Part shown: in pieces, positions 1 to 64,000 of the stretch | How the letters are laid out: the number at the start of each line of letters is the position of its first letter | Position numbering within the stretch: position 1 is the first letter of the stretch | Assembly (NCBI RefSeq): GCF_013170805.1 | Contig: NZ_CP051293.1 | Span: 5,462,001-5,526,000 of the forward strand | Direction: 5' to 3' | Length of the DNA: 64,000 nt | From: Mesorhizobium sp. NZP2077 | GTDB taxonomy: Bacteria > Pseudomonadota > Alphaproteobacteria > Rhizobiales > Rhizobiaceae | Notes under the pieces: model-generated | The model's input: the letters and a program-made list of their open reading frames with translations, nothing else | What the model was told of the DNA's origin: nothing | Database searches by the model: none | Made by a program: the position numbers and the translations under genes

Positions 1-320
1 CTGGCGCTGGCCAGAGCGAGCGCCAGGGGGGTGCCGAGAAGAATGCAGATCGCCAGCGTGCCCAGGGACAGTTCGAGGGTCGTGACGAGCGCCGACCATG
101 TCAACCCGCTCGAGAGCACCTTCTCGTAATTCCCGACGGTATATTCGCCCCCCGTGGTCAGGAAGGATTGCCGGATGATCCAGAGGATGGGCAGTATCGC
201 CGCCAGTCCGACGATGAGAAGCGCCGGTAGCGAAAGCGCAAGGAAAAACCGCCGCTCACTTCGCGCATCGGCGGCGAGCGCAGGATCGGCGGCGAGCGCA
301 GGATCGGCGGCGATGGTCAC
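1..320 (-). CDS. ABC transporter permease, N-terminal part (runs off window)
   Basis: Reading leftward from a GTG at 318-320, the frame stays open to the window edge. It encodes a polar N-terminus, a hydrophobic helix (LALSLPALLIVGLAAILPIL) and, after a periplasmic-looking stretch, a second helix starting near TWSALVTTLELSLGT. This is the usual beginning of a binding-protein-dependent inner-membrane permease. The GTG overlaps the TGA of the ATPase gene (GTGA), so the two are translationally coupled in one operon with the binding protein. The first 20 residues contain a duplicated AADPAL unit from an 18-bp tandem repeat. Only about 106 codons are visible, and the substrate cannot be read from them. 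Confidence 0.8.
   Translation of the reverse strand, partial: MTIAADPALAADPALAADARSERRFFLALSLPALLIVGLAAILPILWIIRQSFLTTGGEYTVGNYEKVLSSGLTWSALVTTLELSLGTLAICILLGTPLALALASA
267..312. repeat. 18-bp tandem repeat in permease start
   Basis: Two exact copies of an 18-bp unit (atcggcggcgagcgcagg, 267-284 and 285-302) are followed by a partial third. In the permease frame they encode a repeated AADPAL hexapeptide directly after the start codon. The copy number looks prone to slippage. It changes only the cytoplasmic N-terminal tail. Confidence 0.8.
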
Positions 321-1354
321 GCTATCGCTCCCGGTATGGCGTGAGCTTTCGCTGCCGACGCATACACGGTCACCCGCTGACCGGTGGCAAGCTCGGCGCA
401 GCCGCCGGCAAGTGCCGACGGAATGCAGACAAGAACCTTCTGCCTATCGTCAGGTGCCAGCGTCAAAAGCCAGTTCTCGCCGCGAAACGCCTTGGCGCGC
501 AGCATTCCTTCGAGTGCCACTGCGTCTGACCCGGCGAGCTTGGCATCCAGGTGGAAGCTTTCCGCACGGATCATCAGGGTCTCGTGTGATGCATCGCCGC
601 CGTCGATTGTGCGCACCGAGCCCGGGGCCAGAATGTTGGCCTCGCCCATGAACTGCGCGACGAAGCGGGTCGATGGGCGATCATAAATCCGCTGTGGCGT
701 ATCGATCTGCTGAATGCGGCCGGAATTCATCACCGCGACCCGATCGGACATGGTCAGCGCCTCGCGCTGGTCATGCGTCACATAGATCGTGGTTATCCCC
801 AGATCATCATGCAGACGCCTAATCTCGTACTGCATGGTTTCGCGCAGGTTCCTGTCGAGCGCCGACAGCGGCTCGTCCATCAACATCACGCGTGGTTCGA
901 AGACGATCGCCCGCGCCAGCGCCACCCGCTGGCGCTGCCCGCCGGACAGCGCGGCAATGTTGCGCCCCGACAGACCTTCCAGCTTCACGCGGGCCAAGGT
1001 GTCAAGCGCCCGCTGCCGAGCCTCCGCTTTCGGCGTCTTACGCAGCGCCAACGGGTACTCGACATTCGCCAAGACGTTCATGTGGGGAAACAGGGCATAG
1101 TTCTGGAATACGATGCCGATGTCGCGCTTGTTGGGGGTCAGGCGGGTGATGTCCCGATCCCCCAACAGAAGATTGCCGGAATCGGGCCTGACAAAACCGG
1201 CCAGAGCCATGAGCAAAGTGGTCTTGCCCGATCCGGACGGCCCCAGCAAAGTGAGGAATTCGCCAGCCTGAATGTCGAGCGAAACATCGTCCAGCGCGGC
1301 GTAGGACCCATAGGCCTTGGACACGCTGTCGATGGTGATCGGGAGCGACTTCAT
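317..1354 (-). CDS. ABC transporter ATP-binding protein (PotA/FbpC-like)
   Basis: This is a 345-residue ATPase of an importer, predicted to hydrolyse ATP at the inner membrane. Visible motifs are Walker A GPSGSGKTT (about 38-46), the Q-loop FQNYALFPH, signature LSGGQRQR (about 136-143), Walker B VMLMDE (156-161), the D-loop SALD and the H-loop histidine in YVTHDQ. The roughly 110-residue tail after the nucleotide-binding domain fits the TOBE regulatory domain of the polyamine/iron/sugar-type ATPases. It lies between the binding-protein gene and the permease gene and overlaps the latter. The substrate remains open: family resemblance suggests polyamine or similar, while the LacI-type regulator would also suit a carbohydrate-like ligand. 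Confidence 0.93.
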   Translation of the reverse strand: MKSLPITIDSVSKAYGSYAALDDVSLDIQAGEFLTLLGPSGSGKTTLLMALAGFVRPDSGNLLLGDRDITRLTPNKRDIGIVFQNYALFPHMNVLANVEYPLALRKTPKAEARQRALDTLARVKLEGLSGRNIAALSGGQRQRVALARAIVFEPRVMLMDEPLSALDRNLRETMQYEIRRLHDDLGITTIYVTHDQREALTMSDRVAVMNSGRIQQIDTPQRIYDRPSTRFVAQFMGEANILAPGSVRTIDGGDASHETLMIRAESFHLDAKLAGSDAVALEGMLRAKAFRGENWLLTLAPDDRQKVLVCIPSALAGGCAELATGQRVTVYASAAKAHAIPGAIA

Positions 1355-1391
1355 GATGGGCTCGAACGTCTAGGACTGATGCACCATAGAC

Positions 1392-2435
1392 TCAGCGACT
1401 CATCATTTCATCGAAAGCTTTTTGAGCGGCCTCGCCGTTCTTGACCCACCAGTCAGCGTTCGAAAACACCGAGGTGCCGGCGTTTTCAGGCGCCGTCGCC
1501 AGGGTTTTCAGGCGATCTTCGGGGATGAGACCACCCTCATAGCCGGCAGGATTGACCGGACCATAGGCGATGAAGTCGGTCAGCTTCGCCACCCGTGCGG
1601 GCTGCGTCATCGCCGCGATGAGCTTCATGGCCGCTTCCTTGTTCGGCGCTCCCTTCGGCACCCCAAGGCAGTCCGTGCCGATGACGGAACCTTTGAATGT
1701 GTAGTCAACCGAGCCGCCATCCGCCTTCACTGTCTGGGCTCGCCCATTCCAGGTAACGACCAGATCCGCCTCGCCGTCCTTCAGCAATTGTGCCGACTGC
1801 GCTCCGGAGTTCCACCATACGGAGACATTCGGTTTGATCGCTTCAAGCCGTTTGATGGCGCGCGCCAGGCCCTCGGGCGTGCTGAGCGTGGGATAGACGT
1901 CCGCCGGCGCCACGCCGTCGGCGAGAAGCGCGATCTCGATCAAGTCCTGCGCATTGGCGCGCAGCGCGCGACGGCCCGGGAATTTGGCAACATCCCAGAA
2001 CTCCGCCCAGGTCTTTGGCGGATTCTCGCCATAGGTCTTGGTGCTCCACGACATGACCGTGCCATAGGAGTCGAACGGATAGCAGTAATCGGACTTTGCG
2101 CCGGCCGGCACGGAGTTGGGATCGATGATCTTGTAGTCAAGCGGCTCCAACAGCGACTGGGCGGCTGCCTGCGCGCCTTCCGGCGAGCCGAGGTGGATGA
2201 TGTCGGTGGTAACCGCACCCGCGGTGACCTGCATCTTCAAAGCGGCCAAGCCATCGCTCTGCGTCTCCTCGCGAACATCATAGCCAAGTTCCTTTGCGGC
2301 GGGCGCCCACATCGCCTCCTTCATGGCCTTGCCATAATCGCCGCCCGCGGTCGTGATGGTGACTGATTGGGCATAGACGGGCACGGCGGCCGAGACCGCG
2401 ATCGCCGCCAACGAGATGCGTAGTAACCGGGACAT
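1392..2435 (-). CDS. ABC transporter periplasmic substrate-binding protein
   Basis: This is a 347-residue secreted binding protein with a Sec signal peptide (MSRLLRISLAAIAVSAAVPVYA, cleavage predicted after residue 22). The mature part has the extracellular solute-binding protein family 1/PotD-like pattern: VTITTAGGDYGKAMKEAMW at the start, LKMQVTAGAVTTDIIHLGSPEG and DLVVTWNGRAQ. An ideal Shine-Dalgarno gaggag sits just upstream of the ATG. It is the first gene of the importer operon and lies 54 bp downstream of a perfect LacI-type operator, so expression is probably controlled by the divergent regulator. Substrate unknown; spermidine/putrescine-type by family resemblance only. Confidence 0.88.
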   Translation of the reverse strand: MSRLLRISLAAIAVSAAVPVYAQSVTITTAGGDYGKAMKEAMWAPAAKELGYDVREETQSDGLAALKMQVTAGAVTTDIIHLGSPEGAQAAAQSLLEPLDYKIIDPNSVPAGAKSDYCYPFDSYGTVMSWSTKTYGENPPKTWAEFWDVAKFPGRRALRANAQDLIEIALLADGVAPADVYPTLSTPEGLARAIKRLEAIKPNVSVWWNSGAQSAQLLKDGEADLVVTWNGRAQTVKADGGSVDYTFKGSVIGTDCLGVPKGAPNKEAAMKLIAAMTQPARVAKLTDFIAYGPVNPAGYEGGLIPEDRLKTLATAPENAGTSVFSNADWWVKNGEAAQKAFDEMMSR

Positions 2436-2488
2436 GTGTTCTCCTCCAGGATTCGTCGAAATATCGCCTTATGTGGGCTTTTTTTGAA

Positions 2489-2504
2489 ATCGTAACGTTA
2501 CGAT
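2489..2504. promoter_or_regulatory. Operator O1 for the LacI-family regulator
   Basis: atcgtaacgttacgat is a perfect 16-bp palindrome lying between the divergent binding-protein and regulator genes. Its core gtaacgttac has the form of LacI/GalR-family operators (central CG step, odd-even symmetric half-sites). It sits 54 bp upstream of the transporter start codon. Confidence 0.75.
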
Positions 2505-2591
2505 TACCGCGAAATGCCTCAGAGTCAAGCTGCTTTCAGGCGGACTCGGTCAGTTTCGGCGAGCCCGGATTTGACCCTCGGGTCGAATCCG

Positions 2592-2601
2592 GTAACGTTA
2601 C
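2592..2601. promoter_or_regulatory. Operator O2 for the LacI-family regulator
   Basis: This is a second copy of the core gtaacgttac, flanked on the right by gat as in O1. Its centre (2596/2597) is exactly 100 bp from that of O1 (2496/2497). It lies 48 bp before the ATG chosen for the regulator, so autoregulation and looping are plausible. Confidence 0.7.
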
Positions 2602-2648
2602 GATGCCAAGCAAATCAGCCGGCGCTTTCGCAAATGAAGTCGGGCGAC

Positions 2649-3647
2649 ATGGCCAATCTAAAACAGATCGCGGCGGAACTTTCCCTTTCGGTGACCACGG
2701 TATCACGCGCGTTGAAGGACGGGCCGGAGGTGCATCCCTCTACCGTGGCGCGCGTCAAGGAGGTGGCGAAGCGGGTCGGCTATGTCCCCAACCATCACGG
2801 CCGCGCGCTGAAAACCGGACAGACCCTGACGCTGACGGCGGTGCTGCCGATGGAAACACGCGACTACCTGTCGGATCTGGCGAAGCTTCCTTTGATCGAA
2901 GGCATGACGCTTGCCGCGCGACAAGCGGGTTATAGCCTGTCCATCTACTCCACCACGCCCGACGACGATGCCGTCGAAAGCGTGCAGCGCCTGCTTCAGG
3001 CGCGCAGCGCCGACGGTCTGATCATCACGCGCATGGTCTCGGGCGATCCGCGCGTCAGGCTGCTGCTGGATCAGGGCATACCGTTCGTCGCGTTTGGAAG
3101 AACCGACCTGGACATCGCCTATCCCTATGTTGATATCGACAATGAACAGATCGCCTATGAGGCGACCCGGCGGCTCATGGACAAGGGCTGTCGACGCATC
3201 GCTCTACAACTTCTCGTGCAGAAGGATCAGGCGAGCGCCACGCGTCTCGCCGGCTATACAAGGGCGATGGCCGAGGCCGGTATCCAGATCGACCAATCGC
3301 TGATCGGCGACGGCACGTTCACAATGGAATCGAGCGCGGCCTGGTTCGATCGCCTGCTGGCGTCGTCAGATCCTCCGACGGGCTTGGCATGCGCCAACGA
3401 ACTGGGCCTTCTGGGCGCGTTGCACGCTCTCGGCAGACGGGGTCTGGTGCCGGGCCGCGACGTTCACATCGTCACCCGTGACAATACGCGTCTGGCGCGT
3501 TTCCTGCCGGCGAACATCGGTGTTCATTCCGTGGACATGGCAGATGTCGGGCACAAACTTATCGAGGTCCTCGAGAGCCGGATCGCCAATCCGCTTGGTC
3601 CGGTCGCGACAATCTTGCTGCAAGGCAGGTTCGAGCCGTCCGAGTAG
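2649..3647 (+). CDS. LacI-family transcriptional regulator
   Basis: This is a 332-residue DNA-binding repressor or activator. The N-terminal helix-turn-helix is textbook (LKQIAAELSLSVTTVSRAL, residues 3-21, then the hinge region near GYVPNHHGRALKTG), followed by a periplasmic-binding-protein-like ligand domain. I chose the ATG at 2649 (MANLKQI) because the family begins about two residues before this helix. An in-frame ATG at 2634 is possible, but a start at 2514 would place operator O2 inside the gene. The gene is divergent from an ABC importer and likely senses its substrate. The ligand is not predictable from the sequence. Confidence 0.92.
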   Translation: MANLKQIAAELSLSVTTVSRALKDGPEVHPSTVARVKEVAKRVGYVPNHHGRALKTGQTLTLTAVLPMETRDYLSDLAKLPLIEGMTLAARQAGYSLSIYSTTPDDDAVESVQRLLQARSADGLIITRMVSGDPRVRLLLDQGIPFVAFGRTDLDIAYPYVDIDNEQIAYEATRRLMDKGCRRIALQLLVQKDQASATRLAGYTRAMAEAGIQIDQSLIGDGTFTMESSAAWFDRLLASSDPPTGLACANELGLLGALHALGRRGLVPGRDVHIVTRDNTRLARFLPANIGVHSVDMADVGHKLIEVLESRIANPLGPVATILLQGRFEPSE

Positions 3648-3718
3648 TCCGCTCGCAGACTGAAGCCACATTTGTGCGGCACTGCGCAAATCCGCCTGGC
3701 TGCAACATGTTCTGGACT

Positions 3719-4504
3719 TCACTCGGCTGGCGCCGCCCCGACCTGGCCTGCGACTTCCTGATCGAGTTCCGCCAGGAAATCGGTGACGCGCGCGGCATTG
3801 TCGCCAAGGTCGTAGCGGCCGTAACGCGAAGCCGAACGCATGTCGACGATGACCGTATCGCCATCGTCCGTCACGCGGATCGCGACATCGGCCGGAAGGC
3901 CGAGCACGAAGCCCCTGGCGACAGCGGTGATCGTGACGTCGCTTTGCCCGGCGAGGTCGGGATAGGGTTCGGAAAGCTCCCAGTTGCGCCGATCGAGCAC
4001 GGTTTCGACAGCGTTGACGATGGTCTCGAATGGCAGGTCGTAGCTGCGCGCGGTGACTAGCGGATAGCTGTCGGTCTGCAGCCGCTGTTCGCCCGGTGTG
4101 GATGGCACAAGCACATTCATGTCCTTTGTCCGGTCGCTGACGTCGAGCGCAGGCGGATCTTCGAAATCGGTCGAGATGTCCCTGAGCGGCGGATAGATCG
4201 TCGCCCAGTAGGCGGCAACGCCATAGGGAACCAGCACCAGCACTGCCAGCAAGGCGCCGACGGTCAGGTCGCGGCCACCGCGGTCACCAAATTTCCACAG
4301 CCTCGAAAAGGCAAAGGCGGCAAACAGCAACGCCAGCGCTGCCAGCAGCGCGACAATGCCCAGCACCCACAGGAACACAGGCGTTTCGACGAAATCGAGG
4401 CGATGGCCGACGAAGTCGGTCAGCAAAAGCACCGCTGAGAATGCAGCGGTGCGCCGCGACCAGCCGGCAGCCTTCGACGTTCGCCGTTCGGGAATGCTAA
4501 CCAT
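3719..4504 (-). CDS. DUF1499 membrane protein
   Basis: This is a 261-residue inner-membrane protein. Three hydrophobic segments occupy the first half (around FSAVLLLTDFVG, FLWVLGIVALLAALALLFAA and TVGALLAVLVLVPYGVAAYW). The C-terminal soluble half, from DISTDFEDPPALDV, carries the DUF1499 signature with alternating strands (VTITAVARGFVLGLPADVAI, IVDMRSASRYG). Function is unknown in the family. It is convergent with the LacI-type gene 72 bp away and stands alone upstream of the acyl-CoA ligase. Confidence 0.85.
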   Translation of the reverse strand: MVSIPERRTSKAAGWSRRTAAFSAVLLLTDFVGHRLDFVETPVFLWVLGIVALLAALALLFAAFAFSRLWKFGDRGGRDLTVGALLAVLVLVPYGVAAYWATIYPPLRDISTDFEDPPALDVSDRTKDMNVLVPSTPGEQRLQTDSYPLVTARSYDLPFETIVNAVETVLDRRNWELSEPYPDLAGQSDVTITAVARGFVLGLPADVAIRVTDDGDTVIVDMRSASRYGRYDLGDNAARVTDFLAELDQEVAGQVGAAPAE

Positions 4505-4584
4505 TGTTCTCTGCGTTGCCCCAACCCGGACGGAGGTTTAGTGCCTTTTCGCGGCGGCTTGAAGCCGAAACACGCAACATCCCG

Positions 4585-6213
4585 TCAATCCGTCGGCAAG
4601 CGATAATCCCTGAACTGCTGGCGCAAGGTGATCTTCTGGATCTTGCCGGTGGCGGTATGCGGTATTTCGCCGACGAAAGCGACGTCGTCGGGCATCCACC
4701 ACTTGGCCACCTTGCCGTTCATGAAGTCGAGAATGTCAGCCTTGGTCGGCTCCTTGCCTGGCTTGACAACGACGACCAACAAGGGCCGCTCGCCCCATTT
4801 AGAGTGATGGACGCCGATGGCCGCAGCCTCCGCCACGTCCGGGTGGCCGACGGCCAGGTTCTCAAGATCGATGGTCGAAATCCATTCGCCGCCGGACTTG
4901 ATGACGTCCTTGGCCCGATCGGTGATCTGCATGTAGCCGCCGGCGTCGATGTGAGCGACGTCTCCGGTGTCGAACCAGCCATCCTCATCGAATTGCTCCG
5001 CGCCGGCGCCACCATAATAGGCGCGGGCGACGGCCGGGCCGCGCACTTTCAGGCGGCCAAAGGTCTTGCCATCCCAGGGTTGTGGATTGTTCTCGTCATC
5101 GGTCACTTTCATTTCGACGCCGAAGGGCGGGAAGCCCTGCTTCTGCTTGATATCGAGCCGGGCCTCGCCCTGGAGATCATCATATTCGGGCTTCAAGGTG
5201 CACAGCGTGCCGAGTGGCGACATTTCGGTCATGCCCCAGGCATGGATAACCTGGACGTCGTAATTGTCCTGGAATTTCGTCATGATCGCGCGCGGGCAGG
5301 ACGAGCCGCCGATCACGACCTTGTTCAGATAGGGCAGCTTCTTGCCGGTCTCCTCCAGATATTGCAGCAGCATCATCCATACGGTCGGCACAGCGGCACT
5401 GAAGGTCACCTTCTCGGTGTCGAGCAACTCATAGATCGAGGCGCCGTCCATCTTGCAGCCGGGCATGACCAGCTTGGCGCCGATCATCGGGCCGCTCTGG
5501 CCAAGGCCCCAGGCATTGGCGTGGAACATCGGCACCACCGGCAGGATCGTGTCGCGTGACGACAGCCCCATCGCATCCGGCATGGCGGCGATCATGGCAT
5601 GCAGCACATTCGAGCGGTGGCTGTAGACGACACCTTTGGGGTCGCCCGTCGTGCCCGACGTGTAGCACATGCCGGCGGCGGTGCCTTCGTCGAAGCTTTT
5701 CCAGGCGAAATCGCCATCGGCCTCGTCAAGCCAGTCCTCATAGGCGACGGCATTGGGCAAAGTCGTTTGCGGCATGTGCGCCTTGTCCGTCAGCACGATC
5801 ACCTTTTTCAGCGATTTGACGGCACCGGCGATCTTCTCGAGCAACGGTATGAAGGTGAGGTCAACGAAGACGGCCTTGTCCTCGGCATGGTTCATGATCC
5901 AGACGATCTGCTCGGGAAACAGGCGCGGATTGAGCGTATGATAGATCGCGCCGACGCCCATGATGCCGTACCAGGCCTCGATATGGCGCGCCGTGTTCCA
6001 GGCCAGCGTGGCGATGCGGTCGCCCAACCCATAGCCGTCTCGCTCCAGGCGCTGGGCGACCTTGAGAGAACGACGATGGATGTTGGCATAGGTGGTGCGC
6101 ACGATCGGTCCCTCGATCGAGCGCGACACGATCTCGCGCACCCCGTGTTGCCGTTCAGCGTTGTCGATAAGCTTGTGGCACAGCAGCGGCCATTCCTGCA
6201 TCAGCCCCAGCAT
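4585..6213 (-). CDS. Fatty-acid/acyl-CoA synthetase (AMP-forming)
   Basis: This 542-residue adenylate-forming enzyme activates a carboxylic acid to acyl-AMP and then acyl-CoA in the cytoplasm. The P-loop motif is intact ([18 protein letters not shown], about 184-201). So are the GMTEMSP motif, the WFDTGD motif and the C-terminal hinge and lysine region ([25 protein letters not shown]). Length and motif spacing fit the medium/long-chain fatty acid-CoA ligase group common in rhizobia. A strong ribosome site (ggaggagg) precedes the ATG. There is no linked beta-oxidation gene, so the acyl substrate is uncertain; an aromatic or branched acid cannot be excluded. Confidence 0.9.
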
Positions 6214-6536
6214 CTGGTTCCTCCTCCCTCGCGCATTTTGCGTCGTAGCTTTGGTTCATTGTGAAGCGAACCGGCGGATTGTCCAGTCACTCAGCTGCGC
6301 GGCGAAATGAATTTCAGGCCCCGTGCCGCAACGGCAAGCGGTTGAATTTTGGCACGTTTTGGATTTCGGGTTGCTCGGCATTCGTGCCGACGCGATGGCA
6401 GGAGGGTCAAAACCACCATCATCGCGGCAGTATCCTTCCCCGCGAAATGACCGGGAAACCCGCCATAATCCGGCCATCGTCGGCGTTAAGCTTCGTTAAC
6501 GGGGCAAGGGGCGATTGGCGACTGAAAGAGGTTCGC
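6214..6536. other. Intergenic region, divergent promoters expected
   Basis: This 323-bp gap lies between the leftward acyl-CoA ligase gene and a small rightward gene. Promoters for both should lie here. I see no RNA gene, no long inverted repeat and no convincing conserved protein fragment. Reading frames that cross it have poor codon structure. Confidence 0.5.
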
Positions 6537-6893
6537 ATGGACGCGCAGCTCGACGACAAGGCCCTTGAGAGCACACTTGCCGAAAGTTTGGCCGATCTGG
6601 TGCCGGACGAAAAGACTGTTTCCGAAGACGAATTTGTCGAAGTTGTCGGCGGCGCGCTCGAAGCGGTCGGCGGCACGCTGCTGTTCAAGATGTGCGTCAA
6701 GAATGAAGGGGAAGGCCAGCACGTCGCGGCTGCTTCCGTCGGCGCTGGCGGCAATCGCCAGTTCTTGCTGCTCACCTTGCCGACCGGCGGTGGCCCGCTG
6801 AAAGTCGAAACCGTTTCGAGAAGCAGCAACCCGGTGGCGGGCATCGCGGCCGCCTATGCCGGACTGATGGACGCATTCAAAACCGCGGCCTGA
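6537..6893 (+). CDS. Small conserved-looking unknown protein (118 aa)
   Basis: This 118-residue protein starts MDAQLDDKALESTLAES, preceded by gaaagagg at a fair distance. It is acidic at the N-terminus and then alternates strand-like segments (GGTLLFKMCVKNEGE, RQFLLLTLPTGGGPLKVETV). It ends in a helical stretch (GIAAAYAGLMDAFKTAA). There is no signal peptide or membrane segment. I do not recognise the family. Codon use matches the core genes, so it is probably real. A longer frame from 6261 exists, but its upstream part looks non-coding. Confidence 0.6.
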   Translation: MDAQLDDKALESTLAESLADLVPDEKTVSEDEFVEVVGGALEAVGGTLLFKMCVKNEGEGQHVAAASVGAGGNRQFLLLTLPTGGGPLKVETVSRSSNPVAGIAAAYAGLMDAFKTAA

Positions 6894-7020
6894 GCCTCGG
6901 CTGACACGCGAAAGCACGCTAGCGCCACGCCTCGGCGACTGGCGCGCGTATTCGTGATGCGACACCCTTGCGCAACAGCTGTGTCCGCCACACTTTAAGG
7001 AGCAAGGCAAGGAGAACAGC

Positions 7021-7410
7021 ATGGACAAGATCGCCAATCCGGCACCCGGCTTCCAGCGCAATCCCGACAAGATCATCGCCATCGAGCCCTATGTCGGCAC
7101 CGTCACGGTGCGCGCCGGCGATACGGTTATCGCGTCATCCACCAAGGCCAAGGTGCTGACGGAGCCTCCCTATTCCCCAGCCTTCTACATTCCGTTCGCC
7201 GACATCGATTTTGACGCTCTGAGCGGCACCGAACATTCGACCCATTGCCCCTACAAGGGCGACGCCAGCTATTGGACCGTGCTGCCTGCCGGCGAGACCG
7301 GTCAGAATGCGATGTGGGCTTACGAACGGCCTTTCGACGAAATGACCGAAATCCGCGACCACGGTGCGTTCTACGCCAGCAAGGTGACGATCGAAGCCAC
7401 GCCGGGCTAA
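7021..7410 (+). CDS. DUF427 domain-containing protein
   Basis: This 129-residue cytoplasmic protein has the DUF427 pattern: a beta-rich domain with VGTVTVRAGDTVIASSTKAKVL, then YIPFADIDFDALSGTEHSTHCPYKGDASYW with the characteristic H-x-C-P-x-K-G segment, and an end-of-domain ERPFDEMTEIRDHGAFY. An aaggag-type ribosome site lies just upstream. The biochemical role of the family is not established. The gene is convergent with the polysaccharide deacetylase gene 25 bp away. Confidence 0.88.
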   Translation: MDKIANPAPGFQRNPDKIIAIEPYVGTVTVRAGDTVIASSTKAKVLTEPPYSPAFYIPFADIDFDALSGTEHSTHCPYKGDASYWTVLPAGETGQNAMWAYERPFDEMTEIRDHGAFYASKVTIEATPG

Positions 7411-7435
7411 ACGCTTCGAGTTGAAGGCACCCCCC

Positions 7436-8179
7436 TCAGTCGGTGGTACCGTGATTGCCTGTGCCGTCGGCGTCGTCGAGGCGCACGAAGGTCATGCCTT
7501 TTTCCTTCAGTGCCAGCAGGCCCTGTACCACGCCCTCGCCAGCGGCATGGGTCGGCTGGTTGATGTGTGAGATGATGACGTCGCCGTCCTTGGCCGCGGC
7601 GATGCGCCTGGCGGTCTCCTTGGCGCCCAGCAGCGAGCCGCCATCGCCATTGATCGAGAAGCCGGCAATCTTGAAGCCGAGCTTGCGGATCATAGCGATT
7701 GCCGAGGGGCTGTATTCGGCGGTTGCACCTCGGAACCATTTCGGTGACGGCTCGCCGGTCCTGGCAAGGGCCGCTGCCCCCGACTCGACTTCGGCCAGCA
7801 CAGCCTCCGGGCTGCCGGCGCTGCGAATGCCATAAATCTTCTGCGGCGTGTCGACCGCCGGAACATGGCGCCCGCCGTGATTTTCCAGTTCGAAAAGGTC
7901 GGGATGCGCCCGCATGATCTCGACCGCCGCGGCGTTCCGCTTCAGCCAGATGCCGGTGACGAAAATGGTGGCCGGTATCTTGTTTTCCACCAGCGCCGAG
8001 AGAATGCGTGTGTCGGTCTGTCCGTCGCAGGCATCGAGCGTCAGCGCGACGCGGCCGGCGCCGCTTGCCGCAGGCTTGATGTGCAGCGTGGGTTCGACCA
8101 GCGGCGCGGCATGGGCGGCGCTGGATACCACCGCCAACGACAGAGCGATCATACAGAGATGTTCTTGCAGCAGACGCAT
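7436..8179 (-). CDS. Secreted polysaccharide deacetylase (NodB-like fold), divergent motif 1
   Basis: This 247-residue exported protein starts at the ATG at 8179, giving a clear signal peptide (MRLLQEHLCMIALSLAVVSS, then AAHA). The upstream GTG alternative at 8209 looks worse. The fold is the metal-dependent carbohydrate esterase (CE4/NodB) barrel. Motif 1 reads TLDACDGQ, not the usual TFDDG. Motif 2 histidines are present as HGGRH, followed by KWFRGATAEYSP (motif 3) and GDVIISHINQPTH (motif 5). It probably removes acetyl groups from a periplasmic or envelope glycan; the substrate is unknown. It is not a nodulation gene by context. Confidence 0.8.
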   Translation of the reverse strand: MRLLQEHLCMIALSLAVVSSAAHAAPLVEPTLHIKPAASGAGRVALTLDACDGQTDTRILSALVENKIPATIFVTGIWLKRNAAAVEIMRAHPDLFELENHGGRHVPAVDTPQKIYGIRSAGSPEAVLAEVESGAAALARTGEPSPKWFRGATAEYSPSAIAMIRKLGFKIAGFSINGDGGSLLGAKETARRIAAAKDGDVIISHINQPTHAAGEGVVQGLLALKEKGMTFVRLDDADGTGNHGTTD

Positions 8180-8250
8180 CAAACCAAATTCCCGATTGGA
8201 GCAGTTCACCGTTTCACGGCAACGGCAACCCGCTCCAGCTCTTTGCTTTG

Positions 8251-8298
8251 GAGCAATTCCGGACCGAAAACCGTCTCACACTTTTCCTGGAATTGCTC
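8251..8298. repeat. Short palindromic intergenic repeat
   Basis: The 10-bp arms gagcaattcc (8251-8260) and ggaattgctc (8289-8298) are perfect inverted repeats around a 28-bp spacer containing accgaaaaccgt. Similar sequences are, from memory, frequent between genes in rhizobial genomes. It lies between two leftward genes and could fold in mRNA. Confidence 0.5.
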
Positions 8299-8438
8299 TG
8301 GCGATTTCAAGCCGGTATCCCAAGACCCGCATGAAGGCGGAAATCGGGACGATGGCTAGCAGAAAAATGCCCGGCGCGGCAATTTGACCGCGCACTGGCG
8401 CACTGGCCATTCGACAGCCTTCGACATTCGATCACCGT

Positions 8439-9542
8439 TCAGACAGCGCGTTCCCGCTTCATCTCGGTGCGCGCCAGGAGCTCGCGCGCCGCATCGACGA
8501 CAGGTTTCACCTCAAGCCGCCAGACACAGCACGCCTTGCTGGGGTCCTTCGGGCAGCACAAGCCCCTGGCCACGCAGTCGCACGGCATCGACGGCCGAAG
8601 CGCGATGCTGGGCACCCCGACCGGCCCCCAACGCGACGGATTCGTCAGGCCGAAAAGCCCGACAACCGGTGTGCCCGCAGCGGCGGCCATGTGCATCGGG
8701 CCACTCTCGTTGCCGAGGAACAGCCGCGCCTGTTTCAGGACAGCCAGCAAGGTCTCGAGCGACAGCGACCCGACAAGGTCGACGACCGGCGTCACCGTCC
8801 TGGCGATGATCCGCGCGGCGGTCTCGCGTTCGTCCGGGCCTCCTACCAGGGCGACGCCCAATCCGGTGTCGGCTGCAATCTCGTCGATCGCCTCGGCAAA
8901 TCGCTCGGGCTGCCATTGCCGGCCCTTGAAGCTCGCACCCGCATGCACGGCGACGAAGCCGTTTGGGTTGAGACGGTGCCTGCTCAGGAGCGCCTGGGCT
9001 TGCATGGTCTCCGATGGCAGCGGCTGAATGCTGGGCACCGTCACACGCAGATCGATGCCAAGCGCTTCAAGGGACGACAGATAGCGATAGACAAAATGCT
9101 GGCCGCCAAACCCCTGTGGTTTTGCGAACAGATTGGCGGGCTGCCGCTCCAGCAGCTTCAGAGGCCTCTCGGGCGGATTGTAGCCGACGCGTGTCTTGGC
9201 GTTGACGAGCCCGCTGACGAGGTGCGAGGTCTTGGAATCGGTCAGGTCGATCGTCAGGTCGAAGTGGAAGCGGCGCAGAGCCCGCACCATGGCATAGAGT
9301 TCTTTCCCACGCTCCAGCGGCGTGCCCCGCATACGGGACCGCCTGAACGCAACCACCTCGGAAGCGATGCCATGCGCCACCACGAAACGCTCGAAGTGGG
9401 CTTCGCAGAGGAACACGATCCTGGCGCCCGGGAATTCGAGCTGCAGGTTCCTGGCGAGTGTCGAGGCAAGAACGATATCGCCGATGAACTTCGTCTGAAT
9501 GATCAGGATCGAGCGAAATGGCGCGGGTGAGATCTGCAACAT
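8439..9542 (-). CDS. Glycosyltransferase family 9 (heptosyltransferase-like)
   Basis: This 367-residue enzyme has the two-Rossmann GT-B architecture of family 9. It starts with SILIIQTKFIGDIVLASTLARNL (the heptosyltransferase N-terminal signature). The C-terminal half carries VAVHAGASFKGRQWQPERFAE and the sugar-nucleotide site (FLGNESGPMHMAAAAGTPVVGLFG), where the family usually reads ND/ESG-MH-A. Family members transfer heptose or a related sugar to the lipopolysaccharide core at the inner membrane. Four cysteines cluster near the end (PCDCVARGLCCPKDPSKACC), which is unusual and might bind metal. No other LPS genes adjoin it. Confidence 0.88.
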   Translation of the reverse strand: MLQISPAPFRSILIIQTKFIGDIVLASTLARNLQLEFPGARIVFLCEAHFERFVVAHGIASEVVAFRRSRMRGTPLERGKELYAMVRALRRFHFDLTIDLTDSKTSHLVSGLVNAKTRVGYNPPERPLKLLERQPANLFAKPQGFGGQHFVYRYLSSLEALGIDLRVTVPSIQPLPSETMQAQALLSRHRLNPNGFVAVHAGASFKGRQWQPERFAEAIDEIAADTGLGVALVGGPDERETAARIIARTVTPVVDLVGSLSLETLLAVLKQARLFLGNESGPMHMAAAAGTPVVGLFGLTNPSRWGPVGVPSIALRPSMPCDCVARGLCCPKDPSKACCVWRLEVKPVVDAARELLARTEMKRERAV

Positions 9543-9670
9543 GTGATTCCGGGTGCAATTGGCAGGCCATCAGCAAATTGGGCAGGAACAATGTCGATAT
9601 TACGCGATGCCTTCAGCACGTTCACGTGAGTTTTCATACAAAACGGTAAATTTTAGCGAGGCCTAAGATC

Positions 9671-12349
<2,679 letters not shown>

Positions 12350-12574
12350 GCTTTGCTCTCCGGTTGCAGGAGATTGGAAAGATTGGCGAAACGGAAAGTT
12401 CCGCCCTGCTCCGACTTTGGAGCGATATGATGCTGCAGTGCGAAAGGCAAGCGCCGGCAAAGCCGTCCTGCCGCTACAATCGATTAAGAAAAGGCCCTGC
12501 CCGCGCATGCGGCAAAAGGACTTGCCACCTCATGGTTCTACGACTAGAACATAAAGGGAACATAGAGGTGCCCC

Positions 12575-12920
12575 ATGAAACTCAATGGAAAACTCGACTA
12601 TCTGGAAATGCCGGCGACCGGCGGCACGCTGGACCGGTTGAAGGCTTTCTACAGTTCCGCCTTTGCCTGGTCGTTGACCGACTATGGGCCAACCTATTCG
12701 GCCTTTGCCGAAGGCCTGGATGGCGGTTTTCAGGCCGATGCCGCGGAAGCAGCGGCCAAGCCTCTGCCGGTGCTCTATAGCGACAACCTCGAGGAAACCC
12801 TTGGCGCCGTCGAAAGCGCCGGCGGCACGATCGTCAAGCCGATCTTCCCCGTTCCCCGGCGGCCGGCGCTTCCACTTCGTCGATCCGGCCGGGAACGAGC
12901 TGGCTGTCTGGGGTGAATAG
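12575..12920 (+). pseudogene. VOC-family (glyoxalase-like) protein broken by one frameshift
   Basis: The frame from 12575 gives MKLNGKLDYLEMPATGGTLD and runs normally through GGTIVKPIF, then degenerates. The +1 frame continues with the expected family ending PFPGGRRFHFVDPAGNELAV and a stop at 12918. Removing one C from the cccc run at 12847-12850 restores a single protein of about 114 residues with the vicinal-oxygen-chelate fold (H/E metal ligands around the DPAGNELAVW end). The gene is therefore either recently inactivated or carries a sequencing error. A good ribosome site (gaggtg) remains. Confidence 0.85.
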
Positions 12921-13048
12921 CCCGCTCGGACAGGATCCGGCGGCATTGTGGATTGCTCGATTTGGGCGTTCTTGCCCTCGCTCATAAAGCATTGTGCTTT
13001 TCGGCTGCTCTGCTAAATACGCGCCGCACAACCGACTCTGACGGCAAT

Positions 13049-13123
13049 TGGGGCGTCGCCAAGTGGTAAGGCATCGGTTTTTGGTACCGACATTCCCAGG
13101 TTCGAATCCTGGCGCCCCAGCCA
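13049..13123 (+). tRNA. tRNA-Gln (anticodon TTG), CCA encoded
   Basis: It folds as a complete cloverleaf. The acceptor TGGGGCG pairs with CGCCCCA, with discriminator G and an encoded CCA (13121-13123). The D-arm includes GCCAAGTGGTAAGGC. The anticodon stem TCGGT/ACCGA carries loop TTTTGGT, giving anticodon TTG for glutamine. The T-arm has the TTCGAAT loop with CCAGG/CCTGG. The island recombinase gene ends 15 bp downstream, so the tRNA 3' end may mark an integration boundary. Confidence 0.96.
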
Positions 13124-13137
13124 AATTGGATGCCTCG

Positions 13138-14233
13138 TCAACGACACATCCCCACGAGCTTGTGCATCTGCCGAAGACGCCGCCCCGTTTCCGCAAGTAA
13201 ATCAAACGGTTGCCTGAAGACTGCGCGGACCTCGCCGCGATTCCATTCGCAGTTGGACAGCACCAGATTCAGCAGTCGTTTTTTCTCATTTGGGGCCTGA
13301 CGAGTGAACATTTGGCTGGCGTTGCGGGCTAGCTCAAGCAGTTGGATTCCATCGTCCATGTATGATTCCTGCGCCTCGCCATGGCGCTCTATCTCACGCA
13401 GCAGGCGCGCTTGTTCGACGCGCCATTGCGCCGACATGCGGTCGTAGAAGGCATTGTCGATGCGACCGTCGAGCTTGTCCAGGTACATGGCGTTGAGGCG
13501 GTCTTCGAGACGCTTGTGCTGAGTCTGACACCGCTCAATCGCCTGTTCCTGCTCCCGCCGCTCATCTGCATGGCTCGCCTTCAGCGCGTCGCGTACCCAT
13601 TCCAGAACCTCCTCATCGAAATGGAGTTGGTCCAGGAGGCCGGCAAAGGTCTTATCCAGCACTTCCTCCCGGACATATTTGCGGCGACAGACCGCATAGG
13701 CGCCCCGGCCTTTGTCGGCATGCCCGGTGCAGTGATAGTAGATGTATTTCCCCTTCTTGACCTCCGCCACGACCGCACAGCCACACTCAGCGCAGGTCAT
13801 GAGGCCCGAGAAGGTGAACTCATAGCCATAGGAATGGATAGGGGTCGCGTGCCGGCCTGCCAGGACGCCCTGGACCCGTTCCCAGAGGTCGATCGATACC
13901 AGCGGGTCGTGCTTGCCGTGGTGCAGCCTGCCATTCCATTGAAACAGGCCCGTATAGAGCCGATTGCGCAAAATCGTGTGCACGGTACTGACCGGTACCG
14001 GGTTGCCGCTCTTTGGATGGATGAGGCCGTCACGATGCGCCGCCTTCGTGAGCGCCTTGAGTGAATACAGGCCAGTCGCGTAGCGCTCGAATAGCTTGGT
14101 CACAACCGGCGCTACCACCGGGTCCGGCTCGATGACCTTCTTGCCGTCCTTGGCCGTGACGTTGAGATAGCCAAGCGGCGCCTTGGTCGGCCAGATGCCC
14201 TGTTCCGCCTTTTCCATCTGCCCTTTCCGGGCT
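13138..14233 (-). pseudogene. Large serine recombinase, C-terminal part (split by IS)
   Basis: This is the downstream 363 codons of a site-specific recombinase whose first 155 codons lie at 16731-17195. Joining the parts after removal of the IS and one 7-bp duplication gives EEAR-KGQMEKAEQG in frame and a 517-residue protein. This part holds the recombinase domain (GIWPTKAPLGYLNV), a zinc-ribbon (CAECGCAV followed by YYHC and CRRKYV) and a long coiled coil (about ERREQEQAIERCQTQHKRLE). This is the architecture of phage/ICE integrases of the serine type. It ends next to tRNA-Gln and was probably the island integrase. As it stands it lacks a start and is non-functional. Confidence 0.9.
14227..14233. 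repeat. 7-bp target site duplication, left copy
   Basis: ccgggct directly precedes the left IS end and is repeated at 16731-16737 directly after the right end. In the recombinase frame it encodes part of GluAlaArg. Keeping a single copy restores the open frame, which proves the insertion point. Confidence 0.95.
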
Positions 14234-14262
14234 TGTTGATTTCCACTGAGAAGTGACCCGGC
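14234..14262. repeat. IS terminal inverted repeat, left
   Basis: These 29 bases are the exact reverse complement of 16702-16730. They include the motif ccactgagaagtgacccgg. Confidence 0.95.
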
Positions 14263-14334
14263 ATTGGAGGATATTTCCATCGAGAATTGACCCATGTTTG
14301 AACCACCCCTTGCTGTCTCAGCGGGGGTTATGGA

Positions 14335-15873
14335 GTGATCGACATGGCGTTATTGAGCGTGATCCGACGCTGGCATTTTCGAGAGCAATTATCGATCCGT
14401 GAGATCAGCCGCAGGACCGGCCTGTCGCGGAATACCATTCGCAGATATCTGCGTTCTGATGGCGTCGAGCCGAAGTTCAAGGTGCCGGTCCGGCCGAGCA
14501 AGCTCGATGCCTTTGCCGACCGATTGTCTGCCTGGCTGAAGACAGAAGCCAACAGGTCTCGCAAGCAGAAGCGAACCGTCAAGCAGCTGCACGCTGATCT
14601 GATCAGCCTTGGCTATGAGGGCTCATACAATCGGGTGGCGGCCTTTGCCCGGGATTGGAGAGCTGATCGGCAAAGGGAGTTGCAGACATCCGGCCGTGGG
14701 ACCTTCATTCCCTTGGTGTTTGAGCCCGGCGAAGCGTTCCAGTTCGATTGGTCCGAAGACTGGGCAATCATCGGCAATGAGCGCACCAAGCTGCAGGTGG
14801 CCCATACGAAGCTGAGCTACAGCCGTGCCTTCATTGTTCGGGCTTACCTGCTGCAGACGCACGAGATGCTGTTTGACGCGCACAATCACGCTTTCCGTGT
14901 GTTTGGCGGCATTCCCCGGCGCGGCATCTACGACAACATGAAGACGGCGGTCGACAGGGTCGGACGAGGCAAGGAGCGCGACGTCAATGTCCGCTTCATG
15001 GCAATGGCCAGCCACTATCTGTTCGAACCCGAGTTCTGCAATCCCGCATCGGGTTGGGAGAAAGGACAAGTCGAGAAGAATGTTCAGGACGCACGTCACC
15101 GGCTTTGGCAGCCCATTCCACGCTTTCCCTCGCTGGATGCCCTGAACGACTGGCTTGAGCAGCGTTGCAGGGTGTTGTGGCAGCAGACGCCACATGGGCG
15201 AATGAGGGGGACCATCAATGACGTCTGGACCGAAGAAGTCCAGTCTCTGATGCCGACATCACGGTCCTTCGATGGGTTTGTCGAATACACCAAGCGGGTG
15301 TCTCCGACCTGCCTTATACATCTGGAGCGCAACCGCTACAGCGTGCCGGCGTCCTTTGCCAACCGGCCCGTGAGCCTGCGGGTCTATCCAGATCGTGTCG
15401 TGGTTGCCGCGGAAGGTTTGATCATCTGTGAGCATCGCCGCATCATCGATCGCTCACATGATCGGCCAGGACAGACGGTCTATGACTGGCGGCACTATCT
15501 GGCTGTTGTTCAGCGCAAACCAGGCGCCCTTCGCAACGGAGCACCTTTTGCCGAACTTCCCGATGCATTCAGATCTTTGCAGCAGCATTTGCTCAAGAAG
15601 CCCGGCGGCGATCGCGAGATGGTCGACATCCTGGCACTTGTCCTTCAGCACGACGAGCAGGCGGTGCTCTCCGCCGTGGAGATGGCATTGCAGGGCGGTG
15701 TTCCCACCAAGACCCATGTGCTGAATCTGCTTCATCGCCTGGTCGATGGCAAATCCCTCACACCCCCCACCATCGACGCTCCTCAGGCTTTGACGCTTAC
15801 CAACGAGCCGAAGGCCAATGTCGAACGCTACGATGCTTTGAGAAAGGCCTTGGAGGTGCGCCATGCGTCATAA
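14335..15873 (+). CDS. istA: IS21 transposase IstA
   Basis: This 512-residue DDE-type transposase cuts and joins the IS ends. Its N-terminal helix-turn-helix ([21 protein letters not shown], about residues 18-38) recognises the ends. The catalytic core has its acids in [19 protein letters not shown] and [10 protein letters not shown], a normal D-D-E arrangement. The C-terminal beta domain includes [20 protein letters not shown]. Full length and undamaged. It starts 101 bp inside the left IS end. The last 11 bases overlap istB, so translation is coupled. Confidence 0.95.
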
Positions 15874-16675
15874 TCCTGCCAGTGGCGCAATCGTCATCAT
15901 GCTCAGGAGCCTGAAGATGCACGGTATGGCGCAAGCTGTAGGCGAACTCACCGAACAGGGAGCGCCGGCGTTTGAAGCCGCCATTCCCATCCTGTCGCAA
16001 CTGCTGAAGGCCGAGACGGCAGAACGCGAGGTCAGGTCGACAGCCTATCAGCTCAAGATAGCTCGCTTTCCAGCCTATCGTGATCTCAACGGCTTTGACT
16101 TCGCCAGCAGCGAGGTAAACGAGGCACTGGTGCGGCAACTTCATCGTTGCGAGTTCGTCGACGAAGCCAACAACATCGTGCTCGTCGGCGGCCCTGGAAC
16201 AGGCAAAACCCATATTGCGACCGCTCTCGGCGTGCAGGCCATCGAGCATCATCACAAACGGGTTCGCTTCTTCTCGACTGTCGAGTTGGTCAATGCGCTG
16301 GAACAGGAGAAGGCACAGGGAAGGTCCGGCCAGATCGCCAATCGCCTCGTCCATTCTGATCTCGTCGTCCTGGACGAACTTGGCTATCTGCCGTTCAGTG
16401 CATCAGGTGGAGCATTGCTCTTCCATCTGCTGAGCAAGCTATACGAACGCACAAGCGTCATTATCACCACCAACCTCAGCTTCAGCGAATGGGCCAGCGT
16501 CTTCGGCGATGCCAAGATGACAACCGCGCTACTCGACCGGCTGACCCATCATTGCCACATCCTGGAAACCGGAAACGATAGCTTCCGATTCAAAAACAGC
16601 TCCGCACACGAGCCCAAAAAAGCGAAGGAGAAAGCCAGAACCTTGACCGTAAACCCCGAACCGAAACATACATGA
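15863..16675 (+). CDS. istB: IS21 helper ATPase IstB
   Basis: This 270-residue AAA+ protein of the DnaC/IstB group assembles on target DNA and stimulates IstA. Walker A is [11 protein letters not shown], Walker B is [12 protein letters not shown], and sensor I is [16 protein letters not shown], followed by the arginine-containing [16 protein letters not shown]. The C-terminal tail is lysine-rich ([14 protein letters not shown]). It overlaps the end of istA and stops about 55 bp before the right IS terminus. Intact. Confidence 0.95.
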
Positions 16676-16701
16676 CAGGCGGGTCACTTCTCGGTGGAAA
16701 T

Positions 16702-16730
16702 GCCGGGTCACTTCTCAGTGGAAATCAACA
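16702..16730. repeat. IS terminal inverted repeat, right
   Basis: These 29 bases are the exact reverse complement of the left end at 14234-14262. They are preceded by a diverged second copy at about 16681-16700. Confidence 0.95.
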
Positions 16731-16737
16731 CCGGGCT
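16731..16737. repeat. 7-bp target site duplication, right copy
   Basis: ccgggct follows the right IS end and is identical to 14227-14233. Confidence 0.95.
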
Positions 16738-17195
16738 TCCTCAGAAAGGTTGTTGATGTAGTTTTTGGCCATCAGCACCTTGATGCCATGCATGAACTTT
16801 TCCGAGGATCGCGAGTCTCGCGACAGCACCACGCCTTCCTTGGCGAGGTGGATCTCGACATCGAGTTCGTCGAGCGTCACCCAATCCTTGAGGTTGCGGT
16901 AAAGGCGATCGGTCTTCTCGACCAGGATGACGCGTACGCCAGGATGCTTGCGCAGATATATGACCATCTCGCCGAAGTTGGTCCGCCCGGTGTTCTTGGC
17001 GGTCTCTACATCAACATATTCCTCAACAATGCCAAACTGCCGCTGAAGAGCATATTCTCTCAATAGCTTGCATTGCGCCGGGATCGAAAAGCCTTCTTTC
17101 TCCTGCTCTTTCGAGGACACGCGCGCATAAAGCAGCGCTTTCACGAAGCTGCCGGGCTTCGCCTTCGGTGCTGCTCGTTTGTCAATCGGCTTCAT
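16731..17195 (-). pseudogene. Large serine recombinase, N-terminal catalytic part (split by IS)
   Basis: This is 155 codons of the resolvase-type catalytic domain. The nucleophile serine lies in ALLYARVSSKEQEKEGFS (about residues 20-37), followed by IPAQCKLLREYA, GRTNFGEMVIYLRKHPGVRV and the conserved arginines in LVEKTDRLYRNLKDW. The frame leaves the gene at the target duplication after EEAR and continues at 14226 beyond the insertion. The ATG overlaps the stop of the upstream small ORF (17192-17195), so they formed one operon. The basic leader (MKPIDKRAAPKAKP) is typical of these integrases. Confidence 0.92.
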
Positions 17196-17563
17196 CTCCG
17201 CTCCTTCGCGGTCACGAAACGGCGCATGTGATTAACATGTCGGCGGTCAGGACTGGCACAACGTGCAAACTTGCAGTCGGCGGTATCGGTTTTCCTCGTG
17301 CCATCTGAGGCGGCCAAGAGCCATAACGCGATATCAGGTGCGGGTCGGTCCGACTCAATCCATCTTGTGCCGCTCGGCAAGGATGCGAAAGAACCGCTGA
17401 CATTCTCTACGATCTGGCGCGCTTCTTCCTTGGAAAGCGAACGACCGGTGCGTGCCTCGAAGATTTGAACCGCTCGTTCCAGCAAGGCATCGTCCATAAC
17501 GCGCGGTCGAGAATATGGGACGGCCTCGACCTGCCAATTGGCATCTCTGCGTGTTACTTTCAT
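17192..17563 (-). pseudogene. Small recombinase-operon ORF, probably frameshifted
   Basis: The 123-codon frame begins MKVTRRDANWQVEAVPYS and has a plausible helical domain (ALLERAVQIFEARTGRSLSK, ARQIVENVSG). After VSG it turns into low-quality sequence. Restoring one T in the run near 17397 would instead give VSGFFRILAERHKMD and a stop, a protein of about 70 residues with a natural-looking end; the segment FFRILAERHKMD is present in the neighbouring frame. The present reading overlaps the recombinase start by 4 bp. I do not know a function. It may be an accessory factor of the integrase. Confidence 0.5.
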
Positions 17564-17777
17564 CGCACTTGCCCTGCTTCGAACGCGCGATTGCGCGGTC
17601 AGAGCAAGGATCGTTGAAGTCTGCGTAATCTCGCATGCCCGTTATGCACGCTCCCGTTGCCTTTTCTACTCCGCTTCGGTTCCGGCAGTCATTCCGGGGC
17701 TCTGGACCTCCCGGCGCCTGTCAATCAATGAGGAGCGCAATGAAAGGAGCACTCGCGACCTTTCGACAAGCAACCAC

Positions 17778-18317
17778 CTAAGCCAACCTGCTCTCGACCG
17801 GCATGGGTTCGGCGGACGTTCCACTCTCCTGCTTTGGGTCGACCATCGCCAGTTCCTCCCCCAAAGCAGCGATCAGGGTCGATACACGGCCGCGCACTCG
17901 CGGATGGAGATGCACCAGCCCTTCAATCAGGCGTCGGCCTTCCGCGCTGGCAATAAAATCGATGCGTTCGTCGGCCGGCAGCTGAGGAGGATCACGATCG
18001 GTCTCATTGCCCGGCAGGCCTTCGAAGAAGCGGCCGACCGGAACACCTAGTGAACTAGCGATCTCGTAGAGCATGGAAGCGCTCACGCGGTTTCTCGCGT
18101 TCTCATATTTTTGAAGCTGCTGAAAACTGATGCCGATGGATCGGGCAAGCTGGGCCTGCGATACGTCCGACTGCACGCGAACCGCGGCGATCTGCCTGCC
18201 GACATATTGATCAGCAGGGTGCGGGCCACTCTCGATTCCATGGTTTACCGGTGCGTTGAAGACGCTGCGGCGCCCTGGCTCCGCAAATGCTTTTCGGAAC
18301 TGCATCAATCGCTCCAT
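17778..18317 (-). CDS. XRE-family transcriptional regulator
   Basis: This 179-residue protein has a central helix-turn-helix of the Cro/CI type (VGRQIAAVRVQSDVSQAQLA, RSIGISFQQLQKYENARNRV, about residues 38-80). The arginine-rich leader (MERLMQFRKAFAEPGRRS) may be longer than the true N-terminus. The region after the HTH (SMLYEIASSLGVPVGRFFEG) completes the five-helix fold. The tail has no recognisable domain. In an island next to an integrase this is the expected position for an excision or conjugation repressor, but in rhizobia many such regulators control other genes. Confidence 0.85.
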   Translation of the reverse strand: MERLMQFRKAFAEPGRRSVFNAPVNHGIESGPHPADQYVGRQIAAVRVQSDVSQAQLARSIGISFQQLQKYENARNRVSASMLYEIASSLGVPVGRFFEGLPGNETDRDPPQLPADERIDFIASAEGRRLIEGLVHLHPRVRGRVSTLIAALGEELAMVDPKQESGTSAEPMPVESRLA

Positions 18318-18401
18318 GTGTAGAGAGTTTGACTCGGTAAGCCCCCGCGAAAATCACCAAACCGACGAATGATCGCGATTTCGGTACCTTATTGCCGAAG
18401 T

Positions 18402-19046
18402 TCAGCTCGAGACGTTCTGCTCTCTAATCCGAGCTATATCGTCCAAGGCCGAGCGGATCTGTGGCCACGGGGGCTCACTGCCATGTAGCGAATACTCCCC
18501 TTCCCTAAGCGCTGCATTTAGCTTGGCGGCTATACCGGCGAGCGACGTTGCAGGAACTTGGGATAAGGCTTCGAGTAATTCCTTCGCCCGCTCGCCAGCT
18601 TCGCGCTCAGCAAGTAAGGCTGTCGAATAGCCAATCTCCCTGGCGGCGGCATCCCAGCGCGCCTGATTGGCTACGATTTCAGCTTCAGCTTGGGTGCGGG
18701 CCACTGTGTTAGCCGGACGAACATCGAGCAATTCCTGGAGGGCTTCAACGGAGTGAACTGTCACGCTCTCGCCGTCGGACAAGGTAACTGTCGTGCAAGG
18801 GAAGCCAACGGTCTCGATAAGTACCCTCTCCAGCCGCTGCTGCTGATTGCAAAGCCGTTCAGCCTCTTCCCAAGCCGCCTGCCATCGTTTCCACACCGCC
18901 ACCGCAGGATCAATGGCGTCATCACCCTCCAAGTCGATGCGAGCAAACGATGTAGCCTGCGTCGCCGCCATTGCGGTTGCTGTTCCCGCAAGCACCTTCC
19001 TGCGGGTGACGAAAGGCAAAGTCGTGTTATTGTCGGAATCAGCCAT
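18402..19046 (-). CDS. Unknown island protein with Tat-signal-like N-terminus
   Basis: This is a protein of 214 residues if started at the ATG at 19046 (MADSDNNTTLPFVTRRKVLA). The twin-arginine TRRKVLAG plus a hydrophobic stretch (TATAMAATQATSFA) resembles a Tat signal or a weak membrane anchor. The remainder is mostly helical and acidic (WKRWQAAWEEAERLCNQQQR, ARTQAEAEIVANQARWDAAA, LAEREAGERAKELLEALSQV), so coiled-coil packing is likely. The segment TVTLSDGESVTVHSVEALQE may be a small beta insert. I do not recognise a family. An alternative start at 19088 would lie inside an inverted repeat. Base composition is visibly lower in GC than the core genes. Confidence 0.7.
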   Translation of the reverse strand: MADSDNNTTLPFVTRRKVLAGTATAMAATQATSFARIDLEGDDAIDPAVAVWKRWQAAWEEAERLCNQQQRLERVLIETVGFPCTTVTLSDGESVTVHSVEALQELLDVRPANTVARTQAEAEIVANQARWDAAAREIGYSTALLAEREAGERAKELLEALSQVPATSLAGIAAKLNAALREGEYSLHGSEPPWPQIRSALDDIARIREQNVSS

Positions 19047-19078
19047 GATCCGAGCTCCCAGAAGCTTAGGCGTGGTCA

Positions 19079-19176
19079 GGCTAGACATGGTGCGTCAACA
19101 CCGCGTCTAGCCGCGCCCCAGACCAAAGGCCAAGGGTATCCACTGATACCTTTGGATCATAACGCAATGATCTAAA
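19079..19176. promoter_or_regulatory. Cluster of three inverted repeats between divergent island genes
   Basis: There are three palindromes: ggctagac/gtctagcc (19079-19086 and 19105-19112); ggtatc-cact-gatacc (19135-19150); and tttggatcat/atgatctaaa with one mismatch (19151-19160 and 19167-19176). They fill the gap between the Tat-like gene and the small HTH gene and look like operators for one of the two HTH proteins. Confidence 0.55.
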
Positions 19177-19191
19177 GGGATCAAATAGAAA

Positions 19192-19425
19192 TTGGTGACA
19201 GCAGCACAAATGCGAGCGGCTCGAGCGTTGATAGCTCTCTCACAATCGGAGCTTGCCCGTAGGGCTGGTGTTTCTATTCCGACGGTAAAACGTTGTGAGA
19301 GCGACAGTGAGCGCGCCGCCGTCGTTTCCGATGAAACCCAAGACAAAATTCGTGCTGTTCTTGAGGCCGAGGGTGTTGAATTTACGAATGGCAATCATCC
19401 GGGCGTGAGGTTGCGGCGACCGTGA
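19192..19425 (+). CDS. Small helix-turn-helix (XRE) protein
   Basis: This 77-residue DNA-binding protein is essentially one Cro/CI-type domain: AQMRAARALIALSQSELARR, AGVSIPTVKRCESDSERAAV and DKIRAVLEAEGVEFTNGNHP. The short tail GVRLRRP is basic. The start is uncertain, TTG at 19192 or the adjacent GTG at 19195; no good Shine-Dalgarno is seen. It is divergent from the Tat-like gene behind several palindromes, so it probably autoregulates. It is the last recognisable island gene before core DNA. Confidence 0.75.
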   Translation: MVTAAQMRAARALIALSQSELARRAGVSIPTVKRCESDSERAAVVSDETQDKIRAVLEAEGVEFTNGNHPGVRLRRP

Positions 19426-19861
19426 CTGTGGCGAGACGCGTGGCGGCCAATCAGGCGAGTTGCGACATGGCCGCAACGGGGCCGCGAGGGGACTGTCAGC
19501 TTTTAGGCTGAAGTCATAGCAAGCCGACACTCCGCTGGCGAGTATCCCAAGCTTGGACCTATCGCTAATGAACGGTTGCGGATCACGAAGCGACGTCCAG
19601 CCCAAGCGGGCGCGGCATCCGGGACTTTGCGAGAAAACCCTACCGGATCTGCTGGACCCGCAAAGACAATCGGTTCGATTTACGAGGCGGAAGAGGCCGG
19701 CGCCAGTTGGGAATTGGGTGGCTACGGGCAGACGCTGACCAGAACCAACAAGTCCGTTGCCCTACTGTTCCCTGCGCAAAGTGGCTTAAGCGACGCACAG
19801 GCTTGATAGCCAGCCCCTCCTGCCCGCTCTACGCGATTGAGCCGCTTGCAGCCCGGATCAA
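19426..19861. other. Gene-free stretch at the island/core junction
   Basis: These 436 bp lie between the small HTH gene and the end of smc. A 76-codon frame (19576-19806) exists but has no recognisable motif and no ribosome site. I looked here for a repeat of the tRNA-Gln 3' end as a right attachment site and found none. The island boundary is presumably within this stretch but is not marked by anything I can see. Confidence 0.5.
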
Positions 19862-22800
19862 TCAGCTCGCTTCGCGCATCGCCTCGGCGGCCTGCAGGTC
19901 GACCGAGACCAGCTGGCTGACGCCCTGCTCGGCCATGGTCACGCCGAACAGCCGGTCCATGCGCGCCATGGTGATGGGATTGTGGGTGATGATGACGAAG
20001 CGCGTTTCGGTGGTCTTGGCCATCTCGTCCATGAGATTGCAGAAGCGCTCGACATTGTGATCGTCGAGCGGCGCGTCGACTTCGTCGAGCACGCAGATCG
20101 GTGCCGGATTGGTCAGGAACACGGCGAAGATCAGCGACATCGCCGTCAGCGCCTGCTCGCCACCCGACAGCAGCGTCATGGTCTGCGGCTTCTTGCCGGG
20201 CGGGCGGGCCAGGATTTCAAGCCCTGCCTCGAGCGGATCCTCGGATTCGATCAGCTGCAATTCCGCCGTGCCGCCACCGAACAGATGTGAGAACAGCCGC
20301 TGGAAATGGCCGTTGACCACATCGAAGGCGGCGAGAAGCCGCTCGCGGCCTTCGCGGTTGAGGCTCTGGATCGCTTGCCTGAGCTTACGGATCGCCTCGA
20401 TGATGTCCTCGCGCTCGGAAACGATCGCCTCGAACCGGTCGGACAGCTCCTTCTGTTCTTCCTCGGCACGCAGATTGACGGCGCCGAGCCGTTCGCGCTC
20501 GATCTTCAGCCGATCGAGCTGGCGTTCGGTCTCGGGCATGTCGGGCATCGGATCGTCGGCTTCCAGGCCGGTATGGCGGATGACCAGGTGTGGTGGCGTG
20601 TTCAGCGTTTCCTGGATACGCGCCTCGACTTCCAGCCGGCGCTCGTCGGCCGCGGTCAGCCTCTCCTCGGCACGGACACGGGTCTCGCGCGCCTCGGCCA
20701 GCGACTGAATGGCTGATGTGGCCGCCTTGTCCAGTTCGGCCTGCCTGGTTTCCGCTTCCTGCAGACGGTCGGCGGCGGCCTTGCGCAAGGTCTCGGCCTC
20801 GGTGAGCTGCGAAAGCAATGCCCGCCGCTTGGCATCGATCTCATCAGGCGCATCGGCGAGGCGCTCGCGCTCGGCCTCGGCCTCGGCCTTGCGTTCGCCG
20901 AGCGAGGCGATCTGCGTCGAGGCGTTTTCGGCACGCACCAGCCAATTGCTGCGTTCGGCGCCAATGGCATCGAGCCGGCGTACGCGTGCCTCGGCTTCGC
21001 GCCGCAACCCCTCATGCACAGCGCGCGCGTCGGCAAGCGTGGCGCGGTCGCGGGAGACGTTGGCCGAGGACTGTTCGAGCTGCAATTGCAGGTCGCCGAG
21101 ATCGGGCGCGTCCTGCAGCAGCATTTCGGCCTCGACGAAAGCCGCCGAGGTTTCCTCATGGCTGTCGACGATGCGCGCGCGCGCCTCGTCCAAGGCGGCA
21201 CGCCGGCTCGACAGTTCACCGCCAACCTTTTCGGCCTCGGCCAGCGCATTGCGGGCGGCATCCAGCCGATGCTGAGCATCGCGTCCGCCCTGGCGCGTGT
21301 TGCGTTCGGCCTCGCTCGCCTGGCGAAGCGCGTGTTCAGCCTGCGCAAGCGCCTCTTCGGCCTGGCGCAGGACAAGTGTCGCCTGCACCGCTTCGGCATC
21401 AAGTTCGGCAAGCCGGTTCTTCTGCGCCAGCCTTTGTGCCGCGGCGGTCGGCGCATCGGCGCTGGCGGTCAGGCCGTCCCAGCGCCACAATGCGCCCTGG
21501 CGACTGACCAGGCGCTGACCCGGCGCAAGCAGCGCCTGCAACCGGCGGCCGTCGGCGGCCTCGATGATGCCTATCTGCGCCAGGCGACGGGCAAGCTGCG
21601 CCGGCGCGCGAACCACGCTGGCAAGGCTCTTGATGCCTTCCGGAAGGGCCGCGTCGCCAGGCTGGATCTGGCTTTCGCCCCAATGCGCCGGCGCGCTGCG
21701 ATCAAGCGGCACGTCGAGGTCCTCGCCAAGGGCTGCACCAAGTGCTGTCTCGAAGCCGCGCTCGACGCTGATTTGTTCGAGCACCGAAGGGAAGAGATCG
21801 CCGCTAGCGGCGTTGAGGATCTTGGCCAGCGTGCGCGCTTCGGTCTCGATCCGCGCCAACTCGGCCCTGGCGTCCTGAAGCGGCGGACGGGCAGTGCTTT
21901 CGGCGGCACGGGCATCGATGACCGACTGCTCGGCCTGCGCCACGGCAGCCTCGGATTCCTCGAGAATCTCCATCGCCTGTTCGACCAGAACACGCTTTTC
22001 GGCCGGATCCGGCAGGCCAGCGACCTTGGAGAGAATATCCGACAATTCGCGGTCGACCTCGGCGAGCTGGCGGGCGAAGCGGTCGCGGCGCTCGGCGGTT
22101 TCGCGCAAAGTGCGTTCGATCTGATGGCGCGAGGCGGCGGCCTCGGCCCGTTCGGCGGTCAGCGCGGCGAGCCTGGCTTCGCTTTGCGCAAGCGTCGATG
22201 CCGCCTGCTCGAACGCCGCCCGGGTGGTGGCCTCGCGCTCGGCAGCACCGGCGTTCTCCGAGTTCAGCGTAGCCACTTCGGTGCGCAGGCGTTCGAGAAC
22301 ATCGGCATTGTCGCGCACCATCCGCTCCTCGCGGGCGATGTCGCCGTCGAGCTGCTGCAAGCGGCGCTCGATTTCGGTCTGGCGGGCACGGATGCGGCCG
22401 GCCTCTTCCTCGATCTGCGACTTGGCGATCGACAGGCGCTGGAAGGCAGCGGCAGCGGCGGCCTCCGCGTCTCGCAGGTCAGGCAGGCGATGCGCGCCGA
22501 TGCCTTGCTCCCTGGCGGCGGCCATCTGGGCAGCGGCGCGGTCGCCGACAAGTGCCGTGGCAACCGCCAGCGCCGAACGCGCCTCGCCTTCCTGCGCCTT
22601 CGCCAGCGTCCAGCGCAGATGCAGCAATGTCGCTTCGGCCTTGCGGATATCGGCCGACAGGTTCTTGAAACGGGACGCCTGGCGCGCCTGGCGCTTCAGG
22701 CTTTCGATCTGGCTTTCCAGTTCGCCGACGACGTCGTCCAGGCGTTCGAGATTCTGTTCGGCCGCCTTCAGCCGCAGTTCGGCCTCGTGGCGGCGGGTGT

Positions 22801-23320
22801 GCAGGCCGGAAATGCCGGCGGCCTCTTCGAGCAGGGCGCGGCGGGCCTGCGGCTTGGCCTGGATGAGCTCGCCGATGCGGCCCTGCCCGACCATCGAGGG
22901 CGAGCGCGCGCCGGTCGACTGGTCGGCAAACAGAAGCTGCACATCCTTGGCGCGCGCTTCCTTGCCATTGATGCGGTAGAGCGAACCGGCCTCGCGCTCG
23001 ATGCGGCGCGACACCTGCAACTCATCGGCGTCGTTGAAGGCTGATGGCGCCGAGCGGTCGCTGTTGTCGAGGAAAAGCGTGACTTCGGCAGTGTTGCGGG
23101 CGGGGCGCGTGCCCGAGCCGGAAAAGATGACGTCGTCCATGCCGGACGCGCGCATGTTCTTGTAGGAGCTTTCGCCCATCACCCAGCGCAGCGCCTCGAC
23201 AAGGTTCGACTTGCCGCAGCCGTTCGGCCCGACGATGCCGGTCAGTCCGCGTTCGATGACGAACTCGCCGGGCTCGACGAAGGATTTGAAACCGAGGAGG
23301 CGGAGGCGCGAAAACTTCAT
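19862..23320 (-). CDS. smc: Chromosome segregation protein SMC
   Basis: This 1152-residue condensin ATPase organises and segregates the chromosome with ScpA/ScpB. The head domains come from both ends: Walker A GPNGCGKSN (31-39) at the N-terminus, signature TLLSGGEQALTAMSL (about 1050) and Walker B PICVLDEVDAPLDDHN (about 1080) at the C-terminus. Two very long coiled coils, rich in Ala, Arg and Glu, flank a hinge near residues 510-640. It starts with MKFSRLRLLGFKSFVEPGEF, exactly as in alphaproteobacterial SMC. It is full length. A DsbA-like gene lies immediately upstream in the same direction, a common arrangement in Rhizobiales. Confidence 0.97.
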   Translation of the reverse strand: MKFSRLRLLGFKSFVEPGEFVIERGLTGIVGPNGCGKSNLVEALRWVMGESSYKNMRASGMDDVIFSGSGTRPARNTAEVTLFLDNSDRSAPSAFNDADELQVSRRIEREAGSLYRINGKEARAKDVQLLFADQSTGARSPSMVGQGRIGELIQAKPQARRALLEEAAGISGLHTRRHEAELRLKAAEQNLERLDDVVGELESQIESLKRQARQASRFKNLSADIRKAEATLLHLRWTLAKAQEGEARSALAVATALVGDRAAAQMAAAREQGIGAHRLPDLRDAEAAAAAAFQRLSIAKSQIEEEAGRIRARQTEIERRLQQLDGDIAREERMVRDNADVLERLRTEVATLNSENAGAAEREATTRAAFEQAASTLAQSEARLAALTAERAEAAASRHQIERTLRETAERRDRFARQLAEVDRELSDILSKVAGLPDPAEKRVLVEQAMEILEESEAAVAQAEQSVIDARAAESTARPPLQDARAELARIETEARTLAKILNAASGDLFPSVLEQISVERGFETALGAALGEDLDVPLDRSAPAHWGESQIQPGDAALPEGIKSLASVVRAPAQLARRLAQIGIIEAADGRRLQALLAPGQRLVSRQGALWRWDGLTASADAPTAAAQRLAQKNRLAELDAEAVQATLVLRQAEEALAQAEHALRQASEAERNTRQGGRDAQHRLDAARNALAEAEKVGGELSSRRAALDEARARIVDSHEETSAAFVEAEMLLQDAPDLGDLQLQLEQSSANVSRDRATLADARAVHEGLRREAEARVRRLDAIGAERSNWLVRAENASTQIASLGERKAEAEAERERLADAPDEIDAKRRALLSQLTEAETLRKAAADRLQEAETRQAELDKAATSAIQSLAEARETRVRAEERLTAADERRLEVEARIQETLNTPPHLVIRHTGLEADDPMPDMPETERQLDRLKIERERLGAVNLRAEEEQKELSDRFEAIVSEREDIIEAIRKLRQAIQSLNREGRERLLAAFDVVNGHFQRLFSHLFGGGTAELQLIESEDPLEAGLEILARPPGKKPQTMTLLSGGEQALTAMSLIFAVFLTNPAPICVLDEVDAPLDDHNVERFCNLMDEMAKTTETRFVIITHNPITMARMDRLFGVTMAEQGVSQLVSVDLQAAEAMREAS

Positions 23321-23377
23321 CTACGCGCCCCATAAAGGCGAGCGCCGAAACGCTGCCGCTTCAGCGCTGACCTGATG

Positions 23378-24121
23378 TCAGAGCAAAGGGTCGATGATGG
23401 CCGACATTTCCTCAATCGACATCGCCCCTTTGTAGGTCTTACCGTTGATGAAGAAGGTCGGTGTCGAGTCGACCTTGAATTCATTGGCGCCGCGCTTCTG
23501 GACCGATCTCACATCGTCCAGAAGTTTCTGGTCCGTCAAGCAGGCCTCGAAGGACTCCTGTGTAAAACCGGCGAGCTTCGAGATTTGCAGCAGCGCATCC
23601 TTGGTGTTCGACACGCCAACCCAGTTCGCCTGCTGCGCAAACAGCACGTCCACCATCGGAAAATAGTTATCCTTGGCACAGCGCGCCAGCATGAAACCGG
23701 CTTCCGCGCTCGGATCGAACGGGAATTCGCGCAGGATATAGCGCGCCTTGCCGGTGTCGATATACTTCTTCTTCAGGTCCGGGAAGGTGGTTGCGGCGAA
23801 ATGAGCGCAGTGCGGGCAGGTCATCGAGGCGTATTCGACAATGGTGACCTTGGCGTCGTCCTTGCCGAGCTGCTTGTCAGGCAGCGCTCCCGGCTTCAGC
23901 AATTCGGCCATGTCGACGTTGCCCTGAGACTCGGGAACCTGGACGGCAGCCGGCGTGGCCGGCTTTGCGGGAGCGGCCGGATCCGCGGGTTTCACATCCG
24001 CTGCCTTGGCTTCCTCGCCAGAGTTGCTGCAGGCGGCGAGCAGGGCCACCGCCGGAATGGCGGCCAGCGAAGACAGGACGTTTCTGCGAGACAGACTTTT
24101 GCCGAACGGAGGACGGTTCAT
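23378..24121 (-). CDS. DsbA-family thiol-disulfide oxidoreductase, lipoprotein-like
   Basis: This 247-residue exported thioredoxin-fold protein begins MNRPPFGKSLSRRNVLSS and has a hydrophobic core ending in a lipobox (LLAAC, about residues 28-32), so it is probably lipid-anchored in the periplasm; the SRRN segment also resembles a Tat motif. The active site is CPHC in SMTCPHCAHFAATTFPDL, followed by the cis-Pro region DSTPTFFINGKTYKGAMS. A Pro/Ala-rich linker (AADVKPADPAAPAKPATPAA) separates anchor and domain. It should oxidise or reduce protein cysteines in the periplasm. The ribosome site aggtga supports the ATG rather than the upstream GTG. Confidence 0.9.
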   Translation of the reverse strand: MNRPPFGKSLSRRNVLSSLAAIPAVALLAACSNSGEEAKAADVKPADPAAPAKPATPAAVQVPESQGNVDMAELLKPGALPDKQLGKDDAKVTIVEYASMTCPHCAHFAATTFPDLKKKYIDTGKARYILREFPFDPSAEAGFMLARCAKDNYFPMVDVLFAQQANWVGVSNTKDALLQISKLAGFTQESFEACLTDQKLLDDVRSVQKRGANEFKVDSTPTFFINGKTYKGAMSIEEMSAIIDPLL

Positions 24122-24275
24122 ACGAATCACCTGACAAGGGTTGAATTTTGCAATGCAAAGGCACGAAAAGGCGAGAGTTGGCGCGAATTAAGGCATCTCC
24201 GTCCCCAATCCAATCGCGAAACCTGACAAAGTCGATCACGAATGCGAGATGTTGACGACAATTCGATGACTGTCT

Positions 24276-24785
24276 TCAAGGGGTTTTTGACTTCCTCTCG
24301 CCCAAAATGGTCGCGCCAAGCCTTTCCAGCGATGCGCGCAGCCCGTCATCCTCGATCAGTTCGACCGTGCTGGACAACTTCGTCTTCTCCGCCACCGTCA
24401 ACGGCCTGAAGGTCGGTTTAGGCCGTCCTTTGTCCGCCGTCACCGGTTTTTGCACGATCCTGATGCGGCCTATTGCCGTAAAGCCGAGGAAAGCGTTGAC
24501 CCGGTTGATGATCTCGCCGGTCTCGTGCTGCAAATGAAGCGCCGCCATGCCTTCGCAGGCGATGACCAGCACCGCCGGCTCGAACGGATCGTCCTCATGC
24601 AGGCGGCGCGGCCACTGGATCTTCTCGGGCCGCGAGCGGCTGGCGAGGCGCGGTCCGGCAATTTCTTCCCAGGACTGGACGAGGCCGATCGAGATCCCGG
24701 CCCGCTTGCGCAGCACCGGGTCGAGGATTTTGGTCGCAAGATCGCTCACCGGGACGGGATTGCCGTAGGGCGTTCTCCCTGCCAT
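24276..24785 (-). CDS. DUF721/DciA-like protein
   Basis: This 169-residue protein starts MAGRTPYGNPVPVSDLATKI. The DUF721 core follows: LDPVLRKRAGISIGLVQSWE, EIAGPRLASRSRPEKIQWPR and LVIACEGMAALHLQHETGEIINRVNAFLG. DciA proteins of this family help load the replicative helicase DnaB in bacteria lacking DnaC; that role is inferred from the family. The C-terminal half is a basic linker and a short helix, as in other alphaproteobacteria. The start at 24785 is backed by ggag. It is divergent from mutY with only 53 bp between the starts. Confidence 0.83.
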   Translation of the reverse strand: MAGRTPYGNPVPVSDLATKILDPVLRKRAGISIGLVQSWEEIAGPRLASRSRPEKIQWPRRLHEDDPFEPAVLVIACEGMAALHLQHETGEIINRVNAFLGFTAIGRIRIVQKPVTADKGRPKPTFRPLTVAEKTKLSSTVELIEDDGLRASLERLGATILGERKSKTP

Positions 24786-24838
24786 GTACGTTCTCCAGCC
24801 ACGACCCCAGCAATACCGGCCAGGCCAATACACGATCA

Positions 24839-25978
24839 ATGGCACCAGCAGACCAGACCCGCAAGGCCCAGATCCCCAGGGCTATCCCGGACGACACCGC
24901 GTCGCGCCTTCTGGCCTGGTACGACGTGCATCATCGCGAGTTGCCGTGGCGCGTGAGCCCGCGCGATCATGCAGGCGGCATGCGGCCCGACCCCTACCGC
25001 ATCTGGCTGTCCGAAGTCATGCTGCAGCAGACCACGGTCGAGGCGGTGAAATCCTATTTTCGCGCCTTTGTCGAGAAATGGCCTGATGTCGAGGCGCTCG
25101 CCGCGGCGCCAACCGAGGACGTGATGAAGGCCTGGGCGGGGCTTGGCTACTATTCGCGCGCACGCAATCTCAAGGCCTGCGCCGATCTGGTGGCGGCGCG
25201 TGGCGGCCGGTTTCCCGACACCGAGGCTGCTCTGCGAGACCTGCCCGGCATCGGCGCCTACACCTCGGCCGCCATCACCGCGATCGCCTTCGACCGCCCC
25301 GCCGCCGTTGTCGATGGCAATGTCGAACGCGTCATATCGAGGCTGTTTTCGGTCACCACGCCGCTCAGTGACGCCAAGCCTGAGATACGCGCCCATGTCG
25401 AGGCCATGGTGCCGGCGGCAAGGCCGGGCGACTTCGCCCAGGCGATGATGGATCTCGGCGCCACGATCTGCACCCCGCGCCGGCCGCGCTGCATGCTGTG
25501 CCCGCTGCGCGAAGACTGCAGCGCCGTCGTCTCAGGCGACCCCGAAAACTTCCCGGTGCGGCTGCCGAAAGCCGACAAGCCGCAGCGCCGCGGCGCTGCT
25601 TTCGTCGCGGTGCGCGAGGACGGTGCCATTCTTCTGCGCAAACGGCCGGACAGGGGCCTCCTGGGCGGCATGACCGAGGTGCCGACCACCGCCTGGACCG
25701 CACGGCTGGACGGCGCCACCACGCCGGCGGCGGCGCCCTTTCCCGGTGACTGGCGGCGGGCCGGGACAATCACGCATGTCTTCACTCATTTCGCGCTCGA
25801 ACTCGACGTCTTTCACGCCCACATCAAAGGTGATGCGCCGGAGGGCCATTTCTGGTCGCCTGCTGGTGAGATTTCCGGGGAGGCCCTGCCAACTGTCATG
25901 AAAAAGGCAATCGAGGCTGCGATACCCGGCGCGACCAAAAAACCGTCGCCACACAGCGCAAAGAGGCCCCATGACTGA
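24839..25978 (+). CDS. mutY: A/G-specific adenine glycosylase
   Basis: This 379-residue DNA repair enzyme removes adenine mispaired with 8-oxoguanine or G. The helix-hairpin-helix GPD domain includes the catalytic glutamate in SEVMLQQTTV (E59), the hairpin LRDLPGIGAYTSAAI and the aspartate in AVVDGNVERV. A four-cysteine iron-sulfur loop is complete (C211-X6-C218-X2-C221-X5-C227). The C-terminal MutT-like domain that reads 8-oxoG spans about residues 245-360 (RGAAFVAVREDGAILLRKRP). Length is normal. The last eight bases overlap the next gene, so the two are probably cotranscribed. Confidence 0.96.
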   Translation: MAPADQTRKAQIPRAIPDDTASRLLAWYDVHHRELPWRVSPRDHAGGMRPDPYRIWLSEVMLQQTTVEAVKSYFRAFVEKWPDVEALAAAPTEDVMKAWAGLGYYSRARNLKACADLVAARGGRFPDTEAALRDLPGIGAYTSAAITAIAFDRPAAVVDGNVERVISRLFSVTTPLSDAKPEIRAHVEAMVPAARPGDFAQAMMDLGATICTPRRPRCMLCPLREDCSAVVSGDPENFPVRLPKADKPQRRGAAFVAVREDGAILLRKRPDRGLLGGMTEVPTTAWTARLDGATTPAAAPFPGDWRRAGTITHVFTHFALELDVFHAHIKGDAPEGHFWSPAGEISGEALPTVMKKAIEAAIPGATKKPSPHSAKRPHD

Positions 25979-26582
25979 AATCCGCCACATCGTGTTCGAC
26001 ATTGGCCGCGTGCTGCTCCACTACGATCCCAACATTCCGTTCAGCCGCCTCATTCCCGATGCCGAAGAGAGAAAGTGGTTCTTCGACAATGTCTGCACCC
26101 ATGAGTGGAACATCGAGCAGGATCGCGGCCGGACCTGGGAGGAGGCAGAGGCGCTGCTGATCGCCGACCATCCCGATCACGCGGAAAACATCCGCAATTT
26201 TCGCCGCCACTGGCACGACATGGTGCCGCATGCCTATGACGACAGCGTCACCATCATGCTTGGCCTGATCGAGAGCGGCCATGATGTGACCATGCTGACC
26301 AACTTCGCCTTCGACACTCTGGCCGAAGCCCGCAAGCGCTTCGATTTTCTCGAGCGCCCGCGCGGTGTCACCATTTCCGGCGAGATCGGCAAGATCAAGC
26401 CGGACCGCGACATTTACGACCACCACGTGGCTGCATTCGGCCTCGAACCATCGGCGACGCTGTTCATCGACGACAGCCAGAAGAATGTCGACGGCGCCAG
26501 GATGGCCGGCTGGCAGGCGGTGCTGTTCACTGATGCCAAGACGCTTCAAGCAGATCTTGAGCGCCTTGGAATCAAGGCGTGA
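25971..26582 (+). CDS. HAD-superfamily hydrolase (subfamily IA)
   Basis: This 203-residue phosphatase-like enzyme has motif I as IVFDIGRVLLHYD, where the second catalytic aspartate position is Gly-Arg (DIGRVL); this is common in the YihX-like group. Motif II is VTMLTNFAF, motif III lysine lies in GEIGKIKPDRDIY, and motif IV is LFIDDSQKNVDGARMAGW. The cap contains the conserved EWNIEQDRGRTWEEAE. YihX-type enzymes act on small sugar phosphates, but the substrate is not predictable here. It is translationally coupled to mutY (ATGACTGA overlap). Confidence 0.88.
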   Translation: MTEIRHIVFDIGRVLLHYDPNIPFSRLIPDAEERKWFFDNVCTHEWNIEQDRGRTWEEAEALLIADHPDHAENIRNFRRHWHDMVPHAYDDSVTIMLGLIESGHDVTMLTNFAFDTLAEARKRFDFLERPRGVTISGEIGKIKPDRDIYDHHVAAFGLEPSATLFIDDSQKNVDGARMAGWQAVLFTDAKTLQADLERLGIKA

Positions 26583-26647
26583 TCCGAATCGCTTCCGGCG
26601 AAGCGCTCATATTTTGATTCAACGCGAAAGCGGCAATCGGCAGGGGT

Positions 26648-27808
<1,161 letters not shown>

Positions 27809-27957
27809 TTACTCCCCGTTATGGTTACCGATCAGCGTAAATATTCGGTGAAGGCCTGCGCCATCGCCTGCCAGGTTTGCGAAGGCCGGGCCATTGGTGT
27901 ATGCCGCGCCGCCTGAGGCCTTCATGGCCGCTTCACCCTCCCTTTGTCCGGATCACC

Positions 27958-28647
27958 ATGCCCCAGCCAGACCTTGTCATCTTCGATTGCGACGGCGTGC
28001 TCGTCGATTCCGAAATCATTGCCGCGCGGGTCGAAGCCGAGTTGATAACGCTCGCCGGATATGAAATCTCCGCCGAGGAAATTGCCGAGACCTATGCGGG
28101 CCTGACGTTCAAGGACATCCTGCTGCGGATCGAGGACAAGTCCAAAATCCCGTTCCAGGCGTCGCTGATCGACCGCGCCGAAGAACTCGTGGACCGCAAG
28201 CTGCGCAGCGATGTTCGTGCCATCGAGGGCGTGCGCGAAGCAGTCGCCTCGGTCACGGCGCAACGCTGCATCTGCTCCAACTCACGTTCGGAGCGGATAG
28301 AATTCATGCTGGAGAAGGTGCATCTGCTGCCGTTTTTCGCCGGCCGCATCTTCTCGGCACTGGAAATACCGAGCAAAAAGACCAAACCCGCGCCGGACGT
28401 GTTCCTGCGCGCGGCCGAAAAACTCGGCGCGAACCCGGCGAACACTTTCGTCATCGAGGATTCCGTGCACGGCGTTGCCGGCGCCAGGGCAGCCGGCATG
28501 CGGGTGATCGGCTTTACCGGCGCCAGCCACAGCTATCCCGGCCATGCCGACGCGCTGACGGAGGCCGGTGCCGAGACGGTGATCCGCCGCTGGGCAGAGC
28601 TGAAAAGCGTCATTGCGGCGCTGTCGGAATGGTCGGCAGACGCCTGA
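27958..28647 (+). CDS. HAD-superfamily hydrolase (CbbY/Gph-like)
   Basis: This 229-residue phosphatase begins MPQPDLVIFDCDGVLVDSEI, the standard motif I with both aspartates. Motif II is CICSNSRSERIE, motif III lysine lies in PSKKTKPAPDVFLRA, and motif IV is TFVIEDSVHGVAGARAAGM. The cap domain contains TYAGLTFKDILLRIED. It resembles phosphoglycolate phosphatase, beta-phosphoglucomutase and related sugar phosphatases; the exact substrate is undetermined. The ATG at 27958 fits the family start better than upstream alternatives. Divergent from ccrM. Confidence 0.9.
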   Translation: MPQPDLVIFDCDGVLVDSEIIAARVEAELITLAGYEISAEEIAETYAGLTFKDILLRIEDKSKIPFQASLIDRAEELVDRKLRSDVRAIEGVREAVASVTAQRCICSNSRSERIEFMLEKVHLLPFFAGRIFSALEIPSKKTKPAPDVFLRAAEKLGANPANTFVIEDSVHGVAGARAAGMRVIGFTGASHSYPGHADALTEAGAETVIRRWAELKSVIAALSEWSADA

Positions 28648-28700
28648 GCAGCATACACCACGGCGCACACTGCTCTCGAGATACCGCGACCAGACCGCGA

Positions 28701-29462
28701 CTAGTTTGTTGCGGCGGCCTTCTTCCTGTGGGTATTCTTAGGCTTGTCCGTCGTCGCCTTCGGCGCGGTTTCGTCATAGCCAGCATAGGCTTGGTAATCC
28801 TGCGCCGTCGGCGCCGGCACGACGACATTGGAATCGGTGAAGACGAACTGGGTGGCGACCGACGGGTCGGTCACCTGGACCTGATACTGGTGAATCTGCG
28901 AGTACAACACATCGGTGCCGTGCATCACAGCGGTGCGGATCGGCATGGTGATGGTTCCGGGCGTGAACTTCGGTCCCGGCACGATCTTTCCGGCGACCGC
29001 GATCTTCATCGTCAATTGGCCGTCGGCGCGGCTGCAATCGCGGGTCACGTCAGCAATCGAGGCCTGATAAATGATCCTCTGAGAATCGTCGGGTGCGGCA
29101 GCAGCGGCGGCGGCGTCGGCAGCGGCCTGTGCCTGCGCCTCCTGCGCCTGCTGCTCGGCTTCGGCCTGGTTCCTCGGCTTGCGCATGGGCTTGGACTTCG
29201 GCTTCGGCTTCTGGACGTCCTTGGTGTAGGTGTTGAAGAATGCCGTGCCGTCGCGCACAGTCACGCGCGGGCAATATGCAGTCAACTGGCTGGCCAGCAC
29301 CTTGGGATCCTGCGGAGGTGGCGGCGCGGTCGGATCCTTCTTGCCGCCCAAGCCGAGGTTCAGGATGCCATTGTCGCCCGATTGGCAGCCGGCGGCGGCG
29401 AGTATAAAGCCGGTGAGCGCAAGACCCGCCAAAAAGCGACCACTGAATGTACGAAACGCCAT
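28701..29462 (-). CDS. Unknown lipoprotein with Ala-rich linker
   Basis: This 253-residue protein starts at the ATG at 29462 (good gggag site). The signal sequence ends in a lipobox (FILAAAGC), so the mature protein is probably anchored in the outer membrane. It has a short Pro-rich segment (TAPPPPQDP), a conserved-looking N-terminal domain (LTAYCPRVTVRDGTAFFNTY), a lysine-proline stretch (KPKPKSKPMRKPR) and an Ala/Gln-rich helix (AQEAQAQAAADAAAAAAA). A beta-rich domain with a second cysteine (IADVTRDCSRADGQLTMKIA) follows, then a basic tail. I do not know a function. Similar lipoproteins are, from memory, found next to thrC in rhizobia. Confidence 0.8.
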   Translation of the reverse strand: MAFRTFSGRFLAGLALTGFILAAAGCQSGDNGILNLGLGGKKDPTAPPPPQDPKVLASQLTAYCPRVTVRDGTAFFNTYTKDVQKPKPKSKPMRKPRNQAEAEQQAQEAQAQAAADAAAAAAAPDDSQRIIYQASIADVTRDCSRADGQLTMKIAVAGKIVPGPKFTPGTITMPIRTAVMHGTDVLYSQIHQYQVQVTDPSVATQFVFTDSNVVVPAPTAQDYQAYAGYDETAPKATTDKPKNTHRKKAAATN

Positions 29463-29592
29463 GAAACTCCCACTTCCCTCTCGCAAAGCTGGTGACGTAT
29501 ATCAACCGCGCGGCAAAAATGCGACTGGAGCCGGCACAGAAATTAACCACCTTGTGGTGAACGGAAAAGCCAAGCGGCAACGGGACTGAGAC

Positions 29593-30990
29593 ATGCAATA
29601 TGTGAGTACGCGCGGGGAAGCACCCGCGCTTGGATTTTCCGATGCCGTGCTGGCGGGCCTGGCGCGCGATGGAGGGCTTTACGTGCCGCGCGAGTGGCCG
29701 CAGTTTTCGCCATCCGAGATCCGCGCCATGCGCGGCCTTGCGTATCCCGACCTTGCCATCCGCGTGCTGTCGCCGTTCCTTGGCGGTGAAATCGCAGCGC
29801 CGGTCTTCGAACGCCTAGTGCGCGAAGCCTATGCCACCTTCCGCCACGAGGCCGTCTGCCCGCTGGTGCAGACCGGCTCCAACACCTTTGTCCTCGAACT
29901 CTTCCACGGGCCGACGCTGGCCTTCAAGGATGTAGCGATGCAGTTGCTCGCCCGGTTGATGGACCATGTCCTTGCCGAACGCGATCAGCATGCCACCATC
30001 GTTGGCGCCACGTCGGGCGATACCGGCGGCGCGGCCATCGAGGCCTTTGCCGGGCGCAGCCGCACCGACATCTTCATCCTGTTCCCGCATGGCCGCGTTT
30101 CGCCGGTGCAGCAGCGGCAGATGACGACGTCGAAGGCCGAGAACGTCCATGCGCTGGCGATCGAAGGCAATTTCGACGACTGTCAGGGCCTGCTGAAGGA
30201 CATGTTCAACGACCACCCTTTCCGTGACCGGGTGGCGTTGTCGGGGGTCAATTCGATCAACTGGGCGCGTATCATGGCCCAGATCGTCTACTATTTCTCC
30301 TCGGCACTTTCGCTCGGCGCGCCGGACAGGCCGGTGTCGTTCACCGTGCCGACCGGCAATTTCGGCGATATCTTCGCCGGCTACGCCGCCAAGAAGATGG
30401 GCCTGCCGATCGAGCGGCTGGTCATCGCCACCAACGACAACGACATATTGGCGCGCACCTTCGCCACCGGCGAATACCGCACCAAGGGTGTCTTCGCGAC
30501 CACCTCGCCGTCGATGGATATCCAGGTTTCGTCGAATTTCGAGCGCCTGCTGTTCGAGGCCTCGAACCGCGACGCGGCCACCGTGCGGCGCTACATGGAT
30601 GGCCTGAAGCAGTCGGGCGCCTTCACCATAGAAGCCCGCGAAATCAATGGGATGCGGTCGGAATTCGACGCCGGCCGTGCCACCATGGACGAGGTCGCCG
30701 CTACCATCCGCTCGACGCTCGCGGCCAGCAATTACCTGCTCGACCCGCACACCGCGGCGGCCGTGCATGTCGCGGCGGGCAAGGCATCCGGTCCGGTGCC
30801 GATGGTGGTGCTGGGTACTGCCCATCCGGCAAAATTTCCGGCCGCCGTCGAGGCCGCCAGCGGGGTTTCGCCGGCCCTGCCCGCATGGCTAGGGGGATTG
30901 ATGACATTTGAGGAAAAATACACGGTACTTCCATCCGACCTGAAAATGGTGGAAGATTACGTCAGCCGCCGCGCGCGGGCGGCGCGTTAG
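29593..30990 (+). CDS. thrC: Threonine synthase
   Basis: This 465-residue PLP enzyme converts O-phosphohomoserine to threonine and phosphate. The N-terminal signature MQYVSTRGEAPALGFSDAVL and the PLP-lysine motif FHGPTLAFKDVAMQ (K112) are typical. IVGATSGDTGGAAIEAF and FTVPTGNFGDIFAGYAAKKM bind the cofactor phosphate. The length and the C-terminal ending match the fungal/proteobacterial long form. It is followed after 14 bp by an M16 protease gene in the same direction, a conserved rhizobial order. Homoserine kinase, the preceding step, is encoded near 40 kb. Confidence 0.97.
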   Translation: MQYVSTRGEAPALGFSDAVLAGLARDGGLYVPREWPQFSPSEIRAMRGLAYPDLAIRVLSPFLGGEIAAPVFERLVREAYATFRHEAVCPLVQTGSNTFVLELFHGPTLAFKDVAMQLLARLMDHVLAERDQHATIVGATSGDTGGAAIEAFAGRSRTDIFILFPHGRVSPVQQRQMTTSKAENVHALAIEGNFDDCQGLLKDMFNDHPFRDRVALSGVNSINWARIMAQIVYYFSSALSLGAPDRPVSFTVPTGNFGDIFAGYAAKKMGLPIERLVIATNDNDILARTFATGEYRTKGVFATTSPSMDIQVSSNFERLLFEASNRDAATVRRYMDGLKQSGAFTIEAREINGMRSEFDAGRATMDEVAATIRSTLAASNYLLDPHTAAAVHVAAGKASGPVPMVVLGTAHPAKFPAAVEAASGVSPALPAWLGGLMTFEEKYTVLPSDLKMVEDYVSRRARAAR

Positions 30991-31004
30991 GGAGTACGAG
31001 CCAT

Positions 31005-32297
31005 ATGGGTGTTGAGGTAAGCCGTCTGTCGAACGGCCTGACAGTCGCCACCGAAACCCTTCCAAGTATCGAATCGGTTGCCTTGGGTGCCTGGGTCAAG
31101 TCCGGCGCGCGCAATGAACGTGACGACGAGCATGGCATGGCCCATCTGCTCGAGCACATGGCGTTCAAGGGCACGAAGCGGCGGACGGCCTTCGAAATTG
31201 CCTCGGAGATCGAGGATGTCGGCGGCGAGATCAACGCCGCCACCAGTGTCGAGACCACCTCCTACTATGCCAGGGTGCTGTCCGACGACGTACCGTTGGC
31301 GGTCGACATCCTTGCCGACATCCTGCAGGAGTCCGAATTCGACCCGCAGGAACTTGAGCGCGAGCAGCACGTCATCCTGCAGGAGATCGGCGCCGCGCAC
31401 GACACACCAGACGATATCGTCTTTGACCGTTTCACCGAGACGGCCTTTCGCCACCAGACCATCGGCCGCTCGATCCTGGGCACGCCGGAAACCGTCAAAT
31501 CCTTCACCTCCAAGCAATTGCACGACTTCATCGAACGCCAGTATGGCGCCGAGCGGATGGTGATCGTGGCTGCCGGCGACATCAAGCACGACAATTTCGT
31601 GCGCGAGGTCGAGAAGCAGCTCGGCGGTTTCCGCAGCAAGGCCGACAGCACCATTCCGCAATATGCGCAGTATGTCGGCGGCGATTTCCGCGAGGACCGC
31701 GACCTGATGGACGCGCAGATCGTGCTGGGCTTTGAGGGTCGCGCCTATCATGTGCGCGACTTCTACGCTTCGCAGGTGCTGTCGATGATCCTCGGCGGCG
31801 GCATGTCGTCTCGCCTGTTCCAGGAAGTCCGCGAGAAACGCGGCCTGTGCTACTCGGTCTATGCCTTCCACTGGGGTTTCTCCGACACCGGCATCTTCGG
31901 CGTCCACGCCGCAACCGGGCAGAGCGACATCGCCGAACTCGTGCCTGTCATCATCGACGAGTTGCAGAAGGTCGGCGAAAACATCCTGCAGGAAGAACTG
32001 GATCGCGCGCGTGCCCAGTACCGCGCCGGGCTGATCATGTCCGCCGAAAGTCCGGCCAGCCGCGCCTCGCAGATCGCACGGCAACTGCTTTTGTTTGGCA
32101 GGCCGATCGCCAAGGAGGAATTGATGGAGCGCCTGTCGGCGCTGACGGTCGAGCGGCTGACCGACCTGTCGTCGCGGATGTTCTCGACCAAGCCGACACT
32201 TACCGCTGTCGGGCCCGTGGGTACGCTGGCTCCATATGAGGCGATCCTCGATTCGCTTCCGGGCACGCAGACCACGGCCCGCAAGCTCGCCGTCTAA
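31005..32297 (+). CDS. M16-family zinc protease (mitochondrial-processing-peptidase-like)
   Basis: This 430-residue metallopeptidase carries the inverted zinc motif HLLEH (H47, E50, H51) in GMAHLLEHMAFKGTKRRTAF, with the distal glutamate in the EREQHVILQEI region (about residues 120-130). The C-terminal domain has the R/Y motif region FQEVREKRGLCYSVYAFHWG. Its length is typical of single-chain bacterial relatives of the mitochondrial beta-MPP. The gene follows thrC closely, so both are probably on one transcript with the acetyltransferase gene that follows. The bacterial substrate is unknown; peptide clearance is a guess. Confidence 0.93.
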   Translation: MGVEVSRLSNGLTVATETLPSIESVALGAWVKSGARNERDDEHGMAHLLEHMAFKGTKRRTAFEIASEIEDVGGEINAATSVETTSYYARVLSDDVPLAVDILADILQESEFDPQELEREQHVILQEIGAAHDTPDDIVFDRFTETAFRHQTIGRSILGTPETVKSFTSKQLHDFIERQYGAERMVIVAAGDIKHDNFVREVEKQLGGFRSKADSTIPQYAQYVGGDFREDRDLMDAQIVLGFEGRAYHVRDFYASQVLSMILGGGMSSRLFQEVREKRGLCYSVYAFHWGFSDTGIFGVHAATGQSDIAELVPVIIDELQKVGENILQEELDRARAQYRAGLIMSAESPASRASQIARQLLLFGRPIAKEELMERLSALTVERLTDLSSRMFSTKPTLTAVGPVGTLAPYEAILDSLPGTQTTARKLAV

Positions 32298-32311
32298 GCC
32301 CCCCAAGCGTC

Positions 32312-32908
32312 GTGTTCGCGCTCCCTTTCTTTCGCCGTGACCTGCCGGCGCTGAAGGGCGACCTCGTCACGTTGCGCGTGCCATTCACCAATGACTTCCG
32401 GGAATGGTCGGCGCTGCGCGGCGAAAGCCGGGCCTTCCTGGAGCCGTGGGAACCGCGCTGGACGCCCGACGAACTCGACCGCACGGCATGGCGCCTGCGC
32501 ATCAGCCGCTACCGCGAAGACTATGCGCAAGGGACGGCGATTGCCTTCTTCATCTTCGAAAAGTCGAGCGGCAAGCTGGCCGGCGGCATAACGCTCGGCA
32601 ACATACGCCACGGTGTCTCGCAAAGCGGTCATGTCGGCTACTGGATCGGCGAGCGCTTCGGCGGCCGCGGGCTGATGACCGACGCGGTCAAGGTCGTGGC
32701 GCGCTTCGCCTTCGATACGCTGAGGTTGCACCGGATCGAAGCGGCCTGTATTCCCGACAATATCAGGTCGATCCGCGTGCTTGAAAAAGCCGGATTCCGG
32801 CGCGAAGGACTGTTAAGATCCTATCTCAGGATCAACGGCATCTGGCAGGACCACTACCTCTACGCCCGGATCGCGGACGATCCGCTGGCCGCAGGAACGA
32901 AGGACTGA
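32312..32908 (+). CDS. GNAT acetyltransferase (RimJ-like)
   Basis: This 198-residue protein starts at GTG 32312. The fold of ribosomal-protein N-alpha-acetyltransferases is apparent: an N-terminal LKGDLVTLRVPFTNDFREWS, the acetyl-CoA-binding motif A (VGYWIGERFGGRGLMTDAVK) and the IEAACIPDNIRSIRVLEKAG motif with FRREGLLRSYLRINGIW. Family members acetylate the N-terminal alanine of ribosomal proteins such as S5, but a small-molecule target is possible. It lies 14 bp after the M16 gene and 3 bp before the GGDEF-EAL gene, so it is within an operon. Confidence 0.9.
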   Translation: MFALPFFRRDLPALKGDLVTLRVPFTNDFREWSALRGESRAFLEPWEPRWTPDELDRTAWRLRISRYREDYAQGTAIAFFIFEKSSGKLAGGITLGNIRHGVSQSGHVGYWIGERFGGRGLMTDAVKVVARFAFDTLRLHRIEAACIPDNIRSIRVLEKAGFRREGLLRSYLRINGIWQDHYLYARIADDPLAAGTKD

Positions 32909-32911
32909 TTT

Positions 32912-35800
32912 TTGACGAATTTCCTGCGAAACGGGCCGTTGTTCGCCTTTGTCCTCGCGGCAATCCTGACGCTGTGCGCGGCTTCGTCGGCCTTTGCCGT
33001 CGAACCGATCAAGATTGCCCGCGACGACGTCGCGCTCGACCTGTCGCGCGCCTTCGAAATCTACCGCAACCAGGGCGAAAACTTCCAGGTGTCGACCGCG
33101 CCCGGACCGGACGGCATCGTGCGGCGCATCGAGGTCGAGGCCAATGACGCGCGCTCGACCGGCGACTGGGCGGTGTTCGCGTTGGCCAACACCACCGACC
33201 AGCAGCTCGACAGGCTGATCGTGGCGCCGCATTTCCGACTGGTCAATTCCGGTATCTTCTGGCCCGATCTCGGCGCCACCCGCATTGCCGCGATCACGCC
33301 CAGCGAGGGTTTTGCGCTCGACCGTCAGACCAGCCCCGACGCCGATGTGTTCCGGGTGACGCTGAACCCGGGAACGGTGATCACCTTCATCGCCGAGCTC
33401 GCCTCGCCCAAGCTGCCGCAGGTGTATCTGTGGGAGCCGGAAGCCTACAAGGACTCGGTCAATTCCTACACGCTGTTTCGCGGCATCGTCATCGGTATCG
33501 CCGGCCTTCTGGCGCTGTTCCTGACCATCCTTTTCGTCGTCAAGGGGACCTCGATGTTCCCGGCGACCGCGGCACTTGCCTGGGCGGTGCTTGCCTATAT
33601 CTGCGTCGATTTCGGCTTCCTCAACAAGGTCATCGAGATTTCGCCCGGCAATGAGCAGATGTGGCGGGCGGGAACGGAGGTGGCGCTGGCAGCGACCTTC
33701 GTGGTCTTCCTGTTCGCCTATCTCAACCTCAACCGATGGCACGGCCATTTCAGCTACGGCGCCCTGGTCTGGATCCTCGGGCTGGTGCTGATTGCAGGCG
33801 TCGCCATCGTCGATCCGGCGGTCGCCGCCGGCATTGCCCGCATCTCCTTTGCCGCCACCGCGCTGACCGGGCTCGGCCTGATCATCTTCCTCGGGATTCG
33901 TGGTTATGATCGTGCGATCATGCTGGTGCCCAGTTGGGTCATGGTGCTGTTGTGGCTGTGCGGGTCGTGGATGGCAATCACCGGCATGCTCGACAACGAC
34001 ATCGCCCAGCCGGCGCTCGGCGGCGGGCTGATCCTGATCATCCTGTTGATCGGCTTCACCGTCATGCAGCACGCCTTTGCCGGTGGTGCGCTGCACCAGG
34101 GACTGTTCTCCGACCTCGAACGCCAGGCGCTGGCGGTTGCCGGATCGGGCGACACGGTGTGGGACTGGGACGTGCTGCGCGACCGCGTCGTCACCAAGCC
34201 CGATGTCAGCATCCAGCTCGGCCTCGCTCCCAACAGCCTTGGCGGTGCGGCGCGCAACTGGCTGCCGGTGCTGCATGCCGATGATCGCGACACGTTCCGC
34301 ACGACACTCGACGTGGTGCTGGAGCATCGCCGCGGCCGGGTGTCGCAGAATTTCCGCCTGCGCGGCGCCGACGGGCATTATCACTGGTTCAACTTGCGCG
34401 CGCGACCAGTCATCGGATCGGACGGCGAGGTCATCCGCTGCGTCGGCACCATGGTCGACGTCACCGAGCAGAAGAAATCCGAGGAGCGGCTGCTGCACGA
34501 CGCCGTGCACGACAATCTGACCGGATTGCCGAACCGCGAATTGTACATGAACCGGCTGGAAGCGATCATTTCGATCGCCCGCACCGAGGAGAAGGTGCGC
34601 CCGACCGTCTTCGTCATCGACATCGACCGCTTCAAGCAGGTTAATGACGGGCTCGGCATCTCAGCCGGCGACACCATCCTGCTGACAATCGCGCGCCGCC
34701 TGCACCGGTTGCTCAAGCCGAAGGACTCGCTGTCACGTTTCGCCGGCGACCAGTTCGCGCTGATGCTTTTGTCCGAACAGGACCCTGCCCGCATCGCCGG
34801 TGTGGCGGATGCCATCAAGCATGCAATCAACAACCCGATCACCTTTGCCAAGCGCGAGATCGTGCTGACCGCCTCGATCGGCCTGATCACCTGGACTTCG
34901 GCGCAGACCTCGGCCGAGGACATGGTCAAGGACGCCGAACTTGCCATGCATCAGGCCAAGCGTTTCGGCGGCGACAGGATCGAGCCGTTCCGCCCGGCCT
35001 TCCGCACCGTCGGCACCGATCGGCTGCAGTTCGAATCCGACCTGCGGCGCGCCATCGAGCGGCGCGAATTCACCCTTGCCTACCAGCCGATCGTGCGTCT
35101 GGAAGACGGCAGCGTTGCCGGCTTCGAAGCCTTGCTGCGTTGGGACCATCCGCGCCGCGGCATGATCCCGCCGGCCGATTTCATCCCGGTCGCCGAAAGC
35201 TGCGGGCTGATCGTGCAGCTTGGGCTGTTTGCCATGCAGCAGGCGGCTGAGGATCTGGCCGGATGGCAAAAGCAGATCGGCGATGCGCCGCTGTCGGTCT
35301 CGGTCAATTTGTCCAGCCGCCAGCTCATCCGCCGCGACCTGGTCAGCGATGTCCGCTCCGTCATCGCAAGGGCCAATCTGAAACCGCGCTGTTTCCGGCT
35401 CGAACTCACCGAGTCCCTGGTGATGGACAATCCGGAACAGACCGCCCATGTGTTGACCAAGCTGAAGCAGCTCGGCATCGGCCTGTCGCTGGACGATTTC
35501 GGCACCGGCTATTCGTCGCTCGCCTATCTGACGCGTTTCCCGTTCGACACGATCAAGATCGACAAGAGTTTTGTCGACGACAGCACGCCCAAACGCGCCG
35601 TACTGCTCAAATCCATGGTCAACATGGCGCATGAGCTCGGCCTATCGGTGGTGGCCGAGGGTATTTCGGACGAGCGTGACGCGCTGGAGCTGCGCCAGAT
35701 GGGCTGCGAATATGTTCAGAGCTTCATGTTCGGCGCACCGATGCCGGGCGACCAGGTGCTGAAGACGCTGAAGGAGCAGTATCCGCTGACGCAGGCTTAG
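32912..35800 (+). CDS. Membrane sensor with PAS, GGDEF and EAL domains
   Basis: This 962-residue cyclic-di-GMP enzyme starts at TTG 32912. A signal peptide (LFAFVLAAILTLCAASSAFA) is followed by an extracytoplasmic beta domain and about seven transmembrane helices (residues about 185-390), resembling the 7TM-DISM layout. A PAS domain (about 400-520) precedes GGDEF (about 530-690). The active-site loop there reads RFAGDQF, not GGDEF, so cyclase activity is doubtful. The EAL domain (about 700-950) keeps GFEALLRW, SVNLSSRQL, LELTESLV, LDDFGTGYSSLAYL, IKIDKSFV and VVAEGI, so a phosphodiesterase is likely. Ligand unknown. Confidence 0.93.
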   Translation: MTNFLRNGPLFAFVLAAILTLCAASSAFAVEPIKIARDDVALDLSRAFEIYRNQGENFQVSTAPGPDGIVRRIEVEANDARSTGDWAVFALANTTDQQLDRLIVAPHFRLVNSGIFWPDLGATRIAAITPSEGFALDRQTSPDADVFRVTLNPGTVITFIAELASPKLPQVYLWEPEAYKDSVNSYTLFRGIVIGIAGLLALFLTILFVVKGTSMFPATAALAWAVLAYICVDFGFLNKVIEISPGNEQMWRAGTEVALAATFVVFLFAYLNLNRWHGHFSYGALVWILGLVLIAGVAIVDPAVAAGIARISFAATALTGLGLIIFLGIRGYDRAIMLVPSWVMVLLWLCGSWMAITGMLDNDIAQPALGGGLILIILLIGFTVMQHAFAGGALHQGLFSDLERQALAVAGSGDTVWDWDVLRDRVVTKPDVSIQLGLAPNSLGGAARNWLPVLHADDRDTFRTTLDVVLEHRRGRVSQNFRLRGADGHYHWFNLRARPVIGSDGEVIRCVGTMVDVTEQKKSEERLLHDAVHDNLTGLPNRELYMNRLEAIISIARTEEKVRPTVFVIDIDRFKQVNDGLGISAGDTILLTIARRLHRLLKPKDSLSRFAGDQFALMLLSEQDPARIAGVADAIKHAINNPITFAKREIVLTASIGLITWTSAQTSAEDMVKDAELAMHQAKRFGGDRIEPFRPAFRTVGTDRLQFESDLRRAIERREFTLAYQPIVRLEDGSVAGFEALLRWDHPRRGMIPPADFIPVAESCGLIVQLGLFAMQQAAEDLAGWQKQIGDAPLSVSVNLSSRQLIRRDLVSDVRSVIARANLKPRCFRLELTESLVMDNPEQTAHVLTKLKQLGIGLSLDDFGTGYSSLAYLTRFPFDTIKIDKSFVDDSTPKRAVLLKSMVNMAHELGLSVVAEGISDERDALELRQMGCEYVQSFMFGAPMPGDQVLKTLKEQYPLTQA

Positions 35801-35942
35801 AGGCCGTTTCGAAACTCTACCCCTGCGGCCATCTGATGGCGCTTTCTGCGCTTCCGGTGCTCACGTACCAAAAGTACGCTCCGCTCCGGTTCTCGAAATC
35901 ACCATCATAGAACTCGCATGAGCGAGTTTCGAAACGGCCTCT
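35799..35942. repeat. 144-bp palindromic intergenic element
   Basis: The outer arms agaggccgtttcgaaactc (35799-35817) and its exact complement (35924-35942) pair over 19 bp. Nested inside are aactcgc-atga-gcgagtt (35911-35928) and an imperfect palindrome around cacgtaccaaaagtacgc. The left arm includes the stop codon of the GGDEF-EAL gene. It lies between two convergent genes and may act as a bidirectional terminator. In form it resembles the mosaic palindromes (RIME-like) of rhizobia; identity to a named element is not shown. Confidence 0.8.
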
Positions 35943-35958
35943 GCGTCGGCTTGATGAG

Positions 35959-36567
35959 TCAGGCGTGGCCGGCAGCCAGGCTGAGATGGGCGAGGTCGAT
36001 ACCGATCGAGGCGAGGATGCGATCGTATTTGCGTTCGATGTCGGCGTCGAACAGAAGCTCGGGGCTGGCCGGGCAGGTCAGCCAGCCATTCTCGGCGATC
36101 TCGGTTTCCAGTTGGCCCGCACCCCAGCCTGAATAGCCGAGCGCCATCAGCGCGTGGCGTGGGCCGCGGCCCGACGATATGGCGCGCAAAATGTCGACCG
36201 TCGCGGTCAGGCAGATGTCGTCGGAAACGGTCAGCGACGATTCCACGCGGTAGTCGCCCGAATGCAGGACGAAGCCCCGGCTGCGATCGACAGGGCCGCC
36301 ATTGCGAACGACGAAATCGCGTGCCTGCGCCGGCAAGCGGATCGCCTCCTGCTCGTTCATGATGCCGAGTTGCACCAGCAGGTCCGGAAACAGCATCTGC
36401 TGTGTCTGGTTGATGATCAGGCCCATCGCGCCTTCATCTGAGTGCGCGCAGATGTAGATGACCGAGCGCGTGAAACGATCATCCTTCATGCCGGGCATGG
36501 CAATCAGGAACTGATCGTCGAGAAAGCCGCGTCCAGCGGCTGTCTTCTTGTGGCGCAACAAATCCAT
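35959..36567 (-). CDS. YqgE/AlgH family protein
   Basis: This 202-residue cytoplasmic protein starts at the ATG at 36567 ([20 protein letters not shown]). Family features are clear: [54 protein letters not shown] and the ending [20 protein letters not shown]. The longer frame upstream to 36744 looks non-coding. The family is widespread, was once called a transcriptional regulator and has no firm biochemical function. It is convergent with the GGDEF-EAL gene across a palindromic element and divergent from the DsbD-domain gene. Confidence 0.92.
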
Positions 36568-36738
36568 GGCAGGGAAGGTAACGTGTTTCCCGGGCGCCGA
36601 AAAGATGCGCCGCCCCGGATTCGACCAAAGCCCATGAGGCCAGGCCGCCGTGGCTTGCCAGCAGGGGTCACGCAAATATGATACCGGGAGGGCGATGAAA
36701 TCATTGCGAAGCCACGAATGGACGATCAAATCACCGCC

Positions 36739-37545
36739 ATGCAAAGCTTGAAAATCCTGCTACTCGGCGCCGCCATCGGATCGGCGGCCGTCCTTCCCGC
36801 GTCCGCCTCCTCGTCCGCCTGGTACAACAGCGAAGGCGGCAAGGTGCGGCTGGTGACATCAGGCAAACCCGACGAGGCCGGCCGCATCCAGGGCGCTCTC
36901 GACATCGCGCTCAAGCCAGGCTGGAAGACCTATTGGCGCGATCCGGGCGACGCCGGCGTGCCGCCGCAGCTCGACATTTCGGCCAGCACCAACATCGCCG
37001 ATGCCCAACTCTCGTTTCCGGCACCCCAACGCCACGACGATGGTTATGGCAAATGGGCCGGCTACAACTATCCGATCTCGCTGCCTGTGACATTCACGCT
37101 GGCGACGCCGAACCAGCCGGCTGTCATCGATGCCGATATCTTTCTCGGCATCTGTGAAACGATCTGCATCCCGGTGCAGACACGGCTGACCGTCGACCCC
37201 ACTTCCGATCCTGACAATGCCGACGACGCAGCCCTGGTGAAGGCGAGTTTCACGGCGTTGCCGGCGCCGGCAAAGCCCGATTTCGGCATCAACGTGCTGC
37301 CGGGCGATCACGAAACGCTGGTTGTCGAGGCGAGCTTTCCCGGTGACCCCGAAGCGGCGGATTTCTTCGTTGCCGGCGAGCGGGACTATATGTTCGGCAC
37401 CCCTGCCCGCAGTGAGAAGGACGGCAAGCTGATCTTCACCGTGCCGATCCTCGACCGCCCCTCGACGACGCCAACGGATGGCGGGCTTCACTACACACTG
37501 ACCAGTTCGGCGGGCGCAGTCGAAGGGCTTCTGCCTTTCCCTTGA
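36739..37545 (+). CDS. Exported DsbD alpha-domain-like protein
   Basis: This 268-residue protein starts at the ATG at 36739 with signal peptide [20 protein letters not shown] plus ASASS. The body matches the N-terminal (alpha) domain of thiol:disulfide interchange protein Dsb[33 protein letters not shown] and the cysteine pair in [18 protein letters not shown], which accepts electrons in DsbD. The transmembrane and thioredoxin parts of DsbD are absent, so it is a stand-alone periplasmic domain. It lies 83 bp before a peroxiredoxin gene, which supports a thiol redox role. Confidence 0.87.
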
Positions 37546-37628
37546 TCCAGTTTGCCCAGACGATTGCAGGAAGCCGCCGAGTTCGCTACGCAAGCAGGCA
37601 TCCTTCCCATTCCCCAAGCGAGGAACTC

Positions 37629-38111
37629 ATGACCATTTCCGTTGGCGACAAGCTGCCCGAAGCGACCTTCAAGACAATGACCGCCGACGGGGCCAAGGCG
37701 ATCACATCGGCCGAGATTTTCCCGGGCAAGAAGGTGGTTCTGTTTGGCGTTCCCGGCGCCTTCACGCCGACCTGCAGCAACAACCATCTGCCCGGCTATC
37801 TCGAAAACCATGACGCCATCCTGGCGCGCGGCGTCGACACCATCGCCGTCGTCTCGGTCAACGACGTCCATGTCATGGGCGCCTGGGCGCGCTTCACCGG
37901 CGGTGAAGGCAAGATCCTGTTCCTCGCCGACGGCAATGGCGATTTCGCCAAGGCGGTCGGCCTCGACGCCGATTATTCCGGCGGCGGCATGGGCATGCGC
38001 TCGAAGCGGTTTTCGATGATCATCGACGACGGTAAGCTCACCGCGCTCAATGTCGAGACCAAGCCCGGCGTCGACGAGTCCGGCGCGGCCCATATTCTCG
38101 GGCAGCTCTAA
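37629..38111 (+). CDS. Peroxiredoxin (Prx5/AhpE-like, glutaredoxin-dependent type)
   Basis: This 160-residue thiol peroxidase starts MTISVGDKLPEATFKTMTAD with an agga ribosome site. The peroxidatic cysteine is C49 in the motif FGVPGAFTPTCSNNHLPGYL, typical of the Prx5 group. WARFTGGEGKILFLADGNG and SKRFSMIIDDGKLTALNVE complete the fold. No obvious second conserved cysteine is present, so it is probably a 1-Cys enzyme reduced by an external thiol. It detoxifies peroxides in the cytoplasm. Confidence 0.95.
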   Translation: MTISVGDKLPEATFKTMTADGAKAITSAEIFPGKKVVLFGVPGAFTPTCSNNHLPGYLENHDAILARGVDTIAVVSVNDVHVMGAWARFTGGEGKILFLADGNGDFAKAVGLDADYSGGGMGMRSKRFSMIIDDGKLTALNVETKPGVDESGAAHILGQL

Positions 38112-38205
38112 ACTTCAGCGGTCGCGTCGGGCGAGGCCGCAACGACCAGCCTCGCCCGATAATCGCTTGCACTCCAGAACTGCCGGCTCTCAGCGGACTT
38201 CAGCG

Positions 38206-38682
38206 ATGTTTGACATCTTGTGGCGCGCTGTCGCGATCGGCATCGGCGCTACCGTTCTGATGGATCTCTGGGCCCTCGTCCTGCACAAGGCGTTTGGCCA
38301 GCCACGGCCGAACTGGGGACCGGTCGGCCGCTGGGTCTGGCATTTCACCGACAAGGTCTTTCACAACGATATCGGCGAGGCAGAGCCTTATGCGCATGAA
38401 GTGGCGCTGGGCTGGGCGTTTCACTATTTCGTCGGCATCGTCTACGGCATCATCCTGGTCGTGGTGGTTGGCGCGAGCTGGCTTGCCGCGCCGACCTTCC
38501 TGCCGGCCTTCATCCTCGGCATCGTCACCGTCGGCGCCGGCTGGTTCCTACTGGCGCCCGGCATGGGTGCCGGATGGGCAGCATCGAAGCGGCCCAATCC
38601 GATGCAGATCCGGGCGCTCAACCTGGTCTCGCACGCAGTGTTCGCGCTCGGGCTCTGGGGCACGGCGCTGCTGATCCGCTGA
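38206..38682 (+). CDS. DUF2938 membrane protein
   Basis: This 158-residue inner-membrane protein has four predicted helices (ILWRAVAIGIGATVLMDLWA, FHYFVGIVYGIILVVVVGAS, FLPAFILGIVTVGAGWFLLA, LVSHAVFALGLWGTALLI). The soluble loop with PRPNWGPVGRWVWHFTDKVF is the DUF2938 hallmark. No function is established. The ATG at 38206 fits the family start. It ends 4 bp before a decayed convergent gene. Confidence 0.88.
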   Translation: MFDILWRAVAIGIGATVLMDLWALVLHKAFGQPRPNWGPVGRWVWHFTDKVFHNDIGEAEPYAHEVALGWAFHYFVGIVYGIILVVVVGASWLAAPTFLPAFILGIVTVGAGWFLLAPGMGAGWAASKRPNPMQIRALNLVSHAVFALGLWGTALLIR

Positions 38683-38685
38683 GGG

Positions 38686-39262
38686 TTAGGGCTGCCTGTC
38701 GATCGGCCGCCATCCATGGATGACGTGGCGCGCCGATATCGTAAGCAAAATAATTGCCGCCACCTGCTGGCTGATCCGCTTCGCGGCTGATTTCCCGCCC
38801 ACTGAGAGACAGCAGCAACAGCGTTCCACGCCGCCGTGGCCGATGAAAGCAATGTCGCCGTCGTCATCGGTCCCAAGCGCAGCGTCGACCTCGCTCGCAA
38901 TACGTTGCTGGGCATCGATAGCCCGCTCCCAGCCGCGAATGCTTTTGTGCGGATTGGCGAAGAACTGGTCGGCGACCGCTTCGAACTCGGGCGGCGGCAG
39001 GAAGCCCGTCGCCGACCGATCATTTCTCATGCATCCGCTCCCTCACCTCGACCGCAAGGTGGAGATGCCTCGCCAGGATTTCGGCCGTTTCTATTGCCTT
39101 GCGCTCCGCCGACGACACGATACGCCGGATTGAACCGAGCCATGGCCGATCGAGCATGGCAACGGCTCTCACCCGTCCAATGTCGGACAGCCCCCATTCC
39201 GGCACGGGAACGGCGGCATCGATCTGCACCTGGGGATGCGTGACGTAGTAGAGGATCGGCAT
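38686..39262 (-). pseudogene. Histidine phosphatase (phosphoglycerate mutase-like) with three frameshifts
   Basis: Pieces of one protein lie in alternating frames. Frame A runs from MPILYYVTHPQVQIDA at 39262 through ERMHE. Frame B runs from NDRSATGFLPPPEFEAVADQ to GDIAFIGHGGV. Frame A resumes with GTLLLLSLSGREISREADQP and GGNYFAYDIG, then frame B with ARHVIHGWRPIDRQP and the stop at 38686. The implied changes are one extra A near 39023-39025, one missing G near 38839 and a lost GC dinucleotide near 38730. The N-terminal RHG catalytic motif also reads THP. It follows rnhA, so it was probably the last gene of that cluster. Confidence 0.8.
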
Positions 39263-39302
39263 GATCGAGGTTCCTGCCTGGGAGCGGACCGGCTGCCGGA
39301 AA

Positions 39303-39836
39303 TCAATAGCTCTGAGTCGAACGACGCGCCTTCGTGGCCGCCGGCTGCTCTGCCTGAACATCCGGCTTTGGCGCCGACACTGCTGGCTTGAAAGAGCCTC
39401 TCTTGAACGGCGCCATGCCTTCCCGGGCCAATTCGTCGGCGCGCTCGTTCTCAGCGTGGCCGGCATGGCCCTTGACCCAGTTCCAGGTGACCTTGTGGCG
39501 CCGGTTGGCTTCGTCAAGCGCCTGCCAGAGCTCGCCGTTCTTGACCGGCTTCTTGTCGGCGGTCTTCCAGCCGTTCTTTTTCCAGCCATGGATCCATTTG
39601 GAAATGCCGTCCATGACATATTTGCTGTCGGTATGAAGCTCGACTGTGCACGGTTCCTTCAGCGCATTCAGTGCCGAGATCGCCGCCAGCAACTCCATGC
39701 GGTTGTTGGTCGTCTCGGCCTCACCGCCGGAAAGCTCCTTGGTGGTGCCGTTGAACCGCAAGATGGCACCCCAGCCGCCAGGGCCTGGATTGCCCGAACA
39801 GGCGCCGTCGGTGAAGATTTCAACCTGTTTGCTCAT
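39303..39836 (-). CDS. rnhA: Ribonuclease HI
   Basis: This 177-residue endonuclease degrades the RNA strand of RNA-DNA hybrids. The catalytic residues D10 ([11 protein letters not shown]), E48 ([10 protein letters not shown]), D70 ([12 protein letters not shown]), H124 and D134 ([15 protein letters not shown]) are all present. Residues 1-142 form the normal enzyme. About 35 further residues ([20 protein letters not shown]) make a Pro/Ala/Lys tail often seen in Rhizobiales. The start ATG is 12 bp from the homoserine kinase stop, so it is cotranscribed with thrB and ispH. Confidence 0.97.
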
Positions 39837-39847
39837 GATGCCCCATA

Positions 39848-40810
39848 TCAGGCCAATCCATATTCCGAAGCAGATTTGATTGACCGATGGAACCGCATCC
39901 GCCTGATGTATTCGGTCGGGTCGCGTTTCATCACCAGGCCGCCATCAGGAACGGTCAGCCAGTCGTAGAGCCGGGTCAGCATGAAGCGCAACGCCGAACC
40001 GCGCGCCAGCATCGGCAACGCCGCCTTTTCCTCTGCACTCAAGGGACGCACGCTTTGATAGCCCTCAAGCAGGGCCTTGCCCTTGGTGAGATTGAAGGAA
40101 AAATCCTTCTCGAAGCACCAGGCGTTGAGGCAGGTGGCGACATCATAGGCGTAGAGGTCATCGCAGGCGAAATAGAAGTCGATCAGGCCGGAGAGCTTCT
40201 CGCCCAGGAAGAAGACGTTGTCCGGGAAGAGATCGGCATGGATGATACCCTCGGGAAGGGTTTTCGGCCAGTTGCGCTCGAAATCGGCGAAGTCGGCGTC
40301 GACCTCGGCCGCCAGTCCAGGCTCGACCTCGTCGGCCCGGGCGCGGGCTGCGTCCCAGAGCTTGCGCCAGCCGTCGATGGCGAGCGCGTTGGGACGGGTC
40401 ATCGAAAAATCGGCACCGGCCAGGTGCAGGGCAGCCAGGGCCTTGCCGACCTCGGCGCAATGCGTTGCCGTCGGCCGCCGCAGCGAAAGCCCTTCGAGGA
40501 AGGTGATGATGACCGCCGGCCGGCCAGCCAGCGTGCCTATGACGCTGCCGTCATACGCGGTGACCGGCAGCGGACAGGACACGCCCTTGTTGGCGAGATG
40601 GCCCATAAGCCCGAGGAAGAACGGCAGATCCGCCTTCTCGACCCGCTTCTCGTAGAGCGTCAGGATGTAGGAGCCGGTCGAAGTGTGCAGCAAAAAATTC
40701 GAATTCTCGGTGCCCTCGGCGATGCCCTTGTAGGACAGCAGCTCGCCGACCGGGTAGTGCTTCAGGAAAGCGCCGAGTTCGCCCTCCGCAACGTCGGTAT
40801 AGACCGCCAT
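39848..40810 (-). CDS. thrB: Homoserine kinase (ThrB2, choline-kinase-like fold)
   Basis: This 320-residue kinase makes O-phosphohomoserine for threonine synthase. It begins [20 protein letters not shown] and has the aminoglycoside-phosphotransferase fold: [20 protein letters not shown] for nucleotide binding, a catalytic loop [20 protein letters not shown] and the metal-binding [16 protein letters not shown]. This is the proteobacterial ThrB2 type, not the GHMP-type ThrB. It sits between ispH (5 bp away) and rnhA in the same direction. thrC is about 10 kb away on the other strand. Confidence 0.96.
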
Positions 40811-40815
40811 CTGGC

Positions 40816-41826
40816 TTACGCGGCCCCATTGACGAAGGCCATGTCGGCCGGCGTCAGTTCGACATCGCGCAGTACCCGCATGACCGGAAAATCCTCTGTT
40901 TCGGTGGCCGTGATGGCCAGGTCGATGGTGACATCGAAGCGCTGGCGAAACGCGTCGATGATCTCGTCGACGATAATCTCCGGCGCCGATGCCCCTGCCG
41001 ACAGGCCGAGCGTCGAAATGTTGCCGATGTCATTCCACGGAATCTCGGCGGCGCGCTGCACGAGAAGCGACATGGTGGCGCCGGCACGCTCCGCCACTTC
41101 GACAAGGCGGCGCGAATTGGAGGAATTGGGAGCGCCGACGATCAGATAGAGGTCAGCGCCCGGGGCGGTGTCCTTGACCGCTTCCTGGCGGTTGGTGGTG
41201 GCGTAGCAGATCGATTCCGCCGCCGGCGCCTGGAGGGCGGGAAAGCGGTCCTGCAGCGCGCGGATGATGCCGGCGGTGTCCTCGACTGACAGCGTGGTCT
41301 GGGTGACAAATCCCAGCGCCTTTGGATCGGCAGGTTCAAGCCTGGCGGCATCAGCCTCGGTCTCGATCAGCGTGACCGCGCCCTCCGGCAATTGCCCCAT
41401 CGTGCCGATCACCTCGGGGTGGCCGGCATGGCCGATCAACAGCACATGGCGGCCAAGCCGCTGATGGCGCATCGCCTGCTTGTGGACCTTGGAGACCAGC
41501 GGGCAGGTGGCGTCGAGATAGAACAGGTTACGCGCCTGGGCATCCGCCGGCACCGATTTCGGCACGCCATGCGCCGAGAAGACGACCGGCGACTGCCGGT
41601 GTTCGGCCGGGATTTCGGAAAGCTCCTCGATGAAGACGGCGCCAAGGCTTTGCAGCCCCTCGACGACGTAGCGGTTGTGGACGATCTCGTGACGGACATA
41701 AACCGGCGCGCCATATTTCTTCAGCGCCAGCACGACGATCTGGATGGCACGGTCGACGCCAGCGCAGAAACCGCGTGGCTGGCAGAGCCGGATCGTCAGC
41801 GGAGGCTTGGTGGTTGTCTGAAGCAT
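40816..41826 (-). CDS. ispH: 4-hydroxy-3-methylbut-2-enyl diphosphate reductase
   Basis: This 336-residue iron-sulfur enzyme performs the last step of the MEP pathway, giving IPP and DMAPP. The three cluster cysteines lie in [14 protein letters not shown] (C21), [14 protein letters not shown] and [14 protein letters not shown]. Substrate-binding [15 protein letters not shown] and [11 protein letters not shown] are typical. Full length. It follows the oxidase assembly genes and precedes thrB, a conserved alphaproteobacterial order. dxs, the first enzyme of the same pathway, is at 58-60 kb. Confidence 0.97.
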
Positions 41827-41924
41827 TAAATCCTGGCCGGTTCGTCAGCGCCGAAATGAGGCGCCTACCCCTGTTCTGTCAAGAGCGGGCCCTGTCAAGG
41901 GTGTCGGTAGAAAGGCGCGCGCGT

Positions 41925-42680
41925 TCATTCTTCTTTCGCGGGACGGCGAAGCCGCAGGATGAGCACGGCGGCGAGTGCCGCGGCAAGCCCATACCAGGTG
42001 ACGGCATATTGCAGATGGCTGTTCGGCAGGTCGATTATGGTGACGCCTCCGACCGGCAGACCGCCGGGATTCGGCGTCTTGTCGGCGTCGATGAAGATCG
42101 GCACCAGCGTGAACCCGGCAGGCAGGCCGGCACTGGCCGCCATGACGTCGCGGTCCTTCCAGTAGAAGATGTTCTTGGCCACGTCATTGTCGGGAAGCAT
42201 CATCGACGGCTTGGCCGGCAGCGGATTGCGGGCAAGCCCAGTGATGGTCACCTTGCCTGTGACCTGCCCTTTGGCCCGCTTGGCGGGATCCTTCAGATCA
42301 TAAGGTATGAAACCACGATTGATCAGCACGAAGCGGCCATCGTCGAGGGCAAGCGGCGTATAGACGTTGAAGCCGGCATCACCCTCCCAGGTCGCGTAGA
42401 AATGGCGTTCGCCTGAATGGAGGAACGTGCCGGAGACCGTGACCGGCGTGTAGTCGACGTCCCCCGTCGAGGCGAATTCCTTCTCGACCTCGGCCAGTGG
42501 GCGTGGCGCCGAGCGGGTACGCTGGTCGATGGTCTGCAGGAGACCTTCCTTCCAGTGCAGGCGCTGGACCTGCCAGGTGCCGAGCGCCAGCAGGATCAAA
42601 AGCAGCGCCAGGCCAAGGCCAAGCAGCAACGCCGATCGTGGCCGCGAACGACCGCTTTCTTTGATGGACGCCTCGCTCAT
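41925..42680 (-). CDS. SURF1-family oxidase assembly protein
   Basis: This 251-residue inner-membrane protein starts at the ATG at 42680, overlapping the DUF983 stop by 4 bp (ATGA). Two helices (ALLLGLGLALLLILLALGTW near the N-terminus; YGLAAALAAVLILRLRRPAK at the end) flank a periplasmic domain. Family motifs are present: GTWQVQRLHWKEGLL, ATWEGDAGFNVYTPLALDDG and RFVLINRGFIPYD. SURF1 assists heme a insertion into cytochrome oxidase subunit I. Its place behind ctaE and ctaG fits. Confidence 0.93.
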   Translation of the reverse strand: MSEASIKESGRSRPRSALLLGLGLALLLILLALGTWQVQRLHWKEGLLQTIDQRTRSAPRPLAEVEKEFASTGDVDYTPVTVSGTFLHSGERHFYATWEGDAGFNVYTPLALDDGRFVLINRGFIPYDLKDPAKRAKGQVTGKVTITGLARNPLPAKPSMMLPDNDVAKNIFYWKDRDVMAASAGLPAGFTLVPIFIDADKTPNPGGLPVGGVTIIDLPNSHLQYAVTWYGLAAALAAVLILRLRRPAKEE

Positions 42681-43063
42681 TCGCCGCGATCCAGCCGGCC
42701 TTCCGCCGCCTTGTTGGCATATTGCAGCGTGAGCAGCACACCCTTGATCAACCGCAACGCCGTCAGGCACAGCACCAGGGCCAGTGGAATCCATATCAAC
42801 AGATGCAGCCAGAGCGGCGGGCTCAGCGTCACTTCCACCCAGAGCGCCAGGCCGACAATGATGAAGCCGATAATCAGGATGACGAAGACCGCCGGCCCGT
42901 CGCCGGCATCGGCAAAGGAATAGTCGAGGCCGCAATTGACGCACCGTTTGCCGACGGTGAGGAAGCCGGAAAACAGCCGCCCCTCGCCGCAGCGCGGACA
43001 GCGGCCATGCAGGCCGGCCGAAATCGGATCGATCGGAGGCCAGATCGCCTTGTCGTCGCTCAT
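42677..43063 (-). CDS. DUF983 protein (oxidase-cluster zinc-ribbon membrane protein)
   Basis: This 128-residue protein has an N-terminal zinc-ribbon-like domain with two cysteine pairs (CPRCGEGRLFSGFL and CVNCGLDYSFAD) followed by two membrane helices (AVFVILIIGFIIVGLALWVE, LLIWIPLALVLCLTALRLIK). DUF983 proteins almost always sit in aa3 oxidase operons of Alphaproteobacteria, so a part in assembly or metal handling is inferred. It overlaps the SURF1 start by 4 bp and begins 3 bp after a 55-codon ORF. Confidence 0.9.
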   Translation of the reverse strand: MSDDKAIWPPIDPISAGLHGRCPRCGEGRLFSGFLTVGKRCVNCGLDYSFADAGDGPAVFVILIIGFIIVGLALWVEVTLSPPLWLHLLIWIPLALVLCLTALRLIKGVLLTLQYANKAAEGRLDRGE

Positions 43064-43066
43064 TGC

Positions 43067-43234
43067 TTACCGCTCGATCTCGATCGGTGTGCCGTCGGCC
43101 ACCATTGCCCAGATTTCGTCCTTGCCGTGATCCGTATCCGCAATGCCGGCCTCGGTCCAGTCGACCAATTGAAGCAGCCGACCACCAGCAGAAACCCCCC
43201 AGGCCGGCCAAGGACCCCATCTATCGGCTATCAT
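43067..43234 (-). CDS. Possible 55-aa small protein in the oxidase cluster
   Basis: An open frame of 55 codons reads MIADRWGPWPAWGVSAGGRL, then LQLVDWTEAGIADTDHGKDE and IWAMVADGTPIEIER. It ends 3 bp before the DUF983 start codon. Codon use follows the cluster and the last two thirds look like a genuine folded, acidic peptide. No clear Shine-Dalgarno precedes the ATG, which lies about 15 bases after the ctaE terminator hairpin. I recognise no family. It may be a real small protein or the 3' remnant of a larger gene. Confidence 0.5.
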   Translation of the reverse strand: MIADRWGPWPAWGVSAGGRLLQLVDWTEAGIADTDHGKDEIWAMVADGTPIEIER

Positions 43235-43247
43235 CGCGCCGAAAAGA

Positions 43248-43279
43248 AGAAGGCGGCCACATCGCCGTGGCCGCCTTCT
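43248..43279 (-). terminator. Hairpin after ctaE, intrinsic-terminator-like
   Basis: A 13-bp perfect stem (agaaggcggccac, 43248-43260, pairing with 43267-43279) encloses a 6-base loop. On the transcript of the leftward ctaE gene it is followed by a short U-rich run (uucuuuucgg). It should stop or reduce transcription into the DUF983-SURF1 genes. Confidence 0.75.
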
Positions 43280-43312
43280 CGAATTCCCCGGATCGCTATC
43301 AGCAGACCGGTA

Positions 43313-44194
43313 TCAGTGACCTTCGATCACCGCGCCGACCGATCCCCAGACATAGATCGAGGCGAACAGGAACAGCCAGACCACGTCGACGAAGTGCCAG
43401 TACCAGGCGGCCGCTTCGAAGCCGAAATGCTGCTTGGGGGTGAAGTCGCCCTTCATCGCCCGGATCAGGCAGACCAGCAGGAAGATGGTGCCGATGATGA
43501 CGTGGAAACCGTGGAAGCCGGTCGCCATGAAGAAGGTGGCGCCGTAGATGGAATCCTTGAAGCCGAACGGAGCGTGCATGTACTCGTAGGCCTGCACCAT
43601 GGTGAACAGCATGCCGAGGCCGACCGTCAGCACCAGGCCGTTGATCAGGCCCTTGCGATCGCCATGGATGAGCGAATGGTGCGCCCAGGTGACCGTGGTG
43701 CCGGACAGCAGCAGGATGATGGTGTTGTAGAGCGGCAAATGGAAGGGATCGAGAACTTCCATGCCCTTCGGCGGCCAGACACCACCGGTAAATGTGTGGC
43801 GCGCGTAGTTCTGGACCTCGCCGGAAAAAAGGCTGGCGTCGAAATAGGCCCAGAACCAGGCGACGAAGAACATCACTTCCGAGGCGATGAACATGATCAT
43901 GCCGTAGCGCAGATGCAGCGACACGACCCGCGTGTGATGGCCCTCATGCGCTTCCTTGATCGTGTCCGACCACCAGGCGAACATGGTGTAGAGGACGATC
44001 ACGACGCCGATGAAGAACAGCCACGGATTGGCGATGTTGACGCCGAAGATCGGGAAGGTGCCGCCCTTCAGGTACTCCATCAAGGCGACACCGCCAAAGG
44101 CCATGACAAGCGCCCCTATCGAGCCCAGGAAAGGCCACGGACTCGGGTCGACGAGATGATAGTCATGCTGTGGTTTTGCGTGCGCGTCTGCCAT
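43313..44194 (-). CDS. ctaE: Cytochrome c oxidase subunit III
   Basis: This 293-residue membrane subunit of the aa3-type oxidase has seven helices. Conserved segments are [20 protein letters not shown] at the start, [38 protein letters not shown] with the proton-related glutamate, [16 protein letters not shown] and [18 protein letters not shown]. The final helix is [17 protein letters not shown]. Length is normal. It lies 1 bp from the ctaG stop and is followed by a terminator-like hairpin. Confidence 0.97.
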
Positions 44195-44195
44195 A

Positions 44196-44831
44196 TCAAC
44201 CCCCGAGATTTGCTTCGGTATTGGAAATTGTCTTGCTGCTGCCCTGGACCGGTTCCGAGGAGGCGACCGGTTTGGTCTTCTCGACCGGGAACATCGTGTA
44301 GGACAGGGTGATCGTCTTCACGTCCTTCAGTTCCGGCACATTGACGATATCGGGATCGACGTAGAACAGGACCGGCATGTCCAGCGCCTCGCCGGGCTTC
44401 AGCGACGTATCGGTGAAGCAGAAGCACTCGACCTTGTTGAAATACGGGCCAGCCAGTTCCGGCTGCACGTTGAAGGTGGCGCGGCCGGTGACGGGGCGAT
44501 CGAACTTGTTGGTCGCCTGATAATGCGCCTGCACGGTCTCGCCGATCTTCATGGTCATCGAACGCTGGACCGGCTGGAACTCCCACGGCACGCCGGCAAT
44601 ATTGGCATCGAAGCGCACTGTGATCTCACGATCAAGCACGCGGCCGGCATACTGCTTCTCGGCACGCTGCGTCTTGCCGCCATAGCCTGTCGCCTGGCAG
44701 AACATCTTGTAGAGCGGCACGGCGGCATAGGCCATGCCGATCATGCCGGTGAAGAAGGCAAGGCAGACCGCCGCGACGATGGCGTTGCTGTTTCTGCCGG
44801 CCGGCTTTTTGGACACCTCGACGCTCATCAC
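44196..44831 (-). CDS. ctaG: Cytochrome c oxidase assembly protein CtaG/Cox11
   Basis: This 211-residue copper chaperone for the CuB site has one N-terminal helix ([20 protein letters not shown]) and a periplasmic immunoglobulin-like domain. The copper-binding CFCFTD motif appears in [20 protein letters not shown], and [18 protein letters not shown] is also diagnostic. The first ATG overlaps the stop of the small coxF-like gene (44828-44831). It stands between that gene and ctaE, the canonical order. Confidence 0.96.
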
Positions 44832-44992
44832 ATCGTGCCCAGATTGTGGCCGAACTTGACGATCGTTGCGATGTAGAAAATGACGACCAGCACCGCAAGC
44901 GCCACGCCAATGGCAACCGAACGGCTGCGCTGGGCCTTCTTCTGGCGGTCGGTCAAGGTGACCGTTTCGAGCTTTTCCTCAACCATGGTCAT
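44828..44992 (-). CDS. CoxF-like small membrane protein (54 aa)
   Basis: The frame encodes [20 protein letters not shown] followed by [20 protein letters not shown] and [14 protein letters not shown], that is, a short basic cytoplasmic end and one transmembrane helix. Its ATG overlaps the ctaB stop and its stop overlaps the ctaG start, each by an ATGA quartet. This is strong evidence that it is translated. A single-helix protein at this place is typical of alphaproteobacterial oxidase operons (CoxF or subunit IV-like). A role in oxidase assembly is inferred. Confidence 0.85.
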
Positions 44993-45933
44993 ACCCCACC
45001 CATGGCAAGCGCGCGTTCGACGACGCTGTCGGCCAGGTAGGCAGCGAAGATGGCGAAGAGATAAAGCAAGGAATAGGCAAACAGCGCTTTGGCCGGCTTC
45101 ATGGCGCGGTCGTCGTCGGCCATGCCGAGCACTTTCCACGCATACCAGACAAAGCCAACGCCCAGCAGCGCGGCAGCCACGCCATAGATCGGCGTGGTGT
45201 AACCGAGCAGCCACGGCAGCACGCCGACCGGGGCCAGCACCAGCGCATAGGCGAAGATCTGACGGCGGGTCGACGCCTCACCGGCGACATTGGGCATCAT
45301 CGGTATGCCGGCGCGCCCATAATCCTCGGACTTGAACAGCGCCAGCGCCCAGAAATGCGGCGGCGTCCACAGGAAGATGATCAAGAACAGGATGATGCTT
45401 TCGAGGCTGACCGACCCGGTCACCGCGGCCCAGCCTATGACCGGCGGAATGGCGCCGGCAGCACCGCCAATGACGATGTTCTGCGGCGTCCAGCGCTTCA
45501 GCCACATCGTGTAGACGACGGCATAGAAGAAGATGGTGAAGGCCAGCAGGCTCGCCGACAGCCAGTTGACCAGAACGCCGAGCGTCATCACCGACAGTAC
45601 CGAGAGCACCAGGCCGAAAGTCAGCGCCTCGTGCGGCTGGATACGGCCGGACGGCACCGGACGACTGGCCGTCCTGGTCATCACCGCGTCGATGTCGGCG
45701 TCGTACCACATGTTGAGCGCGCCCGAAGCGCCAGCACCGATGGCAATAGCCAGGATGGCGATCACCGCCAGCAGCGGGTTGATGGTCACGGGTGCGGCGA
45801 CCAGCCCGACAAAGGCCGTGAACACCACCAGCGACATGACGCGCGGCTTCAGCAGGGCGAAGAAATCGCCCGCCGTCGCTTCCGACATGCGGAAGCCCGC
45901 TTCGTCAATGCTGGTTTCGTTGACTAGGGCCAT
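44989..45933 (-). CDS. ctaB: Protoheme IX farnesyltransferase (heme O synthase)
   Basis: This 314-residue UbiA-family membrane enzyme adds a farnesyl group to heme B. Prenyl-diphosphate binding motifs are present: [20 protein letters not shown] (first Asp-rich motif) and [20 protein letters not shown] (second). About eight to nine helices are seen, beginning [20 protein letters not shown]. It follows ctaD, separated by a strong hairpin, and overlaps the small coxF-like gene. It provides the precursor of heme a for the oxidase. Confidence 0.96.
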
Positions 45934-45962
45934 GCGTACTCAGTCCATCATTCCGTTGGCCA

Positions 45963-45986
45963 AAACCGCCGGCGGGCCGGCGGTTT
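45963..45986 (-). terminator. Intercistronic hairpin between ctaD and ctaB
   Basis: The arms aaaccgccgg (45963-45972) and ccggcggttt (45977-45986) pair perfectly around a 4-base loop. It sits 21 bp after the ctaD stop and 29 bp before ctaB. It could reduce read-through or protect the ctaC-ctaD mRNA end, which would give higher levels of subunits I and II. No long U-tract follows. Confidence 0.55.
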
Positions 45987-46007
45987 CGTATTCGAGCGGG
46001 AGCCGCC

Positions 46008-47675
<1,668 letters not shown>

Positions 47676-47698
47676 CTAAATCTTGCTAACCCGCGGCA

Positions 47699-48598
47699 TC
47701 AATTGCCGGCGGCCGCTACCTTGTTCTGGCCATCGACCTCGGCCATCAGCGTCTTGTTGGCGCCGGGCAGATCGGTCTTGGCCGCGGCCAGCCAGGTCTT
47801 GAACTGCGCGTCGGAGACGACACGAATGGCGATCGGCATGAAGGCATGGTCCTTGCCGCAAAGCTGCGAGCATTGACCATAATAGAGGCCTTCCTTCTCC
47901 GCCTTGAACCAGGTTTCGTTGGTGCGCCCGGGTACAGCGTCGATCTTGATGCCGAAAGACGGCATGGCAAAGGAATGGATTACGTCGGTCGCGGTGACGA
48001 GCACGCGCGTCATCGTGTTGACCGGCACCACCAACTCGTTGTCGACGGCGAGCAGGCGCGGATAGACCTTGCGATCCTCCTTGCCGGCCTTGGCGCGATC
48101 GCCATCCTGGAGGATGGCCGAATTGAAGGAGAGCGTGTTGTCGGTCTGGTATTCGTAGTCCCAGTTCCACTGGTTGCCGGTCGCCTTGACGGTCAGCTTG
48201 GCTTCTTCCGGTGGGGTGTACTGCGCGGTCAGGAGCTGGAACGAGGGAATGGCGAGGCAGAGCAGGACCACGACCGGGCCGACGGTCCAGATCACCTCTA
48301 TCAGCGTGTTGTGGCTGGTCTTGGAGGGAACCGGGTTTGCGCTCGCGCGGAATTTCACGATGCAGTAGGCGAGGAGAAGCAGCACCAGAATGGTGATCGG
48401 GACGATGAACCACATCGTGTAGTTTCCGAACCACTCGATCTGCCGCATCATGTCGGTCGCCGGCGCCTGGAAGGTCGTCTCCCAAGCCACGGGCTGATCG
48501 GCATGGGCGGACGTGCCGGCGAAAAACGCGGTGGCAGCACAAGCACCCAGAAACTTGGCACTGGCTAGAAACCTGGCGTCTGCTAGGAAATTTCTCAT
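47699..48598 (-). CDS. ctaC: Cytochrome c oxidase subunit II
   Basis: This is a protein of 299 residues when started at the ATG at 48598, which has a gaggg ribosome site. A leader (ASAKFLGACAATAFFAGTSA) is probably cleaved after HA, followed by two helices (MWFIVPITILVLLLLAYCIV and WTVGPVVVLLCLAIPSFQLL). The CuA domain has its ligands in YYGQCSQLCGKDHAFMPI plus the upstream DVIHSFAMPSFGIKID, and the aromatic electron-entry patch GNQWNWDYEY. First gene of the oxidase operon. The long upstream frame to 48934 looks non-coding. Confidence 0.96.
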   Translation of the reverse strand: MRNFLADARFLASAKFLGACAATAFFAGTSAHADQPVAWETTFQAPATDMMRQIEWFGNYTMWFIVPITILVLLLLAYCIVKFRASANPVPSKTSHNTLIEVIWTVGPVVVLLCLAIPSFQLLTAQYTPPEEAKLTVKATGNQWNWDYEYQTDNTLSFNSAILQDGDRAKAGKEDRKVYPRLLAVDNELVVPVNTMTRVLVTATDVIHSFAMPSFGIKIDAVPGRTNETWFKAEKEGLYYGQCSQLCGKDHAFMPIAIRVVSDAQFKTWLAAAKTDLPGANKTLMAEVDGQNKVAAAGN

Positions 48599-48974
48599 CG
48601 CCCTCTTCGTCTCCCAGTTCCTCGCGGCTGTGCCAACGAGAATAACGAACAATGCCGGGACGGGAATCCCGACAGTCTCAAGGTGGTTCAAACCATACTC
48701 TTTTTCCCTCCGCAAGAAAGGAGCGGAGGAAACTGTGCGGCATTTTTGCGCGCAAGCTGGCATGGCCCTTCCGGGGCAGCGGCCAGGGCCGGGAATCGCG
48801 TGTGCTCGGCGAGCCGCCCGCCTCAGCCCGGCGGGGTGTGCGAAGCGTCGTAATTCAGGCGAATTTGGCAGGGAAAAGCGCGGCATCGCCTGTTTCGGGA
48901 CAGTTCGACCGCGGTCTCGTCCTTTACTTGGCATTGGCGCGGCTTAAAGTGCCGTGATTCGCAATGGAGCCGTC
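48599..48974. other. Divergent promoter region between ctaC and the ialB-like gene
   Basis: This 376-bp non-coding stretch should contain the ctaC promoter (leftward) and the promoter of the exported protein (rightward). A small inverted repeat cgggac-gggaatcccg lies near 48658, and cctccgcaagaaaggagcggagg near 48712 forms a hairpin with 7-bp arms. I found no RNA gene or protein fragment. Confidence 0.5.
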
Positions 48975-49535
48975 ATGAACTCTTGGCTTTCGGGACTGAG
49001 GCATACGAGACAGGAGCTTTCGAGAGCACTGGCGAAGGCCGTGTTTCTCGCCGTCTTGTCCGCGGCCGGTCTGTTCGTCACCGGTCAGGCCAATGCCGCC
49101 CAGCCGAGCGGCACGGTGCGCTCGACGCATGGCGCATGGTCGATCATCTGCGACACGCCGGCGGGTGCAACCGCCGAACAATGCGTGATGATGCAGAATG
49201 TCGTCGCCGAGGATCGTCCGGAGATGGGACTGTCGGTCGTCGTGCTGCGCACCGCCGACAACAAGGCCGAGATCCTGCGCGTGCTGGCGCCGCTCGGCGT
49301 GCTTTTGCCGAACGGGCTCGGCCTCAATGTTGACGGCAAGGACATCGGCCGCGCCTATTTCGTGCGCTGCTTCCAGGATGGCTGCTACGCCGAGGTCATC
49401 CTCGAAAAGCCGCTGCTCGACACGCTGAAGACCGGAACATCGGCGACGTTCATCGTCTTCCAGACGCCAGAAGAGGGCATCGGCATCCCTGTCGACCTCA
49501 AGGGTTTTGCCGACGGCTTTGCCGCCCTACCCTGA
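48975..49535 (+). CDS. Invasion-associated locus B (IalB) family exported protein
   Basis: This 186-residue protein starts at ATG 48975, preceded by ggag. After a charged leader (MNSWLSGLRHTRQELSRALA) a long signal segment (AVFLAVLSAAGLFVTGQANA) ends at a good cleavage site. The mature domain is the IalB fold: GAWSIICDTPAGATAEQCVM, VLAPLGVLLPNGLGLNVDGK and YFVRCFQDGCYAEVILEKPL, with four cysteines likely forming disulfides. In Bartonella IalB is linked to erythrocyte entry; in free-living rhizobia several paralogues exist with unknown envelope roles. Confidence 0.88.
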   Translation: MNSWLSGLRHTRQELSRALAKAVFLAVLSAAGLFVTGQANAAQPSGTVRSTHGAWSIICDTPAGATAEQCVMMQNVVAEDRPEMGLSVVVLRTADNKAEILRVLAPLGVLLPNGLGLNVDGKDIGRAYFVRCFQDGCYAEVILEKPLLDTLKTGTSATFIVFQTPEEGIGIPVDLKGFADGFAALP

Positions 49536-49611
49536 GAGCAGGACGCTTGCGAAATAACCGGTTCTGACGCAGAATTCCTGGGGATGCGGGGTTTTGGCGG
49601 TGGGGATCATC

Positions 49612-50079
49612 ATGCGCTCGTTTTCGTTGCTTTTATCCGCCGGTCTGATTTTGACCGGCGCGGTTTCCGTTGCGTGGGCAGAAGACGCCGAAATCATCAC
49701 CGCGCCGGATCCGGCCGCAATTCTCGACATTGCGAAAGGTTACGGCTCGGCCAAGCTGGACAAGGATGACGGTGGCGACCCCATGGTCTCCGGCCGGCTC
49801 GAAGGAATGAAATATGTCATCTACTTCTATGGCTGCGAAAACCATGAGAAGTGCAAATCGATCCAGTTTTCCTCGGGCTACACCGACGCCTTCACAGCTG
49901 AACAAGCCAATGAGTGGAACAAGAAATTTCGCTGGGTCAAGGCGTTTTCCGGCGACGGATCCAACTTCAAGATGGATATCAGCTTCATCGGCGGCATCAC
50001 CAAGGCTAACCTTGAAGAAGATTTCTCGAACTGGGATTCGATGACCACCAACATCAAGGACTTCATCAACCAAAAGTGA
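49612..50079 (+). CDS. Exported YbjN-domain protein
   Basis: This 155-residue protein starts at ATG 49612 with signal peptide MRSFSLLLSAGLILTGAVSV, cleaved after AWA. The mature part shows a YbjN-like alpha/beta domain: ILDIAKGYGSAKLDKDDGGD, MVSGRLEGMKYVIYFYGCEN, SIQFSSGYTDAFTAEQANEW and WVKAFSGDGSNFKMDISFIG. YbjN proteins resemble type III secretion chaperones in fold, but their role is not established. It is an exported version with two cysteines (CENHEKC). It follows the IalB-like gene after about 75 bp. Confidence 0.82.
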   Translation: MRSFSLLLSAGLILTGAVSVAWAEDAEIITAPDPAAILDIAKGYGSAKLDKDDGGDPMVSGRLEGMKYVIYFYGCENHEKCKSIQFSSGYTDAFTAEQANEWNKKFRWVKAFSGDGSNFKMDISFIGGITKANLEEDFSNWDSMTTNIKDFINQK

Positions 50080-50195
50080 CGCCAGCGGCGTGTCGGCGTG
50101 CGCATTTGCCCTGACATCGCGTCGGGGCGATTGTCTCGGCGCGGCTTCGCGCCTACATCGTGGGAAACCAGCTCTCCTCCACGAACGGATGCGCC

Positions 50196-51608
50196 ATGAA
50201 CAGCCTGATCGGCCAATTCGACATTTCAGACGATCGCATCAAGCAGATCGTCGCCGACACCATCAACGGCGCCGACGACGGCGAACTGTTTCTTGAATAC
50301 AGCGAGAGCGAGGCGCTGATGTTCGACAATGGCCGGCTGAAGACCGCCAATTTCAACACCGACCAGGGTTTTGGCCTGCGTGCGGTCGCGGGTGAAGCCA
50401 GCGGCTACGCCCATTCGAGCGACCTGTCCGAGGCCTCGCTGCTGCGCGCGGCCGCTGCCGTCTCGACCGTCAAGGGCGGCTATTCCGGTACGCTTGCCGC
50501 CGCGCCCGCCCGCACCAACCGCCATCTCTACGGCGACGAGAACCCGATCCCCTCGCCCTCCTTCGAGGCCAAGGCAAAGCTGCTGCAGGAAATCGACGCC
50601 TGGCTGCGCGCCGAGGATCCGCACGTACGCCAGGTGACGGCCTCGCTCGCCGCCTCCTGGCAGCATGTCGAGATCGTGCGCGCCGACGGCCAGATGGTGC
50701 GCGATATCAGGCCGCTTGTCCGCATCAACGTCTCGGTCGTGGTCGGCGATGGCGACCGCCAGGAAAGCGGCTCCTATGGCATGGGGGGACGAAAGGCGTT
50801 TGGCGAGTTCCTGATCGAGGACAGCTGGAAGCACGCCGCCAAGGAGGCGCTGCGGCAGGCGCTGGTCAACCTCGAAGCCATTCCGGCACCGGCAGGCACC
50901 TTCGACATCGTGCTGTCAAGCGGCTGGCCAGGTGTGATGCTGCACGAAGCCGTCGGGCACGGGCTGGAAGGCGATTTCAATCGCAAGAAGACCTCGGCCT
51001 TCGCCGGCCTGCTGGGCCAGCAGGTCGCCGCCAAGGGCGTCACCGTCGTCGACGACGGCACCATCCCCGAGCGGCGCGGCTCGCTCACCGTCGACGATGA
51101 AGGCACGCCATCGGCCCGCAACGTGCTGATCGAGGACGGCAAACTGGTCGGCTACATGCAGGACCGGCAGAATGCCCGGCTGATGGGCATGAAAGCCACC
51201 GGCAACGGCCGGCGCGAAGGTTACGCGCACCAGCCCATGCCGCGCATGACCAACACCTACATGACTTCAGGCGACATGGAGCCGGACGAGATCATCGCTT
51301 CGGTCAAGAACGGCATCTACGCCGTCTCCTTCGGCGGCGGCCAGGTCGACATCACGTCGGGCAAATTCGTATTCGGCTGCACCGAGGCCTACATGATCGA
51401 GAACGGCAAGGTGACGCAGCCGATCAAGGGCGCGATGCTGATCGGCAATGGGCCGGATGCCATGCACCGCGTCTCGATGGTCGGCAACGACATGAAGCTC
51501 GACAACGGCATCGGCATGTGCGGCAAGGCCGGACAGGGCGTGCCGGTCGGCGTCGGCCAGCCGCATCTGAGGATGAACCAGATGACGGTCGGCGGCACAC
51601 GGGTTTGA
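50196..51608 (+). CDS. tldD: Metalloprotease TldD
   Basis: This 470-residue subunit works with TldE/PmbA in a heterodimeric zinc protease that degrades small unfolded or modified peptides. The zinc motif HEAVGH (residues 250-255, HExxxH form) lies in GVMLHEAVGHGLEGDFNRKK. The N-terminal domain includes LFLEYSESEALMFDNGRLKT. The C-terminal barrel has the conserved MTNTYMTSGDMEPDEIIASV and GGQVDITSGKFVFGCTEAYM. I chose the ATG at 50196 over the GTG at 50160. No tldE gene adjoins, which is usual. Confidence 0.96.
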   Translation: MNSLIGQFDISDDRIKQIVADTINGADDGELFLEYSESEALMFDNGRLKTANFNTDQGFGLRAVAGEASGYAHSSDLSEASLLRAAAAVSTVKGGYSGTLAAAPARTNRHLYGDENPIPSPSFEAKAKLLQEIDAWLRAEDPHVRQVTASLAASWQHVEIVRADGQMVRDIRPLVRINVSVVVGDGDRQESGSYGMGGRKAFGEFLIEDSWKHAAKEALRQALVNLEAIPAPAGTFDIVLSSGWPGVMLHEAVGHGLEGDFNRKKTSAFAGLLGQQVAAKGVTVVDDGTIPERRGSLTVDDEGTPSARNVLIEDGKLVGYMQDRQNARLMGMKATGNGRREGYAHQPMPRMTNTYMTSGDMEPDEIIASVKNGIYAVSFGGGQVDITSGKFVFGCTEAYMIENGKVTQPIKGAMLIGNGPDAMHRVSMVGNDMKLDNGIGMCGKAGQGVPVGVGQPHLRMNQMTVGGTRV

Positions 51609-51688
51609 TGCCTTGGGATCGTTCCGGTAGCGTCGCCTCCCAAATGATGTTTCCGGGGGGCAAGCGACCATGTCCAGATCCAAGATCG

Positions 51689-51838
51689 TCATTCCGCGAC
51701 CCCGATGGTGTCTGGGCGAAATTCAACCTTGAAGACGTTGCGACGCCCGAAGGTTTTGCCCGCGACCCCGCCAAGGTGCAGGATTTCTACAATATGCGCC
51801 GGCGACAGATCATGGGTGCGGCTTCAAAGGCAACCAGG
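51689..51838 (+). pseudogene. Remnant of a sirtuin (NAD-dependent deacylase) gene
   Basis: About 50 codons read SFRDPDGVWAKFNLEDVATP, then EGFARDPAKVQDFYNMRRRQ and IMGAAS. This corresponds to the segment right after the NAD-binding GAGIS motif of bacterial SIR2 proteins (TFRD...; DVATPEGF; V-x-DFYN-RR). The upstream Rossmann part and everything after AAS are missing or scrambled in all frames nearby. It is a decayed gene between tldD and the PsiF-like gene. Confidence 0.7.
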
Positions 51839-51916
51839 CTCATATTTTCCCGAAATTGCCACCAGCCTCCCCGCTGGGGCAGGCTGGCAGCGAACCTCGG
51901 CCGCGACGGCGGTCGA

Positions 51917-52192
51917 TCAAGTGGGTTTGCCGCCGTTCTTCTTGCAATCGGCCCGGAATTTCGCGCGCGCCTTGCCGTGCAGCTTCTTGGCATCGGCAAG
52001 GGCTGAACATTGCTTGGAAATCGCGGTTTTCTCCGGCGTCATGGCGGTCGCCGGCGCCTTCTTCACGGGGGCGACCGTGGTGGCGGCCGGCGCAGTGGTC
52101 GTCGTGGCTGCTGTTGCCGTCGCAGCCGCGGCGGCTCCCGTCGCAATGAATCCGGCCACGGCGATAGACGTCAGAACGCTTGCAATCCTCAT
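51917..52192 (-). CDS. PsiF-like small exported protein
   Basis: This 91-residue protein starts at ATG 52192. A signal peptide (MRIASVLTSIAVAGFIATGA, then AAAA) is followed by a low-complexity Ala/Thr segment (TATAATTTTAPAATTVAPVK) and a basic C-terminal repeat (CSALADAKKLHGKARAKFRA, DCKKNGGKP). The latter matches the PsiF repeat, in which two cysteines flank a lysine-rich helix. PsiF was first seen as phosphate-starvation-induced in E. coli; its function is unknown. Confidence 0.72.
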   Translation of the reverse strand: MRIASVLTSIAVAGFIATGAAAAATATAATTTTAPAATTVAPVKKAPATAMTPEKTAISKQCSALADAKKLHGKARAKFRADCKKNGGKPT

Positions 52193-52429
52193 TATGGTTA
52201 CTCCCTTGAGGCCCCCCGGCACTGACTGGGTATCAGCGAGCCGGGGCGCCGCGCAATCTCAGCTGTGGTCAACCACGCAGTTGTGATCTGATCGCGGGTC
52301 GCCGCAGCGGGCCGGCCATGTTTTGCCCCCGGCTCTGCACAGCCGCCTCACCTCACACAACGCCACCGGCGATGCGTTTCAAGTCCTGCGCATGCCCCGA
52401 CCGAAGCCAGGCCACCCAGGCGACATGTG

Positions 52430-54787
52430 CTACTTCTTGCAAGCGGGCTCATTGGGGTGCCCGCAAGACGGCTTCTTGACGGCCGGCGGCTGCGGCGGCC
52501 TTGGCTGCGCTTGCGGCTGCCGGTGCACCTGCTGGATCTGTTGCTTCGGCTGGGCGTGGAACTCCTGCCTCTGCGGCTTGGGCTGACCCAGCACCTTCAA
52601 CTGCTGATTGCCATTATTGACCTTGAATTTCTGCTGGACATTATCGCCACCGTTTCCGTTGGCAGGTGGCTTGTGGAATTTGGGACCGTTACCATTGCCC
52701 TGAGCCCCACTGCGTTGCCCATTGGCCTGGCCGTTCGTCTGGCCACCGCCCTGATTGTGAAGCTTCTTGAACTTGCCATTGGGCGGATTCTGGCCTGAAT
52801 TCTGGCCGTTGAGCACCGATGCGTTGTTCGCCGCAGGCGCACCGTTGGCGCCAGGGATCTTGCGGAGCTTCTTGCCAGTTTTGCCGGTACCGTTCTGGCC
52901 CTGCCCATTGCCTTGGCCATTGGCCCCGTTTTGCCCATTCACCACCGGGTTGCCGGTCACGGCGTTTCCACCTGCGGTGCCCTGTTTGTTTAACAGCTTC
53001 CTGGACTTGTTGTTGGGCAGGTTCGGGTTGTTGGGCAGGTTCTGTCCATTCAGCACCGGCTTGCCATTGACGAGCGGCAGCGTCTTACCGTCGGCGCCGG
53101 GCAAGGCATGACCTGTCAGCTTGTCGGCAGGCAATGTCTTCGACAGCGGCGTGGCACCTCCGGGCTGCTGGCCATCCTGCCGGGGCTTCAGCGGCAGGCC
53201 GCCGGCGTTCTGCTTGGACAGCACGGTTTCCTTTTTATGTAGGAAAGCCGGCAGCGCCACCTTGGCCGCCAGCGCGGCTGCACCCAGGCCCACGGCGCCG
53301 GCGGTCAGCTTCTGGCCCGTGGTGAGGCCGCCGCCCTGGTTGTTGTTCTCGTTGATCGTCGTGTTGTTGATGATCGTGGTGTTGTGGATGTTGTTGAAGA
53401 TGACATTGTCCGGCGGTGGGAAGATGTCATGCGGCGGGTTGACCCACGCCGGCACGGGCACAAAGACCGGCGTCGGCAGAAGGAAGATTCCGACTGGCGG
53501 CGGCGGTGGCGGCAGTTCGATGAAGTCGCGCGGCCGCGGCGGCAGGAAAATCACCGTCACGGGCGGCGGCGGATCGAAATCGAAATCGGGGTCGTCGAAA
53601 TAGAGTACGGGACGGTCGACGTAGACGATTTCCTCCTCCGGCGGCGGCGGCACGTCATAGGCGTAAACGGTGAAATCCTCCGGGGGCTCCAGGGCCGCAT
53701 CGAAATGCTCAAGCCGGCGACGGGCATCCCAGGCATGCGGGCCATGCGGGTAGCGCCGGAGATATGACCAGTAGGCTTCCGGCGTGTCCCGCAGCCAGGT
53801 TTCGCGCCAAGTGATCGCCTCGCGCCGCGCAGCGATGATGGCGCGCACGCGCTTGGCCATCGGATCGTGCGGATAGGCGCCGACGAAATCCTCATAACCG
53901 CGCAGCGTGTCGCGATCGAGCGCCGCTACATAAGCGTCGTGGGCATCGAAGTCGCGGATTTCCCTGGTCCGGTTGGCTTGGGATTCGGCCTCCGAAACTT
54001 TCGGCGCGGGCGCGTCCGGGGCACGATCGAAGAACACGAAGGGCGCGCTGATCTTCGAGGTGTTCCAAGGCACTTCGGCCCCTTGCGTCACTTCGTTGAC
54101 GCGCAGGCGCGTGCGGTCGAACACATCGTCGAGCGACAGGCCGCCGTCGCGCATCATCTCGGCCAGCGCCTGGGCATAGGCGCCGTACGGTCCCTTGCCT
54201 TCCGGCGCGACGGTTCCCGGCGCGGCGTTGAAGGCGATCAGCATGTTCGGGTCGGGATCGACCAGCGCGAGACCGCCCGCCAGCGGCTGGTTCGTTTGCG
54301 GGAATGCATTCGGTCGCGCCGCGTCGAGCACGACGATGTTGACCTTCGTCGGCAGTCCAGCCAGCGACTTGGTGAGGTCGGAGAGCCGCATCGCCTGGAG
54401 CGGGACGTCGGCTGGATTGGTGATCTGGGCATCGACCGGCAGGAAGTAGTTCTCGCCTTCGAACTGCACACCTTGGCCGGCGAGGTAGACGAAGACGACC
54501 GCGTCGGGTCCGGCAGCGGAGACCTTGCCGAGGAAGTCGCGCAGCGCGCCGCGCAGCGACTCCTGATCCACATCACGGGCGCCGACCACATCAAAACCAG
54601 CAGCCTGCAAGGTCTGCGCGATCAGTCCGGCGTCGTTGGCGGGTGTCACCAGCGCGCCGGACGGATAGGCAGCGTTGCCAATGACGAAAGCGAGGCGTTT
54701 TTGCTGTTGCGCGAGCGCGCCCGTCGCGGAGGCGGCGACGACGAGCAAGAGGACGAATAAACTGAGGAATTTCTGGAGCATCCGCAT
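52430..54787 (-). CDS. Caspase-fold protein lacking the catalytic His and Cys, with Asn/Gln-rich tail
   Basis: This 785-residue exported protein has signal peptide MRMLQKFLSLFVLLLVVAAS plus ATGALA. Residues about 28-255 are a C14 caspase-like p20/p10 domain (RLAFVIGNAAYPSGALVTPA, NDAGLIAQTLQAAGFDVVGA, GENYFLPVDAQI). The catalytic histidine segment reads YLAGQGVQ (Q105 in place of His) and the cysteine segment VVLDAARPN (A157 in place of Cys), so proteolysis is not expected. A tetratricopeptide-like helical stretch (280-365) and Pro-rich segments follow, then an Asn-rich patch and a transmembrane-like helix (494-515). The 270-residue tail is rich in Asn, Gln and Gly. Confidence 0.88.
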   Translation of the reverse strand: MRMLQKFLSLFVLLLVVAASATGALAQQQKRLAFVIGNAAYPSGALVTPANDAGLIAQTLQAAGFDVVGARDVDQESLRGALRDFLGKVSAAGPDAVVFVYLAGQGVQFEGENYFLPVDAQITNPADVPLQAMRLSDLTKSLAGLPTKVNIVVLDAARPNAFPQTNQPLAGGLALVDPDPNMLIAFNAAPGTVAPEGKGPYGAYAQALAEMMRDGGLSLDDVFDRTRLRVNEVTQGAEVPWNTSKISAPFVFFDRAPDAPAPKVSEAESQANRTREIRDFDAHDAYVAALDRDTLRGYEDFVGAYPHDPMAKRVRAIIAARREAITWRETWLRDTPEAYWSYLRRYPHGPHAWDARRRLEHFDAALEPPEDFTVYAYDVPPPPEEEIVYVDRPVLYFDDPDFDFDPPPPVTVIFLPPRPRDFIELPPPPPPVGIFLLPTPVFVPVPAWVNPPHDIFPPPDNVIFNNIHNTTIINNTTINENNNQGGGLTTGQKLTAGAVGLGAAALAAKVALPAFLHKKETVLSKQNAGGLPLKPRQDGQQPGGATPLSKTLPADKLTGHALPGADGKTLPLVNGKPVLNGQNLPNNPNLPNNKSRKLLNKQGTAGGNAVTGNPVVNGQNGANGQGNGQGQNGTGKTGKKLRKIPGANGAPAANNASVLNGQNSGQNPPNGKFKKLHNQGGGQTNGQANGQRSGAQGNGNGPKFHKPPANGNGGDNVQQKFKVNNGNQQLKVLGQPKPQRQEFHAQPKQQIQQVHRQPQAQPRPPQPPAVKKPSCGHPNEPACKK

Positions 54788-54978
54788 TTCAGGCCACCAT
54801 GGGTAAAGAGCCGACGCTGTCGGGACCCTTCCCCTCCTCCAGCGATCTGGACTAGACGGACGCAAAGAGGCGGCTTTGCGGCGCGATCTCGGCAGGTTGG
54901 GATCGAGTATAGCCTAACCGGCTATTTCAAGGAAAAGTGATCGCTTTCTGTCCGCGCAGCAGTCGAACCGAGATCCGC

Positions 54979-56214
54979 CTATCGGCGTTTCCTGGGCTTT
55001 TCCAGCAGAGCGACGGCTTCGACATGGGGCGACCACAGGAACTGGTCGATCGGCGTCACGCTTTTCAATGTGTACCCGCCATCGATGAGGATGCGCAGGT
55101 CGCGAGCCAGCGTCACCGGATTGCAGGACACTGCGGCAACGAACGGAACATCCGAGCGGGCGATCTGCTTCGACTGGTCCTCGGCACCGGCGCGCGGCGG
55201 ATCGAAGACTAGTCCGTCAAAGGCGTTCAACTCCTTGAACGTCAGCGGCCGGCGGAACAGGTCGCGGCGTTCGCCCGTCACTCGCTTCAGGCCGGTTGCG
55301 AAGCGTGACCCCTTGTCCAGCGCCGAAAGTGCCGCCGCATCGCCTTCCACAGCGTGCACTTCCGACTTCGCGGCCAGCCGCAAGGCAAAGCTGCCGCAGC
55401 CGGCGAAGAGATCGGCGACCTTCTTGGCGCGCTTCAGATGGCCGGCGACGATCTCGGCCATGGTCTGTTCGGCGGCCTCGGTCGCCTGCAGGAAGGCACC
55501 CGGCGGCACGGCGACCGCGACGCTGCCGAACATCACCACAGGCTTCCTCGGTTCGATGACGATCTCGTCGTCGATGGACAGCCTGGCAAATCCCTGCGCA
55601 AGGACAAAATTGGAGGCGATGCGGCGTTGATGTTCGCCGAGCTTGCCGGATTCATGCACCGCGACGTCGAGGCCGGAACCGGTCACCGTGACCGCCATCC
55701 GGAACGATTTGGTGGTGGCGCATATCAAGTCGGCGAGCGCCCGCAACCGGTCGAGTGCGGCGACGATCTCGGGCAGCGAGATCGGGCATTCGGATATGGA
55801 AATGATTTCCGGCGACAGATGGCGATTGAAGCCGAGCAGCATGCCCGTATCGCTGCGCCGGGCGGCGAGCACGACACGGCGGCGCGTGTGCGGTGCGCAG
55901 GCGATCAGCGCATCGATCTCGCAATCGAAGCCCTTCAGGGCGTGCACCACCTTCTCGCGCTTCCACTGGCGATAGGCCTCGGCCTCGAAGTGTTGCAGGG
56001 CGCAGCCGCCGCATTCGGTAAAATGGCGGCAGGCGGGTTCGATGCGCAGCGGCGAGGCCTCCAGCACGGCCATCAACGCGGCGCGGTCCCTTTCGCGCGC
56101 GGCGGTGACGGTCTCGCCCGGCAGCGTGAAGGGGATGAACAGATCGCCGCTTTCGGTCTCGGCAATGCCATCGCCCTGGGCGCCCAGCTTTTTAATGGTG
56201 AAGCGCGTACTCAT
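54979..56214 (-). CDS. 23S rRNA uracil-C5 methyltransferase (RlmD/TrmA family)
   Basis: This 411-residue SAM-dependent enzyme has a TRAM-like N-terminus (FTIKKLGAQGDGIAETESGD) and then an iron-sulfur cysteine cluster (ACRHFTECGGCALQH, C-x5-C-x2-C). The methyltransferase domain holds VADLFAGCGSFALRLA for SAM and the catalytic cysteine in FVAAVSCNPVTLARDL, preceded by the FDPPRAGAEDQ motif. It belongs to the COG2265 group, which modifies U1939 or U747 of 23S rRNA or U54 of tRNA; which of these cannot be decided here. It overlaps the TlyA-like gene by 4 bp. Confidence 0.93.
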   Translation of the reverse strand: MSTRFTIKKLGAQGDGIAETESGDLFIPFTLPGETVTAARERDRAALMAVLEASPLRIEPACRHFTECGGCALQHFEAEAYRQWKREKVVHALKGFDCEIDALIACAPHTRRRVVLAARRSDTGMLLGFNRHLSPEIISISECPISLPEIVAALDRLRALADLICATTKSFRMAVTVTGSGLDVAVHESGKLGEHQRRIASNFVLAQGFARLSIDDEIVIEPRKPVVMFGSVAVAVPPGAFLQATEAAEQTMAEIVAGHLKRAKKVADLFAGCGSFALRLAAKSEVHAVEGDAAALSALDKGSRFATGLKRVTGERRDLFRRPLTFKELNAFDGLVFDPPRAGAEDQSKQIARSDVPFVAAVSCNPVTLARDLRILIDGGYTLKSVTPIDQFLWSPHVEAVALLEKPRKRR

Positions 56215-56975
56215 CGATCCTTGATCCCACCGAGCAGGAATTCGCGATTGCCGTCGCCGCCTTCGATCGGCGACAGATGCAGGCCGAGCGAGCGCCAGCC
56301 GGGAACGGCATCAAGCCAATCCTGCAGCAGGCCGGCGACACGGGCGGCGTCGAAGGGGTCTTTCAGCAGACCGCCCTTGCCGATCGCCTCGCGACCCGCC
56401 TCGAATTGCGGCTTCACCAGCAAGATCGCGGCGGCACCAGGCTTCGCAATGGCAAGCGCCGGCGGCAACGCCAGTTTCAGCGAAATGAAGCTGACATCGG
56501 AAACGATGAAATCCGGAACACGGCCGGCAAGATCCGCGGCAGTGAGATCGCGGGCGTTCAAGCCCTCGACGACCGTCACGCGCGGGTCCTTGCCGACATC
56601 GGCATGCATCTGGCCGTGTCCGACATCGATTGCCGTAACATGGGACGCACCGCGTTCGAGCAGCACCTGGGTGAACCCGCCGGTCGAGGCGCCGATGTCG
56701 AGCGCTTCGCGGCCGGCCGGATCGAGGCTGAAATGGTCGAGCCCGCCGATCAGCTTCAGCGCCGCGCGCGAAACATAGCCCTGCGCCCGATCATCGATTG
56801 TAACAAGGCATTGCGGCGAAACGTTCTGACCGGGTTTGCGGGCCATGACGCCATCAACCGTCACCGTGCCACGCTCGACGGCGTCGCGGGCACGCGAGCG
56901 GCTGGCAAACAGCCCGCGCTGGACGAGCAGGTCGTCGAGCCGCTGGCGGGTGCTGGCTGGCAAAGGCGAGTTCAT
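56211..56975 (-). CDS. TlyA-family rRNA 2'-O-methyltransferase
   Basis: This 254-residue protein has an N-terminal S4 RNA-binding domain (TRQRLDDLLVQRGLFASRSR, ARDAVERGTVTVDGV) and a FtsJ-like methyltransferase domain (ALDIGASTGGFTQVLLERGA, VTAIDVGHGQMHADVGKDPR, DFIVSDVSFISLKLALPPAL, LVKPQFEAGREAIGKGG). Lysine and aspartates of the K-D-K-E tetrad are visible. Once annotated as hemolysin A; homologues methylate 16S and 23S rRNA. It is the upstream gene of a two-gene unit with the uracil methyltransferase (ATGA overlap). In many rhizobia the TlyA gene is followed by dxs; here dxs lies just upstream in the same direction. Confidence 0.93.
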   Translation of the reverse strand: MNSPLPASTRQRLDDLLVQRGLFASRSRARDAVERGTVTVDGVMARKPGQNVSPQCLVTIDDRAQGYVSRAALKLIGGLDHFSLDPAGREALDIGASTGGFTQVLLERGASHVTAIDVGHGQMHADVGKDPRVTVVEGLNARDLTAADLAGRVPDFIVSDVSFISLKLALPPALAIAKPGAAAILLVKPQFEAGREAIGKGGLLKDPFDAARVAGLLQDWLDAVPGWRSLGLHLSPIEGGDGNREFLLGGIKDR

Positions 56976-57138
56976 CGGCCTTCATGGCGAAAGCCGGCAG
57001 CGAAGGCAAGGACATTGGGCGCAACCAGAAAAAAGCGGCTAACGCATCGAGCCGCGTAGCGGCTTGCGTGCGCGGTACCAGGTCCGGCAAAATGGTATCA
57101 AGCAGAGCCCTCTGTCGTCGAAACCCGGGGGAGAAGGA

Positions 57139-57540
57139 ATGCTGACGGGAACCTGCCACTGCGGTGCAACCCACTGGACCCTGGAGGACGATCCTGGGCC
57201 GATCACAGCTTGCAACTGCACGCTTTGCCGGCGCTATGGCACGCTCTGGGCCTATGACTATGTCAACGAACGCATTCGCGTTTCGGGACCGATGGCCAGC
57301 TATACGCGCGCCGGGAAGAGCGATCCCTCGCTGGAAATCCTGTTCTGCCCGACCTGCGCTTGCGTGCTGGCTTGGCGCGGCTTGCGCGCCGGCGCCTCGG
57401 GTCGAACACGCATCGCCGTCAATGTACGGCTGGCCCCGCCGGAGGCCGTCGCCGATCTGCCGATCGACCACTTCGACGGTCTCGACACTTACGACGATCT
57501 GCCGCGCGATGGCCGCTGCGTTCGCGATATGTGGTTTTAG
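57139..57540 (+). CDS. GFA/CENP-V family zinc protein
   Basis: This 133-residue cytoplasmic protein starts MLTGTCHCGATHWTLEDDPG after a gagaagg site. The zinc-binding cysteines fit the glutathione-dependent formaldehyde-activating (GFA) fold: CHCG at the start, ACNCTLCRRYG and ILFCPTCACVLAWRG. Mono-domain GFA proteins mostly have unknown substrates; a link to formaldehyde is only by family name. It is convergent with a small exported protein, sharing 4 bp. Confidence 0.9.
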   Translation: MLTGTCHCGATHWTLEDDPGPITACNCTLCRRYGTLWAYDYVNERIRVSGPMASYTRAGKSDPSLEILFCPTCACVLAWRGLRAGASGRTRIAVNVRLAPPEAVADLPIDHFDGLDTYDDLPRDGRCVRDMWF

Positions 57541-57827
57541 AAAATGTTGCGCGACACCTGGCGCTCGACGGCAGGAGACAAGCCGTCGTGCCGATCCGCT
57601 GAAGCTTGCTTATTTGGAGGCTCAGCCGCAACCGCGGACGCAGGCACGGGATCGGGCAGGACGACGAGCTGCGGCACCTGCTTGTAGGAAAAGCCGCCCC
57701 TGATATCGCCCATCTTGCCGGCGACGATGCCCACCGCCGCTTTTTCGAGATTGCGGTCGTAACGCGTCTCGGCGGCGGATGCTGCGATGGTGGCTAAAAG
57801 CGCCACGCCACACAGATGCGTTCTCAT
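57537..57827 (-). CDS. Small exported unknown protein (96 aa)
   Basis: This 96-residue protein begins MRTHLCGVALLATIAASAAE, a probable signal peptide cleaved after ASA. The mature sequence TRYDRNLEKAAVGIVAGKMG, DIRGGFSYKQVPQLVVLPDP has a conserved-looking helical start and a Pro/Ala-rich second half. The stop overlaps the end of the GFA gene by 4 bp. I do not recognise the family. Start and reading frame are supported by a clean signal sequence and a gggagac site upstream. Confidence 0.7.
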   Translation of the reverse strand: MRTHLCGVALLATIAASAAETRYDRNLEKAAVGIVAGKMGDIRGGFSYKQVPQLVVLPDPVPASAVAAEPPNKQASADRHDGLSPAVERQVSRNIF

Positions 57828-57975
57828 TGTTGTTGTCTCCCTGCCTGATCACCATCTAGCAGGGTGCCGTTGAAAAACGACCAAGGGACACGGTAAGCAA
57901 AACGCCAAACGACAGTGTTAACAATGCGTTACGAAATCAACCCGGCAAACTGATTCAAGCGCTTGAGGTTTTGAG

Positions 57976-59889
57976 TCAAGCGCGCTGGGCGCGGGCCGTA
58001 TGACCGAGCGCGGTGAAAACGGTGCGTATGATGCCGGCGGCGTCGAGGCCGGCATCGGCATACATCTTTTCGGGCTTGGCGTGGTCAGCGAACACATCGG
58101 GCAGCACCAGCGGGCGCACCTTCAGGCCGCTTTCCAGCAGTCCTTCATGGGCAAGGAACTGCAGCACGTGGCTGGCGAAGCCGCCGATGGCCCCCTCCTC
58201 CACCGTCACCAGAACCTCGTGCGAGCGGGCCAGCCGCCGGATCAGATCCTGGTCGAGCGGCTTGGCGTAGCGGGCATCGGCAACGGTGGTGGAAAGCCCG
58301 GCCGCGCCAAGTTCCTCGGCGGCAGCAAGGCAATCTTGCAGCCGCGTGCCGAAGGACAATAGCGCCACCTTTGTGCCTTCCCTGACGATGCGGCCCTTGC
58401 CGATTTCGAGGACTGAGCCGCGTTCCGGCATGTCGACGCCGACGCCGTTGCCGCGCGGATAGCGGAAGGCGATCGGGCCGTCATCGTAGCTTGCGGCCGT
58501 GCGCACCATGTGGCGCAGCTCCGCCTCATCCGCCGCCGCCATCACGACAAAGCCAGGCAGGCTTGCCAGGAAGGTGGTGTCAAAAGCGCCACAATGGGTG
58601 GCGCCATCGGCGCCGACGAAGCCGGCGCGGTCGATCGGGAAACGCACCGGCAATTTCTGGATCGCGACGTCATGGACGACCTGGTCGTAGGCGCGCTGCA
58701 GGAAGGTCGAATAGATCGCCGCGAACGGCTTGTAGCCTTCCGTCGCCAGGCCGGCGGCGAAGGTCACCGCGTGCTGTTCGGCGATGCCGACATCGAAGGT
58801 TCTTGACGGGAACACTTCGCCGAACAGATCAAGCCCGGTGCCACTCGGCATGGCGGCGGTGACGGCGACGATGCGGTCGTCCTCGCGGGCCTCCTGGATC
58901 AGGCTTTCGGCGAACACCTTGGTGTAGGCCGGAGCGTTGGCCGGCGCCTTGGCCTGCGCGCCGGTGATAACGTCAAACTTGTTGACGCCGTGATATTTGT
59001 CGGCGGCGGCTTCCGCCGGCGCGTAGCCCTTGCCCTTCTGGGTGACGACATGGATCAGCACCGGGCCTTCGCCATTGTCGCGGACGTTTTTGAGCACCGG
59101 GATCAGATGTTCGAGATTGTGCCCGTCGATCGGGCCGATGTGGTAGAAACCAAGTTCTTCGAACAAGGTGCCGCCGGTAACATAGCCGCGTGCATGCTCG
59201 ACCGCCCTTGTGATCGCGCGATCGGCGCGCTTACCAAGGTAAGAGGTCAGCTTCTTGCCGAAATCGCGCAGGCCGGCATAGGCCTTGCCCGAGGCCAGAC
59301 GCGCCAGATAGGCGCTCATGGCGCCGGTCGGCGGCGCGATCGACATGTCGTTGTCGTTGAGGATGACGATCAGGCGGGCGTCGAGCGCGCCGGCATTGTT
59401 CATTGCCTCATAGGCCATGCCGGCCGACATGGCCCCGTCGCCGATGACGGCAATCACATTGTTGCGGCCGCCGGCGAGGTCGCGCGCGGCCGCCATGCCG
59501 AGGCCGGCCGATATCGATGTCGAGGAGTGCGCCGCGCCGAAGGGATCGTATTCGCTCTCGGCGCGGCGGGTGAAGCCTGACAGGCCGCCTTCCTGGCGCA
59601 GTGTGCGGATGCGGTCGCGGCGACCGGTCAGGATCTTGTGGGGATAGGCCTGGTGGCCGACATCCCAGATCAGCCGGTCATCCGGGGTGTTGAACACATA
59701 GTGCAGCGCCACCGTCAGCTCGACCACGCCGAGGCCGGCGCCGAGATGGCCGCCGGTCCGGGACACCGCGTCGACCAGTTCGAGGCGCAACTCGGACGCA
59801 AGTTGCGGCAGCGCGCTCTCGTCGAGCGCGCGCAAATCCGCAGGAATGCGGACCTTGTCGAGAAGCGGCGTATGCGGCGTTGCGTTCAC
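57976..59889 (-). CDS. dxs: 1-deoxy-D-xylulose-5-phosphate synthase
   Basis: This 637-residue thiamine-diphosphate enzyme condenses pyruvate and glyceraldehyde-3-phosphate, the first step of the MEP pathway. It starts at GTG 59889 ([20 protein letters not shown]). Motifs: [40 protein letters not shown] with the ThDP-binding [19 protein letters not shown], and the catalytic glutamate region [20 protein letters not shown]. The C-terminal transketolase domain ends [24 protein letters not shown] ([14 protein letters not shown]). Full length. With ispH in this window it frames the isoprenoid pathway. Confidence 0.97.
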
Positions 59890-60073
59890 GGGTGCTCAGG
59901 CTTTCTGTTCAACGGCGGGATAGGCCGCCGGCCGGCGAAAGTAAATGCGTGTCGGTGACGCGGGCCTGCTCCCAAAAGCACAGCGCGTCGAAACAGCTTA
60001 TGCCCGCGCTTTCAAGTTCTTGTTTGCCTGCATGTCGTGGTCCCGAAACCGGGCGCCTTTTGGGCGATATTCA

Positions 60074-60994
60074 TTAGTTTTCCGGCAGGGGGATGAACTC
60101 TTCCTCATCCCCAGGAACGATATCGAAGCGGCCCGTCTTCCATTCCTGCTTGGCTTGTTCGATGCGTTCCTTCGACGAGGAGACGAAATTCCACCAGATG
60201 TAGCGCTGCGAGCCGAGCGAGGCGCCGCCGAACAGCATGAAATGCGCGCCGGTTTGCGACGATACGACGATCTCGTCACCGGGCCGAAACACCAGCAGCC
60301 GTTCAACCGGAAAGATGTCGCCGGAAATCACAACTTCGCCTTCCAGCGTGTAGATGGCGCGCTCTTCCGCATCGGCCGGAATTTTCACGCTGGCGCCGGG
60401 CGCCAGTCTGAGGTCGACATAGAGTGTCTCGGAATCGGCCCTCACCGGCGAGCGCAGTCCCTGGAAGTCGCCGATAACGACGCGGCCGCGGACGCCTTCG
60501 GCATCGATCTCGGGCACCCGCAAGGCAGCGGTGTTCTCGAACACCGGCGCCACCTCTTCCTTGCCATCGGGCAAGGCCAGCCATGTCTGCAGGCCAGAGA
60601 TCGACATCGGCGCACCGCGCAGTTCCTCGGGCGTGCGCTCGGAATGGACGATGCCGCGGCCGGCGGTCATCAGATTCACGTCGCCGGGCTGGATCACCAT
60701 TTCGGTGCCCAGCGAATCGCGATGCCGGATCTTGCCGTCGAACAGATAGGTGACCGTCGACAGGCCGATATGCGGATGCGGACGGACATCGAGCGCCTGG
60801 CCGGCGCGCAGGATCGCCGGACCCATGCGATCGAAGAAGATGAACGGCCCGACCAGCCGCCTCTTGGCGGTCGGCAAGGCCCGGCGCACCTGAAAACCGC
60901 CAATGTCCTTGGCGTTCGGGATCACCATCAGCTCGATCTGGTCGCTGGCGAAGGCATCGCCGGCTTCAGGGTCTTTGCCCGGGAAAAAGCTCAT
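60074..60994 (-). CDS. Pirin-family protein
   Basis: This 306-residue bicupin protein has diagnostic segments IGGFQVRRALPTAKRRLVGP and FIFFDRMGPAILRAGQALDV, then RPHPHIGLSTVTYLFDGKIR with the metal-binding histidines, a HSERTPEELRG motif and the C-terminal cupin. Some bacterial pirins act as quercetin 2,3-dioxygenases, others modulate pyruvate dehydrogenase; the exact role here is unknown. It is monocistronic as far as visible. Confidence 0.92.
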   Translation of the reverse strand: MSFFPGKDPEAGDAFASDQIELMVIPNAKDIGGFQVRRALPTAKRRLVGPFIFFDRMGPAILRAGQALDVRPHPHIGLSTVTYLFDGKIRHRDSLGTEMVIQPGDVNLMTAGRGIVHSERTPEELRGAPMSISGLQTWLALPDGKEEVAPVFENTAALRVPEIDAEGVRGRVVIGDFQGLRSPVRADSETLYVDLRLAPGASVKIPADAEERAIYTLEGEVVISGDIFPVERLLVFRPGDEIVVSSQTGAHFMLFGGASLGSQRYIWWNFVSSSKERIEQAKQEWKTGRFDIVPGDEEEFIPLPEN

Positions 60995-61034
60995 GAACTC
61001 TCCTTATCAGCGGTCGTGGACCACTCTGGGCGCA

Positions 61035-61301
61035 TCAGGCAAACCGGATCGCCGCCTTTGCCCGCAGCTTGGCCGCCACCTCTTCGCGATTGCGCGGATG
61101 CTGATGGGTTTCGAGCGAATCGAGCAGCTCACGCGCCGATGCCGCGATGGCTTCGACCGCGTGGTCGAACGCGTGCTGGTTCTGCTTCGACGGCCGCGTC
61201 GTTCCGCTCAGCTTGCGGACGAACTGGAGTGCGGCGTCGCGGACTTCGTCATTGGTTGCCGGCGGATCAAAATTGAACAGGGTCTTGATGTTTCTGCACA
61301 T
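61035..61301 (-). CDS. DUF2277 protein
   Basis: This 88-residue cytoplasmic protein starts MCRNIKTLFNFDPPATNDEV, the invariant beginning of DUF2277. It continues RDAALQFVRKLSGTTRPSKQ, NQHAFDHAVEAIAASARELL and a basic end. Mostly helical. No function known. It sits between the pirin gene and xseB. Confidence 0.92.
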   Translation of the reverse strand: MCRNIKTLFNFDPPATNDEVRDAALQFVRKLSGTTRPSKQNQHAFDHAVEAIAASARELLDSLETHQHPRNREEVAAKLRAKAAIRFA

Positions 61302-61412
61302 CGCTTCCGTATCTCCTCTTGTCCTGGAGCCGTTTCAATCGGGCGAGCTTAACCCTCAACCATGATCGTGTCCAAAAACCGGTAAGGCAAGACCGTCATT
61401 CGCGACCGTGAC

Positions 61413-61664
61413 TCAGTCAGCGTCGAGCGGCTCGGTTCCGACCGGCTTGCCGTCGCGCGACAGCCTGATCTTCTCGACCTTGTCCTCGGCGGCCTTCAGC
61501 AGCCGGTCGCAATGCGCCTTCAGCGCCTCGCCGCGCTCATAGATCTTGATCGACTGGTCGAGCGCCACGTCGCCACGCTCCAGATCATCGACGATCTTCT
61601 CCAGCGCGTCGAGTGCCTGCTCGAAGCTCATCGCCTTGACGTCTTCGTTGGTCTCAGCAGCCAT
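61413..61664 (-). CDS. xseB: Exodeoxyribonuclease VII small subunit
   Basis: This 83-residue protein associates with XseA to form exonuclease VII, which degrades single-stranded DNA. The conserved core is [53 protein letters not shown], a two-helix hairpin. It lies 3 bp after the histone-deacetylase-like gene in the same direction. xseA is not in the window. Confidence 0.95.
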
Positions 61665-61667
61665 CGT

Positions 61668-62594
61668 TTATCCTTTCATCAGTCGGCCGACATGGGCGGC
61701 GACCGAAAATGCCAGTCCCTGCAGATCGTAGCCGCCCTCGAGCAGGCTGACGAGCCTGTTGCCGCTGTGGCGGGCCGCACGCTGCATCAGCTGGCCCGTC
61801 GCCCAGTCGAAATCGTCTTCGGTCAGGTTGATTTCGGCCAGCGGGTCGCGGTGATGCGCGTCGAAGCCGGCCGAAATGATAATCAGATCGGGCGCGAAAT
61901 TGTCGAGCGCCGGCAGCACGCGCGACAGGAAGGCATCACGAAACACATCGCTGCCGGTCTGCGGCGCTAAGGGCGCGTTGACGATGTTGCCGGCGCCAGT
62001 CTCGCTCTTCGCGCCGGTGCCGGGATAGAGCGGCATCTGGTGCGTCGAACAATAGAGCACCGACGGATCGTCCCAGAAAATATCCTGCGTGCCGTTGCCA
62101 TGGTGCACGTCCCAATCGACAACCGCGACGCGCTCGACGCCATGCTTCTTCTGCGCATAGCGCGCCGCAATCGCCGCCGTGTTGAAGAAGCAGAAGCCCA
62201 TCGCCGTCGTTTTTTCGGCATGGTGTCCAGGCGGCCGCGCGGCAACGAAGACATTGTCGGCACGGCCTGAAAAAACATCATCGACGGCGGCGTTGGCGGC
62301 ACCGATCGCGGTGATCACCGCTTGCCAGCTCTTCGGGCTGGCGGTGGTGTCGGCATCGACGCGGGCAAGGCCCTCTTCGGGAATGGCAGCGCGGATGCGG
62401 GCGACGAAATCGGCGGGATGGGCGTAGAGGATCGTGGCCTCGTCGCCCTCCGGCGCCTTGACGCGGTCAAGCGCGGCGAAGGCCTCGTCGTCGAGCACGC
62501 GCTCAATGGCGCGCAAGCGGTCCGGCCGCTCGGGGTGACCGGGCGGTGTGATGTGCTCAAGAAAGATCGGGTGGGTGTAAAGACGGGTTGTCAT
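61668..62594 (-). CDS. Histone deacetylase-family amidohydrolase
   Basis: This 308-residue zinc deacetylase has FLEHITPPGHPERPDRLRAI at the start, ARPPGHHAEKTTAMGFCFFN with the tandem catalytic histidines, VVDWDVHHGNGTQDIFWDDP with zinc ligands (D, H) and ISAGFDAHHRDPLAEINLTE with the third ligand. VSLLEGGYDLQGLAFSVAAH is the usual end. Bacterial members act on acetylated polyamines, small molecules or proteins; the substrate is unresolved. It is coupled to xseB and divergent from the bluB riboswitch. Confidence 0.94.
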   Translation of the reverse strand: MTTRLYTHPIFLEHITPPGHPERPDRLRAIERVLDDEAFAALDRVKAPEGDEATILYAHPADFVARIRAAIPEEGLARVDADTTASPKSWQAVITAIGAANAAVDDVFSGRADNVFVAARPPGHHAEKTTAMGFCFFNTAAIAARYAQKKHGVERVAVVDWDVHHGNGTQDIFWDDPSVLYCSTHQMPLYPGTGAKSETGAGNIVNAPLAPQTGSDVFRDAFLSRVLPALDNFAPDLIIISAGFDAHHRDPLAEINLTEDDFDWATGQLMQRAARHSGNRLVSLLEGGYDLQGLAFSVAAHVGRLMKG

Positions 62595-62727
62595 GCTCCC
62601 TATCTAGTGCCCCGGCGCCACGATGGCCATGCGTTGCCGCTTGATGGCTGGGGAAAATCATGCCTGCGTCCATTGGCGTCGCTGCGGGGATTGGCGCTGC
62701 CGGCGCTTCGGCGTAAGGTCGCGGCCA

Positions 62728-62882
62728 CTGCCTGGTGCCCGCCGCAAGCGGGAGAATCGGGAACACGGTTGAACTCCGTGGCGTGCCCAACGCTGTGAGG
62801 GGGACCGCGCCGGTAAATGCCACTGTCGATGACGGGAAGGCACCGGACGCGGGTTGATCCCAAGCCAGAAGACCGGCCTGGC
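62728..62882 (+). promoter_or_regulatory. Cobalamin riboswitch upstream of bluB
   Basis: Characteristic conserved blocks appear in order: ctggtgcccgccgcaagcgg with the start of the aptamer, a gggaacacggt segment, gtgcccaacgctgtgagggg, the B12-box (gccactgtcgatgacgggaaggca, in two parts around 62818-62841) and cccaagccagaagaccggcc near the 3' end. It ends about 60 bp before the bluB start. Binding of adenosylcobalamin should lower expression of the gene. Confidence 0.9.
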
Positions 62883-62943
62883 AGGCATCGTCATCCGCAT
62901 GGTCAGGCGGCGGACATGGACTGCAATCGCAAGGGGACAAGCG

Positions 62944-63837
62944 ATGCCGGATTCTATGACCGCTCCTGTGGGCGACGGATTTGACCAGATGGCGCGCGAC
63001 GCGGTCTACCGCGCCATGTTCACGCGGCGCGATGTCCGCAGCCATTTCCTCCCCACCGCACTCGATGATGAGGTGCTGGCGCGGCTGCTGCTTGCCGCCC
63101 ATCACGCGCCGTCTGTCGGTTTCATGCAGCCGTGGAATTTCATTGTCATCCGCGATGCCGCGCGACGGGCGGAGGTGCGCGACCTGTTCCTGGCCGCGCG
63201 AGAACAGGAACTGCCTGAAATCGAAGAAGACAAACAGGCGCTCTACCGCAAGCTCAAGCTCGAAGGCATCTGCGAAAGCGCGCTCAACATCTGCATCACC
63301 TGCGACCGCCGGCGCTCGCAGGGTTCGCCGCTGGGACGCTGGCACAATCCGGAGATGGATCTCTACAGCACGGTCTGCGCGGTGCAGAATTTCTGGCTGG
63401 CCGCGCGTGCCGAAGGCGTCGGTGTCGGCTGGGTCAGCATCATCGAGCCGCAAGCGCTGAAAGGCCTGCTGTCGATTCCCGAGCACGTGACGCCGATCGC
63501 CTATCTCTGCGTCGGCCATGTTTCCGAGTTCGCACCGAAACCGGACCTCGAAACGCATGGCTGGGGCCGACGCCTGCCGCTGCCCGAACTGATCATGAGC
63601 GAGACGTTTTGCGGGCAAGGCGAGGCGCAGCTCAAGTCAGCCGTGGCGGACCTCAACATCGCTGCCATTGCGCCGGCGCAGCCCGCCGATCAGCGCGTCG
63701 CGCCAGCCGGACCCCAGCGCGAGCCGCCGAACGAGGCCAGCGCCTTGTCCTTCAACTCCCTGAACTTCGACGACGCCTCGGCCAATCGGGCGTCCCAGGC
63801 CGGATCGGGCACCTGGCCGGCGATGGTCTTGAAATAG
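62944..63837 (+). CDS. bluB: 5,6-dimethylbenzimidazole synthase, with C-terminal read-through extension
   Basis: This flavin-destructase converts FMNH2 to the lower ligand of cobalamin. It starts at ATG 62944 (agggg site) and the core has AVYRAMFTRRDVRSHFLPTA, LLLAAHHAPSVGFMQPWNFI, GRWHNPEMDLYSTVCAVQNF and EGVGVGWVSIIEP, all typical BluB. Known BluB proteins end near residue 220-230; here the frame runs to 297 because the stop is missing. The last 75 codons are antisense to the neighbouring membrane-protein gene and look non-natural (Pro, Ser and Asn-rich). A cobalamin riboswitch precedes it. Confidence 0.93.
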   Translation: MPDSMTAPVGDGFDQMARDAVYRAMFTRRDVRSHFLPTALDDEVLARLLLAAHHAPSVGFMQPWNFIVIRDAARRAEVRDLFLAAREQELPEIEEDKQALYRKLKLEGICESALNICITCDRRRSQGSPLGRWHNPEMDLYSTVCAVQNFWLAARAEGVGVGWVSIIEPQALKGLLSIPEHVTPIAYLCVGHVSEFAPKPDLETHGWGRRLPLPELIMSETFCGQGEAQLKSAVADLNIAAIAPAQPADQRVAPAGPQREPPNEASALSFNSLNFDDASANRASQAGSGTWPAMVLK

Positions 63838-64000
63838 ACCTGCATCAGGCAAGCGATGGCGAAGGGTTCGATGAAGGCCGCCTTGAAGGCCCAGGCGAAG
63901 ACGATGGCGAGCACGAAGGCCCAGCCAGCCAGCTGCCCGGGCATCATGAACAAAATGGCGGCGGCAGGGGCCAGCATCAGCAGGAAGATGACGAAAGAGA
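63690..64000 (-). CDS. Membrane protein, C-terminal part (runs off window)
   Basis: An open frame enters from the right edge and encodes about 103 codons: SFVIFLLMLAPAAAILFMMP, GQLAGWAFVLAIVFAWAFKA, AFIEPFAIACLMQVYFKTIA and then a soluble tail (DARLAEASSKFRELKDKALA, SFGGSRWGPAGATR). At least two or three hydrophobic helices are visible. The family is not recognised. Its last 148 bp overlap the 3' extension of bluB on the other strand. Confidence 0.75.
   Translation of the reverse strand, partial: SFVIFLLMLAPAAAILFMMPGQLAGWAFVLAIVFAWAFKAAFIEPFAIACLMQVYFKTIAGQVPDPAWDARLAEASSKFRELKDKALASFGGSRWGPAGATR

Follow-up and report, generated by a model that had tools for sequence, protein, structure and literature searches.

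The caspase-like gene on the minus strand of the window (the whole 64,000-nucleotide stretch of Mesorhizobium DNA that was analysed) encodes a protein that, judged by its sequence, is a pseudoenzyme and a member of the described pseudo-orthocaspase family. Trees of its relatives place the loss of the catalytic Cys first, followed by replacement of the original His, with Tyr as the standard residue and His regained several times; this order of events at the two sites is a new result of the present analysis. Another new result is that species exchange this gene, but not its flanks, at a single fixed site, from which it can also be deleted. The layout of the gene and protein is given in Table 1.

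Table 1. Features of the caspase-like gene, its product and its leader, in window coordinates.
Feature	Position	Strand	Basis or remark
CDS, 785 aa, pseudo-orthocaspase (QA dyad), probably exported	52430..54787	-	frame, Pfam and homologues
Likely signal peptide, residues 1-26	54710..54787	-	by eye; AF2 helix 2-21, pLDDT <50 at 20-27
p20/C14 caspase-fold domain, ~residues 27-256	54020..54709	-	Pfam PF00656 30-250; AF2; fold matches to MALT1/caspases
Q105 codon CAA, former catalytic His position	54473..54475	-	variable in relatives
A157 codon GCG, former catalytic Cys position	54317..54319	-	Ala in 120/121 listed homologues, query included
Six-helix domain, ~residues 262-368	53684..54004	-	
Pro-rich acidic stretch, residues 369-460, net charge -12 over 371-460	53408..53683	-	composition; AF2 mostly low confidence
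N/G/Q/K-rich basic tail, residues 521-785, net charge +28	52433..53227	-	composition
C-terminal motif C775 to C783 (CGHPNEPAC)	52439..52465	-	sole cysteines of the protein
Leader, methyltransferase stop to start codon	54788..54978	-	

The match to the Peptidase_C14 profile is significant and places the protein in the caspase fold, and a Pfam search without a p10 profile gave no second match besides PF00656. AF2 predicts a caspase-type fold for the p20 domain, with fold matches to MALT1 and caspases and with low confidence in the second part of the domain; for the six-helix domain, a candidate TPR domain, no significant fold match was found. Homologue searches listed the best 120 matches, which together with the query form the set of 121 used below, and the best named among them are Mesorhizobium proteins titled caspase family protein. 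The basic tail closes with CGHPNEPACKK, and a C-x(3-7)-C motif occurs at the C-terminal end in 117 of the 121 close and 47 of the 120 distant listed homologues. The distance from the motif LTTGQK to the end of the protein ranges from 128 to 446 residues in the 84 of 121 listed homologues that have that exact motif. Judged by eye from its N-terminus, the pseudo-orthocaspase is probably exported.

The original prediction had read C14 fold motifs, a GQG in place of GHG and a DAA in place of DAC in an intact 785-codon frame, and all of these stand: Gln occupies the His site (Q105) and Ala the Cys site (A157), and the two motifs align with the GHG and DMC motifs of MALT1. The only cysteines, C775 and C783, both lie near the C-terminus and the p20 domain has none, which rules out an active-site Cys at a shifted position in this protein; a shifted active His/Cys pair in relatives had been named by the prediction as its own refutation. 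In 117 of the 121 listed homologues, query included, the stretch from residue 41 up to the last 15 residues is free of Cys. The protein thus lacks the His-Cys dyad of active orthocaspases and, like the pseudo-orthocaspases described in PMC6426788, has a p20 domain in which one or both residues of the dyad are replaced. Cleavage by the caspase mechanism would be impossible without a nucleophilic Cys, and we infer that the protein has no proteolytic activity, as in the pseudo-orthocaspases of PMC6426788. The non-catalytic role predicted earlier is supported.

Bacterial pseudo-orthocaspases are known and are abundant in Rhizobiales (Klemencic et al. 2019, PMC6426788). The Rhizobiales forms with YA and HA dyads share with our protein the p20 fold, the missing His-Cys dyad and the order, and the YS/YA forms have prolonged C-termini, mostly without identifiable domains; the available part of that paper names YA and HA, and QA, RA, EA and NA are not among the dyads named there. 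No experimental study of this protein was found among the titles and abstract starts of the matches listed in the open-licence PMC literature. The genome (7.7 Mb, two contigs) has 14 C14 domains. His and Cys are present at the two motifs in 13 of them, 12 with GHG/DAC and one (L136) with GHG/DCC, and the dyad is missing solely from the protein described here. The active-type orthocaspases of the genome (L123-L131, L133-L135) have PF00656, the LDA motif and the GxG loop in common with it but retain both catalytic residues. MALT1 paracaspase and animal caspases share the fold, whereas the present protein has no dyad, is bacterial and probably exported, and carries other attached domains.

The two former catalytic positions have behaved very differently. 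At position 157, 120 of the 121 listed homologues have Ala and one has Ser, while position 105 is H in 45, Q in 42, R in 18, Y in 13, E in two and a gap in one, with six residues (H, Q, R, Y, E and N) found within Mesorhizobium. A conserved inactive pair had been expected, and this is rejected: A157 alone is nearly fixed, and Q105 is one of six residues at its site. Among the best 120 homologues of a distant family member (L112), the pairs are YA 109, HA 7, YG 2, IA 1 and YV 1. In the two sets of pseudo-sequences, exceptions to Ala at position 157 are Ser in 7 of 111, and Gly in two and Val in one of 121. The preceding Asp, D155, is kept throughout both sets (111/111 and 121/121) and in 12 of the 12 HC paralogues of the genome; the pseudo-family shows almost no variation at D155, R158, Q108, N187 and Y201, and D155 and R158 are shared with the paralogues. 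N187 (106/111 and 119/121) and Y201 (111/111 and 120/121) differ from the 12 HC paralogues, which have A/S and N/H/D at these positions, and this difference suggests a possible re-tooled pocket.

The Mesorhizobium subtree has 51 tips, of which two come from a MAG labelled no further than Hyphomicrobiales. Site 157 shows no change on it and a non-synonymous rate of 0, and residues 101-104, 106 and 108-111 show no change either. Site 105 changed 12 times, and only three of the 230 p20 sites, 105 included, reach at least 12 changes. Two nucleotide trees gave 10 and 12 changes at 105, with eight and four sites (105 included) reaching as many, and a tree built from the codons around site 105 likewise gave 12. 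With the synonymous rate set to 1, the non-synonymous rate is 0.52 at site 105 and 0.08 over the domain. Positive selection at this site was rejected, since the rate lies on the side below 1 on both the full tree (0.52; LRT against neutrality 6.0) and the local tree (0.63; LRT 2.9), and none of the sites fitted with the codon model had a supported excess of the non-synonymous over the synonymous rate. Fast change at site 105 is relaxed constraint rather than positive selection.

The remainder of the conserved part is held firmly. The codon model gave an omega of 0.080 for residues 27-368 across the Mesorhizobium clade, and Nei-Gojobori dN/dS, computed over the 976 of 1275 pairs with p20 dS between 0.05 and 0.8, was 0.114 both for p20 and for the linker plus helical part; higher values came from the signal peptide (0.35), residues 461-520 (0.31) and the Pro-rich stretch (0.26). 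The p20 and helical parts are under strong purifying selection and the gene is not decaying here, in line with the pseudoenzyme under selection that had been predicted. That the gene is instead a recent pseudogene on its way out, the other refutation foreseen, has next to no likelihood: a gene-less relative (L150) keeps only a deletion scar and the frame of L059 is broken (open frame 484 aa; match length not a multiple of three), but the frame here is intact, omega is low across the clade, and no internal stops occur in the matches listed for the Mesorhizobium and order genome samples.

To order the events at the two sites, we reconstructed position 105 on two concordant trees, the first with 116 unique sequences and HC proteins as its root, the second with 244 tips; L001, L093 and L094 (copies of the window or of L011) were left out of the trees and four identical rows were merged. 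Outside Mesorhizobium, the first tree shows LS/VS, VA, EA, YS and YA lineages. In it the Mesorhizobium sequences group as a single clade (support 100), beside another clade made up of YA sequences from Rhizobium and its allies (support 100). Column reconstruction under three simple substitution models placed Tyr at 105 in the common ancestor of Mesorhizobium and Rhizobium (posterior 0.997-0.999; 0.999-1.0 on the second tree). The Mesorhizobium ancestor had His under two models and Gln under one (0.57 vs 0.38), with His at 0.59-0.95 on the second tree, and the ancestor of this protein and L020 had His (0.98-0.99). On the 244-tip tree, seven HA sequences outside Mesorhizobium fall in at least four places on Tyr backgrounds, counting placements irrespective of branch support. 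The trees therefore place the Gln of this protein as a descendant of a re-acquired His and not of the original catalytic His, whose loss the original prediction had implied. An alternative history, in which His was kept throughout and Tyr was gained repeatedly in parallel, is far less likely under these models; it is conceivable because this His is most often replaced by Tyr (PMC3501461). Inference from a single tree is weakened by recombination within the gene.

The gene occurs in 28 of 61 sampled Mesorhizobium genomes (E <= 1e-60), carriers being defined by the match, with the dyad read in a minority of them, and in two of the 121 genomes of the family sample, one of which is the window's own. 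Its position in Mesorhizobium is fixed: the same RNA methyltransferase gene precedes it in 44 of the 48 loci L013-L060, as in the window, and tldD follows, within the available sequence, in 42 of those 44, the two flanking genes being convergent. In Rhizobium the gene lies at another site, where two neighbour families are common to 18 of the 36 loci compared, and in L061-L092, the 32 loci from outside the Mesorhizobium set, none of eight neighbour genes of the window was found in the available flanks. All 10 gene-less Mesorhizobium examined, of 33, have the methyltransferase gene and tldD on the same fragment. Between the two genes lie a Peptidase_C93 gene in three, a RES-type gene with an upstream partner in two, a Sir2 gene in two, a scar in one and nothing recognised in two; two of the three C93, one RES and one Sir2 were assigned by sequence likeness rather than by Pfam. 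What survives in the L150 scar is the leader together with the opening codons and the final part of the gene. The window itself has a Sir2-family gene remnant at 51638-51853 (+), which matches residues 6-77 of an intact relative at 40% identity (E 3.8e-13), and intact Sir2 genes lie at the same site in L155 and L156.

Exchange at this site is visible in sequence distances. The comparison used the 40 syntenic loci of L013-L060 with a complete set of the six genes (780 pairs, the window lying outside the matrix). Spearman correlations of amino-acid distance were 0.52-0.82 among the five flanking genes, whereas the caspase-like gene reached only 0.20-0.24 with each of them. Between L045 and L037, DNA identity is 74-84% in the methyltransferase gene, 91-98% from the gene start to ~0.3 kb past its end, and beyond this tract 57-63% and then 84-93%; between L045 and L019 the pattern is reversed. 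These values fit the replacement of one gene in place. The window copy looks mosaic against L019, with 74-86% identity over the first 1.25 kb and 88-91% over the next 1 kb.

A conserved operon partner was sought and rejected: Peptidase_C93 is present in 40 of the 48 loci L013-L060 but has no match in the window or in L061-L122, and the L024 copy is distant, elsewhere in the locus, and the L045 copy a fragment. In L013-L060 this transglutaminase-like cysteine proteinase gene usually lies just past the caspase-like gene on the opposite strand. Beside the gene, window 51917-52222 (-) encodes a small Ala/Thr-rich protein whose N-terminus resembles a signal peptide and whose match to Pfam New_glue is below the cut-off; it may resemble PsiF repeats. 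Of the 48 Mesorhizobium-set leaders, 25 have an EcfG-like motif, GGAA(A/C)C-N15-17-CGTT, between -85 and -40, against none of 28 others, in a leader set without five loci whose upstream sequence was short or shifted; carriers include L020, L022, L023 and L025, and the window leader is one of the 23 of 48 without it. Most of the 25 have GGAAAC, unlike the R. etli consensus GGAAC-N16-CGTT (PMC3892343). With no motif in the window leader and 11 copies of GGAAAC-N16-CGTT in the window's genome against 13 for a reversed control, hence no enrichment, a general stress promoter was rejected. A sigma-70 scan gave no promoter-like site on the gene's strand, and terminator-like sites were not more frequent than in shuffles. 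A stretch like GCGCCGCAAAGCCGCC recurs in most printed Mesorhizobium leaders, exchanged alleles included (window 54788-54978 and relatives).

Taken as a whole, the protein is probably a pseudo-orthocaspase acting as an exported envelope binding or scaffold protein, with its His site freed after Cys loss and its gene behaving as a single-gene exchangeable unit; among possible roles, binding or scaffolding in the envelope is the most likely. In such a protein, loss of the nucleophilic Cys would be ancient, with Ala now in its place in nearly all members, and the p20 cleft may bind a peptide or other envelope component, with the six-helix domain as a putative adaptor. From composition, we would guess that the Pro-rich stretch is a spacer and that the basic tail anchors to an anionic envelope polymer, a C-terminal disulfide closing it. 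Because the Cys was already gone, the His position would have been released from most constraint, Tyr becoming standard across Rhizobiales and Mesorhizobium re-acquiring His and then Gln, Arg, Asn and Glu, while the gene would be exchanged and deleted as a unit for which no conserved partner was found. Carriage by 28 of 61 genomes makes the gene dispensable, which sits poorly with a central scaffold. A bolder version, which we hold only tentatively and judge doubtful, is that Cys loss freed the His site, that His was re-invented at least five times (in Mesorhizobium and in at least four other places) with Cys never coming back, and that the Mesorhizobium gene is a single-gene determinant of the envelope, exchangeable at a fixed place on the chromosome and kept by selection for allelic variety.

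The protein may instead be a decoy or regulator that competes for substrates or pairs with the active orthocaspases of the genome, of which there are 13 candidates with His and Cys at both motifs. Retention of D155 and the precedents of c-FLIP with caspase-8 and TbMC4 with TbMC3 (PMC6426788) favour this reading; it is nonetheless unlikely, as identity to the paralogues is only ~26-37%, the nearest lies ~370 kb away, and the authors of PMC6426788 argue against a regulator role in prokaryotes. We give a similarly low chance to a polymorphic surface protein, with selection by phages, bacteriocins, competitors or the plant host driving interspecies exchange and the variable tail exposed. The weak gene-flank correlation, the tract exchanged between L045 and L037, the L150 scar and the variable length after LTTGQK are what one would expect of it, but the p20 and helical domains are strongly conserved, no fitted site has a supported excess non-synonymous rate, and exchange by itself is no proof of selection. 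A cleft that hydrolyses or modifies something without Cys could account for the family's own nearly invariant N187, Y201 and Q108 beside the shared D155 and R158; such chemistry is very improbable, given that position 157 offers no conserved nucleophile among its Ala, Ser, Gly and Val and that there is no alternative Cys.

A function tied to photosynthesis has been proposed for pseudo-orthocaspases from a correlation: in Alphaproteobacteria only photosynthetic organisms carry pseudo-variants, which was read as support for such a role (PMC6426788). In the genomes sampled here this link is contradicted for the present family, a result that is new with respect to the published hypothesis. PF00124 reaction-centre genes are absent from the window's genome and were found in one of 28 carriers and none of 33 non-carriers among the 61 Mesorhizobium genomes. 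Across the order sample they are present in 6 of the 28 genomes whose pseudo-copy was confirmed, compared with 47 of 221 others (Fisher p = 1.0), the others including 15 genomes with a hit (two HC, L121 and L122, and 13 with the dyad unread) and up to seven candidates being scored per genome, so that carriers may be missed. The sole Mesorhizobium with a reaction-centre match (G009) carries the caspase-like gene. For this family we therefore attach almost no probability to a photosynthetic function.

Bacterial pseudo-orthocaspases form a numerous and unexplained group of proteins, which the published hypothesis ties to photosynthesis (PMC6426788). The parts of this pseudoenzyme most worth following up are its evolutionary record and its exchange at a fixed site. 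As a patchy, exchangeable gene it provides natural presence/absence pairs for finding a function, and the succession of a Cys lost and fixed, a His position set free and a His regained is a natural record of a protease turning pseudoenzyme.
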